A stretch of DNA of 42,997 bases from Henriciella sp. (lineage in GTDB: Bacteria > Pseudomonadota > Alphaproteobacteria > Caulobacterales > Hyphomonadaceae). Below the pieces are notes generated by a model. That model worked only from the letters and a program-made list of their open reading frames with translations. It was not told the DNA's origin and made no database searches. Location: positions 25,095 through 68,091 of the forward strand of contig DUBH01000041.1 in assembly GCA_012960415.1 (NCBI GenBank), read 5' to 3'. Shown piece by piece: positions 1-42,997 of this stretch. The translations under genes were made by a program, and so were the position numbers. How positions within the stretch are numbered: position 1 is the stretch's first letter; the number at the start of each line of letters is the position of its first letter.

Positions 1-104
1 CCCATAGCGGCTGGCAGATCGTCAATGCCGCCCTCTTCATGATCGTGCTGGCCGAAGTGGTGAACTATTCGATCGCGGCTGTCAGCTATCGTCGTCAGGC
101 ATGA
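1..104 (+). CDS. C-terminal end of a membrane protein (partial)
   Basis: This is an open frame entering from the left edge, with its first full codon at base 3 and a TGA at 102-104. The 33 visible residues run from HSGWQIV to SYRRQA. They form one hydrophobic segment followed by a short basic tail, as at the inner end of a last membrane helix. The stop overlaps the ATG of the XRE regulator by four bases (ATGA), so the two are very probably one operon with coupled translation. A second membrane-protein/XRE pair occurs at 10226-10868, where the order is the same. The family cannot be named from this fragment, and the call as coding rests on frame, hydrophobicity and overlap. Confidence 0.7.
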   Translation, partial: HSGWQIVNAALFMIVLAEVVNYSIAAVSYRRQA

Positions 105-310
105 GCGCGAAGACGATCCACAATCGCATTCGCGAGCTGCGCTTTCTGAATGGGGAGATGACGCAAGCTGATCTCGGCAACAAGATCGGCGTCACGCGCC
201 AGACGATCGCCGCCATCGAGAAGGGCAAATATGCACCGACGCTGGAGGCCGCTTTCAGGATCGCGGATGTTTTTGGCGTCGGACTGGATGAGGTTTTTAC
301 CTGGGGCTGA
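101..310 (+). CDS. XRE-family HTH transcriptional regulator (69 aa)
   Basis: This is a single-domain Cro/CI-type repressor with no added sensor domain. The helix-turn-helix fills the protein: a conserved start (HNRIRELR), then TQADLGNKIGVTRQTIAAIE as helices 2-3, followed by KYAPTLEAAFRIADVF. Small XRE proteins of this form usually bind DNA as dimers and repress their own operon. The partner here is the membrane protein ending at 104, which overlaps it by four bases. Its operator should lie left of the window and is not visible. The target genes are unknown. Family assignment is firm. Confidence 0.93.
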   Translation: MSAKTIHNRIRELRFLNGEMTQADLGNKIGVTRQTIAAIEKGKYAPTLEAAFRIADVFGVGLDEVFTWG

Positions 311-328
311 CGCACCACCCGGCATGGG

Positions 329-1237
329 TCAGCCGCCCTCTTCGCCCGCAATCTGGGCAGCGAGAGCGTCGGCCTCTTCCTTGATAAAGGCATTGTCGGC
401 GACCAGCGCCGTGTCCATGGCGGCGATCTCAGACTGGGCCTGCTCGATCAGGGTCGCCGCGAGCGTTTCCGGTGGAGTAGACCCATCCGGCATTGGAACG
501 CCGGGATTGGCAAATGCGCGCTCTGCGAGCTGGGTCAGGAGAAAGGCGCGCACGAGACGCACATCGTCGGCGACAATCTGGCATCGGTCACGCAGGACGA
601 GAAGCCGGTAGTCGCCCGGAATGATCGGCAGCGTCACGCTATCTGCCGGGTTGCCTTCCAGCACGCCCATGATGCCTTCCAGCTGGGCGCGCGCTTCGAT
701 CTGCGCGATATGACCGAACTGGTAAGGACAGGTCTCATCCGGCCCATCGAAGCCCTGATAGTAGCGCCCGCCTCCGATTGCTCGCAGAATGGTCGGCGCG
801 ACGAAACCTTCGATGACGGGCGCGAGGCGCTCCGTTTCTGCGAGACGCTGTTCAACGGCATTTTCGTCAGGTCCGGTAGCGCCCCAGATGGCGTCTTCGT
901 CCATCCAGCGCGCCTCTATCGACTGGACCGCGTAGAGCACAAAGGAAGCCGCACGATAGCTGTCCTCACGCGCGCCATGGTCAGACATTTCCCAGGCCGT
1001 TTCGGCAGCAATCAGGTCAGTTTCGAAAGACTGAGAACACTCATTTTCGAAGCTCACAACCTCTTCAAAAAGCGGCTCCCATGCCTCATCGATTTCCTCA
1101 AGCGCTTCGGCGCGGGCGAGCAGCGCTTCGCCCGTTGCCAGAGGGTCTTCGCCGCATTGGGTTTCCTGCGCGGTAGCCGCAGAGATGCCGGCGAAAGAGA
1201 GAAGGAGGACGGTAAGCGTAGCGCGCATTTGGGACAT
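329..1237 (-). CDS. secreted protein of unknown function (about 302 aa)
   Basis: The protein begins with a clear signal peptide (MRATLTVLLLSFAG... cleaved near ATAQ) and is otherwise an acidic, mostly alpha-helical protein, so it is probably periplasmic. The frame stays open upstream to 1426, but the signal peptide fixes the start at 1237 or at 1228 (MSQ or MRA); neither has a strong ribosome binding site. The middle holds an ETCPYQ motif followed by an Ala/Glu-rich helix and, about 40 residues later, a VLRDRC motif. The same arrangement (ETCPFP ... LREICKQ) appears in the secreted protein at 2076-3008, so the two may be distant paralogues. No catalytic motif or named domain was recognised. 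It follows the racemase gene on the same strand. Confidence 0.75.
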   Translation of the reverse strand: MSQMRATLTVLLLSFAGISAATAQETQCGEDPLATGEALLARAEALEEIDEAWEPLFEEVVSFENECSQSFETDLIAAETAWEMSDHGAREDSYRAASFVLYAVQSIEARWMDEDAIWGATGPDENAVEQRLAETERLAPVIEGFVAPTILRAIGGGRYYQGFDGPDETCPYQFGHIAQIEARAQLEGIMGVLEGNPADSVTLPIIPGDYRLLVLRDRCQIVADDVRLVRAFLLTQLAERAFANPGVPMPDGSTPPETLAATLIEQAQSEIAAMDTALVADNAFIKEEADALAAQIAGEEGG

Positions 1238-1326
1238 CCGGTTCGTATCCGAGTGACGGGAGTCTAGGCGAATTCGGAAGCGCCCGCCACACACGCTCTC
1301 ATCTCGCCCGGCGCGCCTTGGCCGGC

Positions 1327-2025
1327 TCACTCGTCCTTTGCCATCCAGCCATTGATGGCGTCGGCATGAATATGGGTGGTGGAGAAAACCGGTAGCGGCC
1401 CATCGCCATCTGACAGGATCATGCAAAGCTCTGTGCAGCCAAGGATGACGCCGTCTGCGCCTTCGTCTGCGTAGCGGGTGATCATGGCCGTCAGCTCTTC
1501 GCGGGATGTGTCCTTTACCACGCCGTTCACAAGTTCATCGAAGATCACACGGCCGATGAGGTTCCGGTCTTCCGCGGTCGGGATGACGGGCGTGCCGGGA
1601 AAGCGCTGGGCGAGAGCCGGAGCGAAGAAGTCGCCGCTCATCACCCATGGCGTGCCTAAGAGAAGCGGACTGGCAATCCCCTTTTCCATCATCGCATCAG
1701 AGAGGCTGTCGAGCATGTGGATGACAGGAAGGCCGGTCGCCTCTGCCACAGCATCGGCGGCGACATGGGTCGTGCCGGACGTGATGGCGATGGCCTCTGC
1801 CCCAGCGGCTTTCAGGGCGTTTGCGCCTTTGACGACTTCGGCCCGGAAGGCGTCCCAGTTCTCGTCATGATAGTGGCCAATCATCACGCCATAATCGAGC
1901 ATGAAGAAGACGCAGCGCGCCGAATGCTGCCCGCCGTGGCGCGTGCGCGCATGGGAATTGAGCAGCTCATAATAGATTTTCGTAGCTTCGGGGCTGACCC
2001 CGCCAATCAGACCGATGAGTGACAT
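1327..2025 (-). CDS. aspartate/glutamate racemase family protein (RacX/YgeA-like)
   Basis: This 232-aa protein matches the Asp/Glu racemase superfamily along its length: IGLIGGVSPEAT at the start, a GAEAIAITSGTTH segment, and GVILGCTEL near residues 192-200. The family uses two Cys residues as acid and base. Cys197 is present, but the first is Ser83. In the E. coli homologue YgeA (EcL-DER), as recalled, that position is Thr83 and the enzyme acts preferentially on L-Asp/L-Glu. This protein is therefore probably an active one-cysteine racemase with altered stereopreference, or an isomerase of another amino acid. Length is normal for the family. It is cytoplasmic and lies between two secreted proteins on the same strand. 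Confidence 0.88.
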   Translation of the reverse strand: MSLIGLIGGVSPEATKIYYELLNSHARTRHGGQHSARCVFFMLDYGVMIGHYHDENWDAFRAEVVKGANALKAAGAEAIAITSGTTHVAADAVAEATGLPVIHMLDSLSDAMMEKGIASPLLLGTPWVMSGDFFAPALAQRFPGTPVIPTAEDRNLIGRVIFDELVNGVVKDTSREELTAMITRYADEGADGVILGCTELCMILSDGDGPLPVFSTTHIHADAINGWMAKDE

Positions 2026-2075
2026 GAGGATGGTCTAGGATGGACCCGGCGCCATGAAAAGCCGAGTGATCACAC

Positions 2076-3008
2076 CTAACTACTTCTCTCCGCAATCGAC
2101 TTCGCGGTTATATCTACGGCCATCAAACGGTTGTGGATATTCTGATTGTTGGCCTCGTCCCGCGAATCCGTGACCGGCATGGTGGCGAAGGCGTTGTAGT
2201 GCTTCCTGGCAGTGCTGGCGAGAGACTCCGCCTCTTGCTGTACGGTCCACAGCACGTCCGCATAATAGCCGTAGGACAGATACTCCGAAAGACGGTTGAG
2301 GCGCTGCTCATGGGCCCAGGCGATCTGCCAGGTGATGACAGGCTCCTGTTGCTTGCAGATCTCACGAAGTTTCTCCAGCCGGCCCATGGCCCGAGAGAAG
2401 CCGGTCGCGTCTTTCTTTTCGCCCCTCGAAAAATTCGCAATGACCGCGCCGGTGAGCCCTTCGGCTTCCGTGCGGGCACGAGCCTGATCGCGCGGGAAGG
2501 GACAGGTTTCAACCGGCGCGAGCGAGAAGATTTCTTGCGGACGCCCCATCAACTCCAGCTCCAGAAGCTGCGGCAGTATGATCGTCTTCAGCAGGTTGTC
2601 GGTCTGACCCCACGTATAGACGGATGTCTCACTGCCATCTGCGAGCGTCAGTTTCGGGGCCGGGGCCGACAGGCTGAAGGCGTCATCTTCTGCCAATGCT
2701 GCCGCGTAGGCGGTCTCCAGCAATGTCTGGCGCACCTCCGGCGCCTGGTCCGACAGAGCATTGGCGAGGATTGCAGCGATCGAGGCTGAAAGCCCCTGCA
2801 CGGTGGAATTGCCCTCGCACCGCGCCATGGCATCGCGGACCACCCGGTATGCCGCATTAGGGTCGGTCATGGTGCCGTTCAGCAGCCCGACCTGAAGATT
2901 ATAGAGTTGCTCGACAGCGCTGTCAGGACAAGGCTTAGCCTCATCGGCGAAAGCGGCATGCCCCAGAAGTCCAGCCGCCAGCGCGGCCAGAAGTGTCCTG
3001 ATTCTCAT
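2076..3008 (-). CDS. secreted protein of unknown function (310 aa)
   Basis: The start at 3008 is chosen because a GGGAGGA ribosome binding site sits seven bases upstream and a typical signal peptide follows (MRIRTLLAALAAGLL..., cleavage near HAAFA/D). The mature protein is helical and has scattered Cys residues (positions near the mature N-terminus, in ARCEG, in ETCPFP and in LREICKQ) that could form disulfides in the periplasm. The ETCP-x(40)-LR-x-C pattern is shared with the protein at 329-1237. No catalytic motif was recognised. The frame remains open to 3038, but the extra residues lack a binding site. Confidence 0.78.
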   Translation of the reverse strand: MRIRTLLAALAAGLLGHAAFADEAKPCPDSAVEQLYNLQVGLLNGTMTDPNAAYRVVRDAMARCEGNSTVQGLSASIAAILANALSDQAPEVRQTLLETAYAAALAEDDAFSLSAPAPKLTLADGSETSVYTWGQTDNLLKTIILPQLLELELMGRPQEIFSLAPVETCPFPRDQARARTEAEGLTGAVIANFSRGEKKDATGFSRAMGRLEKLREICKQQEPVITWQIAWAHEQRLNRLSEYLSYGYYADVLWTVQQEAESLASTARKHYNAFATMPVTDSRDEANNQNIHNRLMAVDITAKSIAERSS

Positions 3009-3064
3009 TTTTGCGTCCTCCCGGCACAAGGATAGCATCGGTTGGCGTCGGAGAAAGCGTTTCT

Positions 3065-3499
3065 TCAGGCGGCTGGCCTTCGCTTGTAGGTCAGCGCCAT
3101 GGCGATGCAGTGGCTGAGTTCTTCCCGAGGCAGTATCTGGTCGAGTGGCAAGGCGATGGCGCGGGTGCCTTCGAAAGCGAAGAGGTCGCCGTAGCGCTCA
3201 CGCCAGCGGGCAACGAGGTCTGTCTGGCAATGGACGAGCAGCCGGACAATGCCCGGGCTCGATGGCTTCCAACCCAATCGGATAGGGGTGCCGCTGCGCA
3301 CCGAAAAGCTCGGCTCGCCCCATTTCAGGCTTTCGGATACAGAGCCGACCCCGTCGGTGCGCGCAGCCGTTTCAAGCACGAGCTCGCGCAGCTCAATCCA
3401 GCGGCGACGCACGTCATCCGGAACTGCATCGAAGGCGCTGCGTAGCTCCTGCGGAAGCGGCGCGGCGGGTTTTGCCTCTGCAGGCGTCGATGGCGGCAT
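3065..3499 (-). CDS. DUF1801 domain protein (YdhG-like)
   Basis: The protein has 144 residues from the start at 3499, which is preceded by a GGGAGGG binding site at suitable spacing; an in-frame ATG at 3535 lacks one. The hallmark of DUF1801 is the ESLKWGEPSFSV stretch near the middle, followed by a beta-rich C-terminal half with a CQTDLV segment and a basic end. The family is widespread, small and cytoplasmic. Its biochemical role is not established, though related iron-chaperone-like folds have been proposed. It is divergently transcribed from the short-chain dehydrogenase, with about 50 bases between start codons, so both promoters must lie there. Confidence 0.85.
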   Translation of the reverse strand: MPPSTPAEAKPAAPLPQELRSAFDAVPDDVRRRWIELRELVLETAARTDGVGSVSESLKWGEPSFSVRSGTPIRLGWKPSSPGIVRLLVHCQTDLVARWRERYGDLFAFEGTRAIALPLDQILPREELSHCIAMALTYKRRPAA

Positions 3500-3550
3500 G
3501 CACGATCCCTCCCTGCCCGCCTTCATACCAGACACGCGAAAGGAAGACGA

Positions 3551-4312
3551 ATGAGCGATACCAAGACAGTCATCATCACAGGCGCCGGCTCCGGAATTGG
3601 GGCGGCAACGGCGAAGCGGTTCTCGGGCGACGGATGGAATGTCGTGCTGAACGGGCGCACAAAAGAGAAGCTGGACAAGGTCGCTGGCGACCTGCCTGCT
3701 GAGCGCACGCTAATTGTGTCTGGCGACGTTTCGAACGCCAATGACGTCTCGCACCTCATCTCTCAGGCAGTGGAGAATTTTGGCGGCATTGATTGCCTCA
3801 TCAACAATGCGGGCGTCGCGGAAATGGGCGAGCCGGGTGACCTGTCGCTGCAAGATTTCGAGAAGATCATGTCGACCAATGTCACCGGCATCTTCCACAC
3901 GGTGACGGCCGCCCTGCCCCATCTGAAAGCGGCGAAGGGCTCTATCGTGAACACTTCCTCAGTCTCCGGTATTGGCGGAGACTGGAAGATGTTCGGCTAC
4001 AACACGTCCAAAGGTGCGGTCTCAAACATGACGCGGGCGATGGCGCTCGACCTTGGCAAATACGGGGTGCGCGTGAACGCCGTCGCGCCAAGCGTGACGA
4101 AGACCGAAATGGCCGAAGGCATTCATTCGAACGAGGAAAAGATGGAGAAGGTGCGCGCGCGCCTGCCGCTTGGCCGGGCCGCTGAACCCGAAGAAGTCGC
4201 GAGCGTCATCGCCTTTCTCGCCGGACCAGACGCCAGGTTTGTGAGCGGGGTGATCCTGCCGGTTGATGGCGGGCTTTCAGCGTCCAACGGACAGCCGAAT
4301 TTCGCGGCATAG
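3551..4312 (+). CDS. SDR-family oxidoreductase
   Basis: This is a classical short-chain dehydrogenase/reductase of 253 residues that should oxidise or reduce an alcohol/ketone pair with NAD(P)(H). The dinucleotide-binding TGAGSGIG motif is at 10-17, NNAG at 85-88, and the catalytic residues are Ser137, Tyr150 and Lys154 (YNTSK). The C-terminal PVDGGLSAS is also typical. An AGGAAG binding site precedes the ATG. The substrate cannot be read from sequence. The overall pattern is the same as in 3-ketoacyl-ACP reductase-like enzymes. It is followed by a strong bidirectional terminator, so it is probably transcribed alone. Confidence 0.93.
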   Translation: MSDTKTVIITGAGSGIGAATAKRFSGDGWNVVLNGRTKEKLDKVAGDLPAERTLIVSGDVSNANDVSHLISQAVENFGGIDCLINNAGVAEMGEPGDLSLQDFEKIMSTNVTGIFHTVTAALPHLKAAKGSIVNTSSVSGIGGDWKMFGYNTSKGAVSNMTRAMALDLGKYGVRVNAVAPSVTKTEMAEGIHSNEEKMEKVRARLPLGRAAEPEEVASVIAFLAGPDARFVSGVILPVDGGLSASNGQPNFAA

Positions 4313-4324
4313 CCAGAAACAGAA

Positions 4325-4367
4325 AAGGCCCGGTGTCTGGAGGGCTTCCTCTCTGACACCGGGCCTT
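4325..4367. terminator. bidirectional rho-independent terminator
   Basis: A perfect 13-bp stem pairs 4325-4337 (AAGGCCCGGTGTC) with 4355-4367. It is followed by GGATTTTT on the plus strand and by TTTTCT on the minus strand. It lies between the convergent dehydrogenase (ends 4312) and dienelactone hydrolase (ends 4396) genes and should stop transcription from both. Confidence 0.88.
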
Positions 4368-4395
4368 GGATTTTTGGCATTGGGATTGGGAGCGA

Positions 4396-5148
4396 CTAGT
4401 CGTCGTCGCCTTCCAGATAGCGCTCAGTGAAGTCCATGAACGCGTCCCAGCTCTTCTTGTCGGCAAGCTCCTGATAGCGGTCCGAGCCGAAGACGGTCCA
4501 GGCATGCGGCGCGCCGGAATAGATCTGGACCTCATAGGTCACGCCATCGGTTTCAAGCTGGTCGGCGAGGTCTGCGGCGAGGCTGTTCGGGATGCCGCTA
4601 TCGGCGCCGCCATGCATGACCAGGATCGGCGCTGAGGTCGCGGCATAGTTGGCCCCTTCAGGGGCGTCCAGGCTGCCATGGAACGTGGCATAGCCTGCTA
4701 TGTTCTCACCCTCGTCAGAGCGGGCCAGCTCCAACGTGGCACCGCCGCCAAAGCAGTAGCCCATAAGGATGACGTTCGTTTCACCGGAGGCTTCTCGGGC
4801 CTGTTCTATGCCGCCGAGAATGCGGGCGCGCATCATCTCGCGGTCATTGTAGAGCATGCCGACCTGTTCCTTGCGCGCATCGGTGGTCGCCGGGCGGTTA
4901 CCCTTGCCATAGACATCGATTGCGAAGGCGTCATAGCCCTCATCTGCGATCATTTCGGCGCGGGTCATCTCATATTCATCGAGGCCGCCCCAGTCATGGA
5001 TGATAACGACGAGGCCTTTGGAGTCACGCGTGGCTTCGGCGAGGTAGCCTTCATAGGTCGCGCCATCGACGGTATAGTCGACGGTCTCGCCCGCCTGGGC
5101 GGCGAGGGTGAAGGCCGTGGAGGCGGCAAGGGATGTGAGGAGGCGCAT
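4396..5148 (-). CDS. exported dienelactone hydrolase family protein
   Basis: This 250-aa alpha/beta hydrolase has an N-terminal signal peptide (cleavage near AAQA/GE, residue 19), so it should act in the periplasm. The dienelactone-hydrolase triad is complete: Cys132 in GYCFGG, Asp183 in GGADS and His215 in APHAW. The early HDWGGLDEY segment supplies the oxyanion region. Family members open cyclic esters such as dienelactone, but many exported ones act on unknown esters. An AAGGAAACGC binding site precedes the start at 5148. It is separated by about 146 bases from the divergent LuxR-hydrolase gene, which has a related fold, so a functional link is possible but unproven. Confidence 0.9.
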   Translation of the reverse strand: MRLLTSLAASTAFTLAAQAGETVDYTVDGATYEGYLAEATRDSKGLVVIIHDWGGLDEYEMTRAEMIADEGYDAFAIDVYGKGNRPATTDARKEQVGMLYNDREMMRARILGGIEQAREASGETNVILMGYCFGGGATLELARSDEGENIAGYATFHGSLDAPEGANYAATSAPILVMHGGADSGIPNSLAADLADQLETDGVTYEVQIYSGAPHAWTVFGSDRYQELADKKSWDAFMDFTERYLEGDDD

Positions 5149-5294
5149 GGCGTTTCCTTTTTTGAATGAGTGGACCTTCCGAGAGCTAGGGCGCGGCCCT
5201 TGCGTGCCAAATACGAAGCGTCCCGGAATCCCCCTTGCCAGCTGCCCTGTGCTTGCTGCAACCTTAGCCGCGGATAGCCGCTTTGAGACTTCTC

Positions 5295-7019
5295 ATGGCC
5301 GAGACGACAACGCAGTCGCGATATTTTGAACTCCTGGGCCGGGCCTATGAGATACCGCTCGAGAGCGCGGGTTTTGAAGATTTCCTCGATGCCGCCCATG
5401 ATTTCTTCTGCGCCGACCCGGAGACAGGCGAAGTCTCTGAAGACGTCGCGAAGTTCACGCCTGAAGGTGTCGAGGACCATACAAGCCGGCTGGAACGCAT
5501 TTTCGATGTTGCGCTGAAGGCAGAAGCGCAGGAGGCCGAAACCGATGCGCGCTATCATAGCGTGCTGCGGGTCGCGCCGGGGACGCTGCAGGTTCATGGC
5601 AATGAGGCCGCCGTCGCCCTGCTGGGATGTACCCTGCCCCGTCCGCTGGACGAGCTGCCCTTCGACCATGAAGCCCTCGCGCAGGTCCGCGACACACTTT
5701 CAGAACCTGCACGCGAAGACCGCATCGTCCTTGCGACAGTTGAGGGCAGCGATCCGCGCCCCTGTCTCGCGCTTGTGCAGCCGGGCCGCACCGACGGTGC
5801 GGAAGCCCGCATTTCCCTATCCTTCATTCACTGGTCTGACGGGCTGATTGATCGACTGGGAAAGGCGCTGGGGCTGACCGAGTCCGAAACCGAAGTCCTG
5901 CAAGGGCATCTCGATAACAAGACACCGCGTGAGATTGCCGAGGATCGTGGCCGCTCTCCCGAAACGGTCAAGGTGCAGGCCAAGACCATCCTGAGAAAAA
6001 CGGGCTGCGCGCGCATGACCGACGTGGTGCGGCTTGCGGCCAGCATGTCCTACCTTCTGCGCAAGATGCCCGATGAGCGCCAGTCGAGCCTTGATAGCTG
6101 GGCAACGCCGGCGCGCGCGCTGGAGTATCTCGTGCGCGACGGACGTAATGTGGCTTACTACCGGCACGGGCCAAGCGACGCGAAGACCGCGGTACTTTTT
6201 TCTCATGCGCTGATACAGGGGCCGTTCTTCGCGCCGGCCTTTCTGAACAAGTTGACCCAAGGAGGTGTGCGCCTTCTTGCGCAGTCCCGGCCGGGTTACG
6301 GCTACACGGATCCGCCCAAGTCAGCTGAGGAATTTGAGTCCGATACGGTAGCCGATGCGCTGGCGATGCTTGAGACTGAGAGTGTCGACAAGGTCCACGT
6401 GGTCGGCCACCAGCTTGGCACCAGCCATGCGTTTCGTATCGCGCATGCACTTGGCCCGCGCGCCCAGTCCCTTGTCTTCATCAATGGCGGCATTCCGCTT
6501 CAGGAAAAACATTATGCCAGCATGGACAGGCGGGTACGGTTCGCCGCCATGGCGACCCGCCATGCGCCCTCGATCCTGAAAATGGCGAATGCCCTTGGTA
6601 TTCGCAGCTTCAAGAAGAAGGGGGTGCGCGCCTTCCTAATCGACCGGTACACCCGATCGGAGGTCGACATGAGAGCCTTGATGATGCCCGGTGTGATGGA
6701 GCTTCACGCCAACGGGACTTTCCATGCCTGCGAGCAGGATGGCATACCTTTTTTTCTCGACGAGAGGTCGAAGCATTCAGACTGGTCAGCCGACGCACAA
6801 AGGGTCGGCTGCCGCCAATACTGGTTGCAGCCCGAAGACTGCTCAATCCTGGACCCGGAAGCGGTCCGGGAATTTGTTGGGAAGTTGCGCGGCGCCCGGT
6901 TTGAAACCGAGCCGGGCGCCGGCGCCATTATGCTGTACCAAAGGCCTGAACGGGTCGCTGACTTCATACTGGATGCAATCAGCGACACGTCTGATAAGGG
7001 CCGGGCAGTCAGCCCCTAG
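5295..7019 (+). CDS. LuxR-type regulator fused to a non-catalytic alpha/beta-hydrolase domain
   Basis: The 574-residue protein starts at the ATG at 5295; an in-frame TTG at 5283 is an alternative. Residues 1-180 form an acidic domain not recognised. A GerE/LuxR HTH occupies about 191-248 (LTESETEVLQ, REIAED, TVKVQAKTILRKTG). Residues about 275-565 form an alpha/beta-hydrolase domain with an oxyanion-like FSHALIQGPFF and an SRPGYGYTD segment. The nucleophile elbow GxSxG reads GHQLG, so Ser is replaced by Gln373. The usual GAGH near the C-terminus reads GAGA, so the catalytic His is Ala544. The Asp may remain (QPED). The domain is therefore expected to bind rather than hydrolyse a ligand. It is probably a one-component ligand-responsive regulator. 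It ends with a CTAG stop shared with the convergent lipoprotein gene. Confidence 0.85.
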   Translation: MAETTTQSRYFELLGRAYEIPLESAGFEDFLDAAHDFFCADPETGEVSEDVAKFTPEGVEDHTSRLERIFDVALKAEAQEAETDARYHSVLRVAPGTLQVHGNEAAVALLGCTLPRPLDELPFDHEALAQVRDTLSEPAREDRIVLATVEGSDPRPCLALVQPGRTDGAEARISLSFIHWSDGLIDRLGKALGLTESETEVLQGHLDNKTPREIAEDRGRSPETVKVQAKTILRKTGCARMTDVVRLAASMSYLLRKMPDERQSSLDSWATPARALEYLVRDGRNVAYYRHGPSDAKTAVLFSHALIQGPFFAPAFLNKLTQGGVRLLAQSRPGYGYTDPPKSAEEFESDTVADALAMLETESVDKVHVVGHQLGTSHAFRIAHALGPRAQSLVFINGGIPLQEKHYASMDRRVRFAAMATRHAPSILKMANALGIRSFKKKGVRAFLIDRYTRSEVDMRALMMPGVMELHANGTFHACEQDGIPFFLDERSKHSDWSADAQRVGCRQYWLQPEDCSILDPEAVREFVGKLRGARFETEPGAGAIMLYQRPERVADFILDAISDTSDKGRAVSP

Positions 7020-7453
7020 CAGCCCTTGCCAGCATATATCCCCATAAGCGCTGTGCGGCGCAGTTCTGCCGTGCGTGCATTTTCGGCCTGACGCTCGGCC
7101 TCTGCCTGCGCATTCTGCTGCGCAAGCCCCCCTGCAGCATTCGCTGCAAAGCCCAGTCCCGGCACGCGGCCGAGGGCGCCGCTGTAAAGCGCGGCATTCG
7201 TTGCAAGACCGGCAGCCGTGCTGGCCGCTGCGCCGGATGTCTCGGCGTTACGGGCACTCTGGTCAGCCTGCATCATATAGGTGTCCATGCTGGCGATCTC
7301 GGTGCTGAGTGCCTCGCAGGTCATGTCGGCGTCGCCTGGCTGGCTGGCCACGAGACGCGGCGACAGCTCCTGAGAACCGCCAAGCGACGTGGTGGTCGTG
7401 CATGCTGTCGCGGCGAGGCCTGCGACCGAAACGAGAATGAAGTGTCTGAGCAT
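7016..7453 (-). CDS. putative lipoprotein, Ala/Gly-rich
   Basis: The 145-aa product starts at 7453, which has a GGGG AAAC binding site upstream. It opens with MLRHFILVSVAGLAATAC, a lipoprotein signal with the lipidated Cys at 18. The body has a TCEALSTEIASMD helix, then an Ala/Gly-rich stretch (about 80-115) resembling a membrane-associated helix, then a Gln/Glu/Ala-rich helix and a C-terminal GKGC. It is probably attached to the outer membrane facing the periplasm. Function is unknown and no enzyme motif is seen. Its stop overlaps the stop of the LuxR-hydrolase gene within one CTAG, and no terminator separates them. Confidence 0.75.
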   Translation of the reverse strand: MLRHFILVSVAGLAATACTTTTSLGGSQELSPRLVASQPGDADMTCEALSTEIASMDTYMMQADQSARNAETSGAAASTAAGLATNAALYSGALGRVPGLGFAANAAGGLAQQNAQAEAERQAENARTAELRRTALMGIYAGKGC

Positions 7454-7581
7454 TTTTGTTTCCCCCTGAAACTGAAGTGATCGCAATAGATCAGGGGGTC
7501 TTCCGGCCCGCATCACCCTGCCGGGTTAGATGGGCAAAATTTATCGGAAAATTTTGTCGCCGCGCACGACTGCGTGATGTG

Positions 7582-8130
7582 TCAGCGGGACACTTCGCGC
7601 CAAGTTCCGGGCGCAAGATCATCCAGGGACCAGTCCCCGATGCGGATGCGGATGAGGCGCAAGGTCGGGTGCCCGATCGCTGCTGTCATGCGCCGAACCT
7701 GACGATTCTTGCCCTCGCGCAGCCCCACTTCGAGCCAACAATCTGGCACAGTCTTGCGATAGCGCACGGGCGGATCACGCTCCCAGAGGCCTTCAGGGGC
7801 GTCGACCTGCTTTACTTTTGCTGGCCGGGTGCGGCCATCTTTCAGGTCGAGGCCGCGGCGGAAGGCTTCAAGCGCGTCCAGCTCAGGCAGGCCTTCAACC
7901 TGCGCAAGATAGGTTTTCTCTGTCTTGTGCCGGGGGTCGGCAATCCGCGACTGGAGGCGCCCATCATCGGTCAGCAGGAGCAGACCTTCACTGTCCCGGT
8001 CGAGCCGGCCCGCCGGATAAACGCCCGGCAGGTCGATGAAGTCGGACAGGGTCTGGCGCGGGCTTCCCTCTGTGCCCTTGTCGGTAAACTGGGAGAGGAC
8101 GCCGAAGGGTTTGTTAAACGCGATGAGCAT
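7582..8130 (-). CDS. rluE: 23S rRNA pseudouridine synthase RluE
   Basis: The protein converts a uridine of 23S rRNA (position 2457 in E. coli numbering) to pseudouridine. It is a short RsuA-family enzyme without an S4 domain, as RluE is. The catalytic motif GRLDRDSEGLLLLT is at 41-54 with Asp44, and the C-terminal GKNRQVRRMTAAIGHPTLRL block is also very close to E. coli RluE. The FNKPFGVLSQFTD start also matches, which favours the ATG at 8130 over an upstream TTG at 8166. Neither has a convincing binding site. The gene stands alone between a lipoprotein and a calcium-binding protein gene. Confidence 0.92.
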   Translation of the reverse strand: MLIAFNKPFGVLSQFTDKGTEGSPRQTLSDFIDLPGVYPAGRLDRDSEGLLLLTDDGRLQSRIADPRHKTEKTYLAQVEGLPELDALEAFRRGLDLKDGRTRPAKVKQVDAPEGLWERDPPVRYRKTVPDCWLEVGLREGKNRQVRRMTAAIGHPTLRLIRIRIGDWSLDDLAPGTWREVSR

Positions 8131-8185
8131 GAGACCGGCTATCGCGCCTGACTGCGACGGTTTCAATGGGACAAGGCATGAAAAA

Positions 8186-8204
8186 GCCCGCCATGATGGC
8201 GGGC
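8186..8204 (-). terminator. rho-independent terminator of the EF-hand gene
   Basis: Read on the minus strand, an 8-bp GC stem (GCCCGCCA with TGGCGGGC, three-base loop) is followed by TTTTTC. It sits 27 bases beyond the stop of the gene at 8231-8914 and directly before rluE, so the two genes are probably separate transcripts. Confidence 0.82.
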
Positions 8205-8230
8205 CTTTCCGTGGTTTGCGGTGTCGCAGC

Positions 8231-8914
8231 TTATGATGCGCTGTAGGTCATCAGGTATTCGCTGAGCTCAATGTCGCCATCGCTATCAGCATCATACTTG
8301 CCGAAGAGGTCGTCGCCGACTTCAGACCGGTTCTGCCAGTTGCTCCACTCAGACTGCGAGATCATGCCGTCACCATTACCATCAATGGTGAGGAACAGCT
8401 GAACCGCCATCGAGGAGCTGAGCTCATTGCTCGGCACGGTGGTCGTGCTGGTGCGCACGAAATCATCAGCCTCGGCTTCAGTCGTTTCAGCGGTCTCGGT
8501 CGTCATCGTCGCCGTGTCAGTGTCCATCGTCGCTGACGTATCCGTCGTCACATCGGTGTCAGTCGTGACTTCCGCTTCCATTTCGGGCGTTTCAGGCACG
8601 TCCGTAGACATGGTGGTCGTCGTAGACGTTGTCGTAGCCGGCGGCGTGGTTGCGGTCGGTGTCGTCTCAACCACCGGATCATTCATCACGGTCTCGGCGT
8701 CCGGAGTTTCGATCGTCGTGGTGGTGGTCGTGGTTGTCTCTGGCTCGGTTTTTGGCGGCGTCGGCGCATCCGAGGTCTCGACCTCCGTCTCGACTTGGAC
8801 TTCCGCTTCTGCGGTCATGTCGTCAGACGACGAGTCTTCCATGTGGTGGTCGGCGAAAGCCGGGCCGGCGGCCAGAATGGTCGTGGTCGCAAGAGCGGTC
8901 ATGATCTTCTTCAT
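8231..8914 (-). CDS. secreted Thr/Glu-rich protein with two EF-hands
   Basis: The 227-aa protein has a signal peptide (MKKIMTALATTTILAAGPAFA) and a good AGGAGAG binding site. Residues about 22-160 are of very low complexity, dominated by Thr, Glu, Asp, Pro and Val with runs of up to eight Thr, and strongly acidic. The C-terminal 60 residues hold two EF-hand loops: DGNGDGMISQSEW and DADSDGDIELSEY, both with the usual Asp/Asn/Asp-Gly/Glu ligands. It should bind two calcium ions outside the cytoplasm, with the Thr-rich part acting as an extended stalk, possibly glycosylated. Role unknown. Divergent from the MAPEG gene. Confidence 0.87.
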   Translation of the reverse strand: MKKIMTALATTTILAAGPAFADHHMEDSSSDDMTAEAEVQVETEVETSDAPTPPKTEPETTTTTTTTIETPDAETVMNDPVVETTPTATTPPATTTSTTTTMSTDVPETPEMEAEVTTDTDVTTDTSATMDTDTATMTTETAETTEAEADDFVRTSTTTVPSNELSSSMAVQLFLTIDGNGDGMISQSEWSNWQNRSEVGDDLFGKYDADSDGDIELSEYLMTYSAS

Positions 8915-9059
8915 TTGTCTCTCCTAGTTTGTTGCAGGTCGTTTGATTAACGGACCTGCTGCCCCGGGCGTTCCGAATCAATTTCGTGGAAGCCGACGTG
9001 TGGTGCCTGTCGACGAGCACGTCTTGACCTGACCGTACGGTTCGGCGGAGATGTGAGCA

Positions 9060-9080
9060 CTGCGCGCGCCAGACGCGCAG
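9060..9080 (+). other. GC-rich hairpin just upstream of the MAPEG gene
   Basis: CTGCGCG (9060-9066) pairs with CGCGCAG (9074-9080) around a seven-base loop, ending just before the ribosome binding site of the gene at 9098. It may affect translation of that message. No known riboswitch structure was recognised, and it could be chance in a GC-rich leader. Confidence 0.3.
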
Positions 9081-9097
9081 AGCGAAGGGGAAACGCC

Positions 9098-9490
9098 ATG
9101 ACATCTATCGAAGCCGCCATTCTGTATGCGGGCCTGTTCATCATTCTGTTTATCCTGCTGAAGGGCAATGTTGGCAGGGTGCGTTCAGCCGAGAAGATTA
9201 TTTTCGGAGACGGCGCGAATGAGCGCCTGCAACGGGCGCAGCGTGTACAGGGCAACGCCGTTGAAGACGTGCCCGTCACGTTGATCGGGATTATCGGACT
9301 TGGCTTGCTGTCAGCGCCAGTCCTGCTGATCCACGGTCTGGGCGCGCTGTTTCTGATCGGCCGGATCCTGCACGCTGTCGGGCTTGGCGGGTCGAGCGGC
9401 GGCAGCCCTGGCCGGATGTTCGGCACGCTGCTATCCCTTCTGGTCATGCTGGCCACAGGCGTAGGCTGCCTCTGGTATGCCTTGACCTGA
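9098..9490 (+). CDS. MAPEG-family membrane protein
   Basis: This 130-aa integral membrane protein has four predicted helices (about 5-22, 60-80, 82-100, 108-128). The MAPEG pattern is seen in the first cytosolic loop: ERLQRAQRVQGNAVEDVPVTL, with the Asn-x2-Glu-Asp-x-Pro core. Eukaryotic relatives are glutathione transferases and leukotriene synthases, but bacterial substrates are mostly unknown. The ATG at 9098 is preceded by AAGGGG at good spacing. The frame extends upstream to 9053 through a GC-rich hairpin that looks like leader RNA rather than coding. Confidence 0.88.
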   Translation: MTSIEAAILYAGLFIILFILLKGNVGRVRSAEKIIFGDGANERLQRAQRVQGNAVEDVPVTLIGIIGLGLLSAPVLLIHGLGALFLIGRILHAVGLGGSSGGSPGRMFGTLLSLLVMLATGVGCLWYALT

Positions 9491-9507
9491 ACCAGGCGAG
9501 CAGGTTC

Positions 9508-9852
9508 TCAGAACACGGCCTGGACGTCGCTTGTCCAGCCGACATAAATGTCAGCGCCGGTTTCGATTACCGGACGCTTTATGAGTGTCGGGTTCTGGAT
9601 GAGCAGGGCCTCGGCCTTGCCCTGTTCGATCTCTGACTTCTCTTCAGTAGAGAGGCCGCGCCATGTCGTCGAACGCTTGTTGACGAGCTTGTCAGGACCG
9701 ACAGCCTCCAGCCAGAGAGGGACTTTTTCCTGGAGATTGGCATCTGCGCGTATATCGACCAGCGTGACGTCATGGCCGTCAGCGTCGAGCGCCGACATCG
9801 CTTTCTTGCAGGTGTCACAGTTCTTCAGGCCATAGAGCGTCAGGGCTGCCAT
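9508..9852 (-). CDS. ArsC/Spx-family protein (YffB-like)
   Basis: The 114-residue protein has the thioredoxin-like ArsC fold: LTLYGLKNCDTCKKA at the start, WRGLSTEEK in the middle and NPTLIKRPVIETG near the C-terminus. It resembles the YffB subgroup, which interacts with glutathione rather than reducing arsenate. It carries CxxC (Cys12 and Cys15), whereas YffB proteins, as recalled, usually have one Cys there, so a redox switch is possible. A GGAAGGA binding site favours the ATG at 9852. No arsenic genes are near, so arsenate reductase activity should not be assumed. Convergent with the MAPEG gene. Confidence 0.85.
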   Translation of the reverse strand: MAALTLYGLKNCDTCKKAMSALDADGHDVTLVDIRADANLQEKVPLWLEAVGPDKLVNKRSTTWRGLSTEEKSEIEQGKAEALLIQNPTLIKRPVIETGADIYVGWTSDVQAVF

Positions 9853-10019
9853 CAATCTATCCTTCCGGTTGAGGTTTGTTTGCGTTGCAAGACATGGGGA
9901 AGCTGCCCGGCAAAGTCCAAGCTTGCGCCTCGGAACTAATACCTTAATAATGTGTTAGGATTTTGAATGAAGCCCGAGCGGGTGGCTGCGGGCGTTCCCG
10001 ATCCAAGAGGGCTTAGCTG

Positions 10020-10229
10020 ATGGGTAAATTTCTTTCTGGTCTGATCGTTCTGATCGCCGCAATCTTTCTGATCATCCTCCTGTACTTCCGTATCGCAGAA
10101 GGCTCCTTCGAAGGCGCTGGCGCACGCATGGACGAGTTCCTTGGCGCGGCTGCTGAAGAGACCGGAGAAGCAACACGCAACATCGTCAATGAAGCTGACG
10201 AAGCGCTTGAAGGCGACGACGGGTACTAG
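10020..10229 (+). CDS. small single-pass membrane protein (69 aa)
   Basis: The protein opens with a long hydrophobic helix (residues 4-24, LSGLIVLIAAIFLIILLYFRI) and continues as an acidic Ala/Glu helix ending EALEGDDGY. It is probably an inner-membrane peptide with a C-terminal helical tail. AAGAGGG lies upstream of the ATG. An AT-richer, gene-free stretch (9853-10019) precedes it and should hold its promoter. Its TAG shares a CTAG with the stop of the convergent XRE gene. No family recognised. Confidence 0.72.
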   Translation: MGKFLSGLIVLIAAIFLIILLYFRIAEGSFEGAGARMDEFLGAAAEETGEATRNIVNEADEALEGDDGY

Positions 10230-10438
10230 TCTCGCAGACTGAATAAATCTTCGACCCGGCAACTAAGCACGCGCGCAAGCCTGAGTGCCAGAACTGTTGT
10301 CGGGACGAAGACACCGTTCTCAATCGTATTGATGGTCTTGCGGCTGACGGAAACTTTCGCCGCAAGATCCGCCTGTGTGAGGCCTGCGGCCTGCCGGTAG
10401 TCCTTGAGCGCCGTCTGCAGGTCGGGATGATCAGGCAT
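10226..10438 (-). CDS. XRE-family HTH transcriptional regulator (70 aa)
   Basis: This single-domain repressor has the HTH LTQADLAAKVSVSRKTINTIENG at about 19-41, then VPTTVLALRLARVLSCRVEDLFSL. This subgroup (YozG/YgzD-like) has the ending VEDLF and commonly sits beside a small membrane-protein gene that it controls. Here its start lies eight bases inside the end of the membrane-protein gene at 10431-10868, so the two are translationally coupled. The two palindromes at 10880-10932 upstream of that operon are its most likely binding sites. Confidence 0.93.
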   Translation of the reverse strand: MPDHPDLQTALKDYRQAAGLTQADLAAKVSVSRKTINTIENGVFVPTTVLALRLARVLSCRVEDLFSLRD

Positions 10439-10868
10439 CGCGGCCCTCGAGCCTTGCGAAGGCCAGCATCGGGCCGGCGACACCCGCGACCAGGATAAGC
10501 TGCGCGGCGACATTGCCTTCTATTCTGACGAACATCGACGCTGTGAAAACCATCGCCGCCGTGATCAGCATCACCCAGTAGCCAATCTGAAAAGCACGCA
10601 TTCGGTTCTGCTGGACGAGTTCATCGTTTAGAGCCGCGCGCGCTTCGGGCGGCGCGCCTTTCACGCCGCGCTGACGCATCAGGATGATCAGTGTTACCGC
10701 CCAGAATGCAAAGGCAAACAGGCTGACAAAGCTCGTCAGGCGCCTGTCTCCGCCAGCAAAGTCGCTGAACATCTGCAGGCCCGCCAGCTGCCAGACGATG
10801 AAGGCAATGGCCATGACAACAAGCAGGCGCCGGCGCTTGCGGGACAGTTTCTCGACCTGGTCAGACAT
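10431..10868 (-). CDS. four-helix membrane protein paired with XRE regulator
   Basis: The 145-residue protein has four predicted membrane helices: about 16-36, 46-66, 97-117 and 122-138. A cytoplasmic loop with RQRGVKGAPPEARAALNDELVQQNR lies between helices two and three. The start at 10868 has GGAGAG upstream; the ATG at 10880 has none and overlaps an operator palindrome. No family was recognised with certainty. Gene order and overlap with the XRE regulator suggest that the regulator represses this operon. It resembles the pair at the left edge of the window in layout. Confidence 0.8.
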   Translation of the reverse strand: MSDQVEKLSRKRRRLLVVMAIAFIVWQLAGLQMFSDFAGGDRRLTSFVSLFAFAFWAVTLIILMRQRGVKGAPPEARAALNDELVQQNRMRAFQIGYWVMLITAAMVFTASMFVRIEGNVAAQLILVAGVAGPMLAFARLEGRDA

Positions 10869-10879
10869 TCCGCTCTCCA

Positions 10880-10897
10880 TGTAACGTCAAGGTTACA
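10880..10897. promoter_or_regulatory. operator palindrome 1 (TGTAAC-N6-GTTACA)
   Basis: TGTAAC GTCAAG GTTACA is an inverted repeat with perfect six-base arms, 12 bases upstream of the membrane-protein start at 10868. With the second copy at 10915-10932 it forms a pair whose centres are 35 bases apart. Such paired sites close to the start are typical of autoregulated XRE operons. The binding protein is inferred, not shown. Confidence 0.65.
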
Positions 10898-10914
10898 CGG
10901 TAGACCGCCCAATA

Positions 10915-10932
10915 AGTAACGTCAACGTTACA
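10915..10932. promoter_or_regulatory. operator palindrome 2 (AGTAAC-N6-GTTACA)
   Basis: AGTAAC GTCAAC GTTACA repeats the motif at 10880-10897 with only two changed bases. The inner GTAACGTCAACGTTAC is almost fully palindromic. It lies between the start of the XRE-linked operon and the end of the DUF2164 gene. Its core ACGTCAACGT also resembles the MerR-type sites at 28880-28898 and 31383-31398, so a MerR protein is an alternative binder. Confidence 0.62.
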
Positions 10933-10943
10933 TTCGGAAAAAT

Positions 10944-11180
10944 CTAGTTTTCCTCTAAGTGGACCTCCCCATCAAGGTCATCGAGCTTGACCTGAAGGTG
11001 CGCGCGCACATCAGCCACCGCCTGATTATAGACGGTCGGCCCGAGCGTACGCAGCATGAGATCAAGGATTTCGTCCGCGCGAAAGTCGCTCAGGTTTTCA
11101 TCAAAGCTGGAGGCGAAGAGCGACTGAAGATGCGCAACAAGGGCGCTGCGGCGTTCGTCAGAGAGCTCTATCTTCTTCAT
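10944..11180 (-). CDS. DUF2164 family protein
   Basis: This 78-aa acidic cytoplasmic protein matches DUF2164: I-x-L-S-x-E-R-R near the N-terminus, then FDENLSDFRADEILDLML and LGPTVYNQAVADVRAHLQ. The family is widespread in proteobacteria and its function is unknown. Its start codon overlaps the stop of the upstream glycosidase-like gene by four bases, so it is translated by coupling. No separate promoter is visible. Confidence 0.9.
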   Translation of the reverse strand: MKKIELSDERRSALVAHLQSLFASSFDENLSDFRADEILDLMLRTLGPTVYNQAVADVRAHLQVKLDDLDGEVHLEEN

Positions 11181-12016
11181 CTTTCCACGACGCCGACAAT
11201 CGGGCCCATATCTGCGCCCTGCTCATCACGGCCCATGGCCGGCGCATAGATGCGAGAGACCTGCCCATCGAGGAAGAGCGCGTCCGGCACTTCGAGACGC
11301 TCGCGGAAGAGGCTCGCAAAATCATGGAAGGTCACGAGCGTGTCCGAAATCGCGAAGTGGACGGTGCGACCATCGGCACTCACGCCGACGCCGTTGCGGC
11401 GCTTGCGGGAGGTGCCATCGGGATTGAGGGCCGGATGTATCTCGCCATCGATGACCAGCATCGGACCAGATTGAGTGGCGTACTCAGGGTCGCGGTTTTC
11501 TTCCAGATAGATTTCGGACACAGAGATCCCGGCGCGCCCATCTTCAAGCCAGAAGACGCCGTTCGGCTTCATGTGGAAGTTGCCGGGCCCTTCATTTGTG
11601 TTGACGCTGGCACGGTCGCCATCCTCGGCGCGAAGATAGCCGACGGGTTGGCGGTCCTCATGATACATGCCGCCATTCATCGCGAAGACGAGCGTCTCGC
11701 CGCGCGCTTCCAGCGTATCGGCAAGCGTGTTGAACTGCAGATACTGGCCGGCCTCTCCATCGGCATAAAAGAGGCGGATATCGTCACGGTCGGCGCGGAA
11801 GGTGCAGATGGTATAGGGCAGCGAGCGGAAGGTAACGGAGCGGCAGTAGTCACCGCTTTCTTCAGGCAAGGCGACATCGCAGGCGGGAAGCGCCACCGCT
11901 GCAGCGAGCAGGGCGATGATCAGGGCCGGCGCTTTGGCTCGTCTGCGCAATTTCAGGGGCCCTTCTACTGGCGCGTGAGCGGCCTGAGCCGCCAATTTGA
12001 ACAGGGTATGAAGCAT
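11177..12016 (-). CDS. phosphodiester glycosidase (NAGPA/DUF2233) domain lipoprotein
   Basis: The 279-residue protein carries a basic segment (RRR), a hydrophobic core and LPAC with Cys46, a lipoprotein signal somewhat far from the annotated start; a later start is possible. Residues 60-279 form the DUF2233 phosphodiester glycosidase domain, with FAMNGGMYHEDRQPVGY, NFHMKPNGVFW and LFLDGQVSRIY as hallmarks. Characterised relatives remove GlcNAc-1-phosphate from sugar phosphodiesters. Bacterial substrates may be cell-envelope or exopolymer glycans. It is expected in the periplasm, attached to the outer membrane. Translationally coupled to the DUF2164 gene. Confidence 0.88.
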   Translation of the reverse strand: MLHTLFKLAAQAAHAPVEGPLKLRRRAKAPALIIALLAAAVALPACDVALPEESGDYCRSVTFRSLPYTICTFRADRDDIRLFYADGEAGQYLQFNTLADTLEARGETLVFAMNGGMYHEDRQPVGYLRAEDGDRASVNTNEGPGNFHMKPNGVFWLEDGRAGISVSEIYLEENRDPEYATQSGPMLVIDGEIHPALNPDGTSRKRRNGVGVSADGRTVHFAISDTLVTFHDFASLFRERLEVPDALFLDGQVSRIYAPAMGRDEQGADMGPIVGVVER

Positions 12017-12078
12017 CGCTGATGGACGAAAGGCTCCAATGTCAGATTGGCGAGCAAGCCGTGGCCGAATTACGGCTT

Positions 12079-13962
12079 TCAGGCGCTGGCGGCTGCTTCG
12101 AATTCCTCACTGGCGGCAAGCCATGTTTCCTCTGCTGCATCGAGGGCAGCATTGAGCCGGTCGCGCGACTTGCCGAGGGCCACCGCTTTCTTCGGGTCAG
12201 TGTCATAGAGGGTCGGGTCGGCAAGCTCTGTGTCGATGCCCGCAAGCTCCTTGCGGATCTTTTCCATCTCGCGCTCGGCCGCTGAGATGCGCTTGCGGAT
12301 GTCGGCGGTGGCGCGGCGAATTTCCGACTCGGAACGCTTCGGCGCGGGCGGCGGCGGCGCGGGCTCGAATTTCGAGTGCGGCGTGTCGGCGCGCGTCTTG
12401 TCAGCCGCGAGCACGAGCGCGCGATAATCGGACAGGTCGCCATCATACGGCGCGGCCCGGCCTTCATTGACCAGCCAGAGGCGGTCTGCTGTTGCCTCAG
12501 CGAGATAGACATCGTGCGTGATGAGAAGGACTGCGCCTTCATAGTCATTGAGCGCGTGGATGAGTGCTTCGCGGCTGTCGATGTCGAGGTGGCTGGTCGG
12601 TTCGTCCAGGATCATGATGTTCGGCTTTTGCAGCGCCATCAGGCCCAGCAGCAGACGGACTTTCTCACCACCCGAAAGCTTCTCGACTTTGGTCTCAGCC
12701 TTGTCGCGGTTGAAGCCGATATTGGCGACGATGGAGCGGACCTGGCCATCGGTCGCGTTTGGGCGCAGGCGGCGCACATGGTCGAGCGCGTTGTCGCCCG
12801 CGGAAAGCTCATCGAGCTGGTCCTGGCTGAAATAGCCGACATTGACCTTGGGCGCGGCGACGCGGTTGCCGTCGAGCAGCTTGAGGCGCCCGGCAATGGA
12901 TTTGACGAGGGTAGACTTGCCCTGCCCGTTGGCGCCGACAATCGCGATCCGGTCGTCATTGTCGACGCGCAGGTGCACGCCGCGCAGGACCGGGTGACCT
13001 TCTGCATAACCTAGCGCGGCGTCATCCAGCACGAAGAGCGGCGAGGCGAGCTCTTCCGGCGTCGGGAAGTCGAATGCATGGGTGCGGGCTTCAAGCGGGA
13101 TGACGATGTCCTGCATCCGCTCCAGCATCTTGATGCGGGACTGGGCCTGTGTCGCCTTGGAGGCCTTGGCGCGGAAGCGGTCGACAAAGCTCTGCAGGTG
13201 GGCGCGTTCCTTGTCCTGCTTGGCCTTCTGGGCTTCCAGCTGGGAAAGCTGTTCGGCGCGCTTCTTCTGCCAGCTGTCATAATTGCCGGGATGGACAAAG
13301 AGCTTGAGGTTTTCCAGCGCCAGGATGTGCGTGACGGAGTTGTTCAGAAGCTCACGGTCGTGACTGACGAGCAGCACGGTATGCGGGTACTGTTTGAGAT
13401 AGGTCTCAAGCCAGGCAGCGCCTTCAAGATCGAGATAGTTGGTCGGCTCGTCGAGGAGCAGCAGGTCTGGTTCTGCGAAGAGGACACCTGCGAGCGCGGC
13501 ACGCATGCGCCAGCCACCGGAGAACTCCTTGCAGGCGCGCGAGAGGTCAGACTGGGCGAAGCCAAGGCCAGTGAGAATGGTCGACGCGCGCGCTTCGCCT
13601 GACCATGCGTCGATGGCGGTGAGGCGCTCATGCACATCGGCGAGTTCCTGCGGGTCCGTCACCGTTTCGGCCTCATGCATGAGGCGGGCGCGTTCTGTGT
13701 GCGCGGCGAGGGTCTCGTCCAGAAGGGTGCGGTCAGAAGCTTCTACTTCCTGCGCGACCCAGCCAAGGCGTGCAGCCTTGCCGATACGGATCGCGCTGTC
13801 GGCTTCGTCACCTGACTCACGGATGAGGCGCAGAAGTGTCGACTTGCCTGTGCCGTTGCGGCCAATAAGGCCGACTTTCCAGCCAGCCGCGAGGGTCGCC
13901 GAGGCGCCATCGAGCAGTAGCCGGCCTTGTATCCGGTAGGTGAGATTGTCGATCGTTAGCAT
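12079..13962 (-). CDS. ABC-F family ATPase, YheS type
   Basis: The protein has 627 residues, two ABC ATPase domains and no membrane part, so it belongs to the ABC-F translation factors that act on the ribosome. The first Walker A is GRNGTGKST (34-42), with signature FSGGWRMR and DEPTNYLDL; the second is GANGQGKST (about 340), with LSGGEKVR and DEPTSHLDI. The inter-domain linker holds RFRAKASKATQAQSRIKMLERM, very close to E. coli YheS. A C-terminal coiled coil spans about 525-625 (RKRISAAEREMEK...). YheS-type proteins help stalled ribosomes. Resistance should not be inferred. It precedes no obvious partner. Confidence 0.94.
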   Translation of the reverse strand: MLTIDNLTYRIQGRLLLDGASATLAAGWKVGLIGRNGTGKSTLLRLIRESGDEADSAIRIGKAARLGWVAQEVEASDRTLLDETLAAHTERARLMHEAETVTDPQELADVHERLTAIDAWSGEARASTILTGLGFAQSDLSRACKEFSGGWRMRAALAGVLFAEPDLLLLDEPTNYLDLEGAAWLETYLKQYPHTVLLVSHDRELLNNSVTHILALENLKLFVHPGNYDSWQKKRAEQLSQLEAQKAKQDKERAHLQSFVDRFRAKASKATQAQSRIKMLERMQDIVIPLEARTHAFDFPTPEELASPLFVLDDAALGYAEGHPVLRGVHLRVDNDDRIAIVGANGQGKSTLVKSIAGRLKLLDGNRVAAPKVNVGYFSQDQLDELSAGDNALDHVRRLRPNATDGQVRSIVANIGFNRDKAETKVEKLSGGEKVRLLLGLMALQKPNIMILDEPTSHLDIDSREALIHALNDYEGAVLLITHDVYLAEATADRLWLVNEGRAAPYDGDLSDYRALVLAADKTRADTPHSKFEPAPPPPAPKRSESEIRRATADIRKRISAAEREMEKIRKELAGIDTELADPTLYDTDPKKAVALGKSRDRLNAALDAAEETWLAASEEFEAAASA

Positions 13963-13994
13963 GAAGGGCCTGCTAGGCCGTCAGGCCAGCGACA

Positions 13995-14876
13995 TCAATC
14001 CTTCTTGCGCGGCTTTAGCTTGCGCATGAGGCCTTCCTGCACAGTTGAGGCAACCAGCTGGCCATCGCGCGTGTAGATGAGCCCGCGATTATAGCTTCGG
14101 CCATTGCCCGCTTTTGGGCTGTCCATCGCATATAGAAGCCACTCATCGGCGCGCACTGGTGCATGAAACCAGATGGCGTGGTCGAGGCTGGCGGTCATCA
14201 GCTCCTTGTTGATCCAGTGCAGGCCGTGCGGGCGCAGGCTGGATCCAAGAAGATTCATGTCACTTGCCCATGCCACCAGGCAGTGATGCATGGCCGGAGA
14301 CGCCTCCACCTTGCCGTCGGTGCGGAACCAGACATAGTTCACGTCCGACTTTGGCTTCGGATTGAACGGGTTGAGGCCGCTGATCTCCTTCATCTCGAAG
14401 GGCTGGGGGCGCATCCAGTGCTTCAGCTGTTCGTCTGAAATCCTGTCCTTGAACTGCTCAGCAAGCTGCTGGCGGGACATCAGCTCTTCAGGCTGTTTCA
14501 CCTCCGGCATGTCATGCTGGTGGTCCCAGCCATCCTCATGGACGTGGAAAGAGGCTGACATGTTGAGGATCTGCTGGCCGTGCTGGATCGCGACGACACG
14601 GCGGGTCGTGAAGCTGCCGCCATCTCGCGAGCGGTCGACTTCATAGATGATCGGGATTTTCGGATCGCCCGGACGGATGAAATAGGCATGCAGGGAATGG
14701 CAGATGCGATCCTCGCCAACTGTGCGATAGGCCGAGGCAAGCGCCTGCGCGATCACCTGTCCGCCATAGACACGCTCACGTCCGGCCTCTTCTTCGGGCG
14801 TAAAGCCTCTGAAGAGGTCAACCTCGAGACGCTCGACATCGAGAAGTTCTAACAAACCGGAAACGGCATCTGTCAT
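13995..14876 (-). CDS. tesB: acyl-CoA thioesterase II
   Basis: The 293-aa enzyme hydrolyses acyl-CoA to free fatty acid and CoA in the cytoplasm. It has the double hotdog fold of TesB, with VYGGQVIAQAL early, HSLHAYFIRPGD, and the C-terminal block. In E. coli the catalytic residues are, as recalled, Asp204, Thr228 and Gln278. Here Asp206 (ASDMNLLG), Ser230 (TASLDHAIWF) and Gln280 (STVQEGLMR) align, so the Thr is replaced by Ser. Length is normal. GGGAAAG lies upstream of the start. It is divergent from an acyl-CoA synthetase gene 131 bases away, which catalyses the reverse interconversion. Confidence 0.94.
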   Translation of the reverse strand: MTDAVSGLLELLDVERLEVDLFRGFTPEEEAGRERVYGGQVIAQALASAYRTVGEDRICHSLHAYFIRPGDPKIPIIYEVDRSRDGGSFTTRRVVAIQHGQQILNMSASFHVHEDGWDHQHDMPEVKQPEELMSRQQLAEQFKDRISDEQLKHWMRPQPFEMKEISGLNPFNPKPKSDVNYVWFRTDGKVEASPAMHHCLVAWASDMNLLGSSLRPHGLHWINKELMTASLDHAIWFHAPVRADEWLLYAMDSPKAGNGRSYNRGLIYTRDGQLVASTVQEGLMRKLKPRKKD

Positions 14877-15007
14877 ATTCGATTGTCTTTCCCATCAGAC
14901 CTTAACCAAGGCGCGCTTATCACTCCGAGCGGTGACTGAAAACAGGCGCGCCGGAGAGAAGCAGCGACAACAGACTGCACCCCGGCGCGCCATAGGCAAG
15001 GGTGTTG

Positions 15008-16798
15008 ATGGTGATGAGACTGCTCAAATCTGCCGTGCGTGAGGCCAAAACTGTGCGCATCCTTCTGCGCGCGAAGAAATGGCTGGACCCGATCACGAAT
15101 GAATCGACCGAACTTCTGGCCGATGATCTCGAGGCCGCCGTCGATTCCTACCGAGAAAACCTGGCCTTCATCTTTGAAGGACGGACAACCAGCTATGGCG
15201 AGCTGGATGAGCAGGCCAACCGCTTTGCTCATTGGGCACTTGGGCAGGGTCTGAAGGCTGGCGACACGGTCGCGCTATTTATGGAGAACCGGCCTGACTA
15301 TGTTGCAGCCTGGTATGGTCTCTCCAAGATTGGCGTGGTGAGCGCGCTGGTGAATGCCAACCTGACCGGCGAGGCACTGGTTCATTCGCTGAAAACGGTC
15401 GAGCCAAAGCTGATCATTACGGGCGCCGAACAGGACCGCGCCATGCGCTCGCTTGAAATGGTGCAGATCCGCCAGCCGGTCTGGACGCTTGGCGGAGAGG
15501 TCGGCACACCGCTCGCCAGCGAGCTGGCTGAGCAGTCTTGCGAACGCCCGGACCGCAGCCACCGCGCGCACCTGACAAACGCTGATATCGGCTTTTACTT
15601 CTATACGTCCGGCACGACGGGCCTGCCAAAGGCCGCGAAAATGTCGATCGCCCGCGTGCGCAACATGATGCGTAGCTTCATCTCGCCGCTCGATATGGGC
15701 GAGAACGACCGGGTCTACATCACCCTGCCCCTGTACCACGGCACGGGCGGGCTCTGCGCCGTGGGTATCGCGCTCTATACGGGCGCCTCAGTCCTGCTGC
15801 GCGAGAAATTCTCTGCCAGCCGGTTCTGGAATGATTGCGCCGATTTCGGCGTGACAACGATTGTCTATATCGGCGAGCTCTGCCGCTATCTTCTGAACCA
15901 GCCTACCCATGCCAAGGAGCGCAAGCACAAGGTCCGCAAGGGTTTCGGCAATGGCCTGCGCCCGGAGATCTGGGGCAAGTTCAAATCCCGCTTCAACATC
16001 CCGACCATGATCGAGTTCTATGGCTCGACCGAAGGCAATGTGAAGCTGATGAATTTTGACGGCGAGACCGGCGCCTGCGGCCGCATCCCGCCTTACGCCG
16101 CCAAGTACTTCGATCATATCGCTTTTGTGAAAGTCGATCCGGAAACAGAAACGCCGCTACGCGATGAAGAGGGCCGTTGCATCCGCGCCGGACGCGGCGA
16201 GACGGGCGAAGCTCTTGGCCGCATCGGCGAGGACATGACGACCCGGTTCGAGGGCTATCACGACAAGCGCGCCTCTGACGCGAAGATCCTGCGCAACGTC
16301 TTCGAGGAAGGCGACGCCTGGTTCCGGACCGGCGACCTGCTGCGCCAGGGCGATCATGGTTACATCTATTTCGTCGACCGGCTGGGCGACACCTACCGCT
16401 GGAAAGGCGAGAACGTCTCGACAAATGAAGTCGCCGACGCGCTGGCCGGTGTGCCGGGGGTCGAAACGGCAAACGTTTATGGCGTCCCGATCCCGGGAGC
16501 AGACGGCAAGGCCGGCATGGCCTCTATCACGACGAGCGGCTATCTCGATTACAAGGATGTGCTGGACAAGCTGTCCTCCCGCCTGCCGAAATATGCGGTG
16601 CCCGTCTTCATTCGCGAGCAGCAGGAAGCCTCCACCACGACGACCTTCAAGTATCGCAAGAGCGATCTCGTGAAGGACGGCTTCGATCCCGAGCGCGCTG
16701 GTGAGAAGGTCTGGTATTTCGACTCTGAGACCGGGACGTATGAGCTGGTGACGCCAGAGACATACAAGAGGATCGCGTCGGGTGGGGTGAAGTTCTAG
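15008..16798 (+). CDS. long-chain/very-long-chain acyl-CoA synthetase, FATP type
   Basis: This 596-residue adenylate-forming enzyme activates fatty acids to acyl-CoA with ATP. The AMP-binding motif YTSGTTGLPKAAK is at about 199-211, followed by LPLYHGTGG, EFYGSTEGN and WFRTGDLL. The DRLGDTYRWKGENVSTNEV segment is the signature of the FATP/VLACS subgroup rather than FadD. The N-terminus has a short hydrophobic/basic part that may bind membrane. The start at 15008 has AAGGG five bases upstream; GTG at 15002 and ATG at 15014 are alternatives. It is divergent from tesB, so activation and hydrolysis of acyl-CoA are encoded side by side. Confidence 0.92.
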   Translation: MVMRLLKSAVREAKTVRILLRAKKWLDPITNESTELLADDLEAAVDSYRENLAFIFEGRTTSYGELDEQANRFAHWALGQGLKAGDTVALFMENRPDYVAAWYGLSKIGVVSALVNANLTGEALVHSLKTVEPKLIITGAEQDRAMRSLEMVQIRQPVWTLGGEVGTPLASELAEQSCERPDRSHRAHLTNADIGFYFYTSGTTGLPKAAKMSIARVRNMMRSFISPLDMGENDRVYITLPLYHGTGGLCAVGIALYTGASVLLREKFSASRFWNDCADFGVTTIVYIGELCRYLLNQPTHAKERKHKVRKGFGNGLRPEIWGKFKSRFNIPTMIEFYGSTEGNVKLMNFDGETGACGRIPPYAAKYFDHIAFVKVDPETETPLRDEEGRCIRAGRGETGEALGRIGEDMTTRFEGYHDKRASDAKILRNVFEEGDAWFRTGDLLRQGDHGYIYFVDRLGDTYRWKGENVSTNEVADALAGVPGVETANVYGVPIPGADGKAGMASITTSGYLDYKDVLDKLSSRLPKYAVPVFIREQQEASTTTTFKYRKSDLVKDGFDPERAGEKVWYFDSETGTYELVTPETYKRIASGGVKF

Positions 16799-16825
16799 CT
16801 GCCTGCCACACCCCTGAATGGGCCT

Positions 16826-16849
16826 GGTCCTTCGACAGGCTCAGGATGA
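16826..16849. repeat. intergenic repeat, CCTTCGACAGGCTCAGGATG type
   Basis: The core CCTTCGACAGGCTCAGGATG at 16829-16848 matches a short intergenic element recalled as recurring in many alphaproteobacterial and other GC-rich genomes. GCCTG at 16822-16826 can pair with CAGGC at 16836-16840. Only one copy is seen in this window. It lies between the convergent acyl-CoA synthetase and helicase genes. Confidence 0.55.
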
Positions 16850-16855
16850 AGCAGC

Positions 16856-19396
16856 CTAACGCCCCATCGCTTCCTGGATGATGTCCATTTCAGCTTCGCG
16901 CAGGATGGCATCAGTGACGCCTTCAGCATTCACACGCTCGCGGCCCACTTCGAGCATGACGGGGACGGCGAAGGGGCTGATCTTCTGCAGCGGGCGGTGA
17001 TCGATCTTGCCGCGGATACGGGTCAGCATGTCTGAGAGACGGCGAATGTCGAGGAGGCCGGTGGCGGCATCCTGACGGGCGGCCTGCAGCAGGATGTGAT
17101 CGGGCTCATGGCTGCGCAGCACGTCATAGATGAGATCCGTCGAGAAAGTGACCTGACGGCCCGTCTTTTCCTTGCCGGGAAGCCGGCGTGCAATGACCCC
17201 TGAAATTTGCGCGCACTGGGCAAAGGTGCGCTTCATGAGCGGGCTTTCATCCAGCCATTCCTCAAGATCATCACCCAGCATGTCCGGGTGGAAGAGGCCG
17301 TCCATGTCAACTGTGCCCATATCCTCCATCGCCCAGATCGCCATGGCATATTCCGAGGCAACGAAGCCGAGCGGCTTGGCCCCTGCCCGCTCCAGCCGGC
17401 GTGTCAGAAGCATGCCGAGCGTCTGGTGGGCGAGGCGCCCTTCGAAGGGATAGGTCACGAGATAGTGGCGGCCTGCGCGCGGGAAGGTCTCTACCAGCAA
17501 ATGATCGGGCGGCGGGATTTCAGATTTCTCGCGCTGGATCTCGAACCATTCACGAACCTGGTCTGGCAGGCCCGACCACTGGTCAGGATCATGGATCATG
17601 TGGCGGACGCGATCAGCGAGGAATGTGGTGAGCGGAAACTTGCCGCCATTATAGGTCGGGATGGCTGGCTTGTCGGTTTTCGCGCGTGTGACGAGTACAT
17701 CAAGCTCCGACACACCAAGGAAGCGAAGGATTTCGCCCGCGAAGAGAAAAGTGTCTCCGGGGGTAAGGGTTGAGATGAAGTATTCCTCGATTTCACCGAG
17801 TTTGCGCCCTGCCCGCATCGTGCGCTGATCGCCGCGTACTTTCTTTAGTTCCTCGCCGCCGGACGCTTCGCCGACCTTTCCGACAAAGCTTGCGAGGCGC
17901 ACATTCATCAGCTGCGCTTCGACGATGGCACCGACATTCATTCGGTGCTGCTGGGCGTCGCGAGCGGTTCGCACCTGCCAGACCCCGTCGCGGCCGCGCA
18001 CGATGCGTTTGAAGCGGTCATAGGTCTTTAGGGCATATCCACCTGTGGCGACGAGATCGACGACACGCTCATAAGTCTCCCAGTCGAGCCCTTCATAGGG
18101 CGCGGCGCGGCGGATCTCGTTGAACAGCGGCTCCAGCTCAAAGCCGACGCCGCAGGCCCGGCCCATAATGTGCTGGGCGAGGACATCGAGCGCGCCGAGG
18201 CGCATGGGTTCGCCGTCGATCTCTCCGGCTTCGACAGCGGCTTCAGCAGCACGGCATTCGAGGATTTCAAACCGGTTGGTTGGCACCAGCAGCGCACGGC
18301 TTGCCTCATCCATGCGGTGATTGGCGCGGCCGATACGCTGGATGAGCCGCGCGGCGCCTTTCGGGGCACCCATCTGGATGACGAGATCCACCCCGCCCCA
18401 GTCGATGCCGAGGTCGAGCGTCGAGGTACAGACCACACCTTTCAGAACGCCTGCAGCCATCGCGGCCTCGACCTTGCGGCGCTGCTCGCGGGCGAGCGAG
18501 CCATGATGCAGCGCGATGGGGAGCGCATCTTCATTAGCGCGCCAGAGCTCCTGAAAAAGCATTTCGGCCTGGCTGCGCGTATTGACGAAGACGAGTGCCA
18601 TCTCGGCTTCCTTGATGGCCTCATACACCTCCGGCACTGCGAAGCGGCCCGAATGGCCGGACCAGGGGATGCGCTCACGCGATACGAGGATGTCGATATT
18701 GGCGCTGGTGCCGCCCTCTGCGCGGATAAGCGCGGTGGAGCGCGCATCCCGCTTTGGCAGCCAGCCTGCGAGCTGGGCCGGGTCGCGGACCGTGGCGGAT
18801 AGACCAATGAAGCGGCAGGCGGGCGCCCATTCAGCGAGCGTGGCGAGACCGAGCGAGAGAAGATCGCCGCGCTTGGAGGCCGCGATGGCGTGGATCTCAT
18901 CGATGATCACGCATTTGAGATCGGAGAAGAATTCATCGGCATGGTCGGAGGCAAGGAAGAGAGCGAGCTGTTCTGGCGTGGTCAGCAGGATGTCCGGCGG
19001 GTTGGACCTCTGGCGCTGGCGCTTTGATTGCGGGGTGTCGCCCGTGCGCGTCTCGGTGCGGATATTGAGCCCCATCTCGGCGACGGGCGTGTTGAGGTTG
19101 CGCTCAACGTCGGTCGCGAGGGCCTTGAGCGGTGAGATGTAGAGCGTGTGAAGCGCGGGTCGGCCAGAATTGGATTTCGGCCGCTCTGACAGTTCGATCA
19201 GGCTGGCCATGAACCCTGCCAGCGTCTTGCCGCCCCCCGTTGGTGCAATCAGCAACGCGCTATCGCCTGCGAGCGCCGTTTCAGTGAGGTCGAGCTGATG
19301 GCGACGCGGCACCCAGTTCCGGCTGGCGAACCAGTCGGAAAAGCGGTCAGGCAGGCTGAAATCTGGTCGCGCAGCGTCCGGCATGGGCAAGGACAT
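16856..19396 (-). CDS. ligase-associated DNA damage response DEXH helicase (Lhr-type)
   Basis: The protein has 846 residues and the architecture of Lhr-core helicases: Walker A APTGGGKT near 51-58, DEIH box near 165, LSATVRDPAQLAGWL as motif III, then the second RecA domain with STLDLGIDWGGVD and QRIGRANHR. This is followed by the winged-helix and DUF4145-like C-terminal half. Its length and context match the ligase-associated subfamily that travels with an exonuclease and an ATP-dependent ligase, found here at 21017-22048 and 22522-24165. It should unwind damaged DNA 3'-to-5' in repair. It is on the opposite strand from those two genes. Confidence 0.94.
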   Translation of the reverse strand: MSLPMPDAARPDFSLPDRFSDWFASRNWVPRRHQLDLTETALAGDSALLIAPTGGGKTLAGFMASLIELSERPKSNSGRPALHTLYISPLKALATDVERNLNTPVAEMGLNIRTETRTGDTPQSKRQRQRSNPPDILLTTPEQLALFLASDHADEFFSDLKCVIIDEIHAIAASKRGDLLSLGLATLAEWAPACRFIGLSATVRDPAQLAGWLPKRDARSTALIRAEGGTSANIDILVSRERIPWSGHSGRFAVPEVYEAIKEAEMALVFVNTRSQAEMLFQELWRANEDALPIALHHGSLAREQRRKVEAAMAAGVLKGVVCTSTLDLGIDWGGVDLVIQMGAPKGAARLIQRIGRANHRMDEASRALLVPTNRFEILECRAAEAAVEAGEIDGEPMRLGALDVLAQHIMGRACGVGFELEPLFNEIRRAAPYEGLDWETYERVVDLVATGGYALKTYDRFKRIVRGRDGVWQVRTARDAQQHRMNVGAIVEAQLMNVRLASFVGKVGEASGGEELKKVRGDQRTMRAGRKLGEIEEYFISTLTPGDTFLFAGEILRFLGVSELDVLVTRAKTDKPAIPTYNGGKFPLTTFLADRVRHMIHDPDQWSGLPDQVREWFEIQREKSEIPPPDHLLVETFPRAGRHYLVTYPFEGRLAHQTLGMLLTRRLERAGAKPLGFVASEYAMAIWAMEDMGTVDMDGLFHPDMLGDDLEEWLDESPLMKRTFAQCAQISGVIARRLPGKEKTGRQVTFSTDLIYDVLRSHEPDHILLQAARQDAATGLLDIRRLSDMLTRIRGKIDHRPLQKISPFAVPVMLEVGRERVNAEGVTDAILREAEMDIIQEAMGR

Positions 19397-19434
19397 AGCG
19401 CGAACAGGGCGGTCCTGCGAACCCGCCCGCTGGA

Positions 19435-20904
19435 TTAGTTGTAGCCCGCCTCAGCCGCGGTTGCTTCTGCCTGCGCGTCCAGCCTGTCGGTGTGGGCCTG
19501 ATTGATCGCGGCGATGACATCGCGCGTGAATGCAGCGACATTGAAGCGCCCGCCATCAGCAGTGTCGAAGCCACGGCGCACGATGACCATGTCGAGCGAC
19601 GGGATGATGACGAGATACTGTCCGCGATTGCCGAAACCGGCATAGGTGTCGCCCGGGACGCCTTCAGAGCGGTCCATCAGCCAGAAGCTGCCACCATAGC
19701 CGAAATCGCTGGATGAGCGGTCCGGCTGGGCCTCACCCGGTGAAGAGACAAAATTTGTCCAGCCCTCAGCCAGAATGCGCTCATCGCCCCACATGCCGTC
19801 CTGCAAGTAGAGCTGGCCGAGGCGCGCCATGTCGCGGGCGGTCATCCAGACCTGGCTGGACGAGATAAAATCGCCGGCCCAGTCAGTTTCGAGGACAGTG
19901 TTCATTGCGCCGATCTTCCAGAGGACGCTTTCATATGGAAAGCCCCAGAAAGCCCCGTCATCGTCCATGGTTTCCCGCAACGCGCGCATGGCCGCCAGCG
20001 TGTCGTAATTGGAGTATTTAAAACGCTCACCCGGTGTGATCTCCAGCGGGTTCACAAAGGCTGTGTCGGTCACGAGCGCGCCGCCGAAATAGGTACGGTC
20101 CGTGCGATTGCCGGCGACACCGGAATCAAGGCCGCTCGCCATCTGCAGGACATTGCGAAGGGTAATTTCACGGCGCGGGTCGCCATTACGCGACCAGGCG
20201 TCGAGAAGCGGCGCGCGATCGAGGTCGATGAGGCCCTGCTGGACGGCTGCGCCGATCACGCTCGCGGTCAGCGATTTGGCGACCGACCAGGTGCGCTGCG
20301 GCGTCGTCGCATTGATGCCGCGGGCATAGCGCTCTGCCATGATCTGACCGTCCATGACGACGAGGACCGCGCTGGTGCGTGTGTCGTCGCCATAGGTCGC
20401 GCCATCGAAAGCGGCGCGGACCGGCTCTTCGAGGCGAGCGGCGTAGGGCGAGGCATCAATCAGCTGAACGGCCTGCCCGAGCGCTGTAGAACTGTCCTGC
20501 TGGCGCATCGGAAAATCGTCTGAAAACCTCGGGAGGACGTCGATATCATCTAGGTCCGCACCGATCGGCAGAAGCGAGCAGCCGAAACCTTCGCGCCAGG
20601 CGGCGATCCGTGGCGGCTGGCCGGTGGCGTAGCGGACGGCCACGGTTCGCGAGCGGTCAGAGATGTTCGCTTCAGACGTGGACCGCATGGGCGTGCGATA
20701 GTCGGTGTAGATGCCGTCGAGTTCATTATACTCGATCTCGGCGCGGCTCTTGTCGGCTGTGAACGTCGCCGAGCAGGTGAAGAGCGCCTTGTATCCTGCC
20801 GCGAGTGCCTTCTGCATTATCTCTGTTTCGCCGCCCTCCTGGGACTGGGCAGGGCCTGCAGCCAGCGCGGTCGCAATCAGGGCTGAGAGGAAAATACGTC
20901 GCAT
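19435..20904 (-). CDS. exported beta-lactamase-family serine hydrolase
   Basis: The 489-residue protein has a signal peptide (cleaved near AQSQ/E) and an N-terminal region of about 150 residues before the catalytic domain. The domain has the class C/penicillin-binding-protein fold: SVAK with Ser207 and Lys210, and YSN at 297-299. The third motif appears as GFGNRGQ rather than KTG or HTG. Such proteins are esterases or peptidases more often than true beta-lactamases, so antibiotic resistance should not be read from it. It is probably periplasmic. GGAG lies nine bases before the start. It sits between two DNA-repair genes without an obvious functional tie. Confidence 0.9.
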   Translation of the reverse strand: MRRIFLSALIATALAAGPAQSQEGGETEIMQKALAAGYKALFTCSATFTADKSRAEIEYNELDGIYTDYRTPMRSTSEANISDRSRTVAVRYATGQPPRIAAWREGFGCSLLPIGADLDDIDVLPRFSDDFPMRQQDSSTALGQAVQLIDASPYAARLEEPVRAAFDGATYGDDTRTSAVLVVMDGQIMAERYARGINATTPQRTWSVAKSLTASVIGAAVQQGLIDLDRAPLLDAWSRNGDPRREITLRNVLQMASGLDSGVAGNRTDRTYFGGALVTDTAFVNPLEITPGERFKYSNYDTLAAMRALRETMDDDGAFWGFPYESVLWKIGAMNTVLETDWAGDFISSSQVWMTARDMARLGQLYLQDGMWGDERILAEGWTNFVSSPGEAQPDRSSSDFGYGGSFWLMDRSEGVPGDTYAGFGNRGQYLVIIPSLDMVIVRRGFDTADGGRFNVAAFTRDVIAAINQAHTDRLDAQAEATAAEAGYN

Positions 20905-21016
20905 TCGGGGTCACTCCATTTGCCGGGCAAGGGGACAGAACCTGCTGTGTGTTTCATGCGGAAAAGGCAGAAACATGGCGGGAAACACCTGACGCCGCGA
21001 CCTATATAGATCAGCG

Positions 21017-22048
21017 ATGATCAGACCCGACCTGCTTCTCCATCCCACGCCGAAGGGGCTCTATTGCCCGCCCGGAGATTTCTATATCGACCCGGTGCGC
21101 GGCGCCGTCGACCGCGCCGTGGTGACGCATGGCCATGCCGACCATGCCCGCGCGGGGCATGGCGCTGTGCTGGCGACGCCCGAAACGCTCGCCATCATGG
21201 AAGCGCGCTATGGCGAGGAATTCACCATGAGCCGCCAGCCCATCGAATATGGCGAGACAGTCGAGATCAACGGCGTCACCGTCTGGATGTCGCCGGCCGG
21301 CCATGTGCTCGGATCCGCGCAGGCGGTCGTCGAATGGAAAGGCCTGCGCATGGTCTGTACCGGCGACTATAAGCGGAGGCGCGACCCGACCTGCCGACAA
21401 TTCGAGCCCGTGCCCGGCACGCATGTTTTCATCTCTGAGGCCACCTTCGGCCTGCCGGTCTTCAGGCACCCGGACACAGACGGCGAGATCCGCAAACTGC
21501 TCGACAGTGTCGCCATGTTTCCGGAGCGCACGCACCTTGTCGGCGTCTATGCCCTTGGTAAGGCGCAGCGTGTGATCGCGCTGCTGCGCGAAGCGGGCTA
21601 TCACGATACGCTCTATATTCACGGCGCACTGGAGAAACTCTGCCAGCTTTATGAAGATCATGGCGTTGCGCTGGGTCCACTGGAAACCGCGACGCTGGAC
21701 ACAAAGGAACGAGGCGCGCAGGAGCGGTTTCGTGGCAAGATCGTGCTGGGGCCGCCCTCCTCTTTCCATGACAAATGGGGCCGACGCTTTCCCGACCCAC
21801 TGCCCTGTTTTGCCTCTGGCTGGATGAGCGTGCGCCAGCGCGCCAAGCAATCGGGCGTCGAGCTGCCACTCATCATTTCCGACCATGCCGACTGGGATGA
21901 GCTCACAGATACCGTCCGCGAGGTAGACCCGGAGGAGCTATGGATCACGCATGGGCGCGAAGATGCGCTGGTGCGCTGGGCCGAACTGGAGGGGCGCAAG
22001 GCGCGGCCACTAAGGCTGGTGGGTTATGAGGATGAGAGCATCGATTAG
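21017..22048 (+). CDS. ligase-associated DNA damage response exonuclease (MBL fold)
   Basis: The 343-aa protein has a metallo-beta-lactamase fold related to the SNM1/CPSF nucleases. The metal-binding HGHADHA motif is at 38-44, followed by SPAGHVLGSAQ, CTGDYKRR and a late ISDHADWDEL and WITHGRED. These fit the putative exonuclease subfamily found beside the ATP-dependent ligase. It is expected to process DNA ends before ligation. A PaaI thioesterase gene on the other strand separates it from the ligase. The gene for the usual fourth member, PdeM phosphodiesterase, was not seen in the window. Confidence 0.93.
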   Translation: MIRPDLLLHPTPKGLYCPPGDFYIDPVRGAVDRAVVTHGHADHARAGHGAVLATPETLAIMEARYGEEFTMSRQPIEYGETVEINGVTVWMSPAGHVLGSAQAVVEWKGLRMVCTGDYKRRRDPTCRQFEPVPGTHVFISEATFGLPVFRHPDTDGEIRKLLDSVAMFPERTHLVGVYALGKAQRVIALLREAGYHDTLYIHGALEKLCQLYEDHGVALGPLETATLDTKERGAQERFRGKIVLGPPSSFHDKWGRRFPDPLPCFASGWMSVRQRAKQSGVELPLIISDHADWDELTDTVREVDPEELWITHGREDALVRWAELEGRKARPLRLVGYEDESID

Positions 22049-22061
22049 CGCAAACCAGGCT

Positions 22062-22493
22062 TCAGCGCGCTTTGACGATTTTGAAGGTTGCATTCGCGCG
22101 AGCAACAGGCTCGCCATCCGCCTCGACAATACCGGCTGCAAAACATATTGAGCCACCGGTCCTGACAAAGCTGGTATCCACTTCGAGCCATTGCCCGATC
22201 TCGCCTGAGCCGATGAAGTCGGTCCCGAGGCTGACCGTGACGAGACCCCCAACATCCTTGCGGGCCTCCGACTTCAGGACCTGTCCGACGCTGAGCCCCA
22301 TCGCATTGTCAGCAAGCGCAGACACAAGCGCGCCGTGGACAAAGCCACGCGAGTTGCAATGTGCATCCGCGATCCGGAGGCCTATCTGCACCCGGTCGGC
22401 CAGCACGCGTGAATAGATCGGCTCCCAGGGGTCAGTGAAACCCGACGTCTTGAAATGGCGTGAGAAGCCCGCCGGCACATTGCTCTCTGTCAT
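22062..22493 (-). CDS. PaaI-family hotdog thioesterase
   Basis: This 143-residue protein has the single hotdog domain of the PaaI/4HBT group, with the key helix CNSRGFVHGALVSALADNAMG around 46-66; family members have HGG where this has HGA. The catalytic acidic residue at Asp62 is present. Substrates are likely aryl- or acyl-CoA thioesters. It is convergent with the exonuclease and divergent from the ligase, with only 28 bases between the two start codons. The close spacing means their promoters must overlap or lie in the coding sequence. Confidence 0.9.
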   Translation of the reverse strand: MTESNVPAGFSRHFKTSGFTDPWEPIYSRVLADRVQIGLRIADAHCNSRGFVHGALVSALADNAMGLSVGQVLKSEARKDVGGLVTVSLGTDFIGSGEIGQWLEVDTSFVRTGGSICFAAGIVEADGEPVARANATFKIVKAR

Positions 22494-22521
22494 TGTCGTG
22501 ATCCCCTCCTATGTCATCCCG

Positions 22522-24165
22522 ATGCAGGCTTTTTCCGACCTTCTCGAACGGCTGATTCTTACGCCATCCCGCAACGGGAAGATCGCGCTTATGGTAAATT
22601 ACTTCACTAGTGAAGTAAATCCGGCGCGCGGCTGGACGCTGGCTGTACTGACGGGTGAGTTGGACATACCGGGAGTGAAAGGCGGGTCGATCCGCAGGCT
22701 GATCGAGGACCGTGTCGATCCTGAGCTGTTTCGCATGTCGTATGACTATGTCGGCGACCTTGCAGAAACTGTCAGCCTGATGTGGCCCGGCACCCGCGGC
22801 GCGAACCGGATTCCGCCCATCGATGATGTCATAGAGGCGCTGCTCGGCGCGACGCGAGCAGAGGGTGAGCGACTGGTCGCAGGTTGGCTGGACATGCTGG
22901 AGCCGCCGCAACGCTGGGCGCTTATCAAGATGGTGACGGGCGGGCTGCGAATCGGCGTTTCAGCGCGGCTTGCCAAGGTGGCACTTGCTGAGATGGGCGG
23001 CGTGGAGCCTGCGGAGATCGAGGAGATCTGGCATGGGCTCGCCCCGCCCTATGAAAGCCTGTTCGACTGGCTGGACGGCAATGCCGACAAGCCATCGCCC
23101 GACATCAAGGCGCCGTTCAGGCCGGTCATGCTGGCCCATCCGCTGGTGACAAAGGACAAGCGGGATGACCCGGATGCTGTAGATCCGGCGATGATCGACC
23201 CGGACATTTTTGCCGCTGAATGGAAGTATGACGGCATCCGCGTTCAGGCTGTCTCCGAGCGCGGTGTACGCCGGATGTATACGCGGACGGGCGACGACAT
23301 CTCCCACACCTTTCCAGACGTGCTGGCCGCGATGGACTTCGAAGCCGCCATCGATGGCGAACTTCTGATCCGCGCCCCGAATGGCGAGGTTGCCCCCTTT
23401 AATGAGCTGCAGCAGCGCCTCAACCGGAAGACGGTGACCAAGAAGCAGATGGAAGCGCGCCCGGCCATGATCCGCGCCTATGACATTCTGGTCGAGGGGG
23501 ATGAAGATTTAAGGTCGCTGCCCTTCTCTGAGCGCCGCAAACGGCTGGAAGCTTTTGTCGAGAAGTCCTCCAGCGAGCGCATCGATATCTCGCCGCTCGT
23601 GCCCGTGACGAATCTCGAGGCACTTGAAGCCGCCCGAAATGAGCCGCCCGCGCCGGAGATTGAAGGGCTGATGCTGAAACGCTGGGACAGCGTTTACGAG
23701 GCCGGGCGTCCAACAGGGCCATGGTACAAGTGGAAGCGGGACCCGTTCCTGATCGATGCGGTCATGATGTACGCCCAACGCGGGCACGGCAGGCGGTCAA
23801 GCTTCTATTCAGACTTCACGTTCGGCGTCTGGCGCGAGGGCGATGACGGCGATGAAATCACGCCGGTCGGCAAGGCCTATTTCGGCTTTACAGATGAGGA
23901 GCTGAAACAACTCGACAAGTTCGTGCGCGAGAACACGATCGATCGGTTCGGACCGGTTCGGTCAGTGACAGCGAACAAGGAGAAGGGCCTCGTACTGGAG
24001 GTCGCCTTTGAAGGCCTGCAGCGAAGCCCGCGCCACAAATCCGGCCTCGCCATGCGCTTTCCGCGTATCAACCGCATCCGCTGGGACAAGCCGAGCGCCG
24101 AAGCCGACCGGCTTGAAACGCTGGAAAAAATGCTGCCAGCAGACCCGCTTTTGGATAAAGGCTAG
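22522..24165 (+). CDS. ATP-dependent DNA ligase (ligase-associated repair type)
   Basis: The 547-aa enzyme seals nicks with ATP. The catalytic lysine is Lys235 in EWKYDGIRVQ, followed by the RxG-type YTRTGDD, and later FDGEL-like IDGELLI and the EGLMLKRWDS motif IV. An N-terminal alpha-helical domain (1-220) and an OB-fold C-terminal part (about 440-547) flank it. The MQAFSDLLERLILTPSRN start matches relatives, so 22522 is chosen although the frame is open to 22435. It belongs to the PP_1105-type ligase that goes with the Lhr helicase and MBL exonuclease. A perfect 20-bp palindrome lies in its coding region at 22599. Confidence 0.95.
   Translation: MQAFSDLLERLILTPSRNGKIALMVNYFTSEVNPARGWTLAVLTGELDIPGVKGGSIRRLIEDRVDPELFRMSYDYVGDLAETVSLMWPGTRGANRIPPIDDVIEALLGATRAEGERLVAGWLDMLEPPQRWALIKMVTGGLRIGVSARLAKVALAEMGGVEPAEIEEIWHGLAPPYESLFDWLDGNADKPSPDIKAPFRPVMLAHPLVTKDKRDDPDAVDPAMIDPDIFAAEWKYDGIRVQAVSERGVRRMYTRTGDDISHTFPDVLAAMDFEAAIDGELLIRAPNGEVAPFNELQQRLNRKTVTKKQMEARPAMIRAYDILVEGDEDLRSLPFSERRKRLEAFVEKSSSERIDISPLVPVTNLEALEAARNEPPAPEIEGLMLKRWDSVYEAGRPTGPWYKWKRDPFLIDAVMMYAQRGHGRRSSFYSDFTFGVWREGDDGDEITPVGKAYFGFTDEELKQLDKFVRENTIDRFGPVRSVTANKEKGLVLEVAFEGLQRSPRHKSGLAMRFPRINRIRWDKPSAEADRLETLEKMLPADPLLDKG
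22599..22618. repeat. perfect 20-bp palindrome inside the ligase gene
   Basis: TTACTTCACTAGTGAAGTAA reads the same on both strands. It covers codons 26-32 of the ligase (NYFTSEV), about 77 bases from its start and about 106-125 bases upstream of the divergent thioesterase start. It is A+T-rich compared with its neighbours. A regulatory protein site is possible but unproven. Confidence 0.6.
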
Positions 24166-24169
24166 GGTC

Positions 24170-24922
24170 ATGAGCCGAAAAGTTGGCATTGCGATTTTGC
24201 TGGTGGCCTTTGCGCAGTTCGTGGTGCCGATGCTTCCTGCCATTGGGATAGGTGAACCGATCGGCGCACGCGGTGATGTTGCGGTGAGACCGCCTGAACT
24301 GCCGCCCGGCCCCTTCTTCTCAATCTGGAGCCTCATCTTTCTGAGCTACACGATCTTCGCTGTCCTGAGCCTCTGGAAACCAGGCTATCTGGAGCATCGG
24401 CTGGCGATGCCGTTGCTGTTCGCGGGCATCGGCAATCTCGTGTGGATGGTAAGTGCCCAGTCCCTCGCCAACCAATATGCCGATCTCGTGCTGCTGATCC
24501 CGATCCTTGCGTTCAGCTGGCTTGCAGCGCGGCGGCTGCACAGGATGGGTGGGTTCGATGGCACGCTGGCGCGTTTGAATGCCTGCATGCTGACTGGGCT
24601 TTTTTCGGGATGGATCACAGCAGCTTTGTCGATCTCACTCGCGGCGACCTGGCGGGAAGCAGCGGGCCTCGCGCCCAGTGACCATGTGTGGGTTTCGCTC
24701 TGGATCGCTCTGCTGAGCGCTGGCCTTCTCGCCTGGGTCTTTGCCAGCCGGGTCAGCGCGAGCCTCTTTTATTTCGCTGCCCTTGGCTGGGGCATCGCGG
24801 GTATCGCCGTCAATAACTGGTACCTGACAGACATGCACTGGCTGAGCGCCGCGGCGGCGCTGTTCGGTCTCTACATCCTATGGCGGCGCTTGCGCTATGG
24901 CGCACGGCCGTCCTTTGAATGA
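24170..24922 (+). CDS. TspO/MBR-like membrane protein
   Basis: This 250-residue protein is hydrophobic, with about seven predicted helices from residue 4 to the C-terminus, and rich in Trp (SIWSLIF, SLWKPGY, NLVWMVS, WITAAL). The segment LPPGPFFSIWSLIFLSYT recalls the conserved P-x-F-x-W-x-L-I-Y stretch in tryptophan-rich sensory-type proteins. It is longer than classical TspO (about 160 aa) but within the size of related bacterial proteins. Ligands are unknown. It starts four bases after the ligase stop, so it is probably co-transcribed with it. Confidence 0.6.
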   Translation: MSRKVGIAILLVAFAQFVVPMLPAIGIGEPIGARGDVAVRPPELPPGPFFSIWSLIFLSYTIFAVLSLWKPGYLEHRLAMPLLFAGIGNLVWMVSAQSLANQYADLVLLIPILAFSWLAARRLHRMGGFDGTLARLNACMLTGLFSGWITAALSISLAATWREAAGLAPSDHVWVSLWIALLSAGLLAWVFASRVSASLFYFAALGWGIAGIAVNNWYLTDMHWLSAAAALFGLYILWRRLRYGARPSFE

Positions 24923-24925
24923 GGC

Positions 24926-27900
24926 CTAGTTCTTCGCCTCAGTGATGCGCGCATTCAGGCTTTCGATGAGCTGCGGCGATACATTGCCCGTCTCGTTCAG
25001 ACCATTCTCACGCTCATAATTACGGATCGCTGCTTGCGTGCCTCCACCGAGGACACCGTCAGCCGGGCCCGGCTCATGCCCGAGCGCGCCGAGCGCGTTC
25101 TGGACAGCCGCAATCTGCTGGGGCGTCGCTGCACCCTGTGAGGCCTGCTGCGGGAAGATGCCGTTTGCGGCGCGATTAGGACGGGTCGGCGTCCAGCCAG
25201 CAGCACGCGCGCGGATCTGTGCTGCCTGCTCCTGACCAACCGCATTTGTCAGTTCGGCGACTTTTGGCGGAGCTTCGCTATCACCCTGATTGGCTGCAAC
25301 GGCGTACCAGTAAAGCGCTTCGGCCGGGTTTTCGCTGACACCGAGGCCCAGCTCGTGAAGGACGGCGAGGTTGTACTGACCGTCGGTCACGCCGAACTCG
25401 GCTGCCTTGCGAAACCACTCCGCGGCGCCTGCATAGGTCTGCGGGCCGCCTTCGCCTTCGGCATAATAGACGGCGAGGTCATACATGGCTTTGACATTGC
25501 CGCCTGCTGCGCCGCGCTCAGTCCATTCGCGGGCCTTTTCAAGGTCGCGCGGGACGCCGAGGCCGGACTCGTGGAGCTTGGCGAGCCGGTATTGCGCGAC
25601 AGCGAGACCCTGCTCTGCCGCGCGGCGGATCATGGTCGGGCCTGAAGTATAGTCACCTGCTTCGAGCTGGCGCTCACCGAGCTGGTATTGTGCGATCGCG
25701 TCACCGGCGGCAGCGGCCTGCTCGAGCGACTGTCCCTGCGGGATCAGCGCGACGTCAGCAAGCGTGAGCTCCGCCGTTTCTGGCGCGGTCTCAGCGGGCG
25801 CCGCCTCGACAGGATCGCTAACGCCCGCAAGGCTTTCTTCGGCTTCGTTGCTGACACCCTCAGGGGCGCTATCCATTGGCAGCGTACCCTCAAGCGCGTC
25901 GGTGCTCTCTGCCGGTTGCATCGAGTTGACGGTTTCTGATGGGTTCGCACCGGCCTCGTCGTCTGGCGTGCCCGTGCCCCCGACGGGTGCACCAGCCTCT
26001 GCGGAGGTGTCGACTTCGGAAGGCGTACCAGCATTGGCAGGGACCACGACCGATGTTCTAGTCGCAACCTGGGGACGGTTGTCTCCGAGGATCATGTCCT
26101 TGCCGAGGAAGACGCCTGCGCCAACCGCCACAATCGCAACAGCCGCAGCCGCCGGGATCAGCGGGAACTTGCCGGACTTCTCTTCGCGCGGTTCAGCTTT
26201 CTTGCGGCCACGTTTCGGGGCAGCGGCCTTTTGAGGCGTGGCTTCATTCGCGTCGAGCGCAGCCTGCCGCGCGCGGCTGAGATAGTCGTTTCCGCCGCCG
26301 CCGCGCGCCGCTCTGCGAGGCGCAGCACCCCAGTCTGCATCGCCGGATGTGTCCTCATAGGCAGGCTCTTCGCCGGTGAAGGTGTCGTTGCCGCTGTCAT
26401 CGAAGTCAGCGAAATCAGCGAACGGGTCGCTCGACTGCGGCTCATCGGGGAGGTCTGTCTCATAGTCGAAGGCGTCGTGGCTAGCGACAGGTGGCGGCGC
26501 TGCGCGCTCATCCTCGTCGAAGTGGAAGCGCTCATCGAAAGATGGTTCTTTCGCGTGCTGGCGACGGGCGGCCTGCGGCGGAGGCGCCACCGCCTGTTCG
26601 TCGTCTTCCTCCTCGTTGGACATGAACGTCGCGAAGTAGTCATCATCAGCCGTCTGACGGGGAGCTGCTGCTGCGCGCGAGGCTTTCGTACGCGGCGCTG
26701 CAGCATCCTCGAATGCCTCCAGGCGAGCCGCGAGTGACGCAATTGCCTTCTGAACGGGCGAGAGAGAATTGGTCGACCGCTCCTGGATCTCCTCCATCCG
26801 GTCGGAGACACCGCTGAGCGCATCAGACAGGCGCTTCTGCTGCTCGTTGCGCTCTGTTTCGATGCTCTGCTCAAGGTCACGCAGAGAGCGTTCCTGACGA
26901 GCCTGAAGTCGTTGGGAAACGCTGGAAACCTGTTCGCCGACCTGTTCGATCGCCTTTGCGCTGCGCTTTTCGCTCTCGTCGAGGCGTGCCTCGAACTGTT
27001 CAGCCATCTGCTTCAGCTCAGCGCTGAACTTCTCAAGCATGGCATCGCCCTGCCCGCCCGCATTGCCGAGCTGTAGCGTGACATCATGCGACAGTGCGTG
27101 CATGTCCGCGCGCACCGCTTCGATCTGGGCGGCGTAGTCGCGGTCCTCGACCTGCTGGAGTCGCTTGCCGAGATGTTCGGACATCTGACGGACAGCGTGC
27201 TGGACGGCCGCAATCTTTTCCGGTGACACTGCACTGCTTTTGGCAGCGTCGATCTGTCCGCGCAGCGCTGCAATTTCGCTGACAGCCTTGTTGTGGTTGG
27301 CTTCCATACGCTCGCGCAGATCCGCAAACGCTTTTGGGGAAACCGCATCTTTCGCTTCGAAGCGCTGGCGGAGCGTTTCCAAGGCGGCCTGCGATGCGTT
27401 CCAGTTGGTGTCGACGCGCTTGGCGAGGTCATCCACCGAGGTCCGCGACGTGCGACCGGAGGACTCCATGTCCTGTCGGAGCGTCGCGATGGCGGCGAGC
27501 GCGTTGGAATCCTTGCGGTCGACGGCGTCGGCAAGGTTGGAGAGCGAGTCTTTCAGGGCATCGATCTGTTCAGGGCGCGCCGACCTTGTGGCGGCGGCAT
27601 CGATTTCGCTGGCGAGCTTATGGCGCGTGCTTTCAATAGAGGCGCGAAGATCCGCTGAGAGACCTTCGAAGCGGCTTTCAAACTGCTTGCGCAGTGCATT
27701 GGCCGTATCTGGCAGCGCTGTGTCGGCAAGCGCACTCACGCGTTCACTCAGAGCGCCGAACGTCTTGTCGACCTTGTCGAGCGCTTCGTTGGTCTGGGCC
27801 TCGGCCCGGTCGAGACGAGCCTGCAGCGCCTCCACCAGACTTTCCATTGACGTCAGAGATTTGCTGGTTGTGGTCTCGACGGTGTCGAGACGGGTGGTGA

Positions 27901-28693
27901 CGTCATCAAGGCGCGCGAGGCGCTGGGCAACATTGGTTTCAAGGTCGCTGAAGCGGCCGGACAGGTGCTTTGTCGCGCCTTCGGTGCGAAGCTCAGCCTG
28001 CTCAATCTTCTTCGCAAGGCGGGTGGCGGCTTCGTCCAGCGTCTTGTCGATACGTCCTTCGACGCTTGATACGCGTCCACCAAGCTCCTCAAGGCCGGTT
28101 TCCACGCGCCTGCGCATATCCGCCGAACTATCTTTCTGGCGGGAGCTTTCCTCATGGATGTGGGAGGCGAGCTTGCCGAGCGCGCGCTCAAGCGACTTCA
28201 GCGCCTTCACATCACGGCGGCTATCACCGCCATGCTCGATCGATTCGAGTTTTGAGCGCAGGGCGTCATGCGTCGAGCGGATATCCTCGATCACGGTTTC
28301 ATAATTGTTCGAGAGGCCATCGGTGCGGCGCTGCGCATCTTCGAGGCGTTCGGTGAGGCTCATGATTGAGCGGTCGATGCCGCTGAGCGCGACTGCGGAA
28401 CGCGCTTCGACGGCTTCAAGCCGGCCGAGTAGGTCACGGACAAGGCCTGCAGAGCCCGCCCCCGGATAGTCGCCGCCGCCGTCACCGCCGCCTGCCGCAA
28501 GGCGCGGCGCATCGCCCGAGCGCGTGCTCGCGCCCGAACCGCTGACAGTCCCGCCTGGGCCATCGGTTTCCATCTTGAGCATACGGTTAATGTATTCGCT
28601 GATCGTCAGCCCCTCTTCACGGGCCGCTTCCCGTGCGGCTTCGCGTGCGCGCTCGTCGCTCCCCTTCACGCTCCAGGGCCCGTAATTTGACAT
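24926..28693 (-). CDS. podJ: PodJ-like polar localisation protein with SEL1 repeats and peptidoglycan-binding domain
   Basis: This 1255-aa protein starts at 28693, with GAGGAG seven bases upstream. The N-terminal GPWSVKGSDERAREAAREAA motif is typical of alphaproteobacterial PodJ-type proteins. Residues about 80-660 form long coiled coils; 665-840 are acidic and Pro-rich. A membrane helix is at about 846-868 (LIPAAAAVAIVAVGAGVFLG), so the rest is periplasmic. Three to four SEL1 repeats cover about 990-1140 (ARWYAVAANQGDS type), then a PG_binding_1 domain at about 1188-1250 (LGALGHEPGPADGVLG). In Caulobacter PodJ directs polar organelle assembly. This order fits PodJ; a paralogous SEL1 protein is possible. 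Confidence 0.86.
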   Translation of the reverse strand: MSNYGPWSVKGSDERAREAAREAAREEGLTISEYINRMLKMETDGPGGTVSGSGASTRSGDAPRLAAGGGDGGGDYPGAGSAGLVRDLLGRLEAVEARSAVALSGIDRSIMSLTERLEDAQRRTDGLSNNYETVIEDIRSTHDALRSKLESIEHGGDSRRDVKALKSLERALGKLASHIHEESSRQKDSSADMRRRVETGLEELGGRVSSVEGRIDKTLDEAATRLAKKIEQAELRTEGATKHLSGRFSDLETNVAQRLARLDDVTTRLDTVETTTSKSLTSMESLVEALQARLDRAEAQTNEALDKVDKTFGALSERVSALADTALPDTANALRKQFESRFEGLSADLRASIESTRHKLASEIDAAATRSARPEQIDALKDSLSNLADAVDRKDSNALAAIATLRQDMESSGRTSRTSVDDLAKRVDTNWNASQAALETLRQRFEAKDAVSPKAFADLRERMEANHNKAVSEIAALRGQIDAAKSSAVSPEKIAAVQHAVRQMSEHLGKRLQQVEDRDYAAQIEAVRADMHALSHDVTLQLGNAGGQGDAMLEKFSAELKQMAEQFEARLDESEKRSAKAIEQVGEQVSSVSQRLQARQERSLRDLEQSIETERNEQQKRLSDALSGVSDRMEEIQERSTNSLSPVQKAIASLAARLEAFEDAAAPRTKASRAAAAPRQTADDDYFATFMSNEEEDDEQAVAPPPQAARRQHAKEPSFDERFHFDEDERAAPPPVASHDAFDYETDLPDEPQSSDPFADFADFDDSGNDTFTGEEPAYEDTSGDADWGAAPRRAARGGGGNDYLSRARQAALDANEATPQKAAAPKRGRKKAEPREEKSGKFPLIPAAAAVAIVAVGAGVFLGKDMILGDNRPQVATRTSVVVPANAGTPSEVDTSAEAGAPVGGTGTPDDEAGANPSETVNSMQPAESTDALEGTLPMDSAPEGVSNEAEESLAGVSDPVEAAPAETAPETAELTLADVALIPQGQSLEQAAAAGDAIAQYQLGERQLEAGDYTSGPTMIRRAAEQGLAVAQYRLAKLHESGLGVPRDLEKAREWTERGAAGGNVKAMYDLAVYYAEGEGGPQTYAGAAEWFRKAAEFGVTDGQYNLAVLHELGLGVSENPAEALYWYAVAANQGDSEAPPKVAELTNAVGQEQAAQIRARAAGWTPTRPNRAANGIFPQQASQGAATPQQIAAVQNALGALGHEPGPADGVLGGGTQAAIRNYERENGLNETGNVSPQLIESLNARITEAKN

Positions 28694-28879
28694 ACGCGAA
28701 CTCCTCAATTCCGGGGCAGCACTTCTGCAGAAAGCGCATGCCGGATCACCGCATTGATCCACCGATGCCGAGGTTCGTCTTAAAAGGTCGTTAAAATGGT
28801 AAACAGAATGGCCAGATCGATTCAGACATCAGCAGCTGACGCTGCGGAGGGGCTTTACTCTGACGCAAAGGTAAGGCTA

Positions 28880-28898
28880 ACGTTGACGTATACGTAAA
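28880..28898 (+). promoter_or_regulatory. MerR-type operator before the regulator gene
   Basis: TTGACGTATACGTAAA at 28883-28898 is a near-palindrome (inner ACGTATACGT perfect). ACGT occurs three times at exact six-base steps: 28880, 28886 and 28892. The site lies 22 bases before the MerR start and is almost identical to the one at 31383-31398. It resembles the operators recalled for LiuR-type MerR regulators of acyl-CoA metabolism. Confidence 0.7.
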
Positions 28899-28919
28899 TA
28901 ACAAAATCAGGAGGAAGTC

Positions 28920-29399
28920 ATGCCAGACACAGCTACATCCCTTTCGATCTCCGAGAGCCGGACCTATTCGATTTCCGAGCTCGCACGTGAGTTCGGCATC
29001 ACGCCGCGCGCGCTGCGCTTCTATGAGGACAAGGACATGCTGCACCCTGCCCGGGATGGCATGACCCGCGTTTACTCACATCGCGACCGCGCCCGCGTCA
29101 CGATCATCGTTCGCATGAAGCGCCTCGGCCTGCCGCTGGCTGACATCCGCGAAATCCTCGACCTCTACGGCCTTGGCGACAATGAGCGCGCGCAGAAGCG
29201 CAAGACGCTCGAGAAGTTCCGCAACCAGGTCAAGGAATTCGAAAACCAGCGCGAAGACATCGAGATCGCCCTCGGCGAACTCCAGAAGGGCATCGACTGG
29301 CTCGAGAACGATCTGGCCAAGATCGGCCCGGCCAACGACCAGGCCCGCAATGTTGCGGCATATGATGCTGTCGCCCGCAAACAGCTGGACGACGCGTAA
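28920..29399 (+). CDS. MerR-family regulator of acyl-CoA catabolism (LiuR-like)
   Basis: The 159-residue protein has a winged HTH at about 16-85 (YSISELAREFGITPRALRFYEDKDML, then VYSHRDRARVTIIVRMKRLGLPL), followed by a coiled-coil dimer helix rich in Lys, Glu and Gln (about 100-150). No Cys effector pocket is present, so it is not a metal sensor. Such MerR proteins control branched-chain amino-acid and fatty-acid degradation in proteobacteria. It lies directly before two acyl-CoA dehydrogenase genes. Twin operators at 28883 and 31383 suggest autoregulation and control of the downstream genes. An AGGAGGA binding site precedes the ATG. Confidence 0.92.
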   Translation: MPDTATSLSISESRTYSISELAREFGITPRALRFYEDKDMLHPARDGMTRVYSHRDRARVTIIVRMKRLGLPLADIREILDLYGLGDNERAQKRKTLEKFRNQVKEFENQREDIEIALGELQKGIDWLENDLAKIGPANDQARNVAAYDAVARKQLDDA

Positions 29400-29428
29400 G
29401 CCACGCGTAAAATCCGCATAGAACCAAG

Positions 29429-29461
29429 GTAACCGGCCCGTCTTCGCGATGGGCCGGTTAC
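29429..29461 (+). terminator. stem-loop between MerR and acyl-CoA dehydrogenase
   Basis: A perfect 11-bp stem pairs GTAACCGGCCC (29429-29439) with GGGCCGGTTAC (29451-29461) around an 11-base loop. It is followed by ATTGCAATTTC, a poor T-run, so it could terminate the MerR message weakly or act in the leader of the dehydrogenase 33 bases downstream. Confidence 0.55.
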
Positions 29462-29494
29462 ATTGCAATTTCAGACTGAAGAGAGCTTTCACAA

Positions 29495-31276
29495 ATGCCA
29501 CGCTATGACGCGCCGATCCGGGACATGAAATTCATCTTCCACGATGTGCTGGCCCTGCAGAACTATTCCAATCTCGATGGCTTTGCCGATGCGACCCCGG
29601 ACATTGTCGACCAGATCCTGGAAACGAGCGGCAAGTTCGCAAGTGAAGTGCTCTTTCCGCTGAACAGTGTCGGCGACAAGCAGGGCTGCAAGCGCGCCGA
29701 CGACGCTTCAGTGAAAACGCCAGATGGCTTTCCGGACGCCTATAAGCAATTTGTCGAGAATGGCTGGCCGCTCCTGTCGAAGACGCCAGAGATGGGCGGT
29801 CAGGGCCTTCCCCACGCGCTGTCCATCGCTGTCAGCGAGATGATGTCTGCCGCGAATATGGCCTTTGCCATGTATCCCGGCCTGACCTCGGGCGCCTATG
29901 AGGCGCTGATGGCGGGCGGCTCTGACGAGCAGAAGCAGATCTACGGGCCCAAAATGGCGACTGGCGAGTGGGCTGGCACCATGAACCTGACTGAGCCGCA
30001 GTGCGGCACCGACCTTGGCCTCATCAAGACCAAAGCCGTCCCGCAGGGCGACGGCTCCTACAAGCTGTCTGGCCAGAAGATCTGGATTTCCGGCGGTGAG
30101 CAGGACCTGACCGAGAATATCGTCCACCTCGTGCTCGCCCGGATTGAAGGCGCACCTGAAGGCATCAAGGGCATCTCGCTCTTCGTGGTGCCGAAATATT
30201 TCGTGAATGAGGACGGCTCGCTCGGTGATCGCAACAAGGTCTCCTGCGGCGGCCTCGAAGAGAAGATGGGCATTCACGGCAATGCCACCTGCGTGATGAA
30301 TTATGACGAGGCGACCGGCTGGCTGGTCGGCGATGAGCATAAGGGCATGCGCACCATGTTCATCATGATGAACGAAGCACGGCTTGGCGTCGGGATGCAG
30401 GGCCTCGCCCAGGCGGAGGTCGCCTATCAGAATGCCGCTGACTTTGCCCGCGAGCGCCTGCAGAGCCGCGCGCTGTCCGGCCCCAAAGCACCTGAAAAGC
30501 CTGCCGATCCGATCATCGTGCATCCCGATGTGCGCCGGATGCTGATGGACACGCGGGCCTTCATTGAGGGCGCCCGCATGTTCACTTACTGGACGGCGCT
30601 GCACGGTGACCTTCTGCATAAGTCACCTGACGAAAAAGTACGCGAAAAGGCCGGCGACTACATGGCGCTGATGACGCCGGTCGTAAAAGCCTTCCTGACC
30701 GATCGTGGTCTCAAGGCCTGTAATGACGCCCTCCAGCTTCATGGCGGTACCGGTTTCACCAAGGACCAGGGCGTCGAGCAGTATGTGCGCGATGTGCGCA
30801 TTGCCCTCATCTATGAAGGCACGAACGGCATTCAGGCCCTCGATCTGGTCGGCCGCAAGCTGGCGGCCAATGGCGGACGCGCTGTCTTCACTTTCTTCGC
30901 GGAACTTGATGATTTCATCGCTGAGAATGAGGGCGATCAAGAGCTGAAGCCGTTCATTCAGGCACTCAGCACCGCAAAGGGCGAGCTTCAGGAAGCGACC
31001 AGCTGGCTGATGCAGAATGGCATGAGTGACTTCAACAATGCCGGCGCTGCGTCCATGGACTATCTCGAGCTGTTCGGCCTGACGGCGCTTGGCTATATGT
31101 GGGCCAAGATGGCGAAGACCGCGATCGAGAAACGCGGCAGCGACCCCTTCTATGACGACAAGCTCGTCACAGGGCGGTATTATATCAGCCGTATCCTCCC
31201 AGAGACGTCGGCCCATCTGGCCAAGCTGAAAACTGGCGCTGAGCCCCTAATGGCGCTAGCGGCTGACCGGTTCTGA
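29495..31276 (+). CDS. acyl-CoA dehydrogenase with C-terminal extension (FadE/DmdC-like)
   Basis: The 593-residue flavoenzyme desaturates acyl-CoA at the alpha-beta bond, the first step of beta-oxidation. The N-terminal MPRYDAPIRDMKFIFHDVL is characteristic of the long proteobacterial class with an extra C-terminal domain (about 470-590). Flavin and substrate segments include LTEPQCGTDLG and ISGGEQDL. The catalytic base is Glu441 in IYEGTNGIQ. Relatives are annotated as 3-methylmercaptopropionyl-CoA dehydrogenase or as general dehydrogenases; the actual substrate cannot be told from sequence. It follows the MerR regulator and precedes a second dehydrogenase. Confidence 0.92.
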   Translation: MPRYDAPIRDMKFIFHDVLALQNYSNLDGFADATPDIVDQILETSGKFASEVLFPLNSVGDKQGCKRADDASVKTPDGFPDAYKQFVENGWPLLSKTPEMGGQGLPHALSIAVSEMMSAANMAFAMYPGLTSGAYEALMAGGSDEQKQIYGPKMATGEWAGTMNLTEPQCGTDLGLIKTKAVPQGDGSYKLSGQKIWISGGEQDLTENIVHLVLARIEGAPEGIKGISLFVVPKYFVNEDGSLGDRNKVSCGGLEEKMGIHGNATCVMNYDEATGWLVGDEHKGMRTMFIMMNEARLGVGMQGLAQAEVAYQNAADFARERLQSRALSGPKAPEKPADPIIVHPDVRRMLMDTRAFIEGARMFTYWTALHGDLLHKSPDEKVREKAGDYMALMTPVVKAFLTDRGLKACNDALQLHGGTGFTKDQGVEQYVRDVRIALIYEGTNGIQALDLVGRKLAANGGRAVFTFFAELDDFIAENEGDQELKPFIQALSTAKGELQEATSWLMQNGMSDFNNAGAASMDYLELFGLTALGYMWAKMAKTAIEKRGSDPFYDDKLVTGRYYISRILPETSAHLAKLKTGAEPLMALAADRF

Positions 31277-31283
31277 TTTTCGA

Positions 31284-31315
31284 CCCCGAAGCCCGTCAAC
31301 AAACGGGTTTCGGGG
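31284..31315 (+). terminator. stem-loop after the first dehydrogenase
   Basis: CCCCGAAGCCCGT (31284-31296) pairs with ACGGGTTTCGGGG (31303-31315) over 13 bases with one G-T wobble and a six-base loop. It starts eight bases after the stop. There is no U-run behind it, so it may stabilise the 3' end or only attenuate transcription into the next gene. Confidence 0.6.
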
Positions 31316-31382
31316 CTGCTAAAATAGGCGCGCCCTGACGCGGCGTGAGGACTCGTCCCGCAAGAGGACGGGCCTTATAAGA

Positions 31383-31398
31383 TTGACGTGAACGTAAA
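31383..31398 (+). promoter_or_regulatory. MerR-type operator before the second acyl-CoA dehydrogenase
   Basis: TTGACGTGAACGTAAA differs from the site before the MerR gene (28883-28898) only at its two central bases. It lies 42 bases upstream of the ATG at 31440, after the 3' stem-loop of the preceding gene, so a second promoter for the downstream genes probably lies here. Confidence 0.72.
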
Positions 31399-31439
31399 CG
31401 ACAACTTGTCGATGCAGACGCGATAAGAGGGAGATATCG

Positions 31440-32603
31440 ATGCAGGACGTGCTGAACGTACCACCAGCAAAATGGCGCCAGGATGAAGAGGTCTCGATCT
31501 TCTCCGACGCCGTTGGCCAGTTCTTCGAGCGTGAGTGCAAACCGCACGTCGAAGAGTGGCGCAAGCAGGGCTATGTGCCCCGCGAAATGTGGAAAAAGGC
31601 CGGTGAAGCCGGCCTGCTTTGTGCGTCAGTGTCCGAGGAATATGGCGGCGCGGGCGGAGATTTCCGCCACGAAGCGGTGATCATCGAACAGCAGCAGTGG
31701 AAGGGTATCGACGGCTTCGGCATCACCCTGCACAACGCGATCATCGCCCCCTACATCGAGACATTCGGCTCTGAAGAGCAGAAGAAGAAGTGGCTGCCGC
31801 GCCTCGCTTCCGGTGAGCTCATTGCCGCGATCGCCATGACCGAGCCCGGCACCGGTTCTGACCTTCAGGCCGTGAAGACAACGGCAAAGAAGGATGGCAA
31901 TCACTATGTCATCAACGGCCAGAAGACCTTCATCTCGAACGGTCAGACGGCCAATCTTATCGTGACGGTTGCCAAGACCGACCCGGCCAAGGGTGCCAAG
32001 GGCATCTCTCTCGTCGTGGTCGAAACCGACGAAGTCGAAGGCTTCGAGCGTGGTCGCAACCTTGAGAAAATCGGCCAGAAAGCAGCCGACACGTCAGAGC
32101 TTTTCTTCAATGATGTGCGCGTGCCGACCTCAAACCTGCTCGGCCCGGAAGAGGGCCAGGGCTTTGTCCAGCTCATGACGAAGCTACCACAGGAGCGTCA
32201 CGTCATCGGCCTGCAGGGCGTTGGCATGATCGAACGCGCGATTGCCGAAACGACCGCTTATGTGAAGCAGCGCCAGGCCTTTGGCGGCACGATCTGGGAC
32301 TTCCAGAACACGCAGTTCAAACTGGCCGAATGCAAGACCGAAGCGACGGTCGCCAAGGTCTTTGCGGACCACTGCACGCAGCTGCTGATCGAGAACAAGC
32401 TCGATGCGGCGACGGCGTCGATGTCGAAGTACTGGATCTCTGATCTGCAGTGCAAGATCATTGACGAGTGCCTGCAGCTGCACGGCGGCTATGGCTATAT
32501 GGACGAGTACCCGATTGGCCAGATGTATGCCGATGCACGCGTCCAGCGCATCTATGGCGGCGCGAATGAAGTCATGAAGATGCTCATCGCGAGAACGATG
32601 TAG
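31440..32603 (+). CDS. acyl-CoA dehydrogenase (long-chain/isovaleryl type)
   Basis: The 387-aa enzyme is a normal-length FAD acyl-CoA dehydrogenase: SEEYGGAGGD, AIAMTEPGTGSDLQ, ISNGQTANL and a C-terminal LHGGYGYMDEYPIGQMYADARV. The medium-chain catalytic Glu position (IYEGTNE) is IYGGANE here, so Gly373 replaces it. The base is probably Glu252 in KLPQERHVIG, as in long-chain and isovaleryl-CoA dehydrogenases. AGAGGGAGA precedes the start. It begins a run of genes through fadB with short gaps and follows a MerR-type operator. The substrate may be long-chain or branched acyl-CoA. Confidence 0.94.
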   Translation: MQDVLNVPPAKWRQDEEVSIFSDAVGQFFERECKPHVEEWRKQGYVPREMWKKAGEAGLLCASVSEEYGGAGGDFRHEAVIIEQQQWKGIDGFGITLHNAIIAPYIETFGSEEQKKKWLPRLASGELIAAIAMTEPGTGSDLQAVKTTAKKDGNHYVINGQKTFISNGQTANLIVTVAKTDPAKGAKGISLVVVETDEVEGFERGRNLEKIGQKAADTSELFFNDVRVPTSNLLGPEEGQGFVQLMTKLPQERHVIGLQGVGMIERAIAETTAYVKQRQAFGGTIWDFQNTQFKLAECKTEATVAKVFADHCTQLLIENKLDAATASMSKYWISDLQCKIIDECLQLHGGYGYMDEYPIGQMYADARVQRIYGGANEVMKMLIARTM

Positions 32604-32608
32604 CGCAG

Positions 32609-32791
32609 ATGATACGCTGGCTCGGCATAGCGTCCATTATCCTCGGGATCATCTCGGTCCTGATGGGGGCGTATGTCGAGTTTGGCCGTCCAGAGGCGGG
32701 TGTCAGCGGGTTTGCGCCAATCGCGCTCGGCCTTGGCTCACTCGTGATCGGCCTCATCGTCTACCGCCAGTCCAAATACCTGAATAAATGA
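32609..32791 (+). CDS. small two-helix membrane protein in beta-oxidation operon
   Basis: This 60-aa protein starts six bases after the dehydrogenase stop. It has two hydrophobic segments, about 4-26 ([19 protein letters not shown]) and 36-54 ([18 protein letters not shown]), with a short loop and the basic end QSKYLNK. It is probably an inner-membrane hairpin. No family was recognised. Tight placement between acyl-CoA dehydrogenase and thiolase suggests co-expression with the pathway. It may assist membrane association or be a passenger. Confidence 0.72.
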
Positions 32792-32816
32792 ATGTCCTGA
32801 AAGGAGCTTAATCCAA

Positions 32817-34022
32817 ATGACTGAAGCCTATATCTACGACGCTGTGCGCACCCCGCGCGGCAAGGGCAAACAGAGCGGTTCGCTGCACGAAATCACCTCG
32901 CTCTCGCTGGCCACGCAGGCCCTCCAAGCGATCCGTGACCGCAATGAGCTCGACACCAACTATGTCGATGATGTCGTTCTTGGCTGTGTTTCGCCTGTCG
33001 GTGAACAAGGCGGCGACATTGCCCGTATCGCGGTGCTGAACGCTGAATATGCCGAAACCACCGCCGGTGTTCAGGTCGACCGTTTCTGTGCCTCGGGCCT
33101 CGAAGCCTGTAACATGGCAGCCGCCAAGGTCATGACCGGCGAAGCCGACATGGCAATCGGCGGCGGCGTCGAAGCAATGTCACGCGTGCCGATGGGTGCT
33201 GCTGGCGGAGCCTGGTCGTCCGACCCTTCCATCGCGATCAAGTCCTACTTCGCCCCGCAGGGCGTTGGCGCAGACACGATTGCAACCAAATGGGGCTTCT
33301 CGCGCGATGACGTCGACGCCTATGCCATTGAGTCCCAGAAGCGTGCAGCAACTGCCTGGAAAGAAGGCCGCTTCTCCAAGTCCATCGTTCCGGTAAAGGA
33401 CCAGATGGGCGCGATCATACTCGACCATGATGAGCATATGCGTCCTGATGCTGACATGCAGTCGCTGGCTGGCCTCAACCCATCCTTCGCAGGCATGGGC
33501 GGCATGGGCTTCGACGAGGTCATTAAGCAGCGCTATCCAGAGCTGGAAAAGATCGATCACGTCCACCACGCCGGTAACTCCTCGGGTATCGTTGACGGTG
33601 CATCTGCAGTGCTCTTCGGCTCCAAGAAAATGGGCGAGCGTCTTGGCCTCAAGCCACGCGCGCGCATCAAGTCCATGGCTTCGATCGGTTCTGAGCCAGC
33701 CATCATGCTGACCGGCCCGACCGCCGTGTCGAAGAAGGCGCTCAAGAAGGCGGGCATGGAAGTCGGCGACATCGACATCTACGAGCTGAACGAAGCCTTC
33801 GCGTCGGTCCCGATGCTGATGATGCACCTTCTCGGCATTCCGCACGACAAGATGAACGTGAACGGCGGCGCGATTGCATTCGGTCACCCGCTTGGCGCGA
33901 CTGGCGGCATGCTGCTCGGCACCATGGTCGACGAGCTTGAGCGTTCCGACAAGGAAACTGCACTCGTCACGCTTTGCGTTGGTGCGGGCATGGGCACGGC
34001 CACGATCATCGAGCGTGTCTAG
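32817..34022 (+). CDS. fadA: acetyl-CoA C-acyltransferase (thiolase)
   Basis: The 401-residue enzyme cleaves 3-ketoacyl-CoA with CoA, the last step of beta-oxidation. The nucleophile is Cys91 in [11 protein letters not shown], followed by the His357 motif GHPLGATG and Cys387 in CVGAGMG. Length and motifs fit FadA/FadI-type thiolases. GAAAGGAG precedes the start. It lies between two small membrane-protein genes and upstream of the multifunctional fadB-type gene, so the two enzymes are likely to act together. Biosynthetic acetoacetyl-CoA thiolase is less likely given the operon. Confidence 0.94.
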
Positions 34023-34232
34023 ATGAGCAATGAGGCGTTCCAGAAAGGCCTGCCTGTTGGCATAGCCGTCGGCGTGGCAATAGGTGCCGCGATCGGGGCT
34101 GCGCTCGGCAATGTGGCCTTCATGGGCGCCGGCATTGCCATCGGCATTGCGCTTGCCCCCGCTTTCGGCAAGGCGCAGCTCGATCGGGAAAACTCTGAAG
34201 ACAAGACGGACGAAGACAGCCCGCAGGGCTGA
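34023..34232 (+). CDS. small Gly/Ala-rich membrane protein in beta-oxidation operon
   Basis: The ATG directly abuts the thiolase stop codon. The 69-aa product has a glycine-zipper-like hydrophobic stretch (about 10-48, VGIAVGVAIGAAIGAALG) that could form one long or two short membrane helices. It ends with a charged tail rich in Asp, Glu and Lys. No catalytic residues are seen and no family was recognised. It is the second small membrane protein in this operon, which supports a real role rather than a chance frame. Confidence 0.68.
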   Translation: MSNEAFQKGLPVGIAVGVAIGAAIGAALGNVAFMGAGIAIGIALAPAFGKAQLDRENSEDKTDEDSPQG

Positions 34233-34252
34233 GCTTCAAGAGGAAACACAAG

Positions 34253-36484
34253 ATGGAACTCGAAACATTCAAATTCGACATTGACGGCGATGGCATTGCG
34301 CACGCCGCCTTCGACGTGCCGGGCCGCAGCATGAACACGCTGACCGGTCAGGCCGTTCAGGACATCATCGCAATCGCCAAGGAAGTTGCCAGCAACGACA
34401 AGATCAAGGGCCTCGTCCTTTCGTCCGGCAAGCCTTCCGGCTTCTGTGCTGGCGCCGACCTTGGCGAAATGGGCAACCGTGCCGGTGCTGGCGACAGCTC
34501 CAGCAAGAGCGAAGACGAGAAGCTGAAAGAGCGCTTCAATCAGGGCTTCGCACTGAACAAGACGCTTCGTGAGCTTGAGACATGCGGCAAGCCGGTTGCC
34601 TGCGCACTGAACGGTCTTGCGCTCGGCGGCGGTCTCGAAGTGGCGCTCGCCTGTCACTACCGCGTTGCAGCCAATGACAATCCGAAGCAGCAATTCGGCC
34701 TGCCGGAAGCCAAGATTGGCCTCCTGCCAGGTGCCGGTGGTACGCAGCGCCTGCCACGTCTCGTCGGTGTTCAGGCTGCCCTGCCGCTAATCCTTCAGGG
34801 CGAAAGCTTCGACGCCGAAAAAGGCAAAGCCATGGGCGTTATCCAGGAGCTCGCACCTGGTGCAGAGGTCGTGGAGAAAGCCAAAGCCTGGGTGAAAGCG
34901 AACCCGACGGCCAAGGCGCCATGGGACGAAAAGGGATTCAAGGTTCCAGGCGGCGTGCCGCACAAGAGCCCTGGTGCCGGTCAGGTCATGACGATGGCGA
35001 ATGCCATGCTTCACGCCAAGACCTATGGCAACTTCCCGGCTCAGAAGAACATCCTGTCCTGCGTCTATGAAGGCATTCAGGTGCCAATCGATGCAGGCCT
35101 CCGGATCGAGACCCGCTACTTCATCAACACCCAGTCACGCCCGGAAGCCAAGGCGATGATCCGCTCGCTCTTCCTGTCGACGCAGGCCCTGTCCAAGGGC
35201 GGCAATCGTCCGGAAGGCTACCCGAAGACCGAGTTCAAGAAGATCGCGGTCATTGGCGCAGGCCTTATGGGTGCAGGCGTTGCTTATGTGCAGGCGAAAG
35301 CCGGCATTCCGACCGTGCTCGTCGATGTGTCCAAGGAAAACGCCGAGAAAGGCAAGGACTATTCCCGCCGTCTCGTCGAGAAGGACGTGTCACGCGGCAA
35401 GTCGACCAAGGAGAAGGGCGACAAGCTGCTCGACCTGATCACGACGACCGACAATTACGACGATGTGAAGGGCGCAGACCTGGTCATCGAGGCGGTCTTC
35501 GAGAACCAGGAATTGAAAGCCAAGATCACCGATCAGGCCGAAGCTGTGCTGGGCGAAGATGCTGTCTTCGGCTCCAACACGTCGACCCTGCCGATCACGG
35601 GTCTCGCCAAGGCATCGAAGCGCCCTGAGAACTTCATCGGCATCCACTTCTTCTCCCCAGTTGAGCGTATGGGTCTCGTCGAGATCATCTCTGGTGAGAA
35701 AACGTCCGAAGCGACGCTGGCCAAGGCGGTCGACTATGTCCTCGCCATCCGCAAGACCCCGATCGCGGTCAATGACAGCCGCGGCTTCTATACTTCGCGC
35801 TGCTTCGGCACCTATACGCGCGAAGGCATGGAAATGCTGGCAGAAGGCATCAAGCCTGCGATCATCGAGAATGTCGGTCGTCAGTCCGGTATGCCGATGG
35901 GCCCGCTAGAAGTGTCCGACTCCGTTGGGCTCGACACGGCCCTGAAGGTGACCCGCGCAACGGCAGAGGCCATGGGCGTCGACATCCAGAAGGATGACCG
36001 CACCCAGTTCCTCGCTTGGCTCGTCGAAGACAGTGGCCGCGTCGGCCGCAAGGCTGGCAAGGGCTTCTACGACTATAATGAGAAGGGCAAGCCAGAGCGC
36101 CTCTGGCCAGACCTGAACACCCGCATCGATGTGAAAGTCGATGAGTGCCCGCCTGAGTTGAAGAAGCACTACATCAACCGCCTCCTGATCCGTCAGGCGA
36201 TTGAGGTTGCCCGCTGCTTCGAGGAAGGCGTCATCACCGATGCCCGCGATGCCGATATCGGCTCGATCCTCGCCTGGGGCTTTGCGCCTTATACGGGCGG
36301 CTGCTGCTCCTATGTGGATCTTGTCTGGGGCATCAAAGCCTTCGTTGAGGAAGCCACCAAAATGGAAGAGAAGTATGGTGAACGCTTCAAGGTGCCCGAG
36401 CTTCTTAAGGACATGGCTGCCAAGGGTGAAGGCTTCTATGACCGATTCCCACCGGGCGGCGTAAAGGCAAGAGTCGCCGCATAA
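34253..36484 (+). CDS. fadJ: 3-hydroxyacyl-CoA dehydrogenase / enoyl-CoA hydratase (FadB/FadJ type)
   Basis: This 743-residue bifunctional enzyme hydrates enoyl-CoA and oxidises the 3-hydroxyacyl-CoA with NAD+. The hydratase domain (1-200) has both catalytic glutamates, Glu129 ([10 protein letters not shown]) and Glu152 (GLPEAKIG), plus CAGADL for the oxyanion hole. The dehydrogenase part has the GAGLMGAG motif at 335-342 and His465 in [10 protein letters not shown]. An insertion rich in Ser and Lys (about 76-92) sits in the hydratase domain. AGAGGAAAC precedes the start. It closes the operon, followed by a strong terminator. Confidence 0.94.
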
Positions 36485-36508
36485 GCGACGATCCGAAACT
36501 AAAAGCAG

Positions 36509-36534
36509 AAGGCCGAGGCAGTCGCCTCGGCCTT
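36509..36534 (+). terminator. rho-independent terminator of the beta-oxidation operon
   Basis: AAGGCCGAGGC (36509-36519) pairs with GCCTCGGCCTT (36524-36534), 11 bp with a four-base loop, followed by TTCTTTTTTT. It lies 25 bases after the stop of the multifunctional enzyme and is the clear end of the operon. Confidence 0.93.
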
Positions 36535-36620
36535 TTCTTTTTTGTAATTACAATACCTTACAATGAATACACCTGAAGTATAAAATTTTAATCTGTAGTA
36601 TTCCCTATTACCCCTTATGA

Positions 36621-36635
36621 ATGTGTGTTCCACAT
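36621..36635. promoter_or_regulatory. possible TetR operator
   Basis: ATGTG-TGTTC-CACAT is a five-base-arm inverted repeat 26 bases before the TetR start. The region 36535-36620 before it is strikingly A+T-rich and should contain the promoter. The arms are short, so this is a weak call. Confidence 0.35.
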
Positions 36636-36660
36636 GAGAGGCTCGTGACAGGGGAATTTC

Positions 36661-37296
36661 ATGGCCAGACCAGCGGGCGTTAAAAATCAGGATTATGAAG
36701 AAAAGCGCGTCGCGCTTCTCGATGCGATGATCAGTCATGTGGAGCGTGAGGACGTCGTCCAACCTTCTCTGCGCCAGCTCGCCATTGCCGCTGGTGTGTC
36801 TGATATCAATCTCAAGCACTATTTCGGAGACCGCCGCGGTGTGGTGATCGCGCTATTCAAGCATATGCGTGACACAACCAGGCAGGTGCGGGCCGCGATG
36901 CGCAGCCCCTTCCAGTCCGTCAGCGAAGCGATTGAGGATTATGTCCGGCTCGCAAGCCAGGCGGGCACGGATGCGCCCTATATCCGGCGGCACGTATTTG
37001 CATTGCGCGAAGCGATCGCCGACAGCGAGGTCTATCGTCACTATGTCGTCGAGATTCTTGAGCCTGCGGCTGAAGCGATGTCCGAGAGACTCGTTGCATC
37101 AAGCAACGGCGCCATGACGCCGGAAGCCGCGCACCAGGCCGGGACGCACATTGTGTTCAACTCGATGTTTCTCGGCATGCAGAAAGCGATGGATCCGTCG
37201 GACATCGATGCCAAGGAGTTCAGAGCAAAGCTTGAGCGCTTCGGCCGCTGGATGGCCGCAGGCCTTGAAGCTGAACTCAAGACCGTCGCCGCCTGA
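36661..37296 (+). CDS. TetR-family transcriptional regulator
   Basis: The 211-aa protein has an N-terminal HTH (about 15-60: LLDAMISHVE, SLRQLAIAAGVSDINLKHYFGDRRGV) in place of the usual TxFYNYF end of helix 3, and a helical ligand domain to the C-terminus. It may regulate the neighbouring fatty-acid genes, as TetR proteins often do, but it is separated by a terminator and has its own AT-rich promoter region. It probably represses itself. The ligand is unknown. Confidence 0.9.
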   Translation: MARPAGVKNQDYEEKRVALLDAMISHVEREDVVQPSLRQLAIAAGVSDINLKHYFGDRRGVVIALFKHMRDTTRQVRAAMRSPFQSVSEAIEDYVRLASQAGTDAPYIRRHVFALREAIADSEVYRHYVVEILEPAAEAMSERLVASSNGAMTPEAAHQAGTHIVFNSMFLGMQKAMDPSDIDAKEFRAKLERFGRWMAAGLEAELKTVAA

Positions 37297-37311
37297 AAGA
37301 CACCCAACAAA

Positions 37312-37339
37312 AAGGCCGCAACATTGCTGCTGCGGCCTT
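37312..37339. terminator. bidirectional rho-independent terminator
   Basis: AAGGCCGCA (37312-37320) pairs with TGCGGCCTT (37331-37339). On the plus strand ATCGTTTTCGT follows; on the minus strand TTTTTGTT. It lies between the convergent TetR (ends 37296) and OmpA-type (ends 37364) genes and should serve both, better for the minus-strand gene. Confidence 0.85.
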
Positions 37340-37363
37340 ATCGTTTTCGTCTAGCCTGAAAGA

Positions 37364-38008
37364 TTAGCTGGTCGTGACCGGCGTAAGCAGGACTTCAACG
37401 CGGCGGTTCGCTGCGCGACCAGCCTGCGTGTCATTGCTTGCGATCGGCTGGGTCTCACCGCGGCCATAGGCAGAGATGCGAACCGCATCGACACCGCGAC
37501 TCACGAAGTAATTAGCAACCGTGTTGGCGCGCTGCTCTGACAGGCGCATGTTGTAATCATCAGGGCCGTCAGCACTGGCGTGGCCGACGACATCAACGCG
37601 GGTGGATGGGTATTCCTGAAGCACACCAGCGATTTCGTTCAGCGGGCCATAGGCGCTCGACTGAAGCTCTGCGCTGTTGACGGTGAAGTTCACGCTGGAA
37701 TTCGATGGCATGGTGAGCGCGATCTGGTCGCCCTGACGCTCAACCTGGATCTGGGAGTTGGCGGTGCGCTCACGAAGGGCGCGCTCCTGGCGATCCATAT
37801 AGGTGCCGACTGCGCCGCCAGCGAGGGCGCCAACTGCTGCGCCAATAGCCGCGTTGCGGCCATCATCGCCGCCTGCGAGCGTACCGAGTGCTGCACCTGC
37901 AAGTGCACCGCCGCCAGCGCCATAGGCCTGGTTCTGGGAAAGGCCGGTGCCTTCACATGCGGTAAGCACAAATGCTGCTGCGGCTGCGCCAATCATCATC
38001 TTGTTCAT
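37364..38008 (-). CDS. OmpA-family outer membrane lipoprotein
   Basis: The 214-residue protein starts at 38008 with AGGAG nine bases upstream. The lipobox LTAC places the lipidated Cys at 18. A glycine-zipper segment follows (about 30-70, GAGGGALAGAALGTLAGG), then a linker and the OmpA C-terminal peptidoglycan-binding domain (about 110-205) with VVGHASADGP, RLSEQRANTVANYF and NRRVEV. It should anchor the outer membrane to peptidoglycan. It resembles YiaD-like proteins with a glycine-zipper N-terminus rather than Pal, and has no tol genes nearby. Confidence 0.93.
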   Translation of the reverse strand: MNKMMIGAAAAAFVLTACEGTGLSQNQAYGAGGGALAGAALGTLAGGDDGRNAAIGAAVGALAGGAVGTYMDRQERALRERTANSQIQVERQGDQIALTMPSNSSVNFTVNSAELQSSAYGPLNEIAGVLQEYPSTRVDVVGHASADGPDDYNMRLSEQRANTVANYFVSRGVDAVRISAYGRGETQPIASNDTQAGRAANRRVEVLLTPVTTS

Positions 38009-38137
38009 ACTATATCTCCTCATGAAGCTTTGCCCCCTACCCTTTTGGAGGAGGTGTTTGATCGGAAACGTTCACTTTCTGACTTCGTTCCAATACGCTT
38101 TGACGACATTAGCGTTTCACAATGAATACAGGGCAAC

Positions 38138-38806
38138 ATGTGCGGAAGATTTTTTAGACACGGCGTTACTTGGTCCGACTTTCATGCCTGGCTGAACCTG
38201 ATCCCACCAGATGAGGTCGACCCACCTGAAGCGACTTACAATGCCGCACCGGGCTCATACCAACCCATCCTGCGCACGGCGCATGGGGGTCATGTCGAAC
38301 TCGCGCCCGCGCTATGGGGTCTGGTTCCTTCCTGGTGGAAAAAGCCGCTCAAGGAAAAGACGTTCACCACATTCAATGCCAAGTCCGAGACGGTGGCGGA
38401 GAAGCCGGTCTTTCGCGGCGCCTATCGCCATCATCGCTGCCTCATCCCCGTTAGCGGCTATTATGAGTGGACAGGAAGGAAAGGCGCAAAGACGCCCTTC
38501 GCGATCGGCCTGCGAAACCGGCGGCATTTCTGTCTTGCCGGTCTCTATGTCGTTGCCCTGATCGACGGGTCAGAGCTGCACAGCTTCACCGTCCTTACGA
38601 CCGACGCGAATGAGGCGACATCTGGCGTGCATCATCGCATGCCCGTTATCCTGCAGCAGTCAGATTTCGCGCGATGGCTGGATGTCAGCGAGAAGGTGGA
38701 CGACCTGATGACACCGTTCCCGTCCGAAGACATGACCGTCTGGCCCGTCCGTCCGGATGTCGGGAATGTGCGCAACAATCATCCGGATTTGCTCTTGGAA
38801 CGATGA
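38138..38806 (+). CDS. SOS-response-associated peptidase, HMCES/YedK family
   Basis: The protein protects abasic sites in single-stranded DNA by forming a covalent link through its N-terminal cysteine. Cys2 follows the initiator Met (MCGRFF), and the other active-site residues are Asn35 (YNAAPG), Glu110 (SGYYEW) and His165/166 (HHRMPV). FNAKSET and the C-terminal VRNNHPDLL are also typical. Length is 222 aa, normal for the family. The start requires Met-Cys and is therefore certain. No alphaproteobacterial LexA box (GTTC-N7-GTTC) was found upstream. Confidence 0.94.
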   Translation: MCGRFFRHGVTWSDFHAWLNLIPPDEVDPPEATYNAAPGSYQPILRTAHGGHVELAPALWGLVPSWWKKPLKEKTFTTFNAKSETVAEKPVFRGAYRHHRCLIPVSGYYEWTGRKGAKTPFAIGLRNRRHFCLAGLYVVALIDGSELHSFTVLTTDANEATSGVHHRMPVILQQSDFARWLDVSEKVDDLMTPFPSEDMTVWPVRPDVGNVRNNHPDLLLER

Positions 38807-38863
38807 GCCGCTAGAACCGTCAGTGTGACAGTTTATTAAAGCTTTTCGGACATTAGTGTAACG

Positions 38864-38923
38864 ATGCGCACCATATATTTTATCTTCGTCGGCCTGCTCA
38901 CCATCGCTGCTATCGCAGCCTGA
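38864..38923 (+). CDS. possible 19-residue hydrophobic peptide
   Basis: A short frame encodes MRTIYFIFVGLLTIAAIAA in the gap between the HMCES gene and the esterase. It looks like a membrane helix or a signal peptide without a body. There is no clear ribosome binding site, though an AT-rich stretch precedes it. It could be a real small protein or chance. The rest of the 152-base gap shows nothing. Confidence 0.25.
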   Translation: MRTIYFIFVGLLTIAAIAA

Positions 38924-38958
38924 TCTGAGCGCCTGACCGGACTGCGCCGCTAGCGAGC

Positions 38959-40008
38959 TCAGTCTTCGTCGATCTCGAACGATTTGTAGGCTTCGGCGAC
39001 CAGCGAAACGATCTCCTCGCATGCCCTGCGGGCAGCTGGGACCACGCCCGTGAAGGCCGTGAAGCCGTGTGCGAGGCTGTCATAACACTTGTAGCTTACC
39101 TTCACACCGGCCTTGCGGAGAAGTTGGGCATAGGCGGCGCCATCATCGACAAGCGGATCGAAACCAGCCGTTGCGATGATCGCCTGTGGTAGCTTTTCGA
39201 GGTACGCCTCGCGGGCCGGTGACAGGCGCACATCGGCGCGGTCCTGACCCTCTGGGATATATTGCTCCATGAACCAGCGCATCGTGTCGGCATTCAGCGG
39301 GTAGGTCTCGCCATAGGTCTGATAGGACGGAAACTCGCGGTCGATATCTGTCGCGGGATAGATCAGAAGCTGCAGAAGCGGCACGGGCTTACGCTCACGC
39401 ACCATTTCCTGTGCAACGACTGCAGAGAAATTGCCGCCCATACTGTCGTCGCCAATCGTTGCCACACCGGCAGGCGCGCCATACTTGCGAGCATTGCGCA
39501 GCGCCCAGTCATAAGCGTCGATACAATCTTCGAGGCCTGCCGGGAATTGATGCTCCGGCGCGAGGCGATAATCGACGGACAGGACCGGGCACTTCGCCGC
39601 CTTGGCGATCATCGTGCAGAAGACATGGCAGGTCTCAAGGTCGCCAATTACGCCGCCACCAAAATGGTAATACACCATCATGGGCGCGCCGGAATCCTGA
39701 TTGTCAGGACGATAGATGCGCACTGGTATCTGGTGGCCGTCGGACGCCTTGATGGCAGCGTCCTCCCAGCTCACACCGGGTTCTGGCTTATCCGCGAACA
39801 TGGCCAGACCGCCAGCAGAGGCAGCACGCGCCTCTTGGGGGGTCAGGCTCGACATCGCTGGTTGGGCTTTTGCGCCGGTCATCATGAACTGGAAGCGCGG
39901 GTCGAGCGTGCGCCCGCCAAGCTCTAGCGGCTTGCCACCGGACAGCCTGAGAAGAAGGCTATCAGGAAGCTTCAGAAGCAGTTTTGCGATCGTGGCCTGC
40001 AGGCTCAT
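38959..40008 (-). CDS. alpha/beta hydrolase, hormone-sensitive lipase family
   Basis: This 349-residue esterase belongs to the HSL (type IV) family. The oxyanion motif is HFGGG (115-119), where most have HGGG. The nucleophile is Ser189 in GDDSMGGN; the usual motif is GDSAGG, so the first Gly of GxSxG is Asp here. SVDYRLAPEHQFPAG, FDPLVDDG and HGFT provide the rest of the fold and catalytic Asp and His. It should hydrolyse short-chain acyl esters in the cytoplasm. It lies 12 bases after the TetR gene on the same strand, so the two are one operon under that regulator. Confidence 0.92.
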   Translation of the reverse strand: MSLQATIAKLLLKLPDSLLLRLSGGKPLELGGRTLDPRFQFMMTGAKAQPAMSSLTPQEARAASAGGLAMFADKPEPGVSWEDAAIKASDGHQIPVRIYRPDNQDSGAPMMVYYHFGGGVIGDLETCHVFCTMIAKAAKCPVLSVDYRLAPEHQFPAGLEDCIDAYDWALRNARKYGAPAGVATIGDDSMGGNFSAVVAQEMVRERKPVPLLQLLIYPATDIDREFPSYQTYGETYPLNADTMRWFMEQYIPEGQDRADVRLSPAREAYLEKLPQAIIATAGFDPLVDDGAAYAQLLRKAGVKVSYKCYDSLAHGFTAFTGVVPAARRACEEIVSLVAEAYKSFEIDED

Positions 40009-40020
40009 TGGCGTACACCC

Positions 40021-40653
40021 TCAGCTATTGCTTTTGGACGCCAGCGCACCTGCCCCATGCAGGAAGAGCTGCGTCGCAAACTCCGTTGCCCCTCTAGTGT
40101 CGACCGGCCGGCGCATTAGCATATGGTCACCCACCTCGCGCGCAATACCAATTGCAGCCGCCGTCAGAAATCCTGAGTCGGCCAACGACAGACCCGTCGA
40201 CTTAGCAACCTGCTCAAGGTCGGTGCGAATTTCCTCGAAAACCGCCTGCATCTCGGGCGTATCAACCCGCACGCCGATCATGGCCGCATGGGGCGCGCCT
40301 TGCCGGATCGCCTCCTCATTTTCCTCATTCAGGAATTGGAAATAGGCGCTGTAAGCTTCCAGAAGGTAATCCTGCAGCGAAGACGCATTTTCGCGGATCG
40401 CCGCGAGGCGCGGGCGGAAGCGTCGCACACCCTCATCGGCCAGCGCTTCGAAGACTTCTTCCTTTGACCGAAAATAGTTGTAGAAAGTGCCTGCCGCGAG
40501 ATCGGTCTCGCGGATGATGTCGCGTACCGTGGTCGCCTCCGCCCCTAAACGGGCAAAGACCTGCCGGGCCGCCTCGAGAATGGCCTGGCGGTTTGCCGCC
40601 TTGGTCCTGGCCCGCTTGCCCTGCCCTTGTGCCGCTTGCGCCGCTGCCACCAT
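40021..40653 (-). CDS. TetR-family transcriptional regulator of the esterase operon
   Basis: The 210-aa protein has a classical TetR HTH (about 20-65: RQAILEAARQVFARLG, TTVRDIIRETDLAAGTFYNYFRSKEEV) and an all-helical ligand domain. It is encoded directly upstream of the HSL-family esterase, so it probably represses both. A six-base-arm inverted repeat at 40663-40692 overlaps the promoter region and is a candidate operator. Effector unknown; an ester, acyl-CoA or lipid is likely by analogy. Confidence 0.93.
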   Translation of the reverse strand: MVAAAQAAQGQGKRARTKAANRQAILEAARQVFARLGAEATTVRDIIRETDLAAGTFYNYFRSKEEVFEALADEGVRRFRPRLAAIRENASSLQDYLLEAYSAYFQFLNEENEEAIRQGAPHAAMIGVRVDTPEMQAVFEEIRTDLEQVAKSTGLSLADSGFLTAAAIGIAREVGDHMLMRRPVDTRGATEFATQLFLHGAGALASKSNS

Positions 40654-40662
40654 GAAAAGCCC

Positions 40663-40692
40663 CTGATCTGTAACAGTTTTAGCAGTGATCAG
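40663..40692. promoter_or_regulatory. inverted repeat, possible TetR operator
   Basis: CTGATC (40663-40668) pairs with GATCAG (40687-40692) around 18 bases that include TGTAACAGTTTTAGCAGT. It lies 10-40 bases before the TetR start and overlaps the end of the upstream DUF6498 gene. It could be the regulator's site or only a weak terminator. Confidence is low. Confidence 0.4.
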
Positions 40693-41384
40693 ATTGGTGA
40701 CGCTTCGTCAACTTTAGGTCCATGATGGGCTGTGATTTCCTGCTGGCGGCGGACCGACTGCAACGCCCCCCATGCCGCTCTTAGCAGAATAAGGGCAAGG
40801 ACACCGATCAATGGCTCACCGAGGAAAATGAGCAGGCCAAAGCCCGCAAACAAAGCGAAGTGTAAGACGACAATGCGCCCATAGGGCTTGCCCATTTCCG
40901 AAATCAGATCTGTTTCGCGATATTCACCGCGAAGGAGGAAGTCGCGCACAAAAAGAAAAAGCTGGAGCGCGAGAATCGCGCCGAGAAACCAGACCATCCC
41001 GTCTCCGGTCGACAGCGCATAGCGGATCAGGCCGGACGGACTGATTTCAAAATTGCCCCCAGCACTGCCCTGTATCTCTGCGAAGGCCATCAGGAATATA
41101 CCGTGCACGAAACAGAACATGCCATAGTGGAAGGTAAAAAATGCCCCGAATGCGAGCGCTGCAATAATCGCTGCGACCCCGGTGCCTGCCGCCGCGGCGA
41201 CCATGCGAAGCAAGGTAATGAAACCGATGACGAGGTTTTCGAGCCAGTAGAGCATCACCAGGGCCGCCGCGCCCCAGCCAAACTGGAAAATGGCTACGAC
41301 GGGGACGAGGTCGACCGCGAGGACCAGCCAGGAAACAGGGTCGCGATAAGCCTGCGCCAGCGCGGCCGGTGTCAGTTTTCGCAT
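40689..41384 (-). CDS. DUF6498 integral membrane protein
   Basis: This 231-aa protein has about six predicted membrane helices. LYWLENLVIGFITLLRM followed by FFTFHYGMFCFVHGIFLM matches the DUF6498 family, whose function is unknown; the conserved His, Tyr, Cys and Glu within helices could bind a cofactor or metal. It ends with a hydrophilic tail (RRQQEITAHHGPK). It lies between the TetR/esterase pair and the M23 peptidase gene on the same strand. No separate regulator is apparent. Confidence 0.82.
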   Translation of the reverse strand: MRKLTPAALAQAYRDPVSWLVLAVDLVPVVAIFQFGWGAAALVMLYWLENLVIGFITLLRMVAAAAGTGVAAIIAALAFGAFFTFHYGMFCFVHGIFLMAFAEIQGSAGGNFEISPSGLIRYALSTGDGMVWFLGAILALQLFLFVRDFLLRGEYRETDLISEMGKPYGRIVVLHFALFAGFGLLIFLGEPLIGVLALILLRAAWGALQSVRRQQEITAHHGPKVDEASPI

Positions 41385-41406
41385 TGTCGGGGCCCCCGTC
41401 CCTTGA

Positions 41407-42102
41407 TCAGTATGACGCGCTTTGCGTCAAATAAGCCGGGAAGGAAAGTGGATTATGCGCGGTCAGGCTGCTTGGGTAGCTACCGGTCAACACTTCGAAA
41501 TGAAGATGGACACCGGTGCTGCGGCCCGTCGTGCCCATGATGCCGAGCGGCTGGCCAAACCCGATTACCTGTCCGGCCTCGACGCGGGCCTCGATATTCG
41601 CGAGATGAGCATAGCGCGTGAATATGCCCTGCCCGTGATCGATCAGAATGGTATTACCGAAGCTCGGACTGCGCTTGGCTTCGCGGATCGTGCCGGGCGC
41701 AGCTGAGTAGACCATGCCGGCGGGCCGTGAGCGGACATCCAGGCCCTTATGGGTGCGTCCCATCCGGTGACCGAAGCCCGACGTCATGCATGCATTATTG
41801 GTCGGCACAGCGGCGATGACGACCTTGCCGTCCACCAAGACGATCGGATTGAAGTTCAGGACCCGGAAGTCCGCGTCATATTCGAATGCATTTGTTATCG
41901 TGCTGTTTGGACAGAGGAACAGCTCGGCATCGGGCTGAAAGGGCCCCTGTTCTGCGCTGACGCTCGCCGTGGTCGTAATCGCGCTGGGCGGCGCGACACG
42001 GCCATCCATCGGGAAGGAGACGGGGGCTGGTGTGGTGCTACAGGCGGTCGCCAGAAATAGTCCTGTAAGGCAAGCGAGCACGGTGCGCAGCATGAGAGCC
42101 AT
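41407..42102 (-). CDS. M23-family metallopeptidase lipoprotein
   Basis: The protein has a lipoprotein-like signal (TVLACLTGLFLATAC, Cys21) and a C-terminal M23 (LytM) endopeptidase domain. Zinc ligands are His118 and Asp122 (HKGLD) and His201 in GVHLHFE, with His199 catalytic. GTTGRSTG is typical of the fold. It should cut peptidoglycan cross-links at the cell envelope. All active-site residues are present, so it is likely enzymatically active rather than an EnvC/NlpD-type activator. Starts at 42102 or 42093 are possible; an upstream start at 42156 lacks a signal peptide close to its N-terminus. Confidence 0.91.
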   Translation of the reverse strand: MALMLRTVLACLTGLFLATACSTTPAPVSFPMDGRVAPPSAITTTASVSAEQGPFQPDAELFLCPNSTITNAFEYDADFRVLNFNPIVLVDGKVVIAAVPTNNACMTSGFGHRMGRTHKGLDVRSRPAGMVYSAAPGTIREAKRSPSFGNTILIDHGQGIFTRYAHLANIEARVEAGQVIGFGQPLGIMGTTGRSTGVHLHFEVLTGSYPSSLTAHNPLSFPAYLTQSASY

Positions 42103-42124
42103 CCATGAGGTCAGTAACCCGAGG

Positions 42125-42997
42125 TCAGGCGGTGGCTTTGGCGCGCTTCCGCCCACGCTCTATCTCTTTCATGAGATCCTTTACGTAAGCGTTAAAATCG
42201 ACCTGCATGGTGTGCCGCAGCGCATCATAGAAGTGGCCGAGATGAAACTGCTCATCCTCTTTGATGATCTCCTTCATCTCGTCCTCCGGAGGGTATTCAT
42301 ATTCCCCGGCAATCTTGGCGGCGCACAGCTTTGACTGCTGTTCAGCAAAGTTCACCAGCGTCGGCAGGGGCTGCGCAAGGCCGAGGAAGAAGAGATTGTC
42401 GAGGCCCGGCTTTACCATGCGCTTGAACAGCGGGAACTTGTTCTCGACCGGCTTCAGACGATCATCGTCGAAGAATGGGAAAGTCACATTGTAACCCGTC
42501 GCCCAGACGATGGCGTCAATCTTTTCTCTCGTCCCGTCCTTGAAGACGACGCCGTCTCCGTCGAGTTTCTCGATGGCACCTTTTGGCGTGATGTCCCCGC
42601 AGCCAACGCGCGTCAGAAACTCACCTGAGACAGACGGGTGGCCGTCCAGCGGTTCATGGTCCGGCTTCGGCAGGCCGTAGTCTTCCATATTGCCGACACG
42701 TTTCTTGATCGCGGCGCGGGCCATTTTCCGGCCAAGCTTGGTCGGCATCCAGGACGGCAGGACCGCCTTGTCGGCAGGCTGGCCATTCATGTATTTCGGC
42801 AGCACCCAGACGCCCCGGCGCATCGAGATGAATAGCTTCTCTGAAATCGGGCGCTGGGACAGCTCCGACGAGATGTCCATTGCCGAATTGCCACCGCCAA
42901 CGACCATGACGCGCTTCCCGCGGAAGTCGTAAGGCTCGAACGGGTCGCGGTAGTGGTGCGAGTGGACCTGATAGCCATTGAACTCGCCCGGATATTC
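42125..42997 (-). CDS. flavin-containing monooxygenase (partial, C-terminal part)
   Basis: This frame enters from the right edge and covers 290 residues of the C-terminal part. The FMO/Baeyer-Villiger signature F-x-G-x3-H-x3-[YW] is seen as FNGYQVHSHHY near 42980-42945. It is followed by the NADPH-binding GGGNSAMD (about 42900) and the late VWATGYNVTFPF. It is an FAD- and NADPH-dependent oxygenase of a ketone, amine or thioether. Substrate cannot be told. Its N-terminal FAD-binding motif lies outside the window. It precedes the M23 gene by 22 bases and may share its transcript. Confidence 0.92.
   Translation of the reverse strand, partial: EYPGEFNGYQVHSHHYRDPFEPYDFRGKRVMVVGGGNSAMDISSELSQRPISEKLFISMRRGVWVLPKYMNGQPADKAVLPSWMPTKLGRKMARAAIKKRVGNMEDYGLPKPDHEPLDGHPSVSGEFLTRVGCGDITPKGAIEKLDGDGVVFKDGTREKIDAIVWATGYNVTFPFFDDDRLKPVENKFPLFKRMVKPGLDNLFFLGLAQPLPTLVNFAEQQSKLCAAKIAGEYEYPPEDEMKEIIKEDEQFHLGHFYDALRHTMQVDFNAYVKDLMKEIERGRKRAKATA

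Follow-up and report, generated by a model that had tools for sequence, protein, structure and literature searches.

A LuxR-type regulator fused to a hydrolase domain without catalytic residues, and a candidate operator beside it, in Henriciella

The stretch of DNA analysed here (the window) comprises 42,997 nucleotides of contig DUBH01000041.1 from a 3.5 Mb genome of Henriciella sp. (GCA_012960415.1). An open reading frame at positions 5295-7019 of the forward strand, uninterrupted from its ATG, encodes a protein of 574 amino acids in which a PAS-like region, a LuxR-type helix-turn-helix (HTH) and a pseudo-alpha/beta-hydrolase domain are joined, as judged from the frame itself, Pfam and orthologues. 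The regulator is flanked by two genes on the reverse strand: a divergent neighbour for a dienelactone-hydrolase-family protein (4396-5148; PF01738), and a convergent gene for a small lipoprotein of 145 amino acids (7016-7453; lipobox-like LAATAC, recognized by eye). Farther out, an 18-bp element, TAACCCggCAGGGTGATG, lies on the reverse strand at 7511-7528, 57 nt before the lipoprotein ATG. Orthologues of the regulator are found in 10 of 105 genomes of the Hyphomonadaceae, at 52-100% identity (the next match is at 45%). In another search the closest named relatives were Henriciella algicola (88%), H. marina (83%) and H. barbarensis (83%).

The HTH, at residues 194-248 (5874-6038, forward strand), scores 24.1 bits against the Pfam cut-off of 23.5 (PF00196, GerE); GerE is also matched by 25 of 33 family representatives at E 0.01, and 25 of the 71 positions at residues 186-256 are near-invariant within the 31-member clade described below. 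The HTH sits in the middle of the chain and not at its C-terminus, and is followed by the hydrolase domain (residues 278-566; 6126-6992, forward strand; PF12697 and PF00561 above cut-off), where Abhydrolase_6 matches residues 310-556 with 46.2 bits against a cut-off of 26.3. This domain has the predicted fold of an alpha/beta hydrolase: when a fold model was compared with the PDB by Foldseek, hydrolases were returned at a probability of 1.00, with top-hit TM-scores mostly of 0.35-0.47 for what is a weak model (the two fold models came from one method, overlapping input and four-row alignments, with mean pLDDT of 42 and 53). N-terminal to the HTH, residues from about 87 to 178 (5553-5828, forward strand) appear PAS-like by eye, with the motif N103..AA..LLG; the N-terminal region of the regulator itself has no Pfam match, while PAS_8 is found in one of the 33 family members and matches below cut-off in two of four HTH-only relatives. 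An autoinducer-binding domain is absent from the Pfam matches of the regulator (E 0.001) and from the 11 families matched by the 33 members (E 0.01).

The sequence-only reading of this gene had held that two of the three triad residues were lost, the nucleophile being replaced by Gln373 and the histidine by Ala544. Both residues were read correctly and at their canonical places, but the acid has changed as well, so that the observation holds in a stronger form than first stated, with three positions changed. Gln373 (6411-6413, forward strand) lies in the elbow motif GHQLG; in phmmer alignments it stands opposite the GHS serine of chloroperoxidase L and the GHD aspartate of an epoxide hydrolase, which we take to be the catalytic residues of those enzymes, and both low-confidence fold models show a nucleophile elbow there, residues 367-372 forming a strand that gives way to a helix at 373. 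At the acid position the Asp of the 'HGxxD' loop aligns, in an alignment of 110 rows, with Cys516 (6840-6842, forward strand) and not with Asp515; the latter was ruled out as the catalytic acid, being one residue off the acid column and varying among D, E and K across the ten orthologues. The catalytic His position is occupied by Ala544 (6924-6926, forward strand; family alignment). The regulator thus has none of the residues of active hydrolases, whether a Ser, Cys or Asp nucleophile, the acid or the His, and this loss is seen directly; that the protein lacks all catalysis is what such a sequence would predict. Gln373 and Cys516 are present in all ten orthologues, and residue 544 is Ala in seven and Ser in three, so that the three columns read Q/C/A in the seven congeneric orthologues and Q/C/S in the three from the sister genus: the Gln substitution is conserved, as the sequence-only reading asked, and the Ala is not. 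Close homologues with an intact triad, a finding set beforehand as a refutation of that reading, did not occur among the ten.

A wider family was assembled from 167 loci, of which 146 had open frames spanning the HTH and hydrolase parts of the family profile and 110 were left after repeats were removed. A complete set (Ser/Cys/Asp, Asp/Glu and His) is kept by 11 of the 110, all of them distant members, and the others have lost one, two or three of the residues; the nucleophile column is gapped in three. None of the 58 members from the Hyphomonadaceae is intact and all 58 lack at least two of the three residues, against 11 intact and 24 lacking at least two among the 52 from outside, in a sample weighted towards the Hyphomonadaceae by the design of the search. 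The five distant members L128, L129, L143, L153 and L157 (group f188) have complete Ser-Asp-His sets and are possible enzyme-regulators, and four others (L040, L041, L042 and L126) have an Asp nucleophile in AHDIG or AHDVG, His at the base and Ser at the acid position. Family members can be hidden among presumed enzymes: among 20 matching plasmid records listed, 17 are annotated as alpha/beta hydrolase (nine of these being near copies from one species), two as LuxR-type regulator, and one is unannotated.

In a quick tree of the 110 rows, built with the triad columns omitted, the regulator falls in a clade of 31 with SH-aLRT support of 100; over the whole tree the intact or degenerate label needs eight changes, on long branches whose deep order is unsure and which do not give the direction of change. 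Within the clade, residue 373 is Gln in 29 members and His in two, and Gln308 (6216-6218, forward strand), within the motif H304-x3-Q-G-P-F-F, is found in 31 of 31. The most conserved positions of the domain include Q308-G-P-F-F, S331-R-P, Q373 and S377-H378 (Ser377 in 29 of 31), presumably located at the oxyanion loop and nucleophile elbow of the known fold. Residue 544 drifts (A 10, S 6, T 5, V 4 and N 3 of 31, plus others). That the residue at the nucleophile position is new yet nearly fixed, while the base position drifts, suits a pocket for binding more than a site of catalysis.

Of the two neighbouring genes, it is that for the lipoprotein whose distribution follows the regulator. At E 1e-5 a lipoprotein match is found in 10 of the 105 family genomes, nine of them strong (E 5e-49 or better); all nine lie inside the ten orthologue genomes, directly adjoining the regulator and convergent with it, and the tenth, a weak match at 33%, is in a genome (G026) that does not carry the element. 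The one orthologue genome without the lipoprotein (G007) has an apparent deletion remnant at that spot, and the loss there may be recent, since part of the 5' flank is kept beside the element. Just upstream of the gene in the window, an inverted repeat, CCCCCTGA/TCAGGGGG, at 7462-7498 could hide the lipoprotein's ribosome-binding site; it is intact in three loci (L004-L006), nearly so in L095, and not in L097 or the sister genus. No Rfam match for a structured RNA was found across 5000-7700 at E up to 1. The stretch at 8231-8914 encodes a protein rich in Thr/Glu/Ala repeats with, by eye, an EF-hand-like stretch near its end, which diverges faster than its neighbours among six congeneric loci.

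The element was recognized when the sequences preceding the lipoprotein gene in nine loci were aligned, as a block, TAACCCNNCAGGGTGATG, that stands out in otherwise diverged sequence. It is dyad-like, readable as TAACCC-N4-GGGTgA. Against the three loci of the sister genus its ungapped identity is 0.89, with all 16 specified bases kept, while the four flanking bins range from 0.16 to 0.48. The tenth orthologue locus, that of G007, which lacks the lipoprotein and was not used in deriving the pattern, also carries the element. In the window no other site comes within 3 mismatches of the pattern, which the element itself matches at 0 mismatches, and 17 of 100 shuffles contained a site within that limit; in the window's own genome the 16-bp core (14 specified bases) has one site at no more than 1 mismatch, which by itself proves nothing because the reversed control has two. 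Each of the 10 orthologue genomes holds a single exact copy of the 18-bp pattern; the 95 other family genomes hold none, nor do 383 further genomes of alphaproteobacteria (385 were searched, two of which belong to the family set and hold the element), and the reversed pattern gave 0 matches in both the 105-genome and the 385-genome set. Co-occurrence with the regulator is thus 10 of 10 for the element and 9 of 10 for the lipoprotein, and may rest on few independent events because the ten genomes belong to two genera (seven and three). The element is a candidate operator, to which the regulator may bind; it could also be a part of the lipoprotein promoter that another factor recognizes. In all ten loci CTATTG, CTACTG or CTATGG is found 20-22 nt beyond the element, and the CTATTG of the window (7484-7489, reverse strand) is, at a guess, the -10 hexamer of the lipoprotein promoter, which would place the dyad centre about 43 bp before the start point. 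A position near -43 is the usual place for LuxR-type activators.

We hypothesize that the protein is a one-component regulator of the LuxR type whose sensor is a pseudo-hydrolase and which acts at a single element, most likely activating the lipoprotein gene, a reading that we hold to be probable without being secure. The hydrolase domain, stripped of nucleophile, acid and base, would serve as a binding or sensor module, in which the conserved polar residues Gln308, Gln373, Ser377 and His378 would surround the former active site; a small molecule bound there, perhaps together with the PAS-like region, would set the activity of the HTH at the 18-bp dyad-like element that precedes the convergent lipoprotein gene. 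An ester, lactone or hydrophobic acyl signal, as the sequence-only reading suggested, would be a possible ligand. Of the possible modes, activation appears most likely because of the spacing that follows if CTATTG is the -10 hexamer. Ligand binding by the hydrolase domain, DNA binding at the element and activation of the lipoprotein gene are inferred, and the sensor role as a whole is plausible. The single-copy element and the lipoprotein make such a function directly testable, with one protein, one site and one target.

The alternative that survives best is that the hydrolase domain, being dead, has no more than a structural role or one in protein-protein interaction, sensing being left to the PAS-like region. 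Such a role would not demand exact chemistry at the His position, which indeed varies, and section 2.9 of a 2024 survey of alpha/beta hydrolases (PMC11878206) describes inactive hydrolase folds in protein contacts (Arb2). A mere scaffold, however, would need no nearly fixed Gln there, and the conservation of Q308-G-P-F-F, S331-R-P, Q373 and S377-H378 leaves this explanation unlikely, if still the most serious competitor to a sensor domain.

It had also been proposed that the divergent dienelactone hydrolase is the regulator's target. In all seven genomes of the genus that carry the orthologue the two genes lie side by side in divergent orientation, and conserved blocks lie inside the gap between them in six loci; this adjacency says little, however, because several other neighbours are also syntenic within the genus. 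At E 1e-40 the dienelactone hydrolase is found in 14 of the 105 Hyphomonadaceae genomes, seven with and seven without a regulator orthologue, and has no match at that threshold in the three sister-genus genomes that carry one; its distribution does not track the regulator. The 18-bp element, moreover, has no copy in the gap, which is also the regulator's own promoter region (5149-5294). A search for an operator there turned up a short palindrome (5265-5276) and blocks conserved at the level of the genus, and nothing more, and the gap was rejected as its location; the blocks, at 5184-5240 (AGCTAGGGCGC-like, CCAAA and CTTGCCA; six loci), are perhaps core promoters, and a promoter scan of 5100-5330 found no promoter. 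Control of the dienelactone hydrolase is improbable on these grounds, and the lipoprotein is the better target candidate: of the sequence-only reading, the fusion of a LuxR-type HTH to a hydrolase fold without catalytic residues stands, and the link to the dienelactone hydrolase is not supported.

Slightly less probable again is that the domain is still catalytic through unusual residues (for example His378, His477, Asp515 and Cys516), which would make the protein a bifunctional enzyme-regulator. His378 is kept in 31 of 31 clade members, His477 and Glu480 in at least 30 of 31, and Cys516 is fixed in the orthologues; some distant members, moreover, have complete Ser-Asp-His or Asp-Asp-His sets. 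Against this, the elbow is without a nucleophile and the base position without a His, residue 515 is D, E or K in the orthologues, and residue 516 is C in 15, D in 13 and A in three members of the clade.

An artefact, whether a pseudogene, a frameshift or a misaligned active site, can be set aside as having hardly any likelihood: the acid loop could be off by one residue (Asp515), but the elbow is agreed on by alignments and fold models, no internal stop lies within the match in any of the ten orthologues, and pseudogene and frameshift are ruled out by these stop-free frames together with a dN/dS of 0.07-0.13 within the genus. The values for the hydrolase domain against six congeneric orthologues are 0.070, 0.072, 0.082, 0.078, 0.068 (where dS, at 2.6, is saturated) and 0.133, and by the same measure all three parts of the protein are under purifying selection. 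As a control the window's own genome was surveyed: of its 38 PF00561 matches, 30 were fetched, of which 24 match the domain profile and 23 are distinct; with two regulators and two proteins without a letter in the column excluded, 19 stand-alone hydrolases could be scored, and 18 have Ser or Asp at the 373 column (Leu in one), while the genome's three LuxR-fused copies (the window regulator, L002 and L003) all have Gln. The earlier judgement that the substitutions are hard to explain as an error is borne out by this control, by Gln373 in ten of ten orthologues and by the low dN/dS.

Relatives of the regulator elsewhere often adjoin genes for exported or surface products: autotransporters in L207 and L212 (with a two-partner-secretion protein in the latter), an OmpA-family protein in L218, large Laminin_G/HYR proteins in L220 and L221, and VWA proteins on plasmids of Ruegeria, Peteryoungia, Pseudosulfitobacter and Agrobacterium. 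Metabolic and housekeeping genes, and genes without a Pfam match, are also numerous among the neighbours. When 67 loci were scored with a crude signal-peptide rule, their 865 neighbour genes having been reduced to 651, the product looked exported for 41 of the 108 genes next to the regulator and for 57 of the 332 lying four or more genes away (p = 1.2e-5); the test is post hoc and its removal of repeats keeps the copy nearest the regulator, favouring near counts, and the enrichment is no more than suggestive. Footprints in four other clades, scanned over the 400 bases past the stop with coding sequence included, showed 16-mers above shuffles and no similar dyad; the 18-bp element lies about 490 bases past the regulator's stop, beyond the range of that scan, whose outcome is therefore of little weight.

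At L107 (7649-13927) and L108 (7922-14331), which come from two bacterial families, two LuxR-hydrolase genes stand together beside a CS1/TcfC-type usher gene, identified by Pfam in L107 and by homology in L108; small exported proteins that match no Pfam family are encoded alongside. On plasmids of four genera (L168, L169, L173 and L174) a LuxR-hydrolase gene annotated as hydrolase is near a VWA-domain gene and genes for unknown proteins, and in L169 and L174 an AraC-type gene lies between the two. The two paralogues in the window's own genome (L101, 9597-11957; L102, 10205-11611) each have an exported Sel1-like neighbour (weak Pfam matches), the two neighbours being 21% alike over 146 amino acids. 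L128 and L129, of the distant group with complete triads, adjoin Laminin_G/HYR proteins.

As a tentative generalization, perhaps somewhat less likely to be right than wrong, PAS-like/LuxR/hydrolase proteins may form an undescribed class of one-component receptors spanning several lineages of proteobacteria. Enzyme pockets would have turned into sensors repeatedly in this class, and each receptor would serve just one adjacent gene, whose product is exported or lies at the surface, in the present clade through a single operator per genome. The graded family, with 11 of 110 members complete and others with one to three losses, would offer a natural series from enzyme to sensor. Searches of the open-access literature, which leaves subscription journals mostly outside, gave no title or start of an abstract that names a LuxR-hydrolase fusion, which is weak evidence of absence; in the 2024 survey 'luxr' and 'hth' occur 0 times, and its section on additional domains names no DNA-binding domain (PMC11878206).

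Among known systems, the LuxR/FixJ (GerE) one-component regulators share with our regulator a GerE HTH above cut-off; the regulator differs from them in that its HTH is central and not C-terminal, in having no match to an autoinducer-binding domain, and in its extra hydrolase domain. The best match of the family profile in the PDB, over positions 297-567 (E 1e-38), is 9wlv, named as a pimeloyl-ACP methyl ester carboxylesterase, which shares the fold but has GWSGG at the elbow, no HTH and 290 amino acids. A hydrolase fold attached to a signalling output is also found in mycobacterial cyclases such as Rv1900c, where the output is a nucleotide cyclase and not, as here, an HTH. In Bacillus subtilis the alpha/beta hydrolase RsbQ works with the PAS-domain phosphatase RsbP, as a separate protein with an intact triad that acts on the phosphatase. 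The regulator resembles this pair in that a hydrolase fold would signal together with a PAS module (putative in our case) in bacteria, and differs in carrying the HTH on one chain and in having lost the triad; a passage of PMC6022639 terms RsbQ a bacterial signaling protein. An intact Ser-His-Asp triad, which is defining for receptors of the RsbQ/D14/KAI2 type, is absent from the regulator. The plant receptors GID1, D14 and KAI2, in which a hydrolase pocket has turned hormone receptor, are not known to carry a fused DNA-binding domain; the triad is retained in D14 and KAI2 and the Ser in GID1, whereas in the regulator Ser, acid and His are all replaced and an HTH is fused. These plant proteins are precedents for the conversion of a hydrolase pocket into a receptor, and the bacterial counterpart described here would be a DNA-binding fusion.
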